A stretch of DNA of 53,505 nt from an uncultured Nitrospira sp. (lineage in GTDB: Bacteria > Nitrospirota > Nitrospiria > Nitrospirales > Nitrospiraceae), in assembly GCA_902500755.1 (NCBI GenBank), contig CABVRV010000008.1, forward strand, positions 1 to 53,505, read 5' to 3'. Numbering within the stretch: the stretch's first letter is position 1; each line of letters begins with the position of its first letter. Below the pieces are notes generated by a model. That model had not been told where the DNA came from and did not search any database. It was given only the letters and a program-made list of their open reading frames with translations. Below are positions 1 through 53,505 of the stretch, one piece after another. The translations under genes were made by a program, and so were the position numbers.

Positions 1-40
1 CAACATTCTGTGGTCCGTGAGACATATCACGCACAGTCAT
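1..40 (-). CDS. possible gene start cut by window edge
   Basis: A minus-strand ATG at 40 opens a frame of 13 codons (MTVRDMSHGPQNV) that runs off the window. It sits directly after the TGA of the small frame at 41..118, which suggests a coupled gene downstream of hsdR. Too little is visible to name a product. Confidence 0.2.
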   Translation of the reverse strand, partial: MTVRDMSHGPQNV

Positions 41-118
41 TCAGGAAACCTCCAACACCTTCAGCACTTCGTCGCCGTGTTTGATGATGTTGATATCAAA
101 GAAGGTTGTCCCAGACAC
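41..118 (-). CDS. possible small ORF downstream of hsdR (25 aa)
   Basis: A minus-strand frame with a GTG start at 118 and a GGAAG six bases upstream encodes about 25 residues, containing FFDINIIKHGDEVLKVLEVS, and ends in TGA at 41. The frame is closed upstream by an in-frame TAG near position 160. The composition reads like a real small acidic protein or a short antitoxin-like or leader peptide, but I recognise no family. It follows hsdR by about 90 bases on the same strand and abuts another start codon. It could be chance. Confidence 0.2.
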   Translation of the reverse strand: MSGTTFFDINIIKHGDEVLKVLEVS

Positions 119-210
119 TGTTCGCTTCCAAGTCGCTGCCCTCTCTTTTTCCCCCTACAGGCCTTCCAACAGTGCCGTCAAGTAATGCCTAAGACGGGTT
201 ATGCAATTAC

Positions 211-2535
211 CTATAAACCTCTTTGGATTGATGGCTGATACAGATATCTCTGAAACCCAACGAAAACCTTTCCAATCTCTTCTGGCTGCCCGAGGTCGGC
301 CACGGCATCAGCAATGGCCCCGTGATACTTGAGTCGCAAGAGCGGAGAAAGCTTGTCCTGAGACAGCTCCTCCACCCCAACTCTGACGTATTGCGCGAGC
401 ACGAAGTTGAGGAATGCCTGCTGCTTGCTGTTGAAGTGCGTGCTGATCTCTAGTTTAGCTCTAGCCGCCCGCTCCTCGCGCGTGAGTGGGGCAAGTGCAT
501 AGGCCACATGGGCCAGCACGTCGAAGAGATCGCTGTTCTCAGCATCGATGATCCGCTGCATCTCTGCCATCTGCTCAGCGCCGAACCCTTTTTCGGCAAG
601 CCCCTGTAAAAGCTTGGCGCGAGTATCGGGACTGCTCCAGAGAGCGCGGAGTTCTGCTTCGTCTTTGAAGAACTCCGGCAGTTTTCCAAACAGCATCTCT
701 AGGAATTGCTGTGCGGACATAGACGTCCCGTCCGGATGCCAAAAGGTCGTCACCATCATGTGCTGGATGGTGCGGGCTTTCCCGTCGGCTAGCTTCACCT
801 TGATGCGCTTTCTCTTCACATACTCGACAGGCTCTTCGCGCACTCTATCGGCCAGTGGAGGTAATGGAGGAATCGTCTCACCTTCCGGCCTTGGCTCCGG
901 CTCAATCGGCTCCCCATCCCATTCAGGATCACTGAAGTGGTGGTGCGCCTTCACGAAGTCGTAGATCGTGAAGTAGTCCTTTCCATCGTACAGCCGCGTG
1001 CCACGTCCGATGATCTGCTTGAACTCGATCATTGAATTGATCGGACGCATCAGGACGATGTTACGGATATTGCGGGCGTCTACCCCAGTCGAGAGCTTCT
1101 GGGAGGTGGTGAGAATCGTTGGAATCGTCTTTTCGTTGTCTTGGAAGTCGCGGAGGTGTTGCTCGCCGAGCTCACCGTCGTTGGCCGTCACCCGCTGGCA
1201 ATAGTTGGGATCCGTGCTCGTCTTCAGTTGATTGATGAGATCGCGTACGGCCAGGGCGTGGTCCTGCGTGGCGCAGAAGACCAACGTCTTCTCTTGCTGG
1301 TTGATCTGGCCCATGAAAATCTCGACACGCTTCTTCTCGCGCTCTTTGATCTCGATGATCTTATTGAAGTCGCCCTCCTGGTAACGCTTCTTCACCTCAA
1401 TCTCACCTTCCACGAGGGTATCGTCCGGCGTATAGACATACTCATCGAGCGTCGTGGAGATCTGCTTCACCTTGAACGGCGTGAGAAACCCGTCGTTGAT
1501 GCCGTCCTTCAGTGAATAGATATAGACCGGCTCGCCGAAGTAGGCGTAGGTGTCTATGTTGTCTTTGCGTTTAGGCGTGGCGGTAAGGCCGAGCTGGACG
1601 GCGGGGGCAAAGTACTCGAGGATGCCACGCCAGTTGCTCTCGTCGTTCGCGCCGCCACGATGGCATTCGTCAATGACGATGAAGTCGAAGAAATCAGGCG
1701 GATACTCGCCGAAATAGGGGATGTCCCCTGGCCCGCTCATGAAGGTCTGGAAGATGGTGAAGAACAGGCTCCCGTTCTTCGGCACTTTGCCCTTCTTCCG
1801 AATATCGTCCGGTTCGATCCGCACGAGCGCGTCTTCTGGAAAAGCAGAGAACGCGTTGTAGGCCTGGTTGGCCAGAATGTTGCGGTCGGCCAGAAACAGA
1901 ATGCGGGGACGTCGGGACGGTTCCCGGCTCAGATTCCAACGGCTGTGAAAGAGCTTCCAGGCGATTTGGAAGGCGATGAAGGTCTTGCCGGTACCGGTGG
2001 CAAGTGTCAGGAGAATACGCGGCTTGGCCTCCGCAATGGCCTCCATCACTCGCTCAACTGCAATGTCTTGATAATAGCGGCTGGGATGCGAGCCGCCCTT
2101 ATCTTCGAACGGAACTGACGCAAAGCGATCCCGCCAGGCATCCTGCTTGGCAAAGGTCCTTTTCCAGAGGTCATCCGGGCTCGGGTACTGTGGCCACTCG
2201 CCTTCCTTGCCCGTCTCCATGTCGATGCCATAGAGCCCTTGGCCGTTGGTGGCATAGGTGAAGCGAACAGCGAGTTTCGCGGCATACTGTTTCGCCTGGG
2301 CGACGCCTTCCGTCACTTCCTCATCCCAGGCCTTGGCTTCAATGACCGCGAGCTTGGTATTGCGATACACCAGTACATAATCGGCAATGAGCGGCTTCGC
2401 GCGCCTCCCCAAGCCTTCGATGCGGCCCAAGGTGATGGGATACTCGCGGAGAATGCGGCTGCCCTCGACGACGCCCCAACGAGCCGCTTTGAGGGCAGGA
2501 TCGATATGCTCGGCTCTGGTCTCAGCTTCGTTCAT
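211..2535 (-). CDS. hsdR: type I restriction endonuclease, motor/nuclease subunit HsdR
   Basis: The 774-residue restriction subunit of a type I restriction-modification complex. It translocates DNA with ATP and cuts unmodified DNA far from the recognition site. The N-terminus has a PD-(D/E)xK nuclease signature (D52, then EAK at 66-68). The superfamily 2 motor follows: Walker A ATGTGKT at 179-185, DECH box at 289-292, motif III TATP at 318-321 and motif VI QIIGRGTR at 507-514. The C-terminal 170 residues fit the EcoEI-type HsdR C-terminal domain that docks on the methylase. The length is normal for the short EcoEI-like class. The ATG at 2535 overlaps the rhuM stop by 4 bases, so translation is probably coupled. 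All motor and nuclease residues look intact. Confidence 0.95.
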   Translation of the reverse strand: MNEAETRAEHIDPALKAARWGVVEGSRILREYPITLGRIEGLGRRAKPLIADYVLVYRNTKLAVIEAKAWDEEVTEGVAQAKQYAAKLAVRFTYATNGQGLYGIDMETGKEGEWPQYPSPDDLWKRTFAKQDAWRDRFASVPFEDKGGSHPSRYYQDIAVERVMEAIAEAKPRILLTLATGTGKTFIAFQIAWKLFHSRWNLSREPSRRPRILFLADRNILANQAYNAFSAFPEDALVRIEPDDIRKKGKVPKNGSLFFTIFQTFMSGPGDIPYFGEYPPDFFDFIVIDECHRGGANDESNWRGILEYFAPAVQLGLTATPKRKDNIDTYAYFGEPVYIYSLKDGINDGFLTPFKVKQISTTLDEYVYTPDDTLVEGEIEVKKRYQEGDFNKIIEIKEREKKRVEIFMGQINQQEKTLVFCATQDHALAVRDLINQLKTSTDPNYCQRVTANDGELGEQHLRDFQDNEKTIPTILTTSQKLSTGVDARNIRNIVLMRPINSMIEFKQIIGRGTRLYDGKDYFTIYDFVKAHHHFSDPEWDGEPIEPEPRPEGETIPPLPPLADRVREEPVEYVKRKRIKVKLADGKARTIQHMMVTTFWHPDGTSMSAQQFLEMLFGKLPEFFKDEAELRALWSSPDTRAKLLQGLAEKGFGAEQMAEMQRIIDAENSDLFDVLAHVAYALAPLTREERAARAKLEISTHFNSKQQAFLNFVLAQYVRVGVEELSQDKLSPLLRLKYHGAIADAVADLGQPEEIGKVFVGFQRYLYQPSIQRGL

Positions 2536-3581
2536 GGCTTCTTTTTTCTGGGCTTCGCGGGTCGGGGTAACTTCTGAATCCGCTTGGCCGCCTGTTCAAA
2601 AGCCGTATCAACCGGACGCGGCTGCGCATCAACAAGTGCACGATAGCAATCGTACTCCAGCTCGGCCTTTGCCTTGGCCGCTTCCGCGGAAATCCTCCCC
2701 GCATGCTCAAGCAGCTCGCGCCCGGACAACTGCAGAAATTCATCCAGCTTCGCTATCCAGTCGTGCATCGTCATCGGCCGTCGATTGAGCGCCTGGAGTT
2801 CAGCGAACTCCAGATAGGCAGTCACAATCCGGTTCAGCGCGTGCAGTTCACCTTCAGTGAGATAGTTCTTCGCAATGGCGACATCGTCCTTCCGGATAAT
2901 CCCGCCGGGCCTCGTCGTGGTCAGTCCCATGAATGGCTTGGTCGCATCAGCCCGCCGATGGATTACTTCCGCCGCCGTCTGCCCATGCGTGGCCCAATGC
3001 ATCTTGTTCTGCACCGTTGCAAAAAACTGCTGAGACAGCTCCACATTAGGCTGGTAATCCACACTTGTCGAATAAATGTCGAGGACCTTCTGATAAAACC
3101 GCCGTTCCGACGAACGGATATCCCGAATGCGCTCCAGCAGCTCGTCGAAATAATCCTTCTGGCCAGGACCCGGCGGATTCTTCAGCCTCTCGTCGTCCAT
3201 GGCGAAACCCTTCACTAGGTACTCGTTCAACCGGACCGTGGCCCACTGGCGGAACTGCGTGCCTCGATGGCTCCGCACCCGATAGCCGACGGCGAGGATG
3301 GTGGGAAGGCTGTAGTGCAACACTTCCCGAGACACCTGACGAGCGCCTTCCCGTCGAACTATTAAGTACGGCTTAATAGTTGCCGCTTCGGTCAACTCTC
3401 CCTCCGCATAAATAGCCTTCAAGTGCAGATTGATGTTGGCCACGGTGGTTTGGAATAACTCTCCAATCTGTGCCTGGGTCAGCCAAATCGTGTCATGCTC
3501 CAAGCGGCACTGAATGCGCGTGCGGCCGTCTTCCGTTTGGTAAAGGATGATTGAAGAATTTGGTGGCGTCTCGTCAGGCAT
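2532..3581 (-). CDS. rhuM: RhuM family protein inside the type I R-M operon
   Basis: A 349-residue protein of the virulence RhuM family, first named in a Salmonella pathogenicity island. The family's biochemical role is not established. The N-terminal half carries the recognisable block (ILYQTEDG, then DTIWLTQAQIGELF, HYSLPTILAVGYRV and GTQFRQWA), which resembles a phage KilA-N/Bro-like DNA-binding region. The rest is helical with a basic Lys/Pro tail. I chose the ATG at 3581, eight bases after the hsdS stop, instead of the longer frame from 3680, because the extra 33 residues lie inside hsdS and lack family character. It overlaps hsdR by 4 bases, so it is co-expressed with the R-M system. 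RhuM genes often sit in type I loci; whether they regulate, inhibit or assist restriction is unknown. Confidence 0.9.
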   Translation of the reverse strand: MPDETPPNSSIILYQTEDGRTRIQCRLEHDTIWLTQAQIGELFQTTVANINLHLKAIYAEGELTEAATIKPYLIVRREGARQVSREVLHYSLPTILAVGYRVRSHRGTQFRQWATVRLNEYLVKGFAMDDERLKNPPGPGQKDYFDELLERIRDIRSSERRFYQKVLDIYSTSVDYQPNVELSQQFFATVQNKMHWATHGQTAAEVIHRRADATKPFMGLTTTRPGGIIRKDDVAIAKNYLTEGELHALNRIVTAYLEFAELQALNRRPMTMHDWIAKLDEFLQLSGRELLEHAGRISAEAAKAKAELEYDCYRALVDAQPRPVDTAFEQAAKRIQKLPRPAKPRKKKP

Positions 3582-3589
3582 TATGCTTC

Positions 3590-4783
3590 CTAGAGCTTTC
3601 CACTGAAGGCCTGGTGCAGCAGCGACTTCTTCAATTCGCCCAGCGCGGCGAGCTTTTGCTGATAGATGGATTCGAGGCATTGGGTTTGGGTAGCGAGGGC
3701 GTCGAGCGTTGCCACCATACCCCGTTGTTGCTTAGGCATGATCTTGGGAACCTTAAAATTCCGTAGCAGCTTCAATGAAACTGTCTTTTGCGCAGCACCC
3801 GTCGCACCATCGTTCGCCTGCTTGAAAACTTGCGGAGACAAGAGCAAATAGTAAAGCCAAGCACTACTCGTCTCAGTCTTTGGACGAATCAAGCCGATGT
3901 GTCGTTGGAAGCAAAATTCGACGCCATCGGTCACTATGACCGGAATTCCGAACGATCCTGTGACCGTATAGAGCACATCCCCCTTCTTCGGCTTCTTGTT
4001 CGCCTTTAACTCATTGTAGTATTCATGCGGAACCATGAATGTGTCAGAAAAATCGATTTTGCGAGTTTCCTTCACAATGTTTCCGATAGTGATGAACGGA
4101 ACGCCGGTTGGAGATTTCGGAGGGGGTAAATGATCGCCATCCGTAATGTCAGATGCCAATTCCGAAAGCGTCACTAGCTCAGACGTGAGCCACGCATCTG
4201 CAAAGACGGATTGCAGGTGGCTTTCGAAGAGGGCGCGGGCGTTGCTGAGATTCTGTTCGGCGTTGGCTATGGCACGGGTGAGGCCGTCAAACCCTTCGTC
4301 GAGGATACCGACGATCCGTTGCTGTTCAGGGAGCGGTGGCACAGGAATTTGCTGGGAGCGAACGTCACCATCCGTGACCGCAGGATAACTCGCGCCCTTC
4401 TGCAGCTTCTTCATCTCAGCCATGAAGACATCATTTTGAAGAAAGTAATAGATGAAGCGGAAATCGATGTGTGGCTGCGGGCGAAGGACGAAGTAGCCAG
4501 TGCTGCATATTTGATTATCGAGTTCATCGGGAACGATGGCGATGCGCCGCAACGTTGGGCGAATCGTCGCAAACAAGACATCATTCGCTCTGACGAGGCG
4601 CCTCGCTCTACTTGGCGCATCCTTGCCTTTAAGTCTCTGGGTTTCTTGAATCGTCAACGTCTCATTAGACACACTTGAGACGTCAATGTAATCAAACTCG
4701 GTTTGCGGCAACCGTGTTGGGTCAGCGGTCTCAGTTTTTACCAAAACATCGCCCAATGCTTTGGTCTGCCACTTGTTTTTCAT
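3590..4783 (-). CDS. hsdS: type I restriction-modification specificity subunit HsdS
   Basis: The 397-residue subunit that reads the bipartite DNA target for both methylation and cleavage. Two target recognition domains are visible: residues about 1-150, ending in the conserved PLPEQQRIV block (150-158) with a long helix (160-194), and residues about 200-350, ending in PKQQRGMV and a second helix down to LLHQAFSGKL. This pseudo-twofold layout is typical of HsdS. The ATG overlaps the hsdM stop by 4 bases. The two halves differ in sequence, so the target should be two different half-sites. It cannot be predicted from sequence alone. Confidence 0.93.
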   Translation of the reverse strand: MKNKWQTKALGDVLVKTETADPTRLPQTEFDYIDVSSVSNETLTIQETQRLKGKDAPSRARRLVRANDVLFATIRPTLRRIAIVPDELDNQICSTGYFVLRPQPHIDFRFIYYFLQNDVFMAEMKKLQKGASYPAVTDGDVRSQQIPVPPLPEQQRIVGILDEGFDGLTRAIANAEQNLSNARALFESHLQSVFADAWLTSELVTLSELASDITDGDHLPPPKSPTGVPFITIGNIVKETRKIDFSDTFMVPHEYYNELKANKKPKKGDVLYTVTGSFGIPVIVTDGVEFCFQRHIGLIRPKTETSSAWLYYLLLSPQVFKQANDGATGAAQKTVSLKLLRNFKVPKIMPKQQRGMVATLDALATQTQCLESIYQQKLAALGELKKSLLHQAFSGKL

Positions 4784-6258
4784 AGCAGCGCCTTTATGTT
4801 TCCCAACACCTCAGCACTTTCTGCATCAAGCGCGGCGATCTCGTCCATGATCTCCTGCGGGCTGCGGTGCGTGACCACTTCGCCGCCGTTGGGGTTCTTC
4901 ACGGAGAGATCGAAGGTCGTCTGGTCGATGCTCTTCGCATCCACGATCCAGGATTTAGGCGAGTCGGCTTTGGTCCTTTGCAGCTTCACGAACTCGGCGA
5001 GGTCGTCATCATTGAGCGGGTTGGTTTTGCCGAGGCTGCGCCCTGGATCGAGCTGGTAGTACCAGATCTTTCCGGCCTGCACTGAGCCCGGTCGAAGGGT
5101 AGGAGCACCTTTCTCGAAGAACAGGACAACGGTCTTCACGCCCGCGCCCTGGAACGAGCCGCTGGGACAATCCAAAATCGTGTGGAGGTTGCAGCTTTCC
5201 AGCAGCAACTTACGGAGACTCACGGACGCATTGTCTGTGTTGGAGAGAAAGGTATTCTTGATGACCACACCGCCGCGCCCGCCCGCCTTGAGGCTCTTGA
5301 TGAAGTGCTGGAGGAAGAGAAACGCCGTCTCGCCGGTACGGATGGGAAAGTTCTGCTGCACTTCCTTCCGCTCTTTCCCACCGAATGGCGGATTGGCCAG
5401 AACGACCTCATACCGGTCTTTCTCCTGAATGTCGGCCAGGTTTTCCGTGAGCGTGTTGGTGTGGATGATGTTCGGCGCCTCGATGCCGTGCAGGATCATG
5501 TTCATGATCGCGATCACGTAGGCGAGCGACTTTTTCTCTTTCCCGTAGAAGGTCTTTTCCTGAATGGTCTTGAGGTCTTTCGTTGAGAGGCCGCCTTTAG
5601 CGGTTAAATAGTCATACGATTCGCACAGAAATCCTGCCGAGCCACAGGCGCCGTCATAGATGCGGTCGCCGATCTTCGGCTTGACCACCTGCACCATGGC
5701 GCGGATGAGCGGGCGCGGGGTGTAATATTCGCCGCCGTTGCGGCCGGCATTGCCCATGTTCTTGATCTTCGCTTCGTAGAGGTGCGAGAGTTCGTGCTTT
5801 TCCTTCTGCGAACGGAAACGCAGCTCGTCGATGTGGTCGATGATCTCGCGCAGGTTGTAGCCGCTCTGAATTCTGTTCTTAATCTCGCCGAAGATTTCCC
5901 CGATCTTGTACTCGATGGTGTTCGGCCCGCTGGCCTTCTGCTTGTAGCTATGCAGGTAGGGAAAGAGTTTCAGATTGACGAACTCGGTGAGGTCAGGACC
6001 TGTTTTAGCGGCGTTGTGATCCAGCTTGCCATCCTTCCCCTTCGGCGCGGCCCAGCTTTCCCACCGGTAGGGCTTATCCAGGATAAAGCTGTAGCGCTTC
6101 CCCTCCAGCCTGACTTCGTCGGCCTTGTCCTGCTCCAGCGCGTCGAGATATTTCAGGAACAAGAGCCAGGAGGTCTGCTCGGTATAGTCCAGCTCCGTCG
6201 TACATCCGGCTTCTTTCCGGAGTACGTCATCGATGTTCTTGAAGGCTTGTTCAAACAT
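4780..6258 (-). CDS. hsdM: type I restriction-modification DNA methyltransferase HsdM
   Basis: The 492-residue N6-adenine methyltransferase subunit. The helical N-terminal domain begins MFEQAFKNIDDVL. The AdoMet-binding motif I is at about 200-210 (YDGACGSAGF) and the catalytic NPPF at 289-292. The frame is open to 6408, but the ATG at 6258 matches the family start and has a GGGAG about ten bases upstream, so I take that start. It is the first gene of hsdM-hsdS-rhuM-hsdR. With HsdS alone it would form the protective methylase. The roughly 200 bases upstream (6259-6466) hold no gene and must contain the operon promoter, although no convincing -35/-10 pair is visible. Confidence 0.95.
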   Translation of the reverse strand: MFEQAFKNIDDVLRKEAGCTTELDYTEQTSWLLFLKYLDALEQDKADEVRLEGKRYSFILDKPYRWESWAAPKGKDGKLDHNAAKTGPDLTEFVNLKLFPYLHSYKQKASGPNTIEYKIGEIFGEIKNRIQSGYNLREIIDHIDELRFRSQKEKHELSHLYEAKIKNMGNAGRNGGEYYTPRPLIRAMVQVVKPKIGDRIYDGACGSAGFLCESYDYLTAKGGLSTKDLKTIQEKTFYGKEKKSLAYVIAIMNMILHGIEAPNIIHTNTLTENLADIQEKDRYEVVLANPPFGGKERKEVQQNFPIRTGETAFLFLQHFIKSLKAGGRGGVVIKNTFLSNTDNASVSLRKLLLESCNLHTILDCPSGSFQGAGVKTVVLFFEKGAPTLRPGSVQAGKIWYYQLDPGRSLGKTNPLNDDDLAEFVKLQRTKADSPKSWIVDAKSIDQTTFDLSVKNPNGGEVVTHRSPQEIMDEIAALDAESAEVLGNIKALL

Positions 6259-6466
6259 GCGGAGGGTCTCCCGGCAGCTGTAGCGAATTAGCGCCGAAGG
6301 ATACCCGTTTCCCCATGAGAAATCACGCCGATATAGCATCGGTTGGCGGAAAAGAACATGAGTCGGTTTCGGCGTGGATATGAAGGATGGGGCTGGAGAA
6401 GGCCACAACCCTATGGGCTAAGATGTGAGAGCGGCTTGTACCATTGACGGACCTTGGCCGACCGTT

Positions 6467-7690
6467 TTAGGACTGAGCTTGATCGAGGTCGAACGCTGTA
6501 TGGAGAGACCGCATGGCCAATTCGAGATATTTCTCATCGATGACGCAGGAGATTTTGATCTCGGAGGTGCTGATCATCATGATATTGATGCCCTCCCGAG
6601 ACAGCACCTCGAACATTTTTGCCGCCACCCCAGAATGCGACCGCATCCCCACCCCAATCAACGAGACTTTGGCAATGGCTTCCACGACCGACACGGACTT
6701 TGCCTCAATGGCCTTCGCCACCCCTTGAATGAGCGGCTCAGCCTTTTTCAGATCGGCACGCGGGATGGTAAACGAGAGATCCGTCATGGTGGCTTGGCCG
6801 ATGTTTTGAATGATCATATCCACATTGATATTGGCCTCTGCCACAGGTCCAAAAATTCTGGCGGCAATCCCAGGTTTATCCGGCACCCCAATGATCGTGA
6901 CCTTGGCTTGATTGCGATCTCCGGTCACACCAGCGATGGCAGCTGCTTCCATATCCTTATCTTCGTTCGTCACGAGCGTTCCCTTTCCTTCCGTGAAGCT
7001 GGAATTGACTTCCACGGGGACATTGAACTTGGCCGCAAACTCGACCGACCTGGTTTGGAGCACTTTCGCTCCGAGGCTGGCCATTTCAAGCATCTCCTCA
7101 TAGGCGATCCGATCGATCCGCCTTGCCGCCGGAACAATGTTCGGATCTGCGGTGTAGACACCATCAACATCGGTAAAAATGATGCACCGATCGGCCTTCA
7201 GGGCGGCCGCTAATGCGACCGCGGAGAGATCGGACCCGCCTCGTCCCAGCGTGGTCACATCCGAAAACTCATTGATGCCCTGAAAACCGGCCACAACGGG
7301 AACTACTCCTTGTCCCAGCGCCTCGCGGATACGATCGGCGGTTACCCTGGCGATCCGGGCCTTGGTGTGGGCGCGGTCGGTCATGATGCCGACCTGTCGA
7401 CCCGTAAAAGACCGCGCATTGATGCCACGCCCTCGCAACTCCATCGCCAGCAACGCGATGGTGACGCGTTCTCCCGTTGAGAGCAACATGTCCAGTTCGC
7501 GTTCATCAGGAACAGCCGTCACCTCGTGAGCGAGTTTGATCAGCCGGTCCGTCTCTCCGCTCATCGCGGAGAGCACGACGACGAGGCTATTCCCGTCCCG
7601 CTGAGCCTGAGCCACACGGTCGGCGACTCGATGGATTCGCTCGACGGTGCCAACCGACGTCCCGCCGTATTTGTGAACGATCAGCGCCAC
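6467..7690 (-). CDS. lysC: aspartate kinase
   Basis: A 407-residue aspartokinase, the first committed step (L-aspartate to aspartyl phosphate) of Lys/Thr/Met synthesis. The start shows the nucleotide/aspartate motif KYGGTSV at 7-13. The middle has GRGGSD and a [10 protein letters not shown] segment, and the last 140 residues form tandem ACT domains for allosteric control, probably by lysine and/or threonine. It is the last gene of a five-gene minus-strand operon and starts 5 bases after the apgM-like stop. Length and motifs are normal. Confidence 0.96.
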
Positions 7691-7695
7691 AGGCT

Positions 7696-8904
7696 TCAGC
7701 TTTTGGAGAAGAACTTGTTCGCAAACTTGGTGGCATCACGGGCAGGAATGTTGGAAGCAATCGCATCGGCCTCGGTGAAGCGGCGGCTGACGGTCCCGGC
7801 CCCTTTTCCGCCACCTTCACCAAACGCGTACAACGCCGGCCCCTCAATTCCTACGGTATGGTCGCATATCACGAGAAAGCGATAGGAGCCTTGCTTGTCC
7901 AAGCCTTCAACCAAGGGACCGACCAAGTCACGATCGAAGGCTTCGATTCCCTTGACCTTCGCCTTGATGTCGGTGCCGTGGATGACCTCATCCGTCAACT
8001 TGGTATGGACATAGACAAAATCCTTCTTGGCAAATTCCTCCAATGCCACGGTGGCCTTTGCACGGAGATCACCACCCTCCAGCCGCTCTGGATCCACCGC
8101 CTCGAGGCCCGCACTGATCCCTATGCCTCGATGGACATCGTTAGTGGCAACGACCGCCCCTGCCACCTCGTATTGTTCCACCAGGCTCGGCCACATGACG
8201 GCTCGACCCTCGCCCCAGAGCCAGAGACAATTTGCCGGTTTCTTTCCGGCGGCACTCCGTTCTTCATTGATAGGATGATCGCGCAAGATGAAATAGGCGG
8301 CCTCCATCAGCTTCCGGAGAATATCCGCACCATCCCCAGAGGGTAAGGCATCGGCGATTGATTGACCAAGGATCGACTGCGGATCGGTACAGATCGCCCT
8401 GGGTTTCCCTTTGACCCAGACCATTAAATGACGGTGACCTGCGCCGGGATAAAATTGAATGGTTTCGGAACCGAGCTGCTCATTGATCGCATCAATCAAC
8501 TCGCGAGCGTCCTCAGTTTCGATCAAACCCGCCGTCGCATCGTCCATGATGACGTGTGGGCCCAATTTCTTGATGTCAACGCCCTTGCCCCCTTCCGGTG
8601 CCAAGGTCACCATCGTGCAGCGATACACCACGTCTTGTTCCGTTGCGGATACACCCAAACTGGCCGCTTCAAGCGGCCCAGGACCAGGATAAAACTTCCT
8701 CGGATCGTATCCGAGGATCGCCGTGCCGATCAGCCCGCCTCCAGGGTGAACCCCCTCAGCGGGAATCGTCAGTTGGCCGAGTTCGCCGCTCTGTGCTAGA
8801 CGATCGAGATGGGGAGTCGCGGCTGTTTGGAGCGGTGTCCGACCACCCAGTTCTTCCTGTGGGTCATGGGCCATCCCTCCGGCATGCACGATCACATATT
8901 TCAT
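7696..8904 (-). CDS. apgM-like alkaline-phosphatase-superfamily protein, candidate homoserine kinase
   Basis: A 402-residue member of the archaeal-type cofactor-independent phosphoglycerate mutase family. Shared segments are [15 protein letters not shown] (17-31), [29 protein letters not shown] and RFTEADA. A branch of this family is described as a proposed homoserine kinase (TIGR02535) in genomes that have the threonine pathway but lack thrB. That is the context here: it lies between thrC and lysC, and no thrB is visible. Odd: the metal-ligand Asp of the usual DGM near the N-terminus is Gly (HAGGMA), and the usual PGSD segment with the nucleophilic Ser and a metal Asp is PGGGL. A DEVIH and a CDH that probably correspond to later ligands remain. 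It may use changed chemistry, be regulatory, or be inactive. Automatic annotation would probably call it phosphoglycerate mutase. Confidence 0.8.
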
Positions 8905-8920
8905 GGACTCTACGCGCCTT

Positions 8921-9979
8921 TCAGACTTTCAGTAAACGAGCAACGTCCTCGCGAGTTGCTTTGACCGTTTGCGGTGGCTTCGACACACCGATCGCCGTAT
9001 CGGCATCCTTCAAGCCATGCCCGGTCAGGGTACAGACGACCGTCGCTCCCTCTTGGAGAGCCTTCTTTCGATGGAGTTTGGCCACCCCGGCCACAGACGC
9101 AGCCGATGCCGGCTCACAAAACACTCCTTCCGTAGCCGCCACGGTTGCGTAGGCTTGGAGAATCTCTTCATCCGTTACCATATCGATCGCACCGGCGGAT
9201 TCCTCCACCGCCGTCAAGGCCGATGACCAGCTGGCAGGATTGCCGATTCGGATTGCCGTGGCGACGGTCTGTGGCTGTTCGACGACTCTGCCCAATACGA
9301 TCGGGGCAGCCCCTGAAGCTTGAAATCCCATCATACGGGGCACTCGCATGATCTGATTCGCCGCACGATATTCTTTATACCCCTTCCAATAGGCGGTAAT
9401 ATTGCCGGCGTTCCCGACCGGCAAGACATGCAGCATCGGAGCGTCGCCGAGTTGGTCGCAGATCTCAAAAGCCGCAGTCTTCTGTCCCTCAATCCTGAAA
9501 GGATTCACCGAGTTGACGAGTTCGATGTGGAGCGACGAGGAAAAGTCTTTCACGAGCGTCAACGCTTGATCAAAATTCCCTTCGATCTGAATCACCGTCG
9601 CCTGATGCATCATCGCCTGGGAGAGTTTGCCCATCGCGATCTTTCCGGCTGGAATCAACACGTATACTGACAACCCCGCACGAGCCCCGTAAGCCGCGGC
9701 GGAGGCCGAGGTATTGCCGGTTGAGGCACACATGACGGCCCGCGCGCCACCCTCAACAGCCTTTGAGATGGCTAAGGTCATTCCCCGGTCTTTAAAGGAA
9801 CCGGTTGGGTTGACCCCCTCAAACTTCAAATAGAGTTCGATTCCCGGCGCGATCGACTTGGCTAATCGTGTGGCGCGAATCAGCGGCGTATTGCCCTCTC
9901 CCAAACTGATGACCGGAGTCTTCTCAGTCACAGGGAGAAATTTTCGGTACTCCTCAATGACTCCGCGCCAGCGATTCAT
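8921..9979 (-). CDS. thrC: threonine synthase
   Basis: A 352-residue PLP enzyme converting O-phosphohomoserine to threonine. The PLP lysine lies in SFKDRGM (K63), preceded by the substrate-loop text EGNTPL. A Gly-rich phosphate-binding segment (GNAGNI) is in the middle. The size fits the short bacterial class without the long N-terminal domain. It follows hom by 3 bases and is followed after 16 bases by the apgM-like gene, so substrate-producing and substrate-consuming steps are encoded together. A threonine synthase implies that the cell makes phosphohomoserine, although no classical homoserine kinase is nearby. Confidence 0.95.
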
Positions 9980-9982
9980 CGA

Positions 9983-11296
9983 TCACTCGTCCTTGCCTTC
10001 GACTCGAATGAGCATGGTCGGTTCGGAGACGAACGGCTTGTGGTTGATTTCACGGAGCGCGGTTTGTACATCGCGCTCTTTCGCGGTATGTGTCTTGATG
10101 ACAACCTGCACGGTCTGCCCTTCACGACGTCCCTGTTGCACCATCGAGGCAATGCTGATTCCACATCGCCCCAGCTCACCGGCGATCTGCGCCAACACCC
10201 CGGGGCGATCCACAACGGTAAACCGCAGGTAATACAGCGAACTGATTTCTTCCATCGAACGGAGGCGAATCGGCCGTCGCTGATCCTGTTGAAACGACGC
10301 CACCGGCACTCGACCGACGTTGCCTTTGAGTAGATTGCGTCCGATCGCGATCACATCACTGACGACGGCGCTCCCGGTTGGCATAGATCCGGCTCCCCGC
10401 CCATAGAGCACGACGTCACCGACAGCATCACCTACCAATTGAATGGCGTTGTACACACCCTCGACTTGGGCGATGGGCGACGCGGAGGGAAGCATCGTAG
10501 GATGTACGCGAGCTTCGATTTCTCCGTCGATAAGTTTTGCGATCCCGAGCAACTTGATCGTGCAGCCAAACTGTTTCGCATACGCAATATCAGTGGGCGT
10601 GATGCTCGTAATGCCCTCTGTATAGATGTCCTTGAAATTGACCGGGGTTCCATACGCGAGGTTGACGAGAATCGCCAGCTTGTGCGCCGAATCGATCCCA
10701 GCAATATCAAACGTGGGGTCGGCTTCGGCATATCCGGCATGTTGCGCATCCTGAAGAACCTCTTGGAAGCTGTGCCCTTCATGCGTCATTCGTGACAGAA
10801 TATAGTTGGACGTTCCGTTGATGATCCCGTAGATGGATTCGATCGTATTTCCGGCAAGCCCCTCCGTCAACGCTCGAACGACAGGAATCCCGCCACCCAC
10901 ACTGGCCTCAAATCCCACATCCACATCTTTGCGTGTGGCGGCGTCGAAGATTTCCTCTCCGTGGAGCGCCAAGAGCGCTTTGTTGGCAGTGACGACGTGC
11001 TTCCCGGCAGCAATCGCATCCATGATGACTCGCTTCGCCGTATCGTATCCGCCGATGAGCTCGATCACCACATCGATATTCGGATCCGTGAGCACTGCCC
11101 TGGCATCCGTGGTCAAGAGCCCTGGGTTCAACCGCAGCCCCCGGTCTCTCGTGATGTCCAGATCCGCCACTCGAATAAGCTCGATTGGCACGCCCACCCG
11201 ACGGCTGATGAGGGCAGCATTGTGCAGAAGGATCGTGGCAACCCCGGTCCCAACCGTCCCAAATCCCACGATACCCACTCCAATGCGCGACCTCAC
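9983..11296 (-). CDS. hom: homoserine dehydrogenase
   Basis: A 437-residue NAD(P)-dependent enzyme reducing aspartate semialdehyde to homoserine. A Rossmann motif ([12 protein letters not shown]) starts at residue 6. The catalytic region contains [14 protein letters not shown] and [17 protein letters not shown]. The C-terminal 85 residues form an ACT domain ([20 protein letters not shown]) typical of threonine feedback control. The ATG overlaps the upstream aminotransferase stop by 4 bases. It is the second gene of the aspartate-family operon. Confidence 0.96.
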
Positions 11297-12489
11297 TCTT
11301 CGTCTCCATCAAGCTTGAGGGCCTTGCGGATTCCCCTGACCGCTTGCCTTGTTCGATGTTCGTTCTCTACGAGCCCAAATCGCACGTACTCCTCGCCACC
11401 TTCACCGAATCCGATCCCGGGAGAAACGGCAACCTTCGCCTCCTTCAGCAGGAGCTTTGAAAACTCCAGTGAGCCCATGTGGCGATAGGGCAACGGGATG
11501 CGCGCCCAGACAAACATCGTGGCCAGTGGCTTTGCGACCTGCCAGCCGATCCGATTCAACCCACCGACCAACACATCTCGGCGTTTCTGATAGCGCAGCA
11601 CGGTGTCTTTGACGCAGTCCTGAGGACCGTTGAGCGCGATCACGCTCGCGATTTGAAGCGGCTGAAAAATCCCATAATCCAGGTAACTTTTGATTTTCGC
11701 CAGCGCTCCGACGACCTCGCGGTTGCCGACACAGAAGCCCACTCTCCAGCCCGGCATATTATAGGCTTTGGATAACGTATAGAACTCTACCCCACAATCT
11801 TTCGCCCCCGGGATCTGAAGAAAACTCGGAGCCTTGTAGCCGTCGAACACCAAATCGGCATAGGCGAAGTCGTGGATTACGATCACGTTATGTTCCTTGG
11901 CAAACGCGACGATCTTCTTGAAAAATTCCAGATCCACGATGGCTGTCGTTGGATTGTGCGGAAAGTTGATGACCAGAATCTTCGGACGCGGAAATGTCTG
12001 CCGGTAGACTCGAGTCAGATCTTCGAAAAAGTCGCTATCCTGCCGGAGCTCAATCCCACGGACCTCGCCTCCCGCGATGATAAAGCTATACATATGGATG
12101 GGATACGTCGGTGTCGGCGTCAGGACCACATCGCCCGGACCAATCATAGCCAAGGCGAGATGCGCGAGACCTTCTTTTGAGCCGATGGTGACAATGGCTT
12201 CAGTTTCTGGGTCCAGATCGACATCATAATTTCGCTTGTACCAGCTACAAATCGCATGGCGCAGCTTGGTAATTCCGCGCGACGCCGAGTAGCGATGATT
12301 CTTGGCCTTGCGAGCCGCTTCAGTCATTTTTTCGACGATATGAGGCGGTGTGGGTTGGTCGGGATTGCCCATCCCAAAATCGATGATGTCTTCACCGCGT
12401 TGTCGCGCTTCAAGCTTCAGTGATTGAACTTGCGCGAAGACATACGGCGGGAGCCGCTTGATCCGATAAAAACCGTCGCCCAACCCCAT
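11293..12489 (-). CDS. alaC: PLP aminotransferase, AlaC-like (alanine / LL-diaminopimelate type)
   Basis: A 398-residue class I aminotransferase. The PLP lysine is K241 in [16 protein letters not shown], and the substrate and cofactor contacts NFPHNPT (175-181) and HDFAYAD (206-212) are present. Overall text ([21 protein letters not shown]-like PTPTYPIH) matches the AlaC/DapL-related group. It heads the operon that continues into hom, thrC, apgM-like and lysC, so it may supply alanine or glutamate, or act in diaminopimelate synthesis. Substrate cannot be settled from sequence. The 308-base gap to pdxJ must contain its promoter. Confidence 0.85.
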
Positions 12490-12797
12490 GAACTTCCCTT
12501 GACCGTTTCTAGAAAAGTACCAACGGACGCTTCGCCATGAATGCGTGAGAGGATACGAGAGGGGCCTATTCTAATTCAGGGCTCTGGGCGAGTCAATTTC
12601 CCTCATTTTCTACGTGCTTCTGACAAGCGAGGGGTCCGGACTTGTGCCTGCGCATACTCGCGATGGGTCGGTAATGCCGTTCTTGCCCCCTCTTATTCCT
12701 TTCTGTTACTAATACAGATCGGTAGCTCCGTTGAGCTCCAAACAGTTCCATGGGCGGATGATCCGATAAGCAATCAACGTGAGGGTAAGGAGGGGCG
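12490..12797. other. divergent intergenic region, alaC-like / pdxJ
   Basis: These 308 bases between divergently transcribed genes must hold both promoters. On the plus strand the last bases before pdxJ are a strong ribosome-binding site (AAGGAGGGG). A weak -35/-10 candidate (TTGCCC about 18 bases before TACTAA, near 12683-12715) points toward pdxJ. No hairpin terminator, tRNA or small gene was seen. Confidence 0.4.
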
Positions 12798-13511
12798 ATG
12801 GCGCGGCTCGGTGTAAATGTCGACCACGTTGCGACGTTGAGACAGGCTCGCGGAGGAACCGATCCCGATCCGCTCGCGGCAGCGGTGCTTGTTGAGCTCG
12901 CAGGAGCCGACGGCATTGTCGTCCATCTACGGGAAGACCGACGTCACATTCAAGATCGTGATCTTCGGCTTCTTCGCGAAATGACCCGCACAAAGCTCGA
13001 CCTGGAAATGGCTGCTGACGGAGAAATGGTTAAGATCGCTCTCAACATCAAGCCGGACCTGGTCACATTAGTGCCGGAGAAACGGCAGGAACTGACCACC
13101 GAAGGCGGTCTCGACGTTGCAGGACAGCGAGATCGGATTCAAGGTGTCGTGACGCTGTTACATAACGGCGGGATTCCTGTCAGCGTCTTTATTGAGCCGG
13201 ACTTGAATCAAGTGAAGGCCGCACATAAGATCTCCGCGGATTTTGTGGAACTGCATACAGGACGCTATGCGAATGCCACACGTTCGAAAGAAGCCGATTC
13301 GGAATTCGAGGCGATCACGCAAGCGGCCAGGCTCGCGTATAAGCTTGGAATCGGTGTCAATGCCGGACATGGGCTAAACTATCGCAACGTCAAGCGACTG
13401 ACGCATATCCCTGAAATCGTTGAGTACAACATCGGTCACAGCATCATCGCGCGTTCCGTCCTCGTCGGCCTCGTTCAGGCTGTGAAAGAAATGAAGGCCT
13501 TGCTGAGTTAG
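12798..13511 (+). CDS. pdxJ: pyridoxine 5'-phosphate synthase
   Basis: A 237-residue TIM-barrel enzyme that condenses 1-deoxyxylulose 5-phosphate with 3-amino-2-oxopropyl phosphate to make vitamin B6 phosphate. The characteristic N-terminus [17 protein letters not shown] (4-20), HLREDRRHI, the catalytic ELHTGRYA, and the C-terminal [11 protein letters not shown] with [13 protein letters not shown] are all present. Length is standard. The start is supported by AAGGAGGGG just upstream. It is the first gene of the plus-strand pdxJ-nnr-tsaE-lapA-mutS run, and its product serves the many PLP enzymes encoded around it. Confidence 0.97.
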
Positions 13512-13555
13512 CGTCGTGGACCTGCTGGTCCGTCCGTTCACCACCTCGGTTCATC

Positions 13556-15121
13556 ATGATCAAGATTGTCACCGCTGCACAGATGCAGGAACTTGATCGT
13601 AGAACGATCGTAGAGGCCCGCATTCCGGCCACAACATTGATGGAACGAGCCGGACTCGGCGTCGTGTCTTCCCTTGAAAAGCGATTCGGCTCCGCTCGCG
13701 GCAAGACGGTGACCATCGTCTGCGGCAAGGGGAATAACGGCGGAGATGGATTCGTAGCGGCGCGCATACTCCGCCGGCGCCATGCGAAGGTACACATCCT
13801 TGCACTGGCATCTGTTTCTGAACTAAGCCGCGATGCCGCTGCGATGTATAAGCAATTCGTGCGTGGTGCAGGCAGGTCTGGTGTCCACCCTTACACTTCC
13901 AAGGCACGGGCACTGGCTCTTTTACAGGATAGTGACATCCTCGTGGATGCCCTGCTCGGAACAGGACTTTTCTCCGCTGTAACCGGGCGCTATGCCGATG
14001 CCATCGACAGCATCAACGAAGCCCTCCGCCCTGTAGTGGCCGTCGACCTTCCCTCTGGCCTCCATGCTGATAGTGGAACCATCCTTGGGCGAGCTGTTCG
14101 TGCCTCACTGACCGTCACGTTTGGACTTCCGAAATTGGGTCTCTACCAGAATCAGGGGATTGACCACGCTGGGGAAATCGAGATTGTTGACATCGGCATT
14201 CCGCCGGCGTACGTCGATGCGGTGGTCAGTCGTACCAGTGTGATTACGCGAGGAGCGGTGCAGATGTCCCTACCGACGCGACGCTCTTCGAGTCACAAGG
14301 GAATGTTTGGGCATGCCGGTATTATCGCCGGGTCCGTCGGGAAAACCGGCGCCGCAACCCTCGCCGCCCGAGCCGCGCTCCGAGTGGGGGCCGGCCTCGT
14401 GACCGTGGCGATCCCTTCAAGCGTCAATGACGTATTGGAGGCAAAACTGGTGGAGGCTATGACCGCTCCAATGCCAGAGACCAAGGCGCGGACCTTGGCG
14501 CGGACAGCATTGGACCGACTCGTCTCGTTCATGGCAGCCAGAACCGCCATCGCCATTGGTCCGGGACTCTCAACCGCCCCTGAAACTGTGGAACTCATTC
14601 AGGCCCTGACAAAACAGCTCGATCGACCAGCTGTTTTTGATGCCGATGCGCTGAACGCACTGACCGGCCGTACCGCTCTGCTGACATCCTGCAAGACCCC
14701 TCCAATCATCACGCCCCATCCTGGCGAGATGGCGCGGCTGGAGCCGGATGCAACACCTCAGACCATCAACAACGATCGGATCGGTATCGCTACCCGGTTT
14801 GCCCGAGAGCGTGGCTTATTCGTGGTCCTGAAAGGAGCGAGAACCGTTGTGGCTCGGCCAGATGGTGCTGTAGCCCTCTGTCCAACCGGGAATCCCGGAA
14901 TGGCGACAGCCGGTACTGGTGACGTGTTGACCGGTATGATGGTAGGACTGTTGGCCCAAGGCCTGCCTTCGTGGGAAGCAGCTTGTGCCGCGACCTACCT
15001 CCATGGAATGGCTGGCGATTTGGCTGCAGCCGGGAAGGGACAAGCTGGGATGATCGCAAGTGATCTGGTCGAGCAGATTCCTTATGCCCTCAAATATGTC
15101 GACGAGGCAGCGCAAAATTAA
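13556..15121 (+). CDS. nnr: bifunctional NAD(P)H-hydrate epimerase / ADP-dependent dehydratase
   Basis: A 521-residue repair enzyme for damaged NAD(P)HX. Residues 1-215 are the epimerase (YjeF N-terminal) domain with CGKGNNGGDGFVAARIL and VAVDLPSGLHAD. Residues about 225-515 are the ribokinase-like dehydratase with HKGMFGHAGIIAGS, ITPHPGEMARL and the nucleotide-site GNPGMATAGTGDVLTGM. The fused form is the usual bacterial one. It starts 44 bases after pdxJ and is followed 40 bases later by tsaE, which is a common bacterial neighbourhood. Confidence 0.95.
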   Translation: MIKIVTAAQMQELDRRTIVEARIPATTLMERAGLGVVSSLEKRFGSARGKTVTIVCGKGNNGGDGFVAARILRRRHAKVHILALASVSELSRDAAAMYKQFVRGAGRSGVHPYTSKARALALLQDSDILVDALLGTGLFSAVTGRYADAIDSINEALRPVVAVDLPSGLHADSGTILGRAVRASLTVTFGLPKLGLYQNQGIDHAGEIEIVDIGIPPAYVDAVVSRTSVITRGAVQMSLPTRRSSSHKGMFGHAGIIAGSVGKTGAATLAARAALRVGAGLVTVAIPSSVNDVLEAKLVEAMTAPMPETKARTLARTALDRLVSFMAARTAIAIGPGLSTAPETVELIQALTKQLDRPAVFDADALNALTGRTALLTSCKTPPIITPHPGEMARLEPDATPQTINNDRIGIATRFARERGLFVVLKGARTVVARPDGAVALCPTGNPGMATAGTGDVLTGMMVGLLAQGLPSWEAACAATYLHGMAGDLAAAGKGQAGMIASDLVEQIPYALKYVDEAAQN

Positions 15122-15161
15122 TTCAATCCGGTGTGCAACGAGCTCATCCGCTCTCGTTTCT

Positions 15162-15713
15162 ATGGCTAAATCTTTGGACCTCCGTGATCTCGTCTTTTCA
15201 TCTCCTCGAGAAACGGATTCGTTTGGACATACGATCGGTAAGGTTCTTCGAAGAGGTGACGTACTTGCCTTGGTGGGAGAATTGGGTGCCGGCAAAACTG
15301 CCTTGGTCCGTGGGATCGTGGCCGGACTCGGTGGTTCAGTTGCTTCGGTCACCAGTCCGACGTTTGCGCTCGTGCACGAATATCAGGGGAGGCTTCCACT
15401 CATCCATCTGGATCTTTACCGGTTGAAACGAGTCGATGAGGCCGAGTCGATTGGACTTTCCGCCTGCTTTACAGATGAAGCTGTTACCGCGATTGAATGG
15501 GCCGATCGATTCCCGGACTTACTTCCTGCTGATCGTCTGGAAGTGCGATTGATTCATCGAACCCGAACGACCAGAATGGTAAAGTTAGAAGCTCAAGGGG
15601 CACGTTCTCGGTCGCTTTTCACACGGATCACGAGGGCTTTCCTCGCCATAGGTCCATCAGCTCGATTGCCTCGGTCGCGTACGAGACCCCGTCGGAAGGC
15701 TTCGCAGCGATGA
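15162..15713 (+). CDS. tsaE: tRNA threonylcarbamoyladenosine biosynthesis ATPase TsaE
   Basis: A 183-residue P-loop ATPase that works with TsaB and TsaD in making t6A37 in ANN-decoding tRNAs. Walker A is GELGAGKTALVRG (39-51); TSPTFALVHEY and HLDLYRL follow, and EWADRF marks the Walker B region. I use the ATG at 15162 (MAKSLDL), because the longer frame from 15060 lies inside nnr. The last 35 residues form an unusual Arg-rich tail (RSLFTRITRAF to RRKASQR) beyond the usual domain end of about 150. The stop overlaps the next start by 4 bases. Confidence 0.93.
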   Translation: MAKSLDLRDLVFSSPRETDSFGHTIGKVLRRGDVLALVGELGAGKTALVRGIVAGLGGSVASVTSPTFALVHEYQGRLPLIHLDLYRLKRVDEAESIGLSACFTDEAVTAIEWADRFPDLLPADRLEVRLIHRTRTTRMVKLEAQGARSRSLFTRITRAFLAIGPSARLPRSRTRPRRKASQR

Positions 15714-16051
15714 CACGCGTTATTCTGATCGGCATTCTCTTACTCCTTTCGCTGGCTTTCGTCCTTCAAAATCAAGAACAGGGAGTGACGCTGAGGTACT
15801 TCTTTGGCTTACTTGAGGCCTCAACTCCTATTTATCAACCCATTATGGCCGGCTTCGTTGTCGGTGTGCTGGTCGCAGCCATTCTCCTTTTCCCTCCCTG
15901 GGTACGAGCACGAATCGAGCTAAGACGAAAAACAAAGGCATTACAACAAGCCGAGGTCGATCTGGAACGCCTCCGCCAATCACTTGAGAAAATCTCGGGA
16001 CGATCCTCTTCCACCCAAATTGAACATTCGGGGATCTTCCGCGATGAGTAA
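15710..16051 (+). CDS. LapA-domain (DUF1049) membrane protein
   Basis: A 113-residue inner-membrane protein with two hydrophobic helices (about 2-20 and 41-65) and a C-terminal charged coiled coil (RRKTKALQQAEVDLERLRQSLEK). This is the layout of the LapA/DUF1049 family, whose E. coli members take part in lipopolysaccharide assembly control. Here the function is inferred from the family only. It overlaps tsaE by 4 bases and mutS by 8 bases, so it is tightly embedded in the operon. Confidence 0.8.
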   Translation: MTRVILIGILLLLSLAFVLQNQEQGVTLRYFFGLLEASTPIYQPIMAGFVVGVLVAAILLFPPWVRARIELRRKTKALQQAEVDLERLRQSLEKISGRSSSTQIEHSGIFRDE

Positions 16052-18671
16052 TCTCAGCTTGAGTCCATTGATGCAGCAATATCGCGATATCAAGCAGGGT
16101 TACCCTGACGCAATCCTGTTTTTCCGAGTTGGTGATTTTTACGAGATGTTCTACGAGGACGCGCAGGTGGCTTCGGGAATTCTCTCTATCGCCCTGACTT
16201 CCCGCGATAAGAACAGTGCTGATCCTGTTCCTCTTTGTGGTGTTCCTTTTCACGCCGCAACCGGCTATATCGCGAAGCTATTGAAGGCCGGGCGGATCGT
16301 CGCCTTGTGCGAACAGGTCGAGGACCCTAAAACAGCTAAAGGTCTGGTTCGCCGCGAAGTCGTCAGGCTCTATACCCCAGGCACATTGGTCGATACAGAG
16401 TTTCTTTCTCCTACCGAGTTCAACTATCTGGCCGCGCTCGCGATTCGACCAGATTCGTCCCGAGGATTAGTGATCGGCTTGGCTGCCCTTGAGGTGTCCA
16501 CAGGTGATTTTTGGGTGATGGAGACGGATGGTCCACAAGCCGTTTCCCAAGTTTTGAATGAGCTCGCGCGCTTGGAACCTCGAGAATTACTGTTTCCTGT
16601 TGATCTTGATCGCCAACGCTTCCGGTGGATTGATGAGGTCCCAGGAGTCCGCCTGTGTGAACGTCCTTCCGTCTCATTTGACCGCAAACACGTCGAGCGA
16701 GTGCTTCATGAGTATCTCGGTGTCCAATCTCTTGAGAGCTTGAGATGCCACGATCTATCCATAGGCATCTGCGCAGCAGGTGCCGTGGTGGAGTACCTTC
16801 GTCAGACCCAGCCGACTGCGCCCCTCACGCATATTCGACGAATCATGCTCCGTGGTACTGACGAATGTATGCAGCTTGACAGTACCACGATCCGCAATCT
16901 TGAACTGCTGAAACCAATTGCAGGGACTGAGGGTTATTCCGGTTCGAAGGCAACAACACTCTTGAGTATTCTCGATCGAAGCAGCACGGCTATGGGAAGT
17001 CGCCTTCTCCGCCACTGGCTGATCAGGCCCTTGATTCGCTGCCAAGAGATCCGCTTGAGATTGGATGCAGTTGAGGAACTTAAAGACCAGGTGATGGTGC
17101 GAACGGCTCTGCGTTCTGCGTTGCGAGAAATTCAGGATATCGCTCGACTAGGTAGTCGCCTTGTCCTGGGACTGTCCGGTCCGCGTGAACTTCTTGCTCT
17201 CAAACAGTCGCTCGGCGCTTTGCCAGAGATTCTTGTGCAGTTAGACCTTCTGAAGAGCCAACTGTTCGGGGAGGCGCGGGCTTCGTGGGATAGCGCTCAT
17301 GATCTCTATGAGCTGATTGAACAGTCTATCCGTTCCGATGCCCCGATCTCAGTGCGTGATGGAAGTATCATCAAAGAAGGATACGATCCTCATATTGACG
17401 AGTTGCGAAAGGTGAGTAAAGAAGGGAAAGGCTGGATTGCCGCCATCGAGGTTCGTGAACGGGAACGAACCGGCATTGAATCGCTGAAGGTTCGCTACAA
17501 TCAAGTCTATGGATACTATATCGAGATTACCAAGGCCAATCTTAACCGTGTGCCGGTCGACTACATCCGCAAGCAAACCCTCGTCAATGCCGAACGGTTC
17601 ATGACGGCCGAGTTAAAGGATCTTGAAGAACGTGTCATCGGAGCTGATGCGCAGCTTCTTGCCAGGGAGCAAGACACATTTATTCAGCTCCGCTCTCGAT
17701 TGGCCGAAGAGGCTCATCGGCTGGATAGAATAACCACCACTCTTTCGCTCATTGATGTGTTGGCTGGGTTGGCAGAAGTCGCCGCTCTCCATCGATACGT
17801 GAAGCCTACCGTCACTGAGGATGATACCCTCACGATTCGAGACGGTCGCCATCCTGTGGTGGAACGCCTCTGTCCCGATTCAACCTTCGTCCCTAATGAT
17901 ACAGATTTGGATCTCGGCTTGAATCGTCTATTGATCATCACTGGGCCAAACATGGCGGGAAAGAGCACCTATCTTCGCCAGGTGGCCCTGATTGTTTTGA
18001 TGGCCCAAGTCGGCAGCTTCGTTCCGGCAACGGAGGCCCACATAGGGGTAACGGACCGTATTTTCACGAGGGTAGGAGCTTCAGATAATTTGGCTGGAGG
18101 CCAGAGCACGTTCATGGTTGAAATGGTTGAGACTGCGCATATTTTACGAACGGCCACACAGCGGAGCTTGATCTTACTGGATGAAATTGGTCGTGGCACA
18201 AGCACCTATGACGGTCTCAGCATCGCATGGGCAATTGCTGAGTACATCCATGACTGTACACGATTGGGCGCGCGTACCTTGTTTGCTACGCACTACCATG
18301 AGATGACCAACTTGGAGCAGCAACGGACTGGGATCAAAAATTACTGCGTCGCTGTCCGGGAACAGGGCGATGAGGTGCTGTTTCTCAGAAAAATTGTGCC
18401 AGGGAAAGCGGATCGAAGTTATGGCATTCACGTTGGCAAACTCGCGGGTCTGCCCACAGAGATTATTCACAGAGCTCAATCCGTGCTGTCGCAGCTGGAA
18501 CAACCGGAGTCTTCCTGCTCCAACCCCTCACACGAACAGCCCTCCATGGATTCCTCGCCGCTTCCCAAGCCCCATCCCATTATTGACGAAGTGAAGCAGA
18601 TCGACCTCTTCTCGATGACCCCCCTCGATGCGATGAATCGCCTTGCCGAACTGCAGCGCATGGTTAAGTAG
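16044..18671 (+). CDS. mutS: DNA mismatch repair protein MutS
   Basis: An 875-residue mismatch sensor. The mismatch-wedge motif FYE is at 32-34 (RVGDFYEMFYEDA). The ATPase core has Walker A GPNMAGKSTYLRQ near 633-645, then STFMVEM, DEIGRGTSTYDG and THYHEMTNLE. I chose the ATG at 16044 (MSNLSLSPLMQQY), giving the usual MutS1 length and an 8-base overlap with lapA. The far C-terminus (DLFSMTPLDAMNRLAELQRMVK) matches the MutS tetramerisation tail. It is the last gene of the operon and meets the convergent exported-protein genes at a strong hairpin. Confidence 0.97.
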   Translation: MSNLSLSPLMQQYRDIKQGYPDAILFFRVGDFYEMFYEDAQVASGILSIALTSRDKNSADPVPLCGVPFHAATGYIAKLLKAGRIVALCEQVEDPKTAKGLVRREVVRLYTPGTLVDTEFLSPTEFNYLAALAIRPDSSRGLVIGLAALEVSTGDFWVMETDGPQAVSQVLNELARLEPRELLFPVDLDRQRFRWIDEVPGVRLCERPSVSFDRKHVERVLHEYLGVQSLESLRCHDLSIGICAAGAVVEYLRQTQPTAPLTHIRRIMLRGTDECMQLDSTTIRNLELLKPIAGTEGYSGSKATTLLSILDRSSTAMGSRLLRHWLIRPLIRCQEIRLRLDAVEELKDQVMVRTALRSALREIQDIARLGSRLVLGLSGPRELLALKQSLGALPEILVQLDLLKSQLFGEARASWDSAHDLYELIEQSIRSDAPISVRDGSIIKEGYDPHIDELRKVSKEGKGWIAAIEVRERERTGIESLKVRYNQVYGYYIEITKANLNRVPVDYIRKQTLVNAERFMTAELKDLEERVIGADAQLLAREQDTFIQLRSRLAEEAHRLDRITTTLSLIDVLAGLAEVAALHRYVKPTVTEDDTLTIRDGRHPVVERLCPDSTFVPNDTDLDLGLNRLLIITGPNMAGKSTYLRQVALIVLMAQVGSFVPATEAHIGVTDRIFTRVGASDNLAGGQSTFMVEMVETAHILRTATQRSLILLDEIGRGTSTYDGLSIAWAIAEYIHDCTRLGARTLFATHYHEMTNLEQQRTGIKNYCVAVREQGDEVLFLRKIVPGKADRSYGIHVGKLAGLPTEIIHRAQSVLSQLEQPESSCSNPSHEQPSMDSSPLPKPHPIIDEVKQIDLFSMTPLDAMNRLAELQRMVK

Positions 18672-18725
18672 GATCCCAACCACGCATCGAATCGGCAGCC
18701 CATGACTCTTTAACATCATAAAGAA

Positions 18726-18759
18726 AGGGCGGCCTCCCTGAAGAGGGAGAAGCCGCCCT
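18726..18759. terminator. hairpin between convergent mutS and exported-protein genes
   Basis: A two-part stem: AGGGCGGC (18726-18733) with GCCGCCCT (18752-18759), and CTCCCT (18734-18739) with AGGGAG (18744-18749), loop GAAG, with an AA bulge on one side. Transcripts from the minus strand would run into TTCTTTATGA after the hairpin, so it best serves the exported-protein gene. The plus side lacks a clean T-run, but the stem is strong enough to protect the mutS mRNA end. Confidence 0.75.
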
Positions 18760-18779
18760 GTGCATTCTCGGTAACTCTT

Positions 18780-19442
18780 CTAGTTGACTTGGTTATACTG
18801 TGCAGTCCAAGGAATCAAGCCGCCGACTGTTTTCCCTCCGGGAAGCATGACGTCATATTGCATGCCTACGTTACTCCCGTCCGGTGTCACCGGGGATGAG
18901 TTGAGAGTTGTCTTGGCCTTTGAACAGGCTGAGTCAAACTCATGTTTTCCCGCACACTCCTTGAGACGAAGGCCGGAAATGCTCAGAGGCTTACCCATTG
19001 CCCCAGCCACTTCGGGAATCTTTTTCACCGACGAGATCACGCGATGGTTCTGCTCACTTTCTACGACGACGAATTCAATCAAATCCGTGGTGCTACCAGG
19101 AGGCACTTCTTTTGCCGCTGCCGGCCCCGCATGAGGTCGACCCATCTTTTTGAGTTCTTGCCAGGCAGACTTCTCGGCATAGAACTTCAGCGTCTTCCCT
19201 GGGTGAACTTTTTGCCAGTACAGGCCACTCTCGGCGTTGCCGCCAAAAACGGCAACATTGATCCAGACTGCTTCATCGTACGGATCCAGTACGATCACAC
19301 GACCTTGTATGGTGGTCGGCTTACTCATATCTCCCCATTCGAACCGCTCCTGGAATGACTCAATCGCCGAGGCAGTCGAAGCCATACCGACCACCAGCGC
19401 GACGGCTGCCAGAATGGCTGCACCTTGCTTCTGCAACATCAT
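18780..19442 (-). CDS. exported protein of unknown function
   Basis: 220 residues beginning with a signal peptide (MMLQKQGAAILAAVALVVGMASTASA, cleavage near 26). The mature part starts with ESFQERFEWGDMSKPTTIQGRVIVLDPYDEAVWINVAVFGG and looks like a beta-rich domain. Two Cys in the last third (ECAGKHEFDSAC) could form a disulfide. The start has AAGGAGG eight bases upstream. It lies 44 bases after another exported-protein gene on the same strand, so the two are probably co-transcribed. I recognise no family. The phrase IQGRV shared with LQGRV in its neighbour may reflect a common fold or partner role. Confidence 0.8.
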   Translation of the reverse strand: MMLQKQGAAILAAVALVVGMASTASAIESFQERFEWGDMSKPTTIQGRVIVLDPYDEAVWINVAVFGGNAESGLYWQKVHPGKTLKFYAEKSAWQELKKMGRPHAGPAAAKEVPPGSTTDLIEFVVVESEQNHRVISSVKKIPEVAGAMGKPLSISGLRLKECAGKHEFDSACSKAKTTLNSSPVTPDGSNVGMQYDVMLPGGKTVGGLIPWTAQYNQVN

Positions 19443-19486
19443 GATCGCATCCTCCTTACGACAACGTCTTTGCGGATTGAGAGTGT

Positions 19487-20002
19487 CTAGTCCTTCAACA
19501 CCTTAAAAGCAGTGATGGTCCTGCCGCTCAGTGTGACCTCCATGGCCACCAATTCTTGTGAGGCTTTGATGATCTGATCCATCAAGGCCTTGTCTTTTAC
19601 GGCCAAACGAACCGTCGAGGCGGCATGATACCAACCCGAATACGTTGAGTTCTTTTCGGTTCCTCCGGAGAATCCCCAGGCACAACAACTGAACAAGGGA
19701 TCTGGTGGCTTGACGTCGAGCATGGTCGAGGATCGGCCTCCCGTGTCACCGGATCCCGGTTCTCCTGTGTTCCAATATTGAATCCCGAACAAGAGTTCCC
19801 CGTCAGGATTATCGGCCCATTGCGACCAGACACGCCCCTGCAGCGTCTTAAGCCCAGCTTCGGCCTTGAGCGGCTTCCCCCCGACGACCGCATCAGCGAG
19901 ACCCACCTTTTCGATGTCTCCGTCGGCGAATGAAAACTCGGCCGCTAGCAAGCCGAATCCCCAATACACCGCCACGGCAGCTAGAACGACAGCCTTCTTC
20001 AT
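19487..20002 (-). CDS. exported protein of unknown function
   Basis: 171 residues with an N-terminal signal sequence (MKKAVVLAAVAVYWGFGLLAAEFSFA, cleavage near 26). The mature chain has LKTLQGRVWSQWADNPDGELLFGIQYWN and an adjacent CC pair in LFSCCAWGF, which might bind metal or form a disulfide. A good ribosome-binding site (GAAGGAGGG) precedes the ATG. It is the first gene of a two-gene minus-strand unit with the 18780..19442 gene. I cannot assign a function. The periplasm or cell surface is its probable site. Confidence 0.8.
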   Translation of the reverse strand: MKKAVVLAAVAVYWGFGLLAAEFSFADGDIEKVGLADAVVGGKPLKAEAGLKTLQGRVWSQWADNPDGELLFGIQYWNTGEPGSGDTGGRSSTMLDVKPPDPLFSCCAWGFSGGTEKNSTYSGWYHAASTVRLAVKDKALMDQIIKASQELVAMEVTLSGRTITAFKVLKD

Positions 20003-20302
20003 AACCTAATCCCTCCTTCATCAAATTGAATGCGATAGTTCTACCAAGCGATACTTATTCAGTGCTTGTGATGTACCTCACGTAATGGTTTTCAACATTT
20101 ATCGTTCGTTGCGGAGCTTATAACTTAACTAAGTTCTTAAAAACTAAGCGCATAGCCTAGTCGATAGTACCGGAACGGTACTGAAACTGCGATGTCCTGT
20201 CAAGGAAATGTTTGCTGGAATCAACGCGGGAAATGTTTTACATAAAAGCATTTGTAAAACAACGCGTTATGTAATCGAACGCCGCGTGCTTAATGCGGGT
20301 GC
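20003..20302. other. 300-base intergenic region with inverted repeats
   Basis: This AT-richer gap separates the M16 protease gene from the exported-protein pair, all on the minus strand. It must carry the promoter of the pair. Two inverted repeats are visible: AGTACCG/CGGTACT with a GAA loop (20166-20182), and TGTTTTAC/GTAAAACA around a 12-base loop (20234-20261). The second lies just downstream of the protease stop and may be a weak terminator. Near 20285-20330 there are near-repeats of GTGCTTAATGC and GTGCTCAATGC that run into the protease 3' end. No convincing ORF is present. Confidence 0.45.
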
Positions 20303-21568
20303 TTATGAGAATCTCGTGCTCAATGCACCCACTTGGCGAGAGGAAAGCGGCCCTAAGCCAGTCAAGGCTATTCCTTTCGAGATGAATGAATCCTGAACAA
20401 CATGAAAGGCTTGCTCTTCCGTGACCGCATCAATTTCTCGAATCATGTCTCCCAGGGTGGTATGAGTTCCGGATATCAATTCATCCTTTGCAAGTTTGTT
20501 CATTCGACTATGAGAACTCTCCAGGCTAAGCATGAGTCCACCCTTCATTTGATCCTTCGTCCGCTTCAGCTCGTCGCGATCGATGCCATGTCTGGCGAGC
20601 TTCCGAATTTCACGACAAATCAGATCAAGAACCCGCTCGACTTCTCGCGCATGAGTCCCCGCATAGACCGTCACGGTGCCGCCGTCAGAATAGCCCGACA
20701 AGAAGGAGTAGATGGAATAGGATAAGCCACGTTTTTCCCGTATTTCTTGAAAAAGTCTGGAACTCACACTCCCCCCCAGCACACTGTTCAACGCGTAGAT
20801 TGCGTACCGATCTTTATGACCAGCAGCTACTCCTGCCAGTCCTACGCAGAGATGCACCTGCTCCAATGGCTTTTGCTTCATGGTCACGCCGGTACAGAGT
20901 TCGGCAGGCCAGCGTTTATAGGATCCCGTACCACTTGATTTGCAATACTTGCCGAACGTACGTGCGATGGTCGCTTCGAGTTGCTCTTGATCAAAACTTC
21001 CCGCGACCGCGATGACGATCTTTTCCGGATGGTAGTGCGCATCAAGGTATTGCAAGAGGTCTTGTCGACTGATTTGAGCGATCGTTGATTCCCGCCCAAG
21101 AATAGGACGACTCAAGGGATGTCGGCCCATGACTAATCTCGTATGAAGCTCCTGAACCAGGTCTTCCGGGTCGTCTTGAACCATGCGGATTTCTTCAAGG
21201 ATGACCTGCTTTTCCTTGTCGATTTCTCTCTTCGCGAGTCGTGAGCGTAGGAACAGATCCGACAGCAGATCGAGCGCTTTGAGCAAGTGTTGATCTAAGA
21301 CTTTGACGTAAAACGTCGTCGTCTCCCGTGTGGTGAAGGCGTTCATTTCGCCTCCTAACGCATCGATTTCACGGGAAATGTCCGTCGCTGACCGAGTCGT
21401 CGTCCCCTTAAAGAACATATGTTCAATGAAGTGGGAGTACCCGGCCTGCGCCGGACCTTCATCACGCGAGCCCACATTGACCCAGATACCAATGGTGACG
21501 GATTTGAGGGTCGGGATTCGCTCGGTGACGAGGCGAATCCCGTTATCGAGAATAAGCTTGCGATACAA
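20303..21568 (-). CDS. M16 family zinc peptidase (insulinase-like / processing peptidase)
   Basis: A 421-residue M16B metallopeptidase. The inverted zinc motif HFIEH is at 46-50, and the downstream Glu ligand region is E..EIRMVQDDPEDL (about 125-138). Later segments ASHKDRY-like AAGHKDRYAI and GGSVSSRLFQEIREKRGLSYS are the conserved C-terminal R/Y pair that closes on substrate. Proteins of this type typically lie next to pnp; Bacillus YmxG/MlpA-like proteins are the closest family I know. It starts 3 bases after the pnp stop, so it is translated from the same message. Substrate unknown. Confidence 0.92.
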   Translation of the reverse strand: MYRKLILDNGIRLVTERIPTLKSVTIGIWVNVGSRDEGPAQAGYSHFIEHMFFKGTTTRSATDISREIDALGGEMNAFTTRETTTFYVKVLDQHLLKALDLLSDLFLRSRLAKREIDKEKQVILEEIRMVQDDPEDLVQELHTRLVMGRHPLSRPILGRESTIAQISRQDLLQYLDAHYHPEKIVIAVAGSFDQEQLEATIARTFGKYCKSSGTGSYKRWPAELCTGVTMKQKPLEQVHLCVGLAGVAAGHKDRYAIYALNSVLGGSVSSRLFQEIREKRGLSYSIYSFLSGYSDGGTVTVYAGTHAREVERVLDLICREIRKLARHGIDRDELKRTKDQMKGGLMLSLESSHSRMNKLAKDELISGTHTTLGDMIREIDAVTEEQAFHVVQDSFISKGIALTGLGPLSSRQVGALSTRFS

Positions 21569-21571
21569 GAG

Positions 21572-23686
21572 TTACTCGCCGGATGAGTCTTTTGTGCCTC
21601 CCGTCGGCACAGGGATGGTTTCTTTTCGACTGAGTCGAATCTTGCCTTGCCTATCGATCTCCAGAACCTTTACGAGAATTTGGTCGCCTTCCGATACTTC
21701 GTCGGCCACCGCTTTCACACGATGATGCGCCAGCTGCGAGATATGAACCAGTCCATCCGTCCCAGGCAATACCTCCACAAATGCACCAAAATCCATGATC
21801 TTTCTAACCGTCCCCGTATAGACCTTCCCCACTTCCACTTCCTCGGTCAAGCGGCCGATGATGTCTTTGGCTTTTTGCAACGACGCTTCATCGGATGAGG
21901 CAATCGTCACGACACCTGTATCCTCAACGCTGATTTTGACCCCGCAGTCTGATTGAATCCCACGAATGGTTTTACCACCCTGACCGATAATGTCTCGAAT
22001 CTTATCCTGTTTGACCTTCATCGTGTGGATGCGTGGGGCAAAGGGCGAGAGGTGGGTCCGTCGTTCGGGAAGCCCCTTTGACATATGACCGAGGATATGG
22101 AGTCGTCCCAAACGAGCTTGCTCCAAGGCTTGCTGCATCAGCGCCGTCGTAATTCCTCCGATTTTGATATCCATCTGAAGCGCAGTGACGCCATTCTTCG
22201 TCCCACAGACCTTGAAGTCCATGTCGCCTAAATGATCCTCCAGACCGAGAATGTCCGACAAGATAATGACGTCGTCGCCTTCCTTGATCAGACCCATCGC
22301 GATGCCGGCTACCGGTTCCTTGATCGGGACACCGGCATCCATCATGGCCAATGTTCCGCCGCAGACCGTCGCCATTGAAGACGAGCCGTTTGATTCCAGA
22401 ATTTCAGAAACAATCCGCAGCGTATATGGGAACGTATCTTTGTTTGGAATCACCGGTTTCAACGCCCGTTCCGCCAAGGCGCCATGCCCGACTTCACGTC
22501 GACCCGGCGTGCGCAGAGGCCGCGCCTCACCGACACTGAAGGGTGGAAAGTTGTAATGGAGCATGAACGTGCGCGTGTACTCACCCTCCAGAGCGTCTAT
22601 GCGTTGCTCATCGTCGGTCGTTCCCAACGTCACAACCGCCAAGCTTTGCGTTTCGCCTCGTGTAAAAATCGCGGAACCGTGCGCTCGTGGCAATGCCCCT
22701 ACTTCGCAGGTGATCGGACGAATGTCGGTTGGACCGCGCCCATCAGCCCGTGACTGTTTCTCCAAGATCATTTTCCGAACTTCCGTGTATTCCAGTTGGT
22801 GGAACACGATCTTGACGTGCCGTTCACGCGAGAGATCGTCTGGCGTTTTCAATTTTTCAATGGCGTCAGCCAGCACCTGATCCAATCGCTCTTGTCGTGC
22901 GGTCTTGTTAGAGATCATGATGGCGTCACGAATGGGCTGCGCAACCAATGCCTTGATCTTGGCCTGTAATTGGGGATCGATCGACTCAGCCGCTACCTCT
23001 CGCTTTACCTTTCCGACTTTCTGAGCCAACTCAGAGATCTTCTTGACGATCTTCTTAATCTCGGAGTGGGCCAGTTCCAGGGCTTCAAGCATCGTCTGTT
23101 CGGGCAATTCGTTTGCGCCCGCTTCCACCATCATGACGGCGTCCGCGGTGCCTGCCACGACCAGATGAAGGTCGCTCTGCTCCATGGACTCAAGATCGGG
23201 GTTGACGACGAGCTGACCCTTGATACGGCCGATCTTCACGCCAGCCACCGGACCATTGAATGGAATATTCGAGACCGCGAGGGCGGCGGAAGCCGCAGTG
23301 ATCCCGATGACGTCGGAAGAACCGGTCTTATCCGCTGAGAGCACTGAGGCAATCACTTGTGTTTCAAAATAATATCCTTCTGGAAACAGCGGACGGATCG
23401 GGCGATCGATCAATCGACTTGTCAGCACTTCTTTTTCAGCCGGCCGACCTTCGCGTTTGAAGTAGCCGCCGGGGATTTTCCCCGCCGCATAGGCCTTTTC
23501 TTGATAGTCGACGGTCAACGGAAGGAAATCTATTCCAGGCTTGGCCGTTTGTGCAGCCACGGCGGTCGCGAGGACGACCGTATCCCCGTACGATGCCCAA
23601 ATTGATCCGTCCGCCTGTTTGGCGACCCGACCAGTTTCAAGACGGAGTGTCCGACCTGCAATGTCGACTTCTACGACGTGTACCAT
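21572..23686 (-). CDS. pnp: polyribonucleotide nucleotidyltransferase (PNPase)
   Basis: A 704-residue phosphorolytic 3'-5' exoribonuclease of the RNA degradosome. Two RNase PH cores are visible: the first with GGYFKREGRPAEKEVLTSRLIDRPIRPLFPEGY, the second with RADGRGPTDIRPI, ETQSLAVVTLGT and MDFKVCGT (catalytic Asp region). The KH domain has GQGGKTIRGI near 566, and the S1 domain (GKVYTGTVRKIMDFGAFVEVLPGTDGLVHIS) closes the protein. It follows rpsO after a 222-base gap with nested inverted repeats, which suggests leader-mediated autoregulation as known for E. coli pnp. Confidence 0.97.
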   Translation of the reverse strand: MVHVVEVDIAGRTLRLETGRVAKQADGSIWASYGDTVVLATAVAAQTAKPGIDFLPLTVDYQEKAYAAGKIPGGYFKREGRPAEKEVLTSRLIDRPIRPLFPEGYYFETQVIASVLSADKTGSSDVIGITAASAALAVSNIPFNGPVAGVKIGRIKGQLVVNPDLESMEQSDLHLVVAGTADAVMMVEAGANELPEQTMLEALELAHSEIKKIVKKISELAQKVGKVKREVAAESIDPQLQAKIKALVAQPIRDAIMISNKTARQERLDQVLADAIEKLKTPDDLSRERHVKIVFHQLEYTEVRKMILEKQSRADGRGPTDIRPITCEVGALPRAHGSAIFTRGETQSLAVVTLGTTDDEQRIDALEGEYTRTFMLHYNFPPFSVGEARPLRTPGRREVGHGALAERALKPVIPNKDTFPYTLRIVSEILESNGSSSMATVCGGTLAMMDAGVPIKEPVAGIAMGLIKEGDDVIILSDILGLEDHLGDMDFKVCGTKNGVTALQMDIKIGGITTALMQQALEQARLGRLHILGHMSKGLPERRTHLSPFAPRIHTMKVKQDKIRDIIGQGGKTIRGIQSDCGVKISVEDTGVVTIASSDEASLQKAKDIIGRLTEEVEVGKVYTGTVRKIMDFGAFVEVLPGTDGLVHISQLAHHRVKAVADEVSEGDQILVKVLEIDRQGKIRLSRKETIPVPTGGTKDSSGE

Positions 23687-23908
23687 CTATGGTCTCCTCT
23701 GGTTAGATCCACAGATGCCCACTGAGATACGCTCGAACCAGGCATATTCAATGATGTGTCGAGGGGCCTGAACCGTCGGTCTGGTTCTACCGGGTCATAC
23801 CCTGTCGGCATTGAGCATGCAGAGTGAGAACGCATGTCGGTGTTCATCTGTGGGATATGTGAGCTCCGCTATGGCAACGGCCTACGCCGCGGTGGTGGCC
23901 ACCACCGC
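23687..23908 (-). promoter_or_regulatory. rpsO-pnp leader with nested inverted repeats
   Basis: No gene fits in this 222-base gap. Three inverted repeats are seen: an outer pair CCACAGATG (23709-23717) and CATCTGTGG (23845-23853); an inner pair GAACCAG (23735-23741) and CTGGTTC (23781-23787); and a perfect 20-base palindrome GCGGTGGTGGCCACCACCGC (23889-23908) that directly follows the rpsO stop. In RNA the outer and inner pairs can nest into a long stem-loop 5' of pnp. In E. coli an RNase III-cut stem in this position mediates PNPase autoregulation; the same role here is an inference. Confidence 0.5.
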
Positions 23909-24178
23909 TTACTTGCGAATGCCGAGGCGATCAATAACAGCTCGGTAACGTGCTTCATCCACGCCGCGAAGGTAGTCGAGCAATCGTCTTCTCCGGCCGA
24001 CTAGTTGTAACAAACCCCGACGGGAGTGATGGTCTTTTTTATGGGTTTTGAAATGCTCGGTCAGATAGGTGATTCGGTTGGTCAACACCGCAATTTGGAC
24101 TTCCGGTGAGCCGGAATCCTTATCGTGCTGCTGAAATTGCTTGATGAGTTCTGTCTTTGCTTCTTTCAGTAAAGCCAT
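23909..24178 (-). CDS. rpsO: 30S ribosomal protein S15
   Basis: 89 residues, the exact usual S15 length, with [43 protein letters not shown] and the C-terminal [12 protein letters not shown]. It binds the 16S rRNA central domain. The frame extends to 24193, but the ATG at 24178 has GGAGGG upstream and gives the family N-terminus (MALLKEAK). It lies 16 bases after the truB stop and upstream of pnp, the classical rpsO-pnp order. Confidence 0.97.
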
Positions 24179-24194
24179 AGCGGCTCCCTCCATC

Positions 24195-25124
24195 TTAATG
24201 AGTCAAGAGACTGAATACTTTACGAATTTTAATCGGCCCCAAACCCTGCGTATCGTGCGTGCCAATCGCCAACAGTTGACCGGCTTCATTCTTCAGTCGT
24301 ACCGGCACGGGATGAGACGAAGCAGGAAGTTGACTGATTCCCACCGGGGACACCGGCGTTCCATGGACAACCCGTTGAGCCTGTTCGGCGTTGACGACCA
24401 CCGTCGGGAGCTGGGATAAGAGTTGGTCCAACGAAAGAAACCGTTCTCGAAGCGTGTCCATGGCGAGGTGGTCTGTGATTTCATCGACCGTCAATGCCTC
24501 ATCGATGGAAAGAGGGCCCACCCGACGACGTTGAAGCGCATACAGATGGCCACCAACCCCCAAGGCCTGACCAATGTCGGCACACAGCGTGCGCACATAT
24601 GTTCCTTTTGAACACACAATACGAAGAGTCACGTCACAACCTTCGATAGCCAGAACTTCCAGCTCGTGAATGATGACAGACCGCTCGACCCTATCGATGG
24701 TCTTGCCGGCTCGGGCTGCTTTGTACAGCGGTTGCCCGCCGACTTTCACGGCCGAATACATCGGAGGCAATTGCCGTTGTACTCCTCGGAACCGCGTGAC
24801 GACCATGCGAATCATATCCTCATGCACCTGGCATGGATCAGTCTTTGTCAGCACCTGACCTGACGCATCCTGCGTGTCGGTCGTTTCCCCAAGCCGTAAA
24901 ACAGCCCGGTACTCCTTATCCCAATCCATGAGGTACTCGGCAATTCTTGTAGCACGTCCGACCAGAATAGGTAAGACACCCGTGGCGCTAGGGTCCAGCG
25001 TGCCGGCATGACCGACTTTGCATTCACCGAGTAACTTCCGTATCTTGGCCACAACATCGTGCGACGTCCAGCCGGCTTCTTTGTGGGCAATTAGGACGCC
25101 GTCGACGCAATCTTGGTGTTCCAT
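24195..25124 (-). CDS. truB: tRNA pseudouridine(55) synthase
   Basis: A 309-residue enzyme making pseudouridine 55 in the T-loop of tRNAs. N-terminal [17 protein letters not shown] and the catalytic [15 protein letters not shown] (Asp44) are intact. The [28 protein letters not shown] block follows, and a PUA-like C-terminal segment (GQLLAIG) ends the chain. It sits between rbfA (26 bases upstream) and rpsO in the standard nusA-infB-rbfA-truB-rpsO-pnp order. Confidence 0.97.
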
Positions 25125-25150
25125 CGTAATGTGCGCCGTTTTCTCTACCC

Positions 25151-25561
25151 CTAAGAGGGCGTGGTACGTTCTCTCTCGCTCTGAGTGTCAGCTGTCTCTT
25201 GTCCTTCAGTGTCATGATGGAGTTCATCCAGCAACTGCATAATGCGATCGCCGCGTGGCCCGCTGACATCTTTTTTAAAGATGACATCCGGAAGGTAGCG
25301 GAGAGAGAGCCGCCGACCTAGCTCCGCTCTCACAAAGCCGCTGGCCTTGGAGAGCCCGATAAAGATATTCCGCGCTGCCTCGCCGGTTTCCATGGTCGTG
25401 ACAAAAACATGAGCAATGCGTAAATCGCCGGTGAGCTCAACATCGGTGACGGTGACATCATGCACCCGAGGGTCCTTGATTTTTCGCATGAGGATGTCAG
25501 CCACTTCCATCTTGATCTGATCCGCCACCCGATCTGCTCTCTTATAGGTGGTTTTTGACAT
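25151..25561 (-). CDS. rbfA: ribosome-binding factor A
   Basis: A 136-residue KH-fold factor needed for late 30S maturation (16S 5' end). Recognisable: RADRVADQIKMEVADILMRKIKDPRV near the start, then DLRIAHVFVTTM and the ELGRRLSLRYLPDVIFKKD block. A short acidic, low-complexity tail follows the core. It lies 42 bases downstream of the DUF503 gene and upstream of truB. Confidence 0.95.
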   Translation of the reverse strand: MSKTTYKRADRVADQIKMEVADILMRKIKDPRVHDVTVTDVELTGDLRIAHVFVTTMETGEAARNIFIGLSKASGFVRAELGRRLSLRYLPDVIFKKDVSGPRGDRIMQLLDELHHDTEGQETADTQSERERTTPS

Positions 25562-25603
25562 CTTGCTTGCGTGACCCTAGCCGTCACAGGCTGCGTGTGA
25601 GAC

Positions 25604-25885
25604 TTAGAGCAATTCTCGTTGGGTCCGGATGACTTCGACCGTTGGCATGCTTTTGATCACATTCAACGCTTGTTCAAGCACCTGATTCACGTAGCTGCCG
25701 TCATTGGCCACACAAGCCATACCGAGAACCGCCTTCTGCCAAAGGTCTTGGCCATCCACTTCGGAGATGGAAAGGTTAAATTTGCCACGAAGTCTGTCTT
25801 TTAGTCCGTGAAGCACCTGCCGCTTGTCTTTTAGCGATTGGCTCCCTGCAATGAATAACTCTACAGTACAGAGCCCCACCACCAT
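25604..25885 (-). CDS. DUF503 family protein (YlxP-like)
   Basis: 93 residues from the ATG at 25885 (MVVGLCTVELFIAGSQSLKDKRQVL), the family-typical start; a GTG three codons earlier at 25894 is also possible. The text LKDRLRGKFNLSISEVDGQDLWQKAVLGMACVAND matches DUF503/YlxP, a small ferredoxin-like-fold protein regularly encoded between infB and rbfA. A role in ribosome biogenesis is commonly suggested from context, not proven. A 104-base gap separates it from infB. Confidence 0.9.
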   Translation of the reverse strand: MVVGLCTVELFIAGSQSLKDKRQVLHGLKDRLRGKFNLSISEVDGQDLWQKAVLGMACVANDGSYVNQVLEQALNVIKSMPTVEVIRTQRELL

Positions 25886-25989
25886 ATTGAGCACTCATCT
25901 TCATCAAGCTTTTAACGGAACCCCAATGCGGCGGCTGTACTGTTTCTCCTCACATCGAGAGAGACGACAGAGAATAGACGCGAGGATTC

Positions 25990-28557
25990 CTAGAGCTTTG
26001 TCGCGATCTTGTCGATCGCGTACGCTTCAACGATGTCACCGGTCTTCACATCATTGAAGTTTTCAACGCTTAATCCACACTCATAACCCTGTTGGACTTC
26101 GCGCACATCGTCTTTGAACCGCCGTAGAGAACCAAGCTTGCCCTGATAGACCACGACGTTATCGCGAATAACTCTGACTCCTGCGCTCGAACGGGCAATC
26201 GTGCCATCGACGATATATGCCCCAGCCACCGCCCCAACCTTGGGAATCATAAACACCTGGCGCACTTCAGCTCGACCCAAAACTCGCTCCTTAAGCGTGG
26301 GCTCAAGTAAGCCTTCCATTGCGGCCTTGATGTCGGCAATGGCATCATAAATGATCGTATAGAGCCTCACGTCAACGCCCTGCTGTTCGGCCAACGCAGT
26401 TGCCTTGGGCTCAGGTCTGACGTTGAAGCCGATGATAATGGCTCGTGACGCAGCTGCAAGCAGGACATCAGACTCCATGATGCCCCCGACTCCGTTATGA
26501 ATCACACGGAGCTTGACGGCGTCGGTTGAGAGCTTTTCAACGGCACCTGCCAGCGCTTCCGATGATCCTTGCACGTCGGCTTTGATCACGATGGCCAATT
26601 CCTTGACTGACCCCTCCTGAATCTTCGCAAAGAGATCATCCAGCGTCACCTTCGCCGGGCCAGCTAGCTCTGCAGCCCGTCGCTTTTGCGCTCGCTCTTC
26701 GGCGATCTCGCGAGCCACTCTCTCGTTGGAGACGACCTGGAAGACATCTCCTGCCGATGGAACCCCCGGTAAGCCGATCACTTCCACTGGAATCGATGGG
26801 CCGGCTTGCTGAGTTTTCTCACCCCGATCATTGATAAGGGCCCGGACGCGCCCGCTAAATGAGCCCACCACATACGCGTCGGCCACTTTGAGAGTCCCAC
26901 TCTGTACCAATACCGTTGCAACGGGACCCCTGCCGCGTTCGATTTTTGCTTCGATCACGGTACCTCGAGCCTGTCGATGCGGATCTGCCTTAAGTTCAAG
27001 CACTTCAGCCTGAAGCAGAATCATCTCAAGCAGAGTATCGAGCCCCGTTTTCTGCTTCGCGGACACCTCCACCATAATGGTGTCCCCTCCCCAAGCTTCT
27101 GAAATTAAGCCGTGCTCTGAGAGTGCATTCTTCACTCGATCAGGATTGGCAGTCGGCTTGTCGATTTTGTTCATTGCGACAATCAAGGGCACTCCGGCTG
27201 CTTTGGCGTGATGGATCGCTTCAACGGTCTGCGGCATCACCCCGTCATCAGCGGCAACAACCAAAATAACGATGTCGGTAACCTTCGCTCCACGGGCCCG
27301 CATCGCGGTGAACGCTTCGTGGCCAGGCGTGTCTAGGAACGTTACTTGTTTGCCACGCACCGAGACCGTATAGGCGCCAATATGCTGCGTAATGCCGCCG
27401 GCCTCTCCTTCCGCCACATTGGTTTGCCGAATCGCATCGAGTAAGGATGTTTTGCCATGATCGACATGACCCATAATGGTGACGACCGGAGGTCGAGGTT
27501 CTGGCCGTTCGCCCTCACCCGTATCGACGAGATCTTGCAATAACTCCTCTCCCACCTTCTCAATCGCGATTTCGATTTTAACACCACTTTCTTCGGCAAA
27601 CATGGTTGCCGCATCTAGATTCATCGGCTGCTGAAAAGTCAGCATCTGGCCCATATCCATCAATTTGCGAACGATGTCTGCCGGCCGCTGACCGATCAAC
27701 TCGGCAAATTCCTTCACCGTGGTCCGTGGTGTGACTTTGACACTTTTTCGGCGAGGCTTTGTGATTTCAGCCGGCGTACTGTGGTGCAAGTGTTTAGATC
27801 GATCATCGCGTCGCTGCACAGGGATCGCACGGAGATCCTGCCATCTAGCGGCATCTTCACGGAGCTTCACATCCTGTTGCTCGTCTTTAGGGCGACCCGG
27901 CTTTCGTGTTTTCTTAAGTTTATCTTTTTGACTTTCCGCTTCAATAGCCTCGAACGCCATGCTTTTCTTTTTCGCGGCCACAGACTCAACCGTCGCCGCT
28001 ACAAGACCTGATGGAGGTACCGTCGGCTTCTGTTGCACCTCTTCCGGATGCGGAACCATAGGAGCCAGAGCCGACGGCAGATCCCTTTCCGAGACTTCCT
28101 CTGCCATAAGACTTCGATCAGTCTCTACCTCTTCGCCGGGCTGGTCGGCTGGTGCGGGAGGGGCTGACACGGAGCTGATTGCTCCAATCTGGGCCGATCG
28201 CTCATCCTCGAAAACGGGTGCGACAGACACAACCTCGGTTGGTTCATCCTCCTTCTTTCGCTTGATTAAAATACGACGCTTGTCGGGCTTAGGAGACTCC
28301 TCCACCAAATGCCCTTTGGTCGCCGTGCCTTTTCCGCGGATTGCGTCTTGAGTTGATTTTGAAGGGAGGTCTTCTTCGGCTGCCGACGACGGTCCCTTGG
28401 ATTTCGACGCAAATTTATCCATTACTTTCTGAACAATCTCATCATCCAAGGTGCTGCTGTGAGACGTAATCGGCACACCCATTTTTTTGAGCTCGGGGAT
28501 GAGCACACGATTTTCCATTCCCAACTTCTTGGCAAGTTCGTAGACGCGCATGGCCAT
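25990..28557 (-). CDS. infB: translation initiation factor IF-2
   Basis: An 855-residue GTPase that places fMet-tRNA on the 30S subunit. The N-terminal IF2_N domain ([19 protein letters not shown]) is followed by a long charged, Pro/Ala-rich linker (about 50-300) and a second IF2_N-like helical domain ([26 protein letters not shown]). The G domain has [26 protein letters not shown] and NKIDKP. C-terminal domains end in [22 protein letters not shown] chose the ATG at 28557, eight bases after a GGA and 16 bases from the nusA stop; a second ATG lies two codons in. The open frame to 28653 overlaps nusA and is rejected. Confidence 0.96.
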
Positions 28558-28573
28558 CGAATGGTTCCGTCGG

Positions 28574-29725
28574 TTATCCGCTCGTCGCTTCTTCAGCTCT
28601 GGCAGCTTGACGCGCTTCTTCCTGGAGTCGTTGAGACTCAGCCTCTTCGGCAAGCGCCGCTTTAATTTCCTTATCGCGCTCGACCTTTTCTTTCTCGTAT
28701 TCAGTTGCGCTGATGATATCGATTTTCCACCCTGTCAAACGCGCGGCAAGCCTGACGTTTTGACCGTTCTTGCCGATGGCCAGCGACAATTGTGAGTCAG
28801 CGGCAACCACGAGCGCTGATTTTTTCTCTTCGTCGATCCCGACCTTTTCAATTGTTGCCGGGTTCAAGGCCTCAGCAATGAACACCCGAGGGTCCTGCGT
28901 CCAGGTAATGATGTCGATCTTCTCGCCCCGCAACTCACGGACGACCGCCTGGACACGGGACCCCTTGATTCCGACACAGGCTCCGACTGGGTCCACGGCT
29001 TTTTCCCGTGACGTGACGGCAATTTTCGTTCGATCTCCAGGCTCTCGAACAACCGACTTGATCTCGATGATCTTCTCCATTACTTCCGGCACTTCAAGCT
29101 CAAAAAGCTTCGCGACGAATTGTGGGTGACTTCGAGACAGTATGACTTGAACATCTTTTGGCGTACGACGAACTTCCAACAGCATTGCCTTGACACGATC
29201 ACCACGCCGGTATGTTTCGCGAGGAATCTGCTCCTGGATGGGTAGAATTGCCTCCGTCTTTCCAAGATCCACAAGATAATTGCGGCGTTCCATGCCCAGA
29301 ATGATGCCGGTGACAAGATCTCCCTGTCGCGTGGAGTATTCCTTTTGAACCGCTTCCCACTCTGCCTCGCGAACCTTTTGAAATATGACCTGCTTCGCCG
29401 TTTGCGCAGCAATTCTCCCCAACTCATTCATCTCGATCAGCGACCCGATTTCGTCGCCCACTTCAGCTTCACTGTCGTATTGACGCGCCTCCTGAAGCGA
29501 GATTTCAGCTTTGGGATTGCTGACCGTTTCCACGATCGTTTTCTTCGAGACGACAGAAATTTCTCCCGTCTTTGGGTCAATCTCCACCTGAATGTTTTCG
29601 GCCTGGCCAAAGCGCTTCTTGGCGGCTGTTTGCAGGGCGGATTCAATAGCTCCGATTACCCGGGCTTTGTCGATCCCTTTCTGGCGCCCGATTTCATCGA
29701 TGACTGAAATCAGTTCTCGGTTCAT
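28574..29725 (-). CDS. nusA: transcription termination/antitermination factor NusA
   Basis: A 383-residue RNA polymerase-binding factor. The N-terminal domain ([18 protein letters not shown]) is followed by S1 ([28 protein letters not shown]) and two KH domains ([47 protein letters not shown]). The tail is a Glu/Ala-rich helix without the acidic repeats of E. coli NusA. It sits between rimP and infB. NusA might act on the terminator hairpin that precedes this operon. Confidence 0.96.
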
Positions 29726-29776
29726 ACCTCACGCTCCTGCATCCGGTTACCATCCACAACGCCCAACTTCACACAT

Positions 29777-30259
29777 CTAAACTTTTATGACCAGCTTCGC
29801 CTCGGCAATCATCTCTCGATCGAGACTCATCGGCTGTGACGTCCGCGGTGCACCGACAGCCAGCACGACGGCACGCTCATCTACTTCCATTAATCGTCCG
29901 GTAACCTTCCACTGACCTTCGACTGGTTGGCGAAGCTTGAGGCTCACCTCTTTCCCAATCGCCCGCTGAAAATCTTGCAGTCTCTTAAATGGCCGATCCA
30001 GACCAGGGGAAGAAACCTCAAGCGTGTAGGCGTGGGGAAAGGGGTCGGCGACGTCAAGGGCCGGGCCCAAGGCCTTATGTGCCTGTTCACAATCTGTGAT
30101 GGTGACTCCACCTGGTTTGTTAATCAGAACACGAACAACCGAACGAGGACCTTGCCCGACACAGACCACATCAACCAACTCGAGTCCAAGCGTCCATAAA
30201 ATCGGTGAAATAATCTCCTGCAACCGGTCTGCAACCATCTGCAAACCTGTACCCGGCAT
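29777..30259 (-). CDS. rimP: ribosome maturation factor RimP
   Basis: About 160 residues. The core LQEIISPILWTLGLELVDVVCVGQGPRSVVRVLINKPGGVTITDCEQAHKALG, then HAYTLEVSSPGLDRPFKRLQDFQRAIGKEVSLKL, is the RimP signature for 30S assembly. The start is uncertain: 30259 (preceded by TTAGG) is my choice; 30283 and 30238 are in-frame alternatives. The long frame to 30352 would run back through the terminator hairpin and is unlikely. It is the first gene of the rimP-nusA-infB transcription unit. Confidence 0.9.
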   Translation of the reverse strand: MPGTGLQMVADRLQEIISPILWTLGLELVDVVCVGQGPRSVVRVLINKPGGVTITDCEQAHKALGPALDVADPFPHAYTLEVSSPGLDRPFKRLQDFQRAIGKEVSLKLRQPVEGQWKVTGRLMEVDERAVVLAVGAPRTSQPMSLDREMIAEAKLVIKV

Positions 30260-30297
30260 GCTCAACCTAATTTTGCTCGACATATGCCCAAACAAAA

Positions 30298-30317
30298 AAG
30301 TGGGCATGAGCCCACTT
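30298..30317 (-). terminator. intrinsic terminator between dat and rimP
   Basis: On the minus strand, AAGTGGGC, loop TCAT, GCCCACTT are followed at once by TTTTTT. This is a textbook Rho-independent terminator. It lies about 45 bases after the dat stop and only 15-40 bases before the possible rimP starts, so it either ends the dat transcript or acts as a leader attenuator of rimP-nusA-infB. Confidence 0.85.
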
Positions 30318-30328
30318 ACAGAGGAAGC

Positions 30329-30357
30329 ACCATAGCACGCACCCTGAAGCAAAGCAA
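30329..30357 (-). promoter_or_regulatory. candidate sigma70 promoter for rimP-nusA-infB
   Basis: Minus-strand TTGCTT (30352-30357), 17 bases, then TATGGT (30329-30334). A start site about seven bases further would be near 30322, just before the terminator hairpin. Match to consensus is moderate. The position directly after the dat stop and before rimP supports it. Confidence 0.45.
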
Positions 30358-30362
30358 GAGTC

Positions 30363-31202
30363 CTAGCCGGTCAACAGCGCCCACCGGGCTGCCAGCGTTC
30401 TCGTGATTAGGCCTGGCTGGCCGGACCCAATGATCTTCCCATCAATCTGGACCACCCCAAGCACTTCGAGTGTGGTCCCGGTCAGGAACACTTCGTCTGC
30501 TGAGTAAAGTGCATCGAGCGATATAGGCCGTTCTTCAACCGGGATGTCTTCTTTTTTGGCCAAATCCAACACCACTGTCCTTGTGACACCAGACAGGATC
30601 CGCGGACCTTCAGGAGCCGTCATGACCACTCCATCTTGAACAGCCATCACGTTACTTAAGGCACCTTCCATCACAAGACCCTCTCTAACGAAAATTGCTT
30701 CGAACACCCGAGCCTTTCTCGCCTCTTCACGTGCAAGAACGTTGGCAAGCAAATTGACGCTCTTGATATCGCATCGTCCCCAGCGAAGATCTTCACAGGT
30801 GCATGCCGTGACGCCAGTCTGGCGCATTTCAGTGGGCAGGCCATGTAACTCTTTAATCGTCATGACGACGGTCGGGCGACTTTCAGAAGGGAAGCTGTGC
30901 TCTCGAGGAGCGACGCCTCGGGTAATCTGGATATAGATCTTGGCCTCTTGATATCCGGCCAGACTAAGTCCGTGGTTGATCCACTGCATCCATTGCGCTC
31001 TCGAGTATGGCCGGGAAATCAAGAGCTCCTTTGCACTTCGCTCAAGTCGTGCGAGATGCGCTCCCAGCTGGAACGGTGTCCCACGATACGTCCTGATTAC
31101 TTCGTAGACGGCGTCACCAAACTGGAACCCTCGGTCATCAATAGAGACGGTCGCATCCTGCCATGGAATGAAACGACCATTGATGAACGCGATATCGGGC
31201 AT
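30363..31202 (-). CDS. dat: class IV aminotransferase, D-amino-acid transaminase type
   Basis: A 279-residue fold-type IV PLP enzyme. The catalytic lysine is K147 in RCDIKSVNLLANVLA. The segment RGVAPREHSFP (95-105) and FGDAVYEVIRTYRG are closer to D-alanine transaminase than to IlvE or PabC. D-amino-acid transaminase makes D-glutamate or D-alanine for peptidoglycan. IlvE-like activity is a possible alternative. It starts 4 bases after a chagasin-like gene, apparently in one unit with the Rieske and DUF192 genes, and is closed by the terminator at 30298-30317. Confidence 0.85.
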   Translation of the reverse strand: MPDIAFINGRFIPWQDATVSIDDRGFQFGDAVYEVIRTYRGTPFQLGAHLARLERSAKELLISRPYSRAQWMQWINHGLSLAGYQEAKIYIQITRGVAPREHSFPSESRPTVVMTIKELHGLPTEMRQTGVTACTCEDLRWGRCDIKSVNLLANVLAREEARKARVFEAIFVREGLVMEGALSNVMAVQDGVVMTAPEGPRILSGVTRTVVLDLAKKEDIPVEERPISLDALYSADEVFLTGTTLEVLGVVQIDGKIIGSGQPGLITRTLAARWALLTG

Positions 31203-31206
31203 GAAA

Positions 31207-31545
31207 TCAATTCCCAGTCACAGGCTGTGCGTCTATTCTAAAAACTCGACGCTCCTCCGCGGTAAATTTCCATCCCATGCGTTTTTCAAAAACTACCTGA
31301 TACAGACCTGGTTGGACGGCCTTGAGCTCAAAGATGCGTTGCCCATTCTCCACCGCGTTGTTACTCGCGATGCGGAGAAATTCATCGCTGAGGAGGGCAA
31401 GCCCTTTCGTGTCATACGCCGGCACCCATTGCTCGCCTCTGGTCCGGTCCTCCCACAGGTGGATGACGAACGGTTCATCAACTGCGACCTTTCGGCAATC
31501 CGTGATATCCAGAGTTGGGTTGTGGTCTGCGTTAGAAGGACTCAC
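31207..31545 (-). CDS. chagasin-like (I42 family) protease inhibitor domain protein
   Basis: A 112-residue beta-rich protein. The pattern VAVDEPFVIHLWEDRTRGEQW, then NGQRIFELKAVQPGLYQVVFEKRMGW, then AEERRVFRI follows the order of chagasin-family strands and loops. The three inhibitory loops are divergent: EDRTRGEQW where NPTTGY is usual, and KRMGW where RPW is usual. No signal peptide is evident, so it may act in the cytoplasm or have lost inhibition. It lies 46 bases after the Rieske gene and 4 bases before dat. Fold assignment is moderately secure, function is not. Confidence 0.6.
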   Translation of the reverse strand: MSPSNADHNPTLDITDCRKVAVDEPFVIHLWEDRTRGEQWVPAYDTKGLALLSDEFLRIASNNAVENGQRIFELKAVQPGLYQVVFEKRMGWKFTAEERRVFRIDAQPVTGN

Positions 31546-31591
31546 GTCTGTTCCTGTTCGTGGAATTCATCGTCGCAGCTGATTTCGTTGC

Positions 31592-31909
31592 TTATATTTT
31601 CCTACGTGGACCGATCATGACGTCGGATCCCTCAACCCGGACCTCGTAACTGCCCACACAGTATCCACCGCCATCAGTACCTTGCCCGTTTCGGATATCA
31701 AACGCGAGATCATGCCAAGGGCAAGCAATGACATATCCTTTGAGTCGCCCCTCAATAAGCGGTCCTCCCTCATGCGGACAACTGTTATGAATGGCATAAA
31801 ATGTGCCGTCAATATTGAACAAGGCGATCGGCCTGTTATTGACTGTCACAATCTTCGATTTGCCCGGCGGCAATTCTTCGATCTGCGCAACTTTCTGGAA
31901 GCCACTCAT
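31592..31909 (-). CDS. Rieske [2Fe-2S] ferredoxin-like protein
   Basis: About 105 residues (ATG at 31909 with AAGGA ten bases upstream; an earlier in-frame ATG at 31942 directly follows the DUF192 stop and would be coupled). The cluster ligands are in SCPHEGGPL (Cys, His) and ACPWHDLAF (Cys, His), the CxH...CxxH Rieske pattern, in a stand-alone NirD/dioxygenase-ferredoxin type of domain without a membrane anchor. It is probably a soluble electron carrier or a small subunit of an oxidoreductase encoded elsewhere. Confidence 0.88.
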   Translation of the reverse strand: MSGFQKVAQIEELPPGKSKIVTVNNRPIALFNIDGTFYAIHNSCPHEGGPLIEGRLKGYVIACPWHDLAFDIRNGQGTDGGGYCVGSYEVRVEGSDVMIGPRRKI

Positions 31910-31942
31910 CGTGCTTGTATCCTTTTTCACGTTCCGCGACAT

Positions 31943-32443
31943 CTACATGCGGAGGGTGTATTTGAGTTCATCCTCTTTTGCAACTTTTGCCTTCTGAATG
32001 AATCCCGATTCAACCTGTATCACATAACGAGCTGGTTCAGGTGGCGGCCCGAAGAAAGGGCAGGGGTCTTTGCTGCACGGTTCCGCGTACTCCAGCATAT
32101 GGACGACATGATGACTCTCGTCTATCCAAAGAATATCGATCGGAAATCGATATTCTCTAGTCGTGAGGCGGTGCAACCCGTTCTGCTCAAAAATGTAAAG
32201 CATTCCGCCATTTGGAGGCAGTGTATCGCGAAAGGCCAGCCCAAAGAGCAATTTCTCCGGAGTATCCGCCACTTCAGCTTCGAGCTGAATTCCACTGGGG
32301 AACGTCACGACAATGATGCTTGATTCCTTGCGCTCGCCCAGAAAGACCGATGCACTCATCAGAAGAAGTGCGAGCAGGACCATCATAATGATCCGCTTGT
32401 TTCGCTGTTCCCGGCTTCCGGGTTCTATCTGACTGGCTGACAT
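31943..32443 (-). CDS. DUF192 family membrane-anchored protein
   Basis: 166 residues with an N-terminal hydrophobic anchor (IIMMVLLALLLMSASVFL, about 19-36) after a basic start, then the DUF192 core: VEVADTPEKLLFGLAFRDTLPPNGGMLYIFEQNG, IDILWIDESHHVVHMLEYAEPC and ARYVIQVESGFIQK. DUF192 proteins are small exported beta-barrel-like domains of unknown role. Two Cys in PCSKDPCPF may form a disulfide. Its stop abuts the Rieske frame, and it seems to be the first gene of the DUF192-Rieske-chagasin-dat unit. Confidence 0.85.
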   Translation of the reverse strand: MSASQIEPGSREQRNKRIIMMVLLALLLMSASVFLGERKESSIIVVTFPSGIQLEAEVADTPEKLLFGLAFRDTLPPNGGMLYIFEQNGLHRLTTREYRFPIDILWIDESHHVVHMLEYAEPCSKDPCPFFGPPPEPARYVIQVESGFIQKAKVAKEDELKYTLRM

Positions 32444-32530
32444 TTGGTGACGGCCGGCATTTCTTTTACTGTTGGGCCCAATGGCCCATGCTCATGACCA
32501 CGCTAGGCCTTCTAACCGGATTACGCTCTG

Positions 32531-32560
32531 TTGACTTAGAAAAGTATCGAAGAATAAAAT
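32531..32560 (+). promoter_or_regulatory. sigma70-like promoter for ferredoxin gene
   Basis: TTGACT (32531-32536) and TAAAAT (32555-32560) are 18 bases apart, each a 5/6 match to consensus. An AT-rich inverted repeat GAATAAA-ATG-TTTATTC (32552-32568) overlaps the -10 and likely start site and could be an operator. The leader to the ferredoxin ATG would be about 98 bases. Confidence 0.6.
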
Positions 32561-32664
32561 GTTTATTCGAATTTCTCTTCACCATGACGTGCCGCACTAT
32601 GGTGGGAGTGGCGTGAACTTGTCAATATTGTTTAGTCTTTGGGAGTGAGAAGGAGGCTTGGATC

Positions 32665-33012
32665 ATGGCTTTATTGATCACGGATGAATGTATCTCTTGT
32701 GGAGCATGCTTGCCGGAATGTCCTAACGAAGCGATTTTTGAGACCAGAAGCGATGCCGAAACCAAAGGCAATCATGTTGGTGATGGACAAGGTGTCGGCG
32801 ACAATATTTATGTCATTGCCCATGATCGCTGCACCGAGTGCGTTGGTCACTTTGATGAACCGCAGTGTGCGGCAGTGTGTCCTGTCGATAATTGCTGTAT
32901 CTCAGACCCCGCTTACCCTGAAACAACGGACGTACTTCTTGAAAAAGCAAAGACTTTGAATCCTGATAAGGAGATTGATTCTGCCAAAGTGTGGAGTGGT
33001 GTAAGAAACTAA
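32665..33012 (+). CDS. 2[4Fe-4S] ferredoxin, YfhL-like
   Basis: 115 residues. The first cluster motif is C9-x2-C12-x2-C15-x3-C19P. The second is CTECVGHFDEPQCAAVCPVD, with the 8-residue insertion between the second and third cysteines seen in YfhL-type (Allochromatium-like) ferredoxins of low potential. A short acidic tail follows. The ribosome-binding site GAAGGAGG precedes the ATG. It is a single-gene unit with its own promoter and terminators. The redox partner cannot be read from the sequence. Confidence 0.93.
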   Translation: MALLITDECISCGACLPECPNEAIFETRSDAETKGNHVGDGQGVGDNIYVIAHDRCTECVGHFDEPQCAAVCPVDNCCISDPAYPETTDVLLEKAKTLNPDKEIDSAKVWSGVRN

Positions 33013-33034
33013 CTCGTTTCCGAATTGGTACCGT

Positions 33035-33068
33035 GAAGGCCCCAGTTTCTGAGGAAATTGGGGCCTTC
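33035..33068. terminator. hairpin after ferredoxin gene
   Basis: GAAGGCCCCA (33035-33044) pairs with TGGGGCCTTC (33059-33068), and the inner TTTC/GAAA extends the stem, with loop TGAG. No T-run follows, so it may be a stabilising mRNA 3' end rather than a stand-alone terminator. Confidence 0.6.
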
Positions 33069-33098
33069 TGCATTTGATGATGGACTCACCTTGAAAAC

Positions 33099-33131
33099 AA
33101 AAGGCCTCGGTGATACTCACCGAGGCCTTTT
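33099..33131. terminator. bidirectional intrinsic terminator
   Basis: A perfect 15-base-pair stem AAAAGGCCTCGGTGA / TCACCGAGGCCTTTT with loop TAC. On both strands it ends in a T-run, so it can stop the ferredoxin message and the convergent cupredoxin message. Confidence 0.9.
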
Positions 33132-33157
33132 TCAGTGACCACTCGAACTGGAGTGTA

Positions 33158-33634
33158 TTACTTCAGCATGAGCAACTTGCCACCAACATGGCCTGCATGC
33201 AAGTGACACCGGTATTCAAGAACACTCCCCGATGCATAAAACAAATCACTGGTTGGAACACCGATGTACCGCGTCTCCCCTGGCTTCAGCACCAGCTTGG
33301 TGTCCAGAACAGTTGGTGCTGATTGATTCACGGCTGCGCTAAGATGAAACCCATGTTCGGCCGTTGCATTATTCGTTACCTTTAAGAGAACCGGCGAACC
33401 TGGACGCGACTTAAAATCGATGACGGTCATCGGAGGATACCACACCTTCATATTGCCGATTTCTATGGCAAAGAACGAGGCATCGACGGTTAGTTCCTTA
33501 AACGGCTGTCCGACGACCGATCCGGATTCTAGATCGCCGATTTCGACCCCACCTGCTTGGAGCGCGTACGAACCTGAAGCCCCAGCCAACAGCACTCCAA
33601 GGCTGAGGATAATTGCCAACATTGACTTGCCCAT
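33158..33634 (-). CDS. exported cupredoxin-domain protein
   Basis: 158 residues starting with a signal peptide (MGKSMLAIILSLGVLLAGASGSYA). The cupredoxin fold shows H94/H97 in EHGFHL, and C143, H144, H146 and H149 in YRCHLHAGHVGG, the usual Cys-His copper end of the domain. The plastocyanin-type Met ligand is not in its normal place, so the centre may differ from classical blue copper. The frame extends to 33910, but the ATG at 33634 with AGGGGGG upstream and a signal peptide is clearly the start. It is probably a periplasmic electron carrier or copper protein. Confidence 0.88.
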   Translation of the reverse strand: MGKSMLAIILSLGVLLAGASGSYALQAGGVEIGDLESGSVVGQPFKELTVDASFFAIEIGNMKVWYPPMTVIDFKSRPGSPVLLKVTNNATAEHGFHLSAAVNQSAPTVLDTKLVLKPGETRYIGVPTSDLFYASGSVLEYRCHLHAGHVGGKLLMLK

Positions 33635-34072
33635 GACTACCCCCCTTGCAAGAAAAGAAGAGATGAATAGAGGATTGAATATGTGCCGCCGAAGTCTGGA
33701 GGACGTGCAGGCTTTCTTGTAATGTTTACCTTTGATCGTTATGTATGAGACCCATAACCTTCGCCACGATCGGACATATGATGCGGCGATTCTTATATCA
33801 CAGGGGTTAAAACGGAAGCAACCAATTAGGAACTGTTTGGGCTCGAGAAGTTGCCTCATCCTGATCCAGGCTGTATTTCGGCTACTCGCCATCGGTCGAC
33901 ACGAGCGCATAAGACATCTGAGATGCCAGTGCCCAGCATGAGATGCACCGGCTCATATTCTTGCAGTACGGCCGCTCATCTCTCTTACCATCATTTTCAA
34001 ACCGATCATTTCCTGCAGAGCTTGCTTAAGTATTTCCTAAAAGTTCCGATACGGTCGGTGAGGGATTGCCGG
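33635..34072. other. 438-base divergent intergenic region
   Basis: The region between the cupredoxin gene (minus) and the CBS-domain gene (plus) should contain both promoters. I see no convincing -35/-10 pair, no strong hairpin, no tRNA and no ORF with coding character; the open frames on both strands are extensions of the flanking genes. It may contain a longer leader for either gene. Confidence 0.4.
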
Positions 34073-34687
34073 ATGCCTATTTTTCTCGCAGTCAATGGAA
34101 TCACAGAGACCTATCCCGTAAGACCATCGGGCTCACGGCCTAGTCTGGTTGAGCCTGTTGCGGAGAGTGAACGTCGTGGCCAACACCCTCCTTCATTAGA
34201 TCATTCGGCCTTGAATGCGCAGACCGCTTATCAACAACAGAGTACCCGGCAACCACATCCAAGACCAGCGGTGCTTGCGCGGGATTTAATGAAATCCCCG
34301 GTCCTTACTCTTCCCTCCGACAGCACATTGCTCGACGCCTGGATGCTGATGTCTCACAAGGGTTTCCATCATATCCCCATCACTTCCCTGCATGACACTC
34401 TGGTGGGAATGGTATCTCATCGTGATCTGCTGCGACACGTACCTGAATTGGTCACCGCTGGTGATAGTAGTCAGGCTTCTGCAAGGCGATTAGCAGAGAT
34501 CATGACCTCCAGAGTTATCTCTTCAACTCCCATGACGGAGATTCGAGAAGTTGCGCGCGTCATGCTCGATGAGCAAATTCATGCAGTTCCCATTTTGGAC
34601 AATGCCCGCTGCCTAGTCGGCATCCTTTCGGCACAAGACCTGCTCCAAGGCATCGCCAACCACGGCCCGCTTGAGCTTTGGACTTGA
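34073..34687 (+). CDS. CBS-pair domain protein
   Basis: 204 residues from the ATG at 34073 (GAGGG upstream). The first 75 residues are low-complexity and Pro/Gln-rich. Two CBS motifs follow: LARDLMKSPVLTLPSDSTLLDAWMLM with VGMVSHRDLL (about 80-130), and EIMTSRVISSTPMTEIREVARVM with VGILSAQDLLQ (about 142-195). CBS pairs sense adenine nucleotides; there is no attached enzyme, so it may be a free regulatory subunit. It lies 185 bases upstream of the bcsA-like gene on the same strand. Confidence 0.85.
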   Translation: MPIFLAVNGITETYPVRPSGSRPSLVEPVAESERRGQHPPSLDHSALNAQTAYQQQSTRQPHPRPAVLARDLMKSPVLTLPSDSTLLDAWMLMSHKGFHHIPITSLHDTLVGMVSHRDLLRHVPELVTAGDSSQASARRLAEIMTSRVISSTPMTEIREVARVMLDEQIHAVPILDNARCLVGILSAQDLLQGIANHGPLELWT

Positions 34688-34872
34688 CCCCCATTTTTTA
34701 GCGAACCGCCTCATCTTCCTAGAAAAACGAACTCTCAATCTGATCACTCGTTTGTCCACCTCCCTCGAAAGGCTGCTCTACATTCGTAGGGCTAGGCCGG
34801 CCAGCGGTCCCGTAATAGGGTGATACCCATCAACTCGATGGCTAGGAAGTTTCCTTCGGGAACACATTCAAC
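34688..34872 (+). promoter_or_regulatory. structured leader of bcsA-like gene
   Basis: The 185 bases before the glycosyltransferase gene contain consecutive fold-back elements: palindrome GGCCGGCC (34795-34802), GGGT/ACCC (34818-34828), CCATC/GATGG (34827-34841), and TTCC-TTCG-GGAA with a UUCG tetraloop (34851-34862). The last overlaps the only GGGA that can serve as ribosome-binding site for the ATG at 34873. GCTAGG occurs twice (34791-34796 and 34841-34846). This suggests translational control by RNA folding. Confidence 0.35.
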
Positions 34873-37158
34873 ATGACGCTGATAGACAACTTTTTCGACG
34901 CTCCTATTGCTGCAGGAATTTCTGCTCTGGCACTCTTCACCATAGGGCTGCTCCTCAAGAAAGACCAAGGGCGTCGATGGGTCCTGAGCTTAAGTCTGCT
35001 CTTGTACATCCGCTACATGGTCTGGCGGGCGCTCTACACAATTCCTGCCGATGACCTGAGCAGCATGATCGTGGGATGGATCGTCTATCTCGCAGAACTG
35101 TATGGGCTTTGCCAGTTTTGTTTCTTTACCTATCAGTCCTGGTCACCGACCAATCGTCAACCGGTACCGATCACGACGTACCCGACTGTAGACATCATGG
35201 TCACAGTCGTAGATGAACCGCTGTCACTCTTGCGGCAAACGTTGATGGGCTGCCTATCACTGGACTATCCCAGAGATCGATTCAATGTGTATGTTCTCGA
35301 TGATGGTCGTCGCCTTGAAACCAAAAAGATGGCATCCGCACTGGGATGCGGCTATATCCGACGCCCGGATCACCCCCGCCATGCCAAGGCGGGAAACCTC
35401 AACCATGCTCTTCGCTTGACCGACGGCGACCTCATCGCCGTGTTCGATGTTGACCATATCCCTGCTCGTACATTTCTGAAGGAGACCGTTGGATTCTTTG
35501 ATGACGCAAAAGTAGCCATCGTTCAGACTCCCCATCACTTCTACAATCCCGACGTTTTTCAACGAAATCTGCGTGTAGGTGATCTCGTCAAAAATGAGCA
35601 GGCATTGTTCTTCCGCTCCTTACAAGCCGGGCGGGACGCGCATAACAGCGCCTTCTTCGCCGGCAGCGGTGGTCTCTTCAGACGACAACCCCTTGAGGAG
35701 ATCGGTGGCTTCCAAACTCAGACGATCACCGAAGATATCCACACGAGCATGAACCTGCATGCGAAGGGGTATACATCCTGCTATCTCAATCGCGTGCTGT
35801 CGGCCGGTCTGATGCCGGAGACGTTTGAGGGTTATCTCAAGCAGCGAAAGCGGTGGGCTATGGGTTGCATTCAGGTCCTCCTCCGTGACAACCCCCTCAC
35901 CAAACATGGTCTAACTTTGTCACAGCGGCTGGATTATTTCGGGTCGATCTTCTACTTCTTTTTCGGTCTTCCTCGCCTTATTTGTCTGGTCGCTCCGCTC
36001 TCTAGTCTCTTGTTCCAGACACCACCAATTCATGCCGATGTCGTACTGCTTGGTCTCCATTTCTTTTCTTTCTATATCGCATCAGCACTAGTCATGCGTC
36101 CGGTAAGCCGAGGCTCGCGCAACCCATTCTGGTCAGACATCTATGAAATCGCCATGTGCTTCGCGCTCACCTGGGTCGCGCTGAAGGCCCTTGTCACACC
36201 CCGGAAAGAGCGCGTCTTCGAGGTGACACCGAAAGGACAACGGATTGGAAGAAACACGTCCGCTGAATTGACTTTGACCTGGCCGCACTTATTGACGTTC
36301 GGATTGTTGGTCGTAGGTTTGACAGTTGGGATTCAGAACTTTCTCCACGGCACTGGAGATCCAGGTCTCCCTGTCAGCCTTTTTTGGGGATCCGTCAACC
36401 TCTTGCTGTTGACGATCGCAATGTTCGTCGCCAGCGAACAGACGCAAGGCCGACAGGCGTTCCGACTGAATCGAGATTTTGCGAGCGAGTTGTTTCTCGA
36501 TGACAACTCCGTCCCCGCGCGCGTTCTCAACATTAATGAACACGGCGTCGCATTGTCACTCGAACACCCAGTATTTACTGCACGGGACATCGTGACCCTC
36601 CTTTTGACCTCCTCTCAGGGCACGATCGTACGATTGCCTGGTCGAATCATGAGACAAGAACGGCTACCATCCGGTGGCGTGGGAGCCGGAGTTCAGTTCC
36701 AAGGGCTTGATGAGGCAACGAGAGAGGTGATCGTTGATAAGATTTTTGGTGATCCTGCCTCATGGGAAGAGACGTATCAATTCAAACCCGGTATAGCGAG
36801 TAGTCTACGATCACTCCTGTATGCTCTCACCGCTCCGTGGAGGTCCTTCAACTGGGAACGACGCCGGATGCTACGAGTTCCTCATGAAACCTCTTGTCGG
36901 TTAAATACCTCGAAGTCCTTGTTGTCCGGCAAGGTGGAAGATATGTCCTTCACCGGCGTGAGTGTCCTCTTCCCTTCGGTTCCGAACGACTCGTTAGTCG
37001 GAGCTTTATTAGAACTGCCTCGTATCACCCTTAAAGTAAGTCCTGTATCGGTGATGCACCGCCTTCGCGCGAGCTGTATTCGTTTCAGAGTCGAGAGCAT
37101 CGAACGAGGCGAACAGCACTGGAGAGAATTACACCAGAAGCACTGGAGACAGTCCTAA
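34873..37158 (+). CDS. BcsA-like cellulose synthase-type glycosyltransferase with two PilZ domains
   Basis: A 761-residue inner-membrane GT2 enzyme. Membrane helices lie near 13-30, 36-55 and 65-88. The catalytic set is complete: LDDG at 142-145, DVDH at 192-195, TEDIH at 286-290 and QRKRW at 324-328. C-terminal membrane helices lie at about 345-420 and 475-525. Then come two PilZ-like domains: the first (about 532-640) has NINEHG in place of DxSxxG; the second (about 664-745) has RRMLR and DMSFTG, the canonical c-di-GMP RxxxR plus DxSxxG. BcsA normally has one PilZ domain. No bcsB or bcsC is adjacent, but a BcsS-like gene follows. The polymer made is unknown; cellulose or a related beta-glucan is the best guess. 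Confidence 0.85.
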   Translation: MTLIDNFFDAPIAAGISALALFTIGLLLKKDQGRRWVLSLSLLLYIRYMVWRALYTIPADDLSSMIVGWIVYLAELYGLCQFCFFTYQSWSPTNRQPVPITTYPTVDIMVTVVDEPLSLLRQTLMGCLSLDYPRDRFNVYVLDDGRRLETKKMASALGCGYIRRPDHPRHAKAGNLNHALRLTDGDLIAVFDVDHIPARTFLKETVGFFDDAKVAIVQTPHHFYNPDVFQRNLRVGDLVKNEQALFFRSLQAGRDAHNSAFFAGSGGLFRRQPLEEIGGFQTQTITEDIHTSMNLHAKGYTSCYLNRVLSAGLMPETFEGYLKQRKRWAMGCIQVLLRDNPLTKHGLTLSQRLDYFGSIFYFFFGLPRLICLVAPLSSLLFQTPPIHADVVLLGLHFFSFYIASALVMRPVSRGSRNPFWSDIYEIAMCFALTWVALKALVTPRKERVFEVTPKGQRIGRNTSAELTLTWPHLLTFGLLVVGLTVGIQNFLHGTGDPGLPVSLFWGSVNLLLLTIAMFVASEQTQGRQAFRLNRDFASELFLDDNSVPARVLNINEHGVALSLEHPVFTARDIVTLLLTSSQGTIVRLPGRIMRQERLPSGGVGAGVQFQGLDEATREVIVDKIFGDPASWEETYQFKPGIASSLRSLLYALTAPWRSFNWERRRMLRVPHETSCRLNTSKSLLSGKVEDMSFTGVSVLFPSVPNDSLVGALLELPRITLKVSPVSVMHRLRASCIRFRVESIERGEQHWRELHQKHWRQS

Positions 37159-37506
37159 GTCATATCGTAGCCCGAATTGCCCTCCATCCTGCGATACGTT
37201 TTGATCGACTTGAATCACCCACCACTACCTCGACTCAGTCCGATGGATCGTGTGTCAAGAAGGCTCACATACAGCGCACAGGATCATCGCCAATGATAGG
37301 ACCCGCAAAGGGAGCCACTCTAGACTTGTCCTAGAACGGATGTGCCGTCGTATTTTCTGATTTTTCTCCTGATAATCTGCGGTGTGCACTATTCTATATC
37401 AAGCACGACAAGCTTACCGCCATGCCTATTAGGGTCTGGCATCGTTCATTGTGCCGCTACCCTGTTGTTCGGCTTCGTGTTGAGTCCGTGTAGAAGGGGA
37501 AAACCG
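37159..37506 (+). promoter_or_regulatory. 348-base leader region with RNA-like fold elements
   Basis: The gap between the glycosyltransferase gene and the BcsS-like gene holds a compact set of pairings: GGCTC (near 37252) with GAGCC (near 37312), inside it ATCAT-CGCCA-ATGAT, then TCTAG/CTAGA around 37320-37336 and ACGG/CCGT around 37337-37350, followed by a T-rich stretch. A CGCAAAG heptamer sits after the inner hairpin. This looks like a folded leader or small RNA near c-di-GMP genes, but it does not match a riboswitch class I know. Confidence 0.3.
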
Positions 37507-38208
37507 ATGACGCGATATAAGTCATTCCTGCTGGCAATACTTGTCCTGATGCTCTTACCAGTTCGTGCACAGGCAGGCGATGTGTTCACCGGATTTCAGA
37601 TCGACAATAAGAGTCAATATTTTGGTTATTTAGGCGTGCGGACGCCGATCATGCTAATGTCAGGTGGAACAACCATTTTTGCGCAGGCGATGACAGCTGG
37701 TCTTGGATATAGCTTCAAAAGCAATGGGCAACTGCTGGATGCCAACGTCCAGTTTGTCGTTCCGTCCCTGGGGATTTCACAGACACTCGGCAGGTGGACG
37801 TTCATGGCACTTGCGGGTCCGCAACTGCGCCGAATCGAGGAGGACCGGTTCAACACAAGTTCAAGGGTCGATCATCAGGTCGGAATCTTTGGACAACTTG
37901 AAGCGCTGTACTGGCATGAGAAAGGCAGCCTCCATGCGATTGGATCCTATGCCGACCTGGACAATTTCTTCTGGGGCCGGTTGCGCGGGAAACTACTTGC
38001 CTACAAGTCCGAGAAAGGTTGCTGTCCCCTCTATGCAGGGTGGGATATTGCCGGAATGGGCAATGGAGAATTTCGTGCGGTACAGACAGGCCCAATCTTG
38101 GAGGTGCCGATCAGTAAGGTATTCTTTCTAGTCAAGGGTGGGTATCAGAATAGCACCTCTTTCCATAGTGGCGGGTATGGAGGAGTTGAAGTGTATTTCC
38201 CGTTTTAG
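37507..38208 (+). CDS. BcsS-like outer-membrane protein
   Basis: 233 residues from the ATG at 37507 (GAAGGGG upstream; the frame is open to 37342). A signal peptide (MTRYKSFLLAILVLMLLPVRAQA) precedes a beta-barrel-like chain with alternating hydrophobic strands, many aromatic/Gly turns (YFGYLGVRTP, GLGYSFKS, GVEVYFPF) and a C-terminal Phe, typical of outer-membrane barrels. It resembles the cellulose biosynthesis protein BcsS family and follows a BcsA-like gene, which supports a role in polymer export or anchoring. Family call is by pattern only. Confidence 0.6.
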   Translation: MTRYKSFLLAILVLMLLPVRAQAGDVFTGFQIDNKSQYFGYLGVRTPIMLMSGGTTIFAQAMTAGLGYSFKSNGQLLDANVQFVVPSLGISQTLGRWTFMALAGPQLRRIEEDRFNTSSRVDHQVGIFGQLEALYWHEKGSLHAIGSYADLDNFFWGRLRGKLLAYKSEKGCCPLYAGWDIAGMGNGEFRAVQTGPILEVPISKVFFLVKGGYQNSTSFHSGGYGGVEVYFPF

Positions 38209-38209
38209 C

Positions 38210-38680
38210 TCACTTTACCATCGACCAATGTGAAAAAGTCGCTGCCTGACCGATCGATCTTCCAGCCGGATCGATAACGGTCCAGATCAATGCCTGCTCA
38301 ACCAGAAAACGCCTGCCCGTCGAAGAAATTCTGACCCCACGATATCCATCGAAGTACCCTTTAGCATTTGCCTGCGCCAACATACGTCCTCGTTCAGCAC
38401 GATCATCTGGCTCAGCTGTGAGTCGCGACGGCGTCTTGATGAATTGCTCCCAGGAGAGCTCCCACAGATCTAATGCCGTTTGGTTCCCGTAATTCAAGAT
38501 CGGATCGAGCTCTACCCCATGTGAGACGACGACAAAGGAGGCTTCAAACAGCACGCGCGCGTGCTGGGTCGTATCACCTGTTCGTTCGATCAGTTCTCGT
38601 CCTATCAAATGACAATAGCTGTCCAGTAGTCGCTGACTCCATTGTATGATATGGGGTTGGTTCCACTGTGTGGGACTCAT
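38210..38680 (-). CDS. MEKHLA domain protein
   Basis: About 156 residues (ATG at 38680; an in-frame ATG at 38716 is possible). The chain [62 protein letters not shown], then [26 protein letters not shown], fits the PAS-like MEKHLA domain, found alone in bacteria and at the end of plant HD-ZIP III proteins, where it is thought to sense a small ligand or redox state. It converges with the BcsS-like gene (1 base apart) and its 5' end faces leuC. Confidence 0.85.
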
Positions 38681-38797
38681 GCGCGTTGTGGTAGCACGTC
38701 TTGCAAGACGGGACAAGGCTCACAGACGCCTTGTCAACCGCAGGGTCCTTCTCTGTATAATGTACATTCCTTCTTACCAAAACCCGCAGGAGTTGTG

Positions 38798-40201
38798 ATG
38801 GCCGCCAAAACATTATTCGATAAAATTTGGGACTCGCACATCGTGCGTGCTGAATCCGATGGGACAACGCTGCTCTATATCGATCGCCAGTTAGTGCATG
38901 AAGTGACTTCCCCGCAAGCATTTGAAGGGCTACGGCTCGCCGGACGGCACCCGCGACGCCCGACGGCCACACTTGCTGTGCCAGATCACAATGTTCCGAC
39001 CACAGACCGCCGTCTGGGAATTATGGATCAAGTCAGCGCTCTTCAGATTCAAACGCTTGAAGATAACTGCAACCATTTTGGGATTCCTTTGTTCAACATG
39101 AGTGACATCCGCCAGGGCATCGTTCATGTCATCGGACCTGAACAGGGGTTTACCCTTCCCGGCACCACGATCGTCTGCGGCGATTCGCACACATCCACTC
39201 ACGGAGCGTTTGGCGCCTTGGCATTCGGAATCGGGACCAGTGAAGTGGAACATGTACTGGCCACTCAATGTTTGGTGCAAAAGCGACCCAAGACAATGGA
39301 AATCCGCGTCGACGGGGTGCTTTCAGACCGCTGTTCAGCCAAAGATATTATTCTCGCGATCATAGGAAAGATTGGTACGGCAGGTGGGACCGGTTATGTG
39401 ATTGAGTATACTGGTGCCGCGATTCGCTCGCTGAGCATGGAAGGTCGGATGACCCTCTGCAACATGTCAATCGAGGGTGGTGCTCGCGCTGGTATGGTCG
39501 CGCCCGATGACAAGACGATTGCTTATATCAAAGGACGTCCGCTTGCTCCAAAGGGAGATCAATTTGAGCAGGCCGTCCAGGCATGGCAAGACTTCAAGAC
39601 CGGTCTTGGTGCCAAGTACGACGCAACCGTCACCCTACAGGCCGAACACATCGCCCCGCAGGTCAGCTGGGGAACGAGTCCGGGTATGGTGAGCGGTGTA
39701 GATGAACATGTACCAGATCCACGAACGATGGTTGACGAGAAATCGAGAGACGCCACCGAACGGGCTTTAACCTATATGGGACTTTCGCCCAATATGCTGA
39801 TCACCGATATCAAGATTGATAAAGTGTTCATTGGTTCCTGCACCAATTCTCGAATTGAAGATCTTCGCCTTGCTGCGAGCTTCGCGAAGGGCAAGAAAGT
39901 CGCAAAGACCGTGCACGCCATGGTGGTGCCAGGCTCCGGGCTCATCAAGCAACAGGCGGAAGCAGAAGGGCTCGATCACGTATTTCGTGAAGCGGGGTTT
40001 GAGTGGCGAGAGGCAGGATGCAGCATGTGTCTGGCGATGAACGCTGATGTGCTTAAACCTGGCGAGCGCTGTGCCTCTACCAGCAATCGTAATTTCGAAG
40101 GCCGACAGGGCGCCGGGGGCCGAACTCATTTGGTATCACCGGCCATGGCGGTTGCTGCCGCGATTGAGGGCCACTTTGTCGATATCAGACATTGGTCTTG
40201 A
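38798..40201 (+). CDS. leuC: 3-isopropylmalate dehydratase large subunit
   Basis: A 467-residue aconitase-family [4Fe-4S] enzyme of leucine synthesis (2- to 3-isopropylmalate). The start at 38798 ([14 protein letters not shown]) has AGGAG upstream. The cluster cysteines lie in [14 protein letters not shown] and [38 protein letters not shown] and [12 protein letters not shown]-like [12 protein letters not shown] are the substrate regions. It is followed by leuD after 54 bases. Confidence 0.96.
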
Positions 40202-40255
40202 TCCTTCAAGAGTCTCCACTGCGCATTCGTCTATCGATATAAGGAAATACACAGC

Positions 40256-40879
40256 ATGAAACCTTTCACGATACTGACCGGTCTCGTCGCTCCATTGGAT
40301 CGTGTCAACGTCGATACCGACCAGGTGATTCCCAAGCAGTTTCTGAAAACCATCAAACGCACAGGCTTGCGCGAGGGCCTATTTTTCGATTGGCGGAAGT
40401 TGCCGGACGGTTCCCCCGATCCATCGTTTTTCTTGAACCAGCCTCGATATGATGGCGCGACCATTCTCCTGACCCGCGACAACTTTGGCTGCGGTTCATC
40501 TCGTGAGCATGCACCATGGGCCCTGCTGGATCAGGGATTCCGCTGTCTGGTCGCCCCAAGTTTTGCCGACATTTTCTATAACAATTGCTTTCAGAACGGA
40601 ATCCTCGCAGTGGTATTGAAAGCAGAGGAAGTCCTCGCGCTCCTGCATGAGGTGGTCGACACCGAGGGATATCAGCTCACCGTAGACCTGGATCGTCAGA
40701 CAGTGACCACGCCTCAGGAAGTCACCTATCGGTTCGAGATTGATCCATTTCGTAAAGATTGTCTATATCGAGGGCTTGACGCAATCGGCCTCACTCTCCA
40801 ACATGAGAGCGCGATCACAGCCTATGAGACTCGTCGGAAGGGCGAAGCTCCTTGGCTCTTTACTGATCTACGCTCTTAG
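40256..40879 (+). CDS. leuD: 3-isopropylmalate dehydratase small subunit
   Basis: 207 residues forming the swivelling domain of isopropylmalate isomerase. Typical text: [80 protein letters not shown]. The length is typical for the bacterial type. It partners with LeuC just upstream and ends 74 bases from the convergent corA stop. Confidence 0.96.
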
Positions 40880-40953
40880 CCGAGCAGAGACCCGGAAACG
40901 GCCCATTTCTCAGACACGGTGAGGATCCAAGAATCGGGTTTGTGCATACTCGC

Positions 40954-42009
40954 CTACAGCCATTTTTTCCAGCGAAATCCTAGGAGCATGGTAGCCGCCA
41001 CGAGTCCCATGACCCCGAGCGCCATGGGGTACCCCCAAGGCCATTTCAGCTCAGGCATGTATTCAAAATTCATCCCATAGATACCGGCAATAAAACTCAG
41101 CGGCATGAAAATCGTGGTGATCACCGTCAACACTCGCATGACGGAGTTCAGCCGATAGCTCACGCTGGAGAGATAGATGTCGAGACTCGCCGAGACCATT
41201 TCTCGCAATGTCTCGATGGTGTCCACGATCTGCACCACATGATCATAGACGTCTCGGAAAAAGACCTTGGTCGGCTCATGTAAGAAGGGGCATTCCGACC
41301 GTGACAGGTTGTTGATCGCTTCTCGCAAGGGCCACACGGCTCGACGCACGAACAGGAGCTGCCGTTTCAGGGCATGAATGTCCTTGAGTGTCTCCGGCCT
41401 GGGATCAGCCATCAGGCGCTCTTGCATCGATTCAATCCGCTCGCCTAGCATCTCAAGTACCTCGAAATATTGATCGACAACGGCATCGATGAGAGCATAC
41501 ACGAGATAGTCTGATCCGTTTTGTCGAAGACGTCCTTTCCCAACTCGAAGTCGATCCCGGACGGACTGGAAGACGTCAGTTCCGTTCTCCTGAAACGAGA
41601 GGACATAATTTCGCCCCAGGACGAAACTGATCTGTTCGACCAGGATGTCCCCTTGGCTTGAAGCCGTCAGCACCTTCATGACGAGAAATAGATATGTGTC
41701 GTAATCGTCGAGCTTGGGCCGTTGATCAGTATTGGCAATGTCTTCCAGCAGTAAAGGGTGGAGACCGAAGTGCTTTCCGAATGCTTCCAATACATCGGTC
41801 TTATGCACTCCATCGACATCCACCCAGCTCACCGTTTCGTCGGACGGCGGACGAAGCTCGTTCACATCGCGGATGAGGTGTTCATCGCAGTGGGTACCGG
41901 AGTAGTTAAACAAGGTAACGGTGACAGCCTCTGTTCGCTTCTCGCCGATGTGGATAAGCGTGCCAGGGGACAGCCCCTTCTTCCTTGAGCGTTTCTGCAT
42001 CAGTTTCAT
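40954..42009 (-). CDS. corA: CorA-type magnesium/cobalt transporter
   Basis: A 351-residue divalent cation channel. A large cytoplasmic alpha/beta domain with long helices leads to two C-terminal membrane helices; the first ends in the signature GMN (GIYGMNFEYMPEL) that forms the selectivity loop, the second is followed by the basic tail RWKKWL. Its start codon is 3 bases from the upstream limit of the divergent cysQ frame, so the two genes share a short control region. Confidence 0.94.
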   Translation of the reverse strand: MKLMQKRSRKKGLSPGTLIHIGEKRTEAVTVTLFNYSGTHCDEHLIRDVNELRPPSDETVSWVDVDGVHKTDVLEAFGKHFGLHPLLLEDIANTDQRPKLDDYDTYLFLVMKVLTASSQGDILVEQISFVLGRNYVLSFQENGTDVFQSVRDRLRVGKGRLRQNGSDYLVYALIDAVVDQYFEVLEMLGERIESMQERLMADPRPETLKDIHALKRQLLFVRRAVWPLREAINNLSRSECPFLHEPTKVFFRDVYDHVVQIVDTIETLREMVSASLDIYLSSVSYRLNSVMRVLTVITTIFMPLSFIAGIYGMNFEYMPELKWPWGYPMALGVMGLVAATMLLGFRWKKWL

Positions 42010-42102
42010 CGTATGGTGCTTGTACGCAGATTCGTCATCCAGGTCAAGTTCATGAGGCGATCATTCCTTTTCTTCTCCCTCCAGGCTTGTTACTCTTCTT
42101 TA

Positions 42103-42909
42103 ATGGCATGGCAGTATGAACTCGATATCCTTGTTGCGGCGATTCGAGCGGCCGGCAAAGAGGCCGTACGAATCGCCGCTGCTGGGTTCGAAACGGTGCA
42201 AAAGGCCGATCATTCCCCGGTCACCTCCGCTGATCTGGCGGTGAATCAGATTCTCCAAACTCAGCTCCAATCGGCTTTTCCTGAGGATGGGTGGTTATCA
42301 GAAGAGTCGCCGGATGATCTCAACCGACTTCAGAGGGCGCGAGTTTGGGTGGTAGATCCAATAGATGGGACAAAGGCCTTCATCAAGGGCGAACCTGAGT
42401 TTTGTATCTCCGTGGCCCTTATTGAGCAGAGTCGACCGATCGTGGCGGCTATCTTTAACCCTTCTCTGGATGAGCTGTACACGGCAATCAGAGGTGGCGG
42501 CCTGTACCTCAATGCCGAATTGGTCACGCCACCCCCGACCCACGGTGATCAGCAGCCGATCATTGCCATGAGCCCATGGGAACAACAGATTGGTCGCTTT
42601 CCGTCTCTCGACGGAATAGTACGGAGTCGTCCGATGCGGTCGATCGCATGGGCACTCGCCTTGACCGCTGGTGGACGCATCCAGGGCGTCGCTACCCTCG
42701 AACCGGAGAATGAGTGGGATATCGCGGCCGGAACGCTCCTCATTGAAGAAAGTGGTGGTGGTGTCTCCGATGGGAGTGGACGTGCTCTAACCTTCAACCA
42801 AACCACGCCTCGCTATCAGGGGACGATTGCCATCAATGCGCGATGTCCCGAACCCCTGAGGCAAAAACTCACACTCCTAACCCAGGTGAGAATGAATAGT
42901 GCGGAGTAG
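42103..42909 (+). CDS. cysQ: 3'(2'),5'-bisphosphate nucleotidase CysQ
   Basis: A 268-residue Mg2+-dependent phosphatase that removes 3'-phosphoadenosine 5'-phosphate formed in sulfate assimilation. The metal site is complete: SEESPDD, WVVDPIDGTKAFIKGEPEFC, and the later NEWDIAAGTLLIEESGG. The ATG at 42103 fits the family N-terminus (MAWQYELDIL). The frame is open to 42013 and another ATG at 42052 has a weak AGG, so the start is uncertain. It is divergent from corA. Confidence 0.9.
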   Translation: MAWQYELDILVAAIRAAGKEAVRIAAAGFETVQKADHSPVTSADLAVNQILQTQLQSAFPEDGWLSEESPDDLNRLQRARVWVVDPIDGTKAFIKGEPEFCISVALIEQSRPIVAAIFNPSLDELYTAIRGGGLYLNAELVTPPPTHGDQQPIIAMSPWEQQIGRFPSLDGIVRSRPMRSIAWALALTAGGRIQGVATLEPENEWDIAAGTLLIEESGGGVSDGSGRALTFNQTTPRYQGTIAINARCPEPLRQKLTLLTQVRMNSAE

Positions 42910-43034
42910 GGGCTTACAGCATTGGGGCAAGCTGGAGGAGGAGTCTCGCGAAAACTGGTGATGGACGTTTTCCTACTGAAATGGAATGTTCCGCCCTTCT
43001 CGGATGGTGTGGCATGGGACGTGTGGGTTGGTGG

Positions 43035-44195
43035 CTAGAAATTGACCTGGGTGAATCGTCGACAAGCTTCATCAAGATCCGGGTCTGTCTTTGCGTAGCT
43101 GAAGCGAATGAAGTTGGCTCCGGCATAGCCTGAGAAAAAAGCTTCTCCCGGCACACCCGCGACACCGGTTCTTTCCAGCAGGTACATGGCACGAGCTTTC
43201 CCTGTGTTGCCTGGAAGTCGAGAAACGTCGGCCAATACGTAATAGGCTCCTTGTGGAATGGACGGAGTCAGCCCGGCTTTGGCCAGCGCGCTGCAGAAGC
43301 GGTCACGCTTGTGCCGATAGTCGCGAGCCAGCTCTGTATAGAAATTGTCAGGCAGTTGACTGATGCCACGAGCCACCCCGATCTGAAGCGGCCCTGGAGC
43401 ACAGACGTAGAGGAGATCGTTCATCGCGCCAATAGCGCCTGCCCATGGCTTGGCTGCCACACTATACCCGATCCGCCATCCCGTCACACTAAACGTCTTA
43501 GAATATCCGCCGATGGTGATCGTGCGCTCAGCCATATCCGGCAATGTCGCCATGCTCACATGGGTTCGCCCGTCATAAAGAAAGTATTCGTAAATCTCAT
43601 CCGTAAAGACGAACAGATCGTGTCGGCGCGCGAAGTCGGCGAGTGTCTCTAACTCCAGTCGGCTAAATACCCTACCCGACGGATTGCCTGGGGAGTTCAC
43701 GATGATTGCCTTGGTTTTTTTGGTGACGATGCCATCGAGCTGCGTCATGGAATAAGTCCAGGCCGGTGGCTGCATACGAACAACCACAGGAATCGCCTCA
43801 ACAGCGACAAGAGCGCTGATATGGTATTGATAATAAGGCTCGAATAGGATGACTTCATCGCCCGGATTGAGCAATGCGGCACAGGCACAGTGAAAGGCGC
43901 CCGTCGCTCCAGCGCTGACCGTCACTTCGGCTTCAGGGTCGGCGTGAATCCCGTTATAGTGCAATAGCTTATCGCTGATGGCCTGTCGCAATTCCGGTAA
44001 CCCATCGAATCGCGTATAGACGTTGTACCCGTCTCTGATCGCCTTCTCGGCTCCTTCAAGGACGATCGATGGAACGGGCGTATCACAGACCCCCTGCGCC
44101 ATATTGAGGCCTTTCAGATTCACACAGGCCTGTGTCATCGCCCGAATTTCCGACTGTGCCAGATCCGCCATCCGTCGACTGACCGCTCGCTTCAC
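43035..44195 (-). CDS. class I/II PLP aminotransferase
   Basis: A 386-residue aminotransferase. The PLP lysine lies in GGYSKTFSVTGWRIGY; NSPGNPSGRVFSR and TDEIYEYFLYD are the cofactor contacts. The annotated ATG would be at 44249, but a GTG at 44195 sits six bases after GGGGGAG, a much better start; the chain then begins VKRAVSRRMADLAQ. The group includes aspartate, kynurenine and methionine aminotransferases, and the substrate cannot be named. It stands alone between convergent cysQ and divergent pilZ. Confidence 0.85.
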   Translation of the reverse strand: MKRAVSRRMADLAQSEIRAMTQACVNLKGLNMAQGVCDTPVPSIVLEGAEKAIRDGYNVYTRFDGLPELRQAISDKLLHYNGIHADPEAEVTVSAGATGAFHCACAALLNPGDEVILFEPYYQYHISALVAVEAIPVVVRMQPPAWTYSMTQLDGIVTKKTKAIIVNSPGNPSGRVFSRLELETLADFARRHDLFVFTDEIYEYFLYDGRTHVSMATLPDMAERTITIGGYSKTFSVTGWRIGYSVAAKPWAGAIGAMNDLLYVCAPGPLQIGVARGISQLPDNFYTELARDYRHKRDRFCSALAKAGLTPSIPQGAYYVLADVSRLPGNTGKARAMYLLERTGVAGVPGEAFFSGYAGANFIRFSYAKTDPDLDEACRRFTQVNF

Positions 44196-44441
44196 GATGT
44201 GCTCCCCCTTGCAAGGCACCTTTGTCGCAGAGAGCTCGACCTTCGTCAAGCGACTTCACGTTCCGGATTCCGAATGGATAAGGACTCACGTCTACTCGGT
44301 GCAAAAACACAGTTCTCTTTGCTGTGATGATCTTATCGCTTAGACTATGCGCACGGGGCCTTACGATGAATGGTTTAGTGTTACAACTAACAGGCGGTGC
44401 GCATTCGGTTCGATGGTGTTTCCCGAGAAAGGAACAGGAGG

Positions 44442-44810
44442 ATGACACCGAGGCCATCGAGTAAGCGCCCTCTTGATCCTCAGAACAATACAGCGGACCT
44501 ACAAGATCGACGGGGCAGACGAATTGCCCATTCCTGTCGCATGTTTTTCTTCGGGGATGACGACTTTGAGGGTGAAGCAGCCGTCCAAGATGTATCGACA
44601 AACGGTTGCAGGGTCGAATCATCAGTCGAGGTCAAGGTCGGGATGGTGTTGAAGCTCTCACTGTTCCTTTCGGACTTTAAGTGGCCCCTCCGAATCGACC
44701 AGGCCATTGTTCGGTGGATCGACGGCAATCAATTCGGCCTGGAGTTTACCAACATCCGCCTTGCCCAGCGAGAACGGCTGAGAAACCTCATCATGAAAAC
44801 CAGGCCGTAG
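44442..44810 (+). CDS. PilZ-domain protein
   Basis: 122 residues from the ATG at 44442 (AAGGA seven bases upstream; a GTG at 44397 is a longer alternative). A basic, Pro-rich start is followed by RRGRRIAHSCRM and AAVQDVSTNGCRVESSVEVKVGMVLKLSL, i.e. the Arg-rich loop and DxSxxG (DVSTNG) that bind c-di-GMP. The end IDGNQFGLEFTNIRLAQRERLRNLI is typical. It is a stand-alone receptor, possibly for the same c-di-GMP signalling as the BcsA-like enzyme in this window. Confidence 0.88.
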   Translation: MTPRPSSKRPLDPQNNTADLQDRRGRRIAHSCRMFFFGDDDFEGEAAVQDVSTNGCRVESSVEVKVGMVLKLSLFLSDFKWPLRIDQAIVRWIDGNQFGLEFTNIRLAQRERLRNLIMKTRP

Positions 44811-44842
44811 TGTCAGATGCTCAGCATTCAAGCATTCTGTTT

Positions 44843-45463
44843 CTATGACTTCCCCCACAGGGCTTCCAACCGTTTTGCCCGGCCGCAGCTGTATTTGTAG
44901 TACTTATACCGAAGCGGGTTCTTCTTGTAATAATCCTGGTGGTAATCTTCCGCCTGGTAGAAGCTGGACGCCGGGACCAGCTCGGTCACGATCGGCGCAG
45001 GAAACTGCTTGGTCTGTTCGATGGCGCTTTTAGATGCTGCCGCAAGTCGCTGTTCTTCCTCCGTGGTATAGAACACGGCCGACCGGTATTGACTCCCATG
45101 ATCACAGAACTGGGCGTTGGGCGTAACGGGGTCGATATTGCGCCAAAAGGCCTCCAAGAGCTGTTGATAGCTGACCTTGGCTGGGTCATAGATCACTTCG
45201 ACGGCTTCAGCATGGCCTGTGCGTCCAGCCGACACCTGCTCATAGGTGGGGTTGGCGACGGTTCCCCCCATGTAACCGGACGCCACTGACAGTACGCCCT
45301 CAACCTGTTCGAATGCCTCTTCCATACACCAGAAACAGCCTCCCGCGAAGTAGGCCTTGGCGGTGGTCGATGCGCCTAGAGCGCTATTTGAAGACCACGC
45401 GACTAGAGCCACACAGAGTGTCAAATTGACCATAAGGAGTGTCAGCCGTTGATAGGTTGCCAT
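44843..45463 (-). CDS. msrA: peptide-methionine (S)-S-oxide reductase MsrA, exported
   Basis: 206 residues. A signal peptide (MATYQRLTLLMVNLTLCVALVAWSSNSALGA) precedes the MsrA core: the catalytic Cys43 in AGGCFWCMEEAFEQVEGV, then GYMGGTVANPTYEQVSAGRTGHAEAVEVIYDP and HCDHGSQYRSA-like FCDHGSQYRSAVF. A resolving Cys may be in KYSCGRAK. Repair of oxidised methionine in the periplasm is the likely role. It follows no operon partner and has GGAGG upstream. Confidence 0.93.
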   Translation of the reverse strand: MATYQRLTLLMVNLTLCVALVAWSSNSALGASTTAKAYFAGGCFWCMEEAFEQVEGVLSVASGYMGGTVANPTYEQVSAGRTGHAEAVEVIYDPAKVSYQQLLEAFWRNIDPVTPNAQFCDHGSQYRSAVFYTTEEEQRLAAASKSAIEQTKQFPAPIVTELVPASSFYQAEDYHQDYYKKNPLRYKYYKYSCGRAKRLEALWGKS

Positions 45464-45599
45464 AGTTGCTTCCTCCTTCTCTATCGTCGCCTAGGCGAGA
45501 CGGTTCTTACATCCTACTACGGAGCGGTTCAGGTGTGGTGCTCGATGTCATTTCTAGGGAAGCGCTGCAGGCAGGGTCCCGGCGTGAATGCGACAGGCT

Positions 45600-46142
45600 T
45601 CACACGGGAAGATACGAGTACCGATCATCTTCGGCTCGGCGAGCGCGGCGCGAACGCCCGTCCATGAGCTTCATGATAAGTTCGATGGCTTCTTCCGGTG
45701 ACTCTGCCGCATTGACGAGTCGCTTGTCGAGTTTGCGGAAGAAGGCCACGTCGGCAGAAGAGGCGGCGACCAGGATGACCGGCTTGCCCGCCTTCACCGC
45801 GAGCGCGACTTCTGAAACGGTACCCGACCCAGTTAATCCGCACACCACCACAACATGGCTGGACAACACATTGATGTTGTTCCGTCCACTCCCCATTTCC
45901 GTGATGATCGACACATCCACATGTCGCGACACCTTGTCTTTGGCGGTCGGCAACACCCCAATGGTCAGGCTACCGCCGACTCGCTTCGCGCCTTCGCACG
46001 CGGCATCCATCACACCGACGTCACGGCCTCCCGTCAAGACGACCCAGCCGCGTCGTGCGATGAATTCTCCAAGGACCCGTGCATTGTCCAGGTCTCGCTT
46101 TGGAGCTTTAGCCGGCCCCATGACACCTACCACAAATCGCAT
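45600..46142 (-). CDS. TIGR00725/LOG-like nucleotide-binding protein
   Basis: 180 residues from the ATG at 46142 (AGGAGGAGAAGGC upstream); the frame to 46217 overlaps the TPR gene stop region and is less likely. The Rossmann-like text VVGVMGPAKAP, VVLTGGRDVGVMDAACEGAK, GSGRNNINVLSSHVVVVCGLTGSGTVSEVALAVKAGKPVIL matches the lysine-decarboxylase-like/LOG superfamily branch called TIGR00725. Some LOG proteins release cytokinin-type nucleobases, but this branch lacks an assigned reaction. It is 32 bases after the TPR gene. Confidence 0.85.
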   Translation of the reverse strand: MRFVVGVMGPAKAPKRDLDNARVLGEFIARRGWVVLTGGRDVGVMDAACEGAKRVGGSLTIGVLPTAKDKVSRHVDVSIITEMGSGRNNINVLSSHVVVVCGLTGSGTVSEVALAVKAGKPVILVAASSADVAFFRKLDKRLVNAAESPEEAIELIMKLMDGRSRRARRAEDDRYSYLPV

Positions 46143-46174
46143 GCCTTCTCCTCCTGCCGGACTCGCGCAATCTT

Positions 46175-47812
46175 TCAAAATCGAGAGGATGTGAGCGTCA
46201 CATCCGCGTGCGCCCATGCCTTCTTGAATTGCTCCTCAATCCTCGCTGCCTCCCGCCCTTTCCGTTGAGCGCGAAGGGCTTGCAGTAGCCCGTAATACGC
46301 CCAGCCGTTCTGTGGATTCTTCCCAAGATCTGCCCGATAGACCGATTCGGCACGGCTGAATTGCCCAGATTTCAATAAGAGCGCGCCCAGATAATGCCGA
46401 ATTGGAATCGGCCACAAAGGCGGTTCGCTGTACGGCAATGCGTCCTCAAGTTTCAGCGCCTCCGAGAGCGAGGTGTTCGCCTCATCCAGCTTGTTGGAAT
46501 GCATGGCGATTTCACCAGCCAACAGTCGCTCGGCGATCTTTACCAGCTCTCTTTCCGTTTTTTCCTCCGCAGTTCGATCACGTCCGATTCGTTTGGCCAA
46601 ACCAGCCAGCACAAAATGCTCGCCCTCGGCTCCCGGCAATCGACCAGATGCCGACAGCGCCATGCCTCTTCCCAATCTCCACATGGCCTGTTGCAACCGT
46701 AACGTCTTGGGAGGAGCCGGCTCGCGAAGCAGGACGTCCCATTGGCCGAATCGGATCATTGACCACAGTGCGACAGGAAGATAAAACTCTTTCCACGTGT
46801 CCTTCCGCGCCTCTTGTTCGGTAATCGTCTTGGTCAATTGTCGCGCCACCGTTAGGGCCTCCGTTTTTCTTCCCTCCATCAACAAGGAAGCCCAGAGAAA
46901 GTGTAGATTGTGTGTGTAGTAGCCGTCCGCATAGTCGCCGTTGAGCTTCCGTTTCGCCAAATATTCCTCATCGACGTGCGCCGCATGCGCATTCCGCTCC
47001 GCGACGTCATGGTATCGACCCAGACGCATGTAGATGTGAGCAGGCATGTGGACCATATGACCGGCACCCGGCATGAGGTCAGGCAGCCGCTCTGCGCAAG
47101 CCAGCGCCCGGTCCGGCTTCGAGGAGGCCTCTACGCTGTGAATATAGTAATGGCAGGCTCCAGGATGATTGGGAAATCTCCCGAGAATCGATTCCAGTGT
47201 CGACACGATTTCGTCGGTGCCAGGTCTAGGCTGTCCACCCGCTGTCCATAGATTCCATGGCCGGAGATCCATCAAGGCTTCCGCAAAGAGGACTCCCGCA
47301 TCCGGGTCGTCAGGGAACTGATGCCATACCCTCCGCATGGCCTCCGCATACGCCTTATCGAGAGGTCCGCGGGCCTGCGACTTTTGGCTATAGCGCTTGC
47401 CGATCGCATCGATGTAGGCCCGTTCGGCAGCACTCACATGAGCGCTCTGGAATGTAGCCTTCTGGACGGCCTCCCACGCACGTCGCTCGTCTGCCTGGTC
47501 CATGGCCATATTGATATTTGGCCCCAACGCGAGGGCTATCCCCCAGTAGGCCATGGCTGCAGTGGGATCCAGACGAGCCGCTGCTTCAAACGCCAGAATG
47601 GCTTCTTCGTGGTTAAAGGCATAGACCATCCGCAACCCCTGATTAAAGTATCGTTGCGCCGCGGTAGAGGTGGTTGTGATGGGATGATGGTGAGTGCCGA
47701 GATCGTCATAGAGCGGCACCTGAGTGAAAGAAGGTTCAGCAGCCGCAACAATTTCGACCATAGACAGAACCAGCCAGAATGCACTCCCCAATACAAGGCG
47801 AGAGATCGTCAT
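46175..47812 (-). CDS. exported tetratricopeptide repeat protein
   Basis: 545 residues with a signal sequence (MTISRLVLGSAFWLVLSMVEIVAAAEP). The first repeat is AQRYFNQGLRMVYAFNHEEAILAFEAAARLDPTAAMAYWGIALALGPNINMAMD; this block recurs in a family of bacterial TPR proteins of unknown role. Further repeats lie at about 430-540 (AEGEHF, LDEANTSLSEALKLED, GQFSRAESVYRADLGKNPQNGWAYYGLLQALRAQ). A His-rich middle (GHMVHMPAHIYMRLGRYHD) could bind metal. It probably acts in the periplasm as a scaffold. No paired partner is evident. Confidence 0.82.
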   Translation of the reverse strand: MTISRLVLGSAFWLVLSMVEIVAAAEPSFTQVPLYDDLGTHHHPITTTSTAAQRYFNQGLRMVYAFNHEEAILAFEAAARLDPTAAMAYWGIALALGPNINMAMDQADERRAWEAVQKATFQSAHVSAAERAYIDAIGKRYSQKSQARGPLDKAYAEAMRRVWHQFPDDPDAGVLFAEALMDLRPWNLWTAGGQPRPGTDEIVSTLESILGRFPNHPGACHYYIHSVEASSKPDRALACAERLPDLMPGAGHMVHMPAHIYMRLGRYHDVAERNAHAAHVDEEYLAKRKLNGDYADGYYTHNLHFLWASLLMEGRKTEALTVARQLTKTITEQEARKDTWKEFYLPVALWSMIRFGQWDVLLREPAPPKTLRLQQAMWRLGRGMALSASGRLPGAEGEHFVLAGLAKRIGRDRTAEEKTERELVKIAERLLAGEIAMHSNKLDEANTSLSEALKLEDALPYSEPPLWPIPIRHYLGALLLKSGQFSRAESVYRADLGKNPQNGWAYYGLLQALRAQRKGREAARIEEQFKKAWAHADVTLTSSRF

Positions 47813-47884
47813 GGGCGGTTTTTTTAACAGACCAGGCCAGGACCTGGCTAGAGGAAGGTATCTACCTGCACTGGAATCGGCAAT

Positions 47885-48544
47885 CTATAGATTGAGGGAC
47901 TGACTTTCAGGCTCTTGAGGGGGAAGCGATTTTTCTTTTGAAGTGGGCTGTTTCCGAGCAATTCGTCCCCGCTTAGCCGGATTTGGACCCATGCCCGTTG
48001 CGACCGTAGAAAAGGTTTCGGCTTCGAGCTCCTGCCCGAGATGCACAAGCACCTGTTGCTGGGAGACCACCAACGATTTCAGCTGTGCAATTTCGCTGGA
48101 GAGATGAGCGATCTGATCTTGCTGTCTAATGAGAAACGATCTGAGTTCGGAGATCACTTCAGGCTGGACCACAGTCGGGGCCGCCCCCTGTTGCGGGATG
48201 ACTCCTTCCTGGACTGTTGGATTGTGCGTTTCGTTGATTCGCACGGCTACAGCAGTTTCGCTGTTCACACACTCAACAACCTGTTCAGATTGCGTAGCGG
48301 CCTGAGCCGTCGCGGAAAGAGCTTGGCCGTTTTGTAGACCAGTGGTCTGGATGGAGGACGGCGTCTCATCCTCATATCGCGTCACCCGTGCAAGAAACTC
48401 GACGACACTCCGCCAACATTTGGCCCCAACTTCGAGCAGAAATTGGCCGTATGGGGGAGGGACCGGTCGGGCCTCGTCTATCTGCTTCTGTGAGGGGATT
48501 CGATGAATGAGGTTGATAGGCTCTTGGTTGTATCGGGGGGCCAT
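47885..48544 (-). CDS. coiled-coil protein of unknown function
   Basis: 219 residues with no signal peptide. The N-terminal 60 residues have aromatic/basic text (QFLLEVGAKCWRSVVEFLARVTRYED). The middle is Ser/Thr/Gln-rich. Residues about 130-176 form a coiled coil (VISELRSFLIRQQDQIAHLSSEIAQLKSLVVSQQQVLVHLGQEL). A basic, Pro-rich tail ends the chain. The layout resembles small phasin-like or accessory proteins, but this is only a shape argument. It has its own promoter candidate near 48573-48603 and a 16-base palindrome upstream. Confidence 0.6.
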   Translation of the reverse strand: MAPRYNQEPINLIHRIPSQKQIDEARPVPPPYGQFLLEVGAKCWRSVVEFLARVTRYEDETPSSIQTTGLQNGQALSATAQAATQSEQVVECVNSETAVAVRINETHNPTVQEGVIPQQGAAPTVVQPEVISELRSFLIRQQDQIAHLSSEIAQLKSLVVSQQQVLVHLGQELEAETFSTVATGMGPNPAKRGRIARKQPTSKEKSLPPQEPESQSLNL

Positions 48545-48572
48545 GGGCTGATTCCTTCTCTCAAGTATATGA

Positions 48573-48603
48573 ATTATCTACTCCTGAATGGCGCGAGAGT
48601 CAA
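48573..48603 (-). promoter_or_regulatory. candidate promoter for the coiled-coil gene
   Basis: On the minus strand TTGACT (48598-48603) is followed 19 bases later by GATAAT (48573-48578). The spacing is slightly long; TAGATA at 17 bases is an alternative -10. The leader to the ATG at 48544 would be about 20-25 bases. Confidence 0.4.
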
Positions 48604-48627
48604 CCCTTTTATCTGGAAGGATACCGG

Positions 48628-48643
48628 AATATATCGATATATT
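48628..48643. promoter_or_regulatory. AT-rich perfect 16-base palindrome, candidate operator
   Basis: AATATATCGATATATT is fully self-complementary. It lies about 25 bases upstream of the candidate -35 of the coiled-coil gene and 18 bases after the tldE stop. Size and position fit a dimeric regulator site, but AT-rich DNA can produce such palindromes by chance. Confidence 0.35.
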
Positions 48644-48661
48644 TGTTTTTTAAACAATAGC

Positions 48662-50002
48662 TTAGAAACGGGTCACACTGGAGAACCGGAACTGAGGCAG
48701 GACCATCGCCGGGACCAGCAGCTTCCCGGTCTCCGAGTTCACTGCCTCCATCGGTGCAGTCCATAGGTCGATGTGCTGAAATACGTGCAGCGGGCTCTCA
48801 TGAAATCGAAAGTTTTTCACCGCTGAAACTATCTCCCCGTTTTCAATCAGAAATGTCCCATCCCGCGTCATTCCGGTCAGCATGAGATTACGAAGATTGA
48901 CGGGACGGATGTACCAGAAATTCGTCACGAGAATGGCGCGGGCGGTGCTTTTGATAAGATCCTGAATTGAATGAACCGAGTGACCCTCGATAGATAACAT
49001 GGGCGCCTCTAGGGTGGGGATAGCTGCCACGCCCTGGCTCTTCGCCGTGAATCGGTCGTAGGCCAGCTGTTTTAACGTTCCGTGATCGATCCACACCGAT
49101 GGCAGGCTCGGCAAGCCGTCGTTGGAAAAACCTTCGCCGAATAGGTCTATATGGTCGGGGCTGTTCTGAAGCATGATGCGTTCATCAACAATTGCCCGCC
49201 CTAGTTTCTCTGCGAAGGCACTCGTCCCCTTCACATAGGACTTGGCATCAAGGGACCGGATCAGCCAGGCCCATAGTCCAGCCACGGCAGCCGGTTCAAG
49301 AATCACGGGATACTGTCCCGCTGGCAGCTCACACACGTCACGGCTACGTTTAGCTTTGCTGATCGTGGCCAACGTACGCTCCTGGACCCTCAAGTGATCG
49401 ATTGACCGATGGGCGGCTGCGCTCCAACCCGTCGCATCGCCAGCCTGGACCGTCAGACTAAAACTCGCATCGGCTCGACGTTCATAGCCGAACAGTCCGT
49501 TGCCTGCGGCAATCCCAACGGTTGTCGCTGATGACGAGACTAGTCCTGCCCCCGTAAGATTCTCCATCCGGCACTGACCGATCGCTTCGCTTGCGTACTC
49601 CAGGCGGCGCGACGGTCCTGCCGCCATAGTCTCTGGTTTCGCAGTATCTCTGATCGGGAAGACACATGAATCCGGAGGCGGAAGGTATTCAGGGTCCAGG
49701 GGTGAAACCTTGGCAATGCGCTCGGCACGAGCGAGCGTCTCCTGGATCGCGCCGGCGGAAAAATCCGTCGTGCTGGCGGTCCCCTGCTGCCCCCCGAAGG
49801 CGACCGTCACCGCCAGTGAGCCCCGTCTCGCGTCGACATTTTGAATGACTTGATTATTGGCGAACCTCGTCGTGCCGGCACGGCGATCCCGAAGACGGAC
49901 GATCGTGTGATCGGCGGACGAGCGGGTGAGGACCAGATCGCTCAGAAAACGAAACTCATCGCGGCTGGTCATCTTCGTCCCCTTGTCGTTCACAACAGTC
50001 AT
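48662..50002 (-). CDS. pmbA: TldE/PmbA family metalloprotease partner protein
   Basis: 446 residues, start ATG at 50002 overlapping the tldD stop by 4 bases, with GGAGAAGG upstream; the frame to 50101 lies inside tldD. Text such as AAGPSRRLEYASEAIGQCR and GDATGWSAAAHRSIDHLRV matches the TldE/PmbA half. In E. coli TldD carries the zinc and TldE completes a channel that degrades unfolded peptides and matures microcins. Here no HExxxH is seen, as expected for the non-catalytic partner. Confidence 0.9.
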   Translation of the reverse strand: MTVVNDKGTKMTSRDEFRFLSDLVLTRSSADHTIVRLRDRRAGTTRFANNQVIQNVDARRGSLAVTVAFGGQQGTASTTDFSAGAIQETLARAERIAKVSPLDPEYLPPPDSCVFPIRDTAKPETMAAGPSRRLEYASEAIGQCRMENLTGAGLVSSSATTVGIAAGNGLFGYERRADASFSLTVQAGDATGWSAAAHRSIDHLRVQERTLATISKAKRSRDVCELPAGQYPVILEPAAVAGLWAWLIRSLDAKSYVKGTSAFAEKLGRAIVDERIMLQNSPDHIDLFGEGFSNDGLPSLPSVWIDHGTLKQLAYDRFTAKSQGVAAIPTLEAPMLSIEGHSVHSIQDLIKSTARAILVTNFWYIRPVNLRNLMLTGMTRDGTFLIENGEIVSAVKNFRFHESPLHVFQHIDLWTAPMEAVNSETGKLLVPAMVLPQFRFSSVTRF

Positions 50003-51456
50003 GAGGAGCCTTCTCCTCTGATCACTTGAATTTTTCGAAACCTCGCCGGGGAAGCCGCATGGGTCATCCAACCAGATTGGCCTGGCTGCCCTTTTCCGCA
50101 CGTAATGAATCCATACCGACGCCGCGATGATCGGTCAGCCACTCCGTCACAGCTATTCCAAAATTCCGGCGTGATCCCATGGTAGATCACGTCCCGCAGC
50201 ATATGGGTGCGTCGGCCGTTTTCGATCAACCAAAACGCGTCGCCACCGAACTGAAAATTGTAGCGGCGCTGATCGATGCTATAAGACCCATGGCCTTCAA
50301 TGTAGATGCCATGCTTCACGTCGGCAATCAGTTGATCGACGGTCGCTGAGCCGGGCTCCAGTCCAATATTCGCGATGCGGATCATTGGAATATTTCCCCA
50401 TCCATCAGCTCGATTTGAGCCGCGCGACCGTTGTTCGCCGATTTTCGGTGCGACTTCTCTATTGGTGCAGTAGCCGACGAAGACACCGTCCCGGATGATG
50501 TCCCACTGCTGACACATCACTCCGTCGTCATCGTAGCCGGTCGCAGCCAGCGTTTCTGGTTCTGTGTTATCGGCCACCAAATTCACATGCCGCGAGCCGT
50601 AGCGAAAGTTGCCCAGTTTTTCGGGCGTCAAGAAGCTGGTCCCTGCATAATTGGCCTCGTACCCAAGCGCACGGTCCAGTTCGCTCGAATGGCCGCAGGA
50701 TTCGTGAATCGTCAGCGACAAATGCTCAGGGTCGAGCACCAAATCATACTGGTCCGCATCGACCGCCGGGGCCTTCACCTTTTCAACCGCCTGGCTGGCC
50801 ACGCGAGCGGCCTCGCGCAGGAAATCTGCCTCCTCTATCAGTTCATAGCCTCTCCGGAGATGCGGTGTATTGAAGCTGCGCGACGCAAACCGGCCTTCGC
50901 AGAGAGCCGTTGCGGTACATTCGCCTTGACCTGCCAACAGATCAAATTCTATGTGTGATCCTTCCGTTGACACGAACAGCTTTCTGTCCCGTCGAGCCCA
51001 CAGACTTGCGCTGCTCCGTGCGATACTGGATTGTCGATGGAGCATTTCCATCGCATTCAGCAATAAGTCGGTTTTCTTCTCAAGCGGTATGGTGAAGGGA
51101 TCAATCCGGCATGGGGTGACGACACGATCACGATGTATCGGCTCTTCAGCGAGCCGTACTTTTTCAAGGGCGATCGAAGCAGATCCTTTGGCAATCTCGA
51201 CGGCCAGATCCGCGACACGCGGTACTTCTTCCAGCGACAAGATCGAACTCGCGGCAAAGCCCCAGGCTCCGTGATAGAGCACACGCACGCCGAAGCCGAT
51301 GTCCTTGGCATCTCGAATCGAGGCGATCCGACGATCCTCGCCCTCGATGTGTTCCGTGCTGCTGTCTTGAATGCGAATATCGCCGTACTCAGCGCCCGAA
51401 GTCGTAATCCGTTTCAGCGCAAGCTCGACGAATTCGTCCCAAGTTGGAGTATTCAT
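49999..51456 (-). CDS. tldD: TldD family zinc metalloprotease subunit
   Basis: 485 residues. The active site HESCGHSSELDRALGYEANYAGTSFL carries the TldD HExxxH motif, and later YCTNREVAPKIGEQRSRGSNRADGWGNIPMIRIANIGLEPGSATVDQLIADVKHGIYIEG is the conserved C-terminal substrate region. It is followed directly by tldE with ATGA overlap, so the heterodimer is made in fixed ratio. Substrates in this organism are unknown. The 5' end faces the hcp-like gene, 228 bases away. Confidence 0.93.
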   Translation of the reverse strand: MNTPTWDEFVELALKRITTSGAEYGDIRIQDSSTEHIEGEDRRIASIRDAKDIGFGVRVLYHGAWGFAASSILSLEEVPRVADLAVEIAKGSASIALEKVRLAEEPIHRDRVVTPCRIDPFTIPLEKKTDLLLNAMEMLHRQSSIARSSASLWARRDRKLFVSTEGSHIEFDLLAGQGECTATALCEGRFASRSFNTPHLRRGYELIEEADFLREAARVASQAVEKVKAPAVDADQYDLVLDPEHLSLTIHESCGHSSELDRALGYEANYAGTSFLTPEKLGNFRYGSRHVNLVADNTEPETLAATGYDDDGVMCQQWDIIRDGVFVGYCTNREVAPKIGEQRSRGSNRADGWGNIPMIRIANIGLEPGSATVDQLIADVKHGIYIEGHGSYSIDQRRYNFQFGGDAFWLIENGRRTHMLRDVIYHGITPEFWNSCDGVADRSSRRRYGFITCGKGQPGQSGWMTHAASPARFRKIQVIRGEGSS

Positions 51457-51684
51457 GCGACGATTCTCACAGTGAACGACTGCAGAACGAAGTTAGTATA
51501 CCAGGTGGTCGGTAGGAGCGGTGAGAATGCCGCGAATTAGAAAACCGAAAAGCCGTATTATGCCTGCCTCTCTTTTTTCGCCTCTTTTTTCTATTCTCGT
51601 GAAAGCGTATGATGCCTCCTCTCAAGGCGTCCCGGGACACAGGACAGAGAAGATGTCCGACGAGTCGGATGAGAGAACGAGACT

Positions 51685-52203
51685 ATGGCGCAGCTCACTT
51701 ATCTCCAGATCAAGGCAGCCGGGGAGGATGCGCCGATTCTCTTCGGCGAGGACACGACCCAGAACAACATCGGAGGCACTGATGTCGCGGCTTGGCCCGA
51801 GTGCAGTGCCTTCGAAGTGGCGCTCGAAACTGGGCAGCAGAGCAATCAGGGTAGCGGGCGGGCGGCTGCCCGACGTGTCTGGCGACCGGCGCACTTCGTG
51901 CTCAGACTCGGCAAGAGCACGCCCTGGCTCTTCGATGCGGCTCGGCTGAATAAGCAGATTGACCTCACGCTTCATTTCTTTCGCTCACACCACGATACGG
52001 GCGATATTGAGCAAAGCTTCCAATACCGCATACGTAACGGCCGAATCACCTCGATCAGACTCGTCCAGCCGAATTCTCACGACCAAGCTGCCGCGTCCTT
52101 GTCTGAACAAGTCGAGCTCTCGGTGTTGCCCTCTGTCAACGAAATCGAATCGATGACCGGCGGAACACTGATGGTTGACGACTGGACGTCCCGCGGGGTT
52201 TAG
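51685..52203 (+). CDS. hcp: Hcp-like type VI secretion tube protein
   Basis: 172 residues. The pattern YLQIKAAGEDAPILF at the start, ECSAFEVALETGQQ, RRVWRPAHFVLRLGKSTPWLFDAARLNKQIDLTLHFFRSHHDTGDIEQSFQYRIRNGRITSIRLVQPN, then EQVELSVLPSVNEIE and DDW follows the strand order of Hcp, the hexameric tube of type VI secretion. No tssB/C, vgrG or other T6SS gene is in the window, so it is an orphan here. The ATG at 51685 is preceded by an in-frame stop five codons upstream, so the start is fixed. A weak GAGAG serves as ribosome-binding site. Confidence 0.7.
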   Translation: MAQLTYLQIKAAGEDAPILFGEDTTQNNIGGTDVAAWPECSAFEVALETGQQSNQGSGRAAARRVWRPAHFVLRLGKSTPWLFDAARLNKQIDLTLHFFRSHHDTGDIEQSFQYRIRNGRITSIRLVQPNSHDQAAASLSEQVELSVLPSVNEIESMTGGTLMVDDWTSRGV

Positions 52204-52215
52204 CGGCGCTCGATT

Positions 52216-52239
52216 GTTGGTCACCGTAACGTGAACAAC
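52216..52239. terminator. hairpin after hcp-like gene
   Basis: GTTG and TCAC pair with GTGA and CAAC around CGTAAC, with one G/A mismatch, 12 bases after the hcp stop. No T-run follows on the plus strand, so it may only protect the mRNA end. Confidence 0.3.
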
Positions 52240-52384
52240 CCCTTGACTCGAAGAGCATCCGTGAAGGTCCGCATTATTGGAACGTTATGGAGTACACAGA
52301 TAAGGGATCTGCCCCCTGTGTCGTTCTTGCCAAAGGAAGGCCTGTCTGAAGGGAGACTTAGGCCGCACGCGCTGGTGGGACAGC

Positions 52385-52828
52385 TCACACCGCAACCATG
52401 ACTCCGTTGCGCGTGAGCACATCAAGCAGCTTGGGGATATCCGGTGGTCCGGAGGGAATCTCCTTGTCGATGGCTGTGAACATCTGAGCCGCTAACGCGC
52501 CGGCTCCCGTAATCTCAAGCATCTGACCACCGTCACGTCCGTAGCGAAAGCCATGCACGGTTCCTCGGGGAACATGTACAAGAGTCCCCACGGCGCAAGC
52601 GTAGTCTTTCCCGTCGCAGGGAAAGTGAATCTCACCTTTTAGTACGTAGAACGCTTCGTCCCAATCGTGGCTGTGTGGCAGCGGGCCTGTTCCCTCTTCG
52701 CCCTGCTGCTAGGTGATCCCATAACTTTGCGTCGCCGCGTTCGACGCCAACACCGTCACCCGTGTTCCGACCACATTCAATGCGGGCTTATGCTGATCCG
52801 GTCTCAAGACAAAGGGTTGAACGCTCAT
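52385..52828 (-). pseudogene. cupin-domain protein interrupted by an amber codon
   Basis: Read through one stop, this frame encodes 147 residues: MSVQPFVLRPDQHKPALNVVG to residue 39, a TAG at 52709-52711 (codon 40), then QQGEEGTGPLPHSHDWDEAFYVLKGEIHFPCDGKDYACAVGTLVHVPRGTVHGFRYG. The second part is a clear cupin with metal-ligand candidates in PHSHDWDEAFY and VPRGTVHGF. The ribosome-binding site AGGAGG and ATG at 52828 are intact and both halves are in the same frame, so a single nonsense change broke the gene recently, or a sequencing error or suppression is involved. The remnant 52385..52591 from an internal ATG is not a likely functional protein. Confidence 0.75.
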
Positions 52829-52869
52829 GATGGCGCTGCCTCCTACAAAGATGAGAATTGTATGCAGTG

Positions 52870-52910
52870 CCCTCAATGACCACGCGCGCTAGCGGCGGGG
52901 ATGTTGAGGG
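52870..52910. repeat. inverted repeat upstream of cupin gene
   Basis: CCCTCAA (52870-52876) and TTGAGGG (52904-52910) enclose a GC-rich centre with GCGCTAGC-type self-complementarity. It lies between the attC-like site at 52928-52967 and the cupin start. It may be a degenerate recombination site or a hairpin in the cupin leader. Confidence 0.3.
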
Positions 52911-52927
52911 ACGCGCGGCGTCGTCCG

Positions 52928-52967
52928 AACGTTGAGCTAACCTGCGAGGAAGGTTGAACAACCTGTT
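52928..52967 (-). repeat. attC-like stem-loop (site A)
   Basis: On the plus strand: AAC-GTTG-agct-AACCT-gcgagga-AGGTT-gaa-CAAC-ct-GTT. The outer AAC/GTT, the middle GTTG/CAAC and the inner AACCT/AGGTT pair in order, with unpaired bases between the blocks, as in integron attC sites. It begins 17 bases after the stop of the 52985..53407 gene, in the place a cassette attC should be. TCCGAA is repeated directly on both sides. No integrase gene is in the window. Confidence 0.45.
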
Positions 52968-52984
52968 ATGTCCGAATACTTCAT

Positions 52985-53407
52985 TCAAAACTCCAGCGAC
53001 TCCAATTTGGCTGACAACTTTCCACCCCAAAGGTCCTTTCGCATTGATAGAGCCGATTTCTTGAACAATTTTGCTGACGGCTCTTTGATAAACGCATGCA
53101 AATCTTCTAGCACTTCATCTGAAGCAAATAAAATTGCGTTGTGCCACTCCGCTTTTATCTCGTCAATCAACTGTTCATGGGACTTGAAATCCCGACCGAA
53201 TTTCTCAAGCCCCTTACTTCGCTTATCGAAGTCAAGCATGGTGTACATCAACATGATGATGCATTTGTACCGGGTATCCTTGAACTCTTGCTTTTGCAAT
53301 TGTGCGGAACTCTTTCGCTCCCAAATGATACGAAAATAAGTTCCAAGCGCTCCACCGATACCGAGAAGGCCTAAAGCCGACAAAGTATTTTCAACGCTTA
53401 GTGCCAT
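52985..53407 (-). CDS. small membrane-anchored protein of unknown function, possible integron cassette gene
   Basis: 140 residues: one N-terminal membrane helix (NTLSALGLLGIGGALGTYFRIIW, about 7-29), then a charged helical cytoplasmic domain (RKSSAQLQKQEFKDTRYK, FDKRSKGLEKFGRDFKSHEQLIDEIKAEW) and a Lys-rich end. I recognise no family. It is visibly AT-richer than the housekeeping genes here. AGGGGC precedes the ATG, which lies about 30 bases after an attC-like site, and another follows its stop; this is gene-cassette anatomy. Confidence 0.7.
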   Translation of the reverse strand: MALSVENTLSALGLLGIGGALGTYFRIIWERKSSAQLQKQEFKDTRYKCIIMLMYTMLDFDKRSKGLEKFGRDFKSHEQLIDEIKAEWHNAILFASDEVLEDLHAFIKEPSAKLFKKSALSMRKDLWGGKLSAKLESLEF

Positions 53408-53434
53408 TTATGCCCCTAAGGTTTCTTGAGTCAT

Positions 53435-53479
53435 ATAACATTCAGCATCAGCGGCGCGCCGTCCGTCGCATGCTGTTAT
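53435..53479 (-). repeat. attC-like stem-loop (site B)
   Basis: ATAAC (53435-53439), ATTC, AGCAT (53444-53448), a GC-rich centre containing GGCGCGCC (53453-53460), ATGCT (53470-53474), GTTAT (53475-53479). The outer and inner pairs match, with four unpaired bases on one side only, the asymmetry of attC R and L boxes. On the minus strand the CCGCTGA before the 3' end recalls attC sites of environmental cassette arrays. A TAA-ending frame (codons for VECHG) lies just upstream on the minus strand, as if the previous cassette's ORF ended there. Confidence 0.5.
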
Positions 53480-53505
53480 TCTCTTAATTAGCCGTGGCAC
53501 TCTAC

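Follow-up and report, generated by a model that had tools for sequence, protein, structure and literature searches.

A probably displaced and disarmed ThrB2-like protein retained in the threonine operon of Nitrospira

A stretch of 53,505 nucleotides from an uncultured Nitrospira sp. (GCA_902500755.1, contig CABVRV010000008.1; hereafter the window) was analyzed together with its source genome, an assembly of 3.8 Mb in 203 contigs that is 94% complete. Members of Nitrospira are nitrite oxidizers and comammox bacteria. The window carries a tight operon in the order aat-hom-thrC-X-lysC, in which X denotes an apgM-like protein whose gene is separated from thrC by 16 bp and from lysC by 5 bp (Table 1). 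A sequence-only reading of the window had described this operon as one without a GHMP-type homoserine kinase, and profile searches bore this out: lysC, hom and thrC were identified, and no thrB was found. Against the apgM profile TIGR00306, X scored 336.6 bits, above the cut-off of 320; against TIGR02535, the profile of a proposed homoserine kinase, it scored 316.4 bits, below the cut-off of 446.3. The earlier placement of X beside the proposed-kinase branch held, and X is the positional ortholog of ThrB2 (TIGR02535). Linkage to threonine genes was general: 78 of 80 named loci have the order thrC-X-lysC, and the remaining two show X-lysC and no thrC. The nearest named records in which the protein was found belong to Nitrospira, including N. 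moscoviensis and metagenome-assembled genomes labelled N. lenta and N. defluvii.

Table 1. Operon genes and segments of protein X, in window positions.
Feature	Position	Strand	Details
aminotransferase (aat), operon gene 1	11293..12489	(-)	NF006033, 659 bits
hom, homoserine dehydrogenase	9983..11296	(-)	NF004976, 546.9 bits
thrC, threonine synthase	8921..9979	(-)	TIGR00260, 323.8 bits
apgM-like X (putatively disarmed ThrB2/apgM-like protein)	7696..8904	(-)	402 aa, ATG start
lysC, aspartate kinase	6467..7690	(-)	NF005155, 632.8 bits
X residues 7-13, HAGGMAH	8866..8886	(-)	Gly in place of the Asp9 ligand; new, near-invariant His7 (89/90 Nitrospiraceae)
X residues 53-57, HPGGG	8734..8748	(-)	replaces the PGSD nucleophile/ligand motif (alignments)
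X cap domain, approx. residues 58-250	8155..8733	(-)	most conserved part; limits set from PF10143 and the fold
X residues 305-309, DEVIH	7978..7992	(-)	Asp/His ligand pair kept (alignments)
X residues 348-349, DH	7858..7863	(-)	canonical RTHT histidine downstream missing (alignments)

Behind lysC, the window carries type I restriction-modification genes (hsdM, hsdS) and a RhuM-family gene (2532-6408). Among 53 full-length named Nitrospira loci, cimA was present in 43, mostly directly behind lysC, and hsdM-like genes in five; cimA is absent from the window. The thr/lys operon appears to end at an insertion hotspot.

For mapping of the active site, the ligands D12, D403, H407, D444, H445 and H462 of the Bacillus mutase were used in a numbering that we take to be correct. 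The nucleophile of that enzyme, Ser62, is named in the title of PDB entry 1o99, and a literature search for support of the ligands other than Ser62 returned none. Neither the catalytic Ser nor the full two-metal site looked for in the apgM subfamily was present in X. The replacements of DGM by GGM and of PGSD by PGGG, both remarked on earlier, were confirmed by alignment (GGM at residues 9-11, GG for SD at residues 56-57), which in addition revealed loss of the C-terminal His ligand of the RTHT motif; D305, H309, D348 and H349 are kept. The alignments do not suggest a catalytic Asp or Ser at shifted positions. In the canonical Nitrospirota set, i.e. the best 30 of 75 genomes over the TIGR02535 cut-off, Asp9, Ser56, Asp57, Asp305, His309, Asp348 and His349 (window numbering) and the RTHT His were found in 30 of 30 sequences.

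Residue counts were made on 90 distinct Nitrospiraceae sequences, reduced from 107 rows, with the partial or N-filled G041, G004, G033 and L176 omitted; the large alignment omits G058, in which the gene is broken, and G044, in which it is truncated. All seven scored residues (Asp9 to His349) occurred together in none of the 90 sequences, the best having six, and the seven ligand/nucleophile positions formed 27 different combinations. Position 9 was G in 49 sequences, D in 29, A in 6 and E in 6; position 56 was S in 60, G in 22, N in 6, I in 1 and R in 1; position 309 was H in 66, Y in 22, Q in 1 and E in 1; and His349 was present in only 50. The C-terminal His column contained His in 0 of 110 Nitrospiraceae rows, a count that includes duplicates and the partial G004, G033 and L176, and 30 of the 90 sequences had a His somewhere in the 25 residues that follow position 349. 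Asp305 was kept in 89, position 348 was acidic in all 90 (D 84, E 6), and His157 was likewise present in all 90. Sequencing error was rejected as a cause of the ligand losses because they recur across many assemblies. Judged from these alignments, loss of the standard mechanism in X is near certain. A residual or shifted metal site would be possible in part of the family, since Ser56, Asp305, the acidic residue 348 and a late His persist in the proportions given above.

The distribution of homologs was assessed in an evenly drawn set of 148 Nitrospirota genomes (family f2, treated below, was not in the draw). TIGR02535 was over cut-off in 75 of 102 genomes outside the order Nitrospirales and in none of the 46 within it. 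The gene adjoins thrC and/or lysC in 29 of the 30 canonical loci (best 30 of 75), the remaining locus being too short to show it, so the slot beside thrC/lysC is probably ancestral for the phylum. Within the order, proteins of the window's family (f1) and of family f3 fell below the TIGR02535 cut-off, and six of six f2 proteins scanned passed it, with 447.4 to 493 bits. In f2, Asp348 is replaced by Asn in all six and Ser56 is Ser in only two; in f3 (three whole genes), Asp9 is kept and Asp305, His309, Asp348 and His349 are all lost. Since f1, f2 and f3 lost different residues, the metal centre appears to have eroded by different routes in different families. In a protein tree that included 15 of the 30 canonical sequences, f1, f2, f3 and the canonical set were each separated from the rest by a branch with 100% bootstrap support; the f3 branches, which are long, join at an uncertain point.

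Several lineages of the order have no working copy of the gene. In one f3 genome (G058) X is split into fragments in several frames; an assembly fault could account for this, although thrC and lysC on either side are intact. In all seven operons read, drawn from the 12 order genomes outside the genus that lack X, the slot was empty, with thrC followed directly by lysC and no tblastn match to X (genera f3-g3, f3-g8 and f4-g4); one order genome without X (G039) is complete in a single contig. Five genus genomes without a match to X are also without an intact main thrC, and the operon was therefore simply not assembled there. Because X is broken or absent in sister lineages beside intact hom, thrC and lysC, it is not the essential kinase of the order.

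The source genome encodes an ortholog of ThrH outside the window (TIGR02137, G000:C43:17580-18173), with 306 bits against a cut-off of 223.4. It aligns without gaps over 198 residues with ThrH of Pseudomonas aeruginosa (281.7 bits), and the DLEG motif in that alignment presumably holds the ThrH nucleophile. Of 59 order genomes, 54 had TIGR02137 over cut-off, among them all 12 non-genus genomes without X and the genome with the broken gene; the others gave no match (G009, G017, G020 and G044) or a fragment only (G015). Two of these, G009 (95% complete) and G017 (90%), have the apgM-like gene with no ThrH found, and f2 has ThrH together with a nearly intact ThrB2. In the even draw of 148, ThrH was over cut-off in 44 of 46 Nitrospirales versus 0 of 102 other Nitrospirota, and the two Nitrospirales below it (G185 and G189) have fragments of the gene at contig ends. 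The classical phosphoserine phosphatase SerB (TIGR00338) was over cut-off in only seven of the 148 genomes and in none of the 46 Nitrospirales, so ThrH may serve in both the phosphoserine phosphatase and the homoserine steps, or as a phosphatase only.

Other homoserine kinases were sought genome-wide. Absence of thrB from the source genome alone would be weak evidence because that genome is 94% complete; GHMP thrB (TIGR00191) was over cut-off in 0 of 59 order genomes, among them the complete G039, which has no X, and the source genome, in which the best match was ispE. The search for a thrB elsewhere that had been called for thus found none over cut-off. Among 14 chosen genomes from the class and phylum, seven had GHMP thrB over cut-off, and five of the seven without it had TIGR02535 over cut-off. 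Only one genome had both (G147, class-level; L236:2617-3849), a case of redundancy in which GHMP ThrB scored 199 bits and the TIGR02535 protein 483.9 bits. Two Nitrospirota genomes (G087 and G061) had thrB, TIGR02535 and ThrH all below cut-off. APH-type ThrB_alt and the shikimate-kinase-like homoserine kinase were sought via PF01636 and PF01202, respectively, rather than via models of their own. PF01636 had three matches in the source genome: an AmgK-like protein (171.5 bits, cut-off 550; TIGR00938 only 21.4) adjoining what by eye is a nucleotidyltransferase-like gene, a 362-aa APH-domain protein (L061:1419-2504) for which no NCBIfam model was over cut-off, and a UbiB-like protein. The three PF01202 matches were a shikimate kinase (NF040667 98 bits, cut-off 197), adjoining an aroE-like gene by eye, and two gluconokinase-like proteins. 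None of these six proteins is a known homoserine kinase.

Paralogs of thrC with 36-44% identity are recurrent in most order genomes. In the source genome, a second threonine-synthase-like PLP protein is clustered with another PALP protein, two ThiF proteins, ThiS and a JAB protein (L077:3488-8500; also L078 and L079), and may produce a sulfur amino acid, with a phosphorylated compound as substrate. It was dropped as a clue to a kinase, with no kinase among the six cluster proteins scanned.

The cap domain proved to be the best conserved part of X. In canonical members conservation is equal in the two parts (cap 0.651, metal domain 0.656). In Nitrospiraceae, identity in 89 or more of the 90 sequences extends to 70 of 193 cap positions; the corresponding counts for the two flanking parts of the metal domain are 10 of 57 and 20 of 152. 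Fitch changes at positions invariant in the canonical set averaged 3.4 across 54 cap positions, 8.8 across 50 metal-domain positions and 8.4 at the seven ligands. At nine cap positions that are fixed or nearly so in the canonical set (29 or 30 of 30; best 30 of 75), 89 or 90 of the 90 Nitrospiraceae sequences share a different residue. Canonical R75, H127, S156, Y157, H176 and D177, which presumably lie on the substrate side, are among the residues replaced in Nitrospiraceae.

X is under purifying selection, with a dN/dS of 0.10 overall, 0.069 in the cap and 0.118 in the metal domain; its operon neighbours gave 0.05 (thrC), 0.081 (hom), 0.048 (lysC) and 0.023 (aat). These are medians over 39 genome pairs with dS of 0.05-1.2 in thrC, hom, lysC and X, taken from all pairs of 28 genomes. 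No internal stop was found in the X frame among the Nitrospiraceae matches listed. Five AlphaFold2 models of the window's X had mean pLDDT values of 88.6, 88.5, 72.8, 71.3 and 70.9, and the full ApgM fold is predicted in the model with 88.6, in a comparison that covered fold and sequence. In its sequence and predicted model, X thus presents the features of a pseudoenzyme: a fold, lost catalytic residues and purifying selection. Because of that selection, the best-conserved cap and the new near-invariant cap residues, X is most likely a retained non-catalytic protein.

Taken together, we consider it probable that X is a ThrB2 that was displaced, disarmed and retained, with ThrH as the working route. 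In the ancestor, the slot between thrC and lysC would have contained an active ThrB2. ThrH, a HAD-family protein that can pass phosphate from phosphoserine to homoserine, would then have been gained by the order Nitrospirales, after which the two-metal centre of ThrB2 would have been free to erode family by family. In Nitrospiraceae the C-terminal His may have gone first and other ligands later, in f3 the Asp/His pairs, and in f2 Asp348 may have changed to Asn; in some genera the gene would have been broken or lost. The Nitrospiraceae X would survive as a folded, probably non-catalytic protein with its cap under selection, and its most likely candidate role is within the aspartate/threonine pathway, as a ligand binder or a protein partner. 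We infer that ThrH is the likely maker of O-phosphohomoserine in Nitrospira, although it may be mainly a phosphoserine phosphatase. The opposed distributions of ThrH and ThrB2 trace mainly to a single event on one branch rather than to repeated independent changes, and outside the phylum the two may coexist, since genes annotated thrH are reported from most Roseburia genomes (PMC7478625, available text) and thrB2 is named in Roseburia spp. (PMC9026213, available text).

A tentative extension, to which we would give clearly less than even weight, is that ThrB2 has a second, cap-domain function that outlives the kinase, such as detection of homoserine, phosphohomoserine or threonine with an effect on LysC or ThrC. 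On gain of another route (ThrH in Nitrospirales, GHMP ThrB in G158) the centre would be dismantled while the cap could stay in the operon. G158, of the same class and another family, has a GHMP ThrB (229.8 bits) and, in its thrC-lysC slot (L239:2926-4134), a 403-aa homolog with 187 bits against TIGR02535 that has lost the nucleophile and ligand motifs and largely kept the cap. Here a different gain was followed by a similar outcome, although one genome is an anecdote.

The displaced-ThrB2 explanation was weighed against four others. ThrH might be a phosphoserine phosphatase only, with some other kinase making O-phosphohomoserine, as the lack of SerB over cut-off in Nitrospirales would allow; moreover, the transfer activity of ThrH is known to us only from the available text of the Pseudomonas work, and the 362-aa APH protein remains without an NCBIfam match over cut-off. 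We hold this to be unlikely, given the strong ungapped match of the source ThrH to the characterized protein and the absence of any known homoserine kinase among the kinase-family matches checked (ispE, the AmgK-like protein below cut-off, the 362-aa APH protein, the UbiB-like protein, the two gluconokinase-like proteins and the shikimate kinase). That X is an ordinary archaeal-type phosphoglycerate mutase is barely credible: its TIGR00306 score and predicted ApgM fold agree with such an enzyme, but the nucleophile and metal ligands are lost and the thr/lys operon context is constant.

It is rather unlikely, in our view, that X is still a homoserine kinase or phosphotransferase with a rebuilt centre made up of the new His7, the kept Asp305, the acidic residue 348 and the new His157. 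These four residues are invariant or nearly so, X is under purifying selection and its gene is fixed between thrC and lysC; however, an active centre would hardly allow ligands to vary by species in 27 patterns, relatives without X keep hom, thrC and ThrH, and the presumed substrate-side residues were replaced too. Of the two alternatives offered by the sequence-only reading, a protein that is not the kinase, the step being done another way, is the better supported, and a different catalytic arrangement the weaker. The accompanying proposal of new chemistry in threonine synthesis was not sustained and is likewise the weaker reading of X, as O-phosphohomoserine could be reached by a known route through the ThrH ortholog, and hom, thrC and ThrH persist in relatives that lost X. 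Slow decay of a functionless gene kept only by its place in the operon would fit a dN/dS above those of all four neighbours, the broken gene in G058 and the absence of X from three genera. We regard it as improbable, since the dN/dS of X is near that of hom and its cap value below it, no in-frame stop occurred among the Nitrospiraceae matches listed, and new near-invariant residues extend across the lineage.

The labels "phosphoglycerate mutase" and "homoserine kinase" on the Nitrospira protein are probably wrong, and ThrH is a candidate for the homoserine step of Nitrospira. Nitrospirales offer a natural experiment: the 30 canonical sequences (best 30 of 75), from Nitrospirota lacking ThrH, have a whole site, and no Nitrospiraceae sequence from the ThrH-bearing order has a complete one, a pattern that supports, without proving, O-phosphohomoserine formation as the chemistry of ThrB2. 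Pairs of intact and disarmed ThrB2 proteins are now named for side-by-side testing of a long-unproven enzyme family. ThrB2 was predicted from co-occurrence and co-localization (PMC9026213). GapMind, in the text available, reports the homoserine kinase proposal for TIGR02535 and leaves it uncertain, noting that BT2402 is needed for growth without threonine and does not complement an E. coli thrB mutant (PMC7311316). A second function of the cap domain, if true, would be relevant to this contrast between the need for BT2402 in threonine synthesis and its inability to stand in for ThrB in E. coli. The present pattern was not found among the papers listed on a Nitrospira homoserine kinase, Nitrospira ThrH or TIGR02535/BT2402/ThrB2, most subscription papers being outside the search, and no such pseudoenzyme case was among those listed under the TIGR02535/ThrB2 names and Nitrospira ThrH.

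Among known systems, X most resembles ThrB2/TIGR02535 (BT2402 of Bacteroides thetaiotaomicron) in its fold family, its place beside thrC and lysC and the cap hallmark WLWG.G. It differs from ThrB2 in falling below the TIGR02535 cut-off, in having lost the nucleophile and metal ligands, and in the replacement of several cap residues. Unlike ApgM, the archaeal-type cofactor-independent phosphoglycerate mutase (2zkt, 3kd8), X has an incomplete two-metal centre and no nucleophile. ThrH (1rku, TIGR02137), with one ortholog in the source genome, would supply the product of the missing kinase; overexpressed ThrH of P. aeruginosa is reported to complement homoserine kinase activity in vivo, with phosphate transfer from phosphoserine to homoserine (PMC1079889, in the text available). 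As a member of the unrelated HAD family encoded outside the operon, ThrH would displace X rather than resemble it. With pseudoenzymes in general, X shares the loss of catalytic residues and a fold, and probably a binding surface, under selection.
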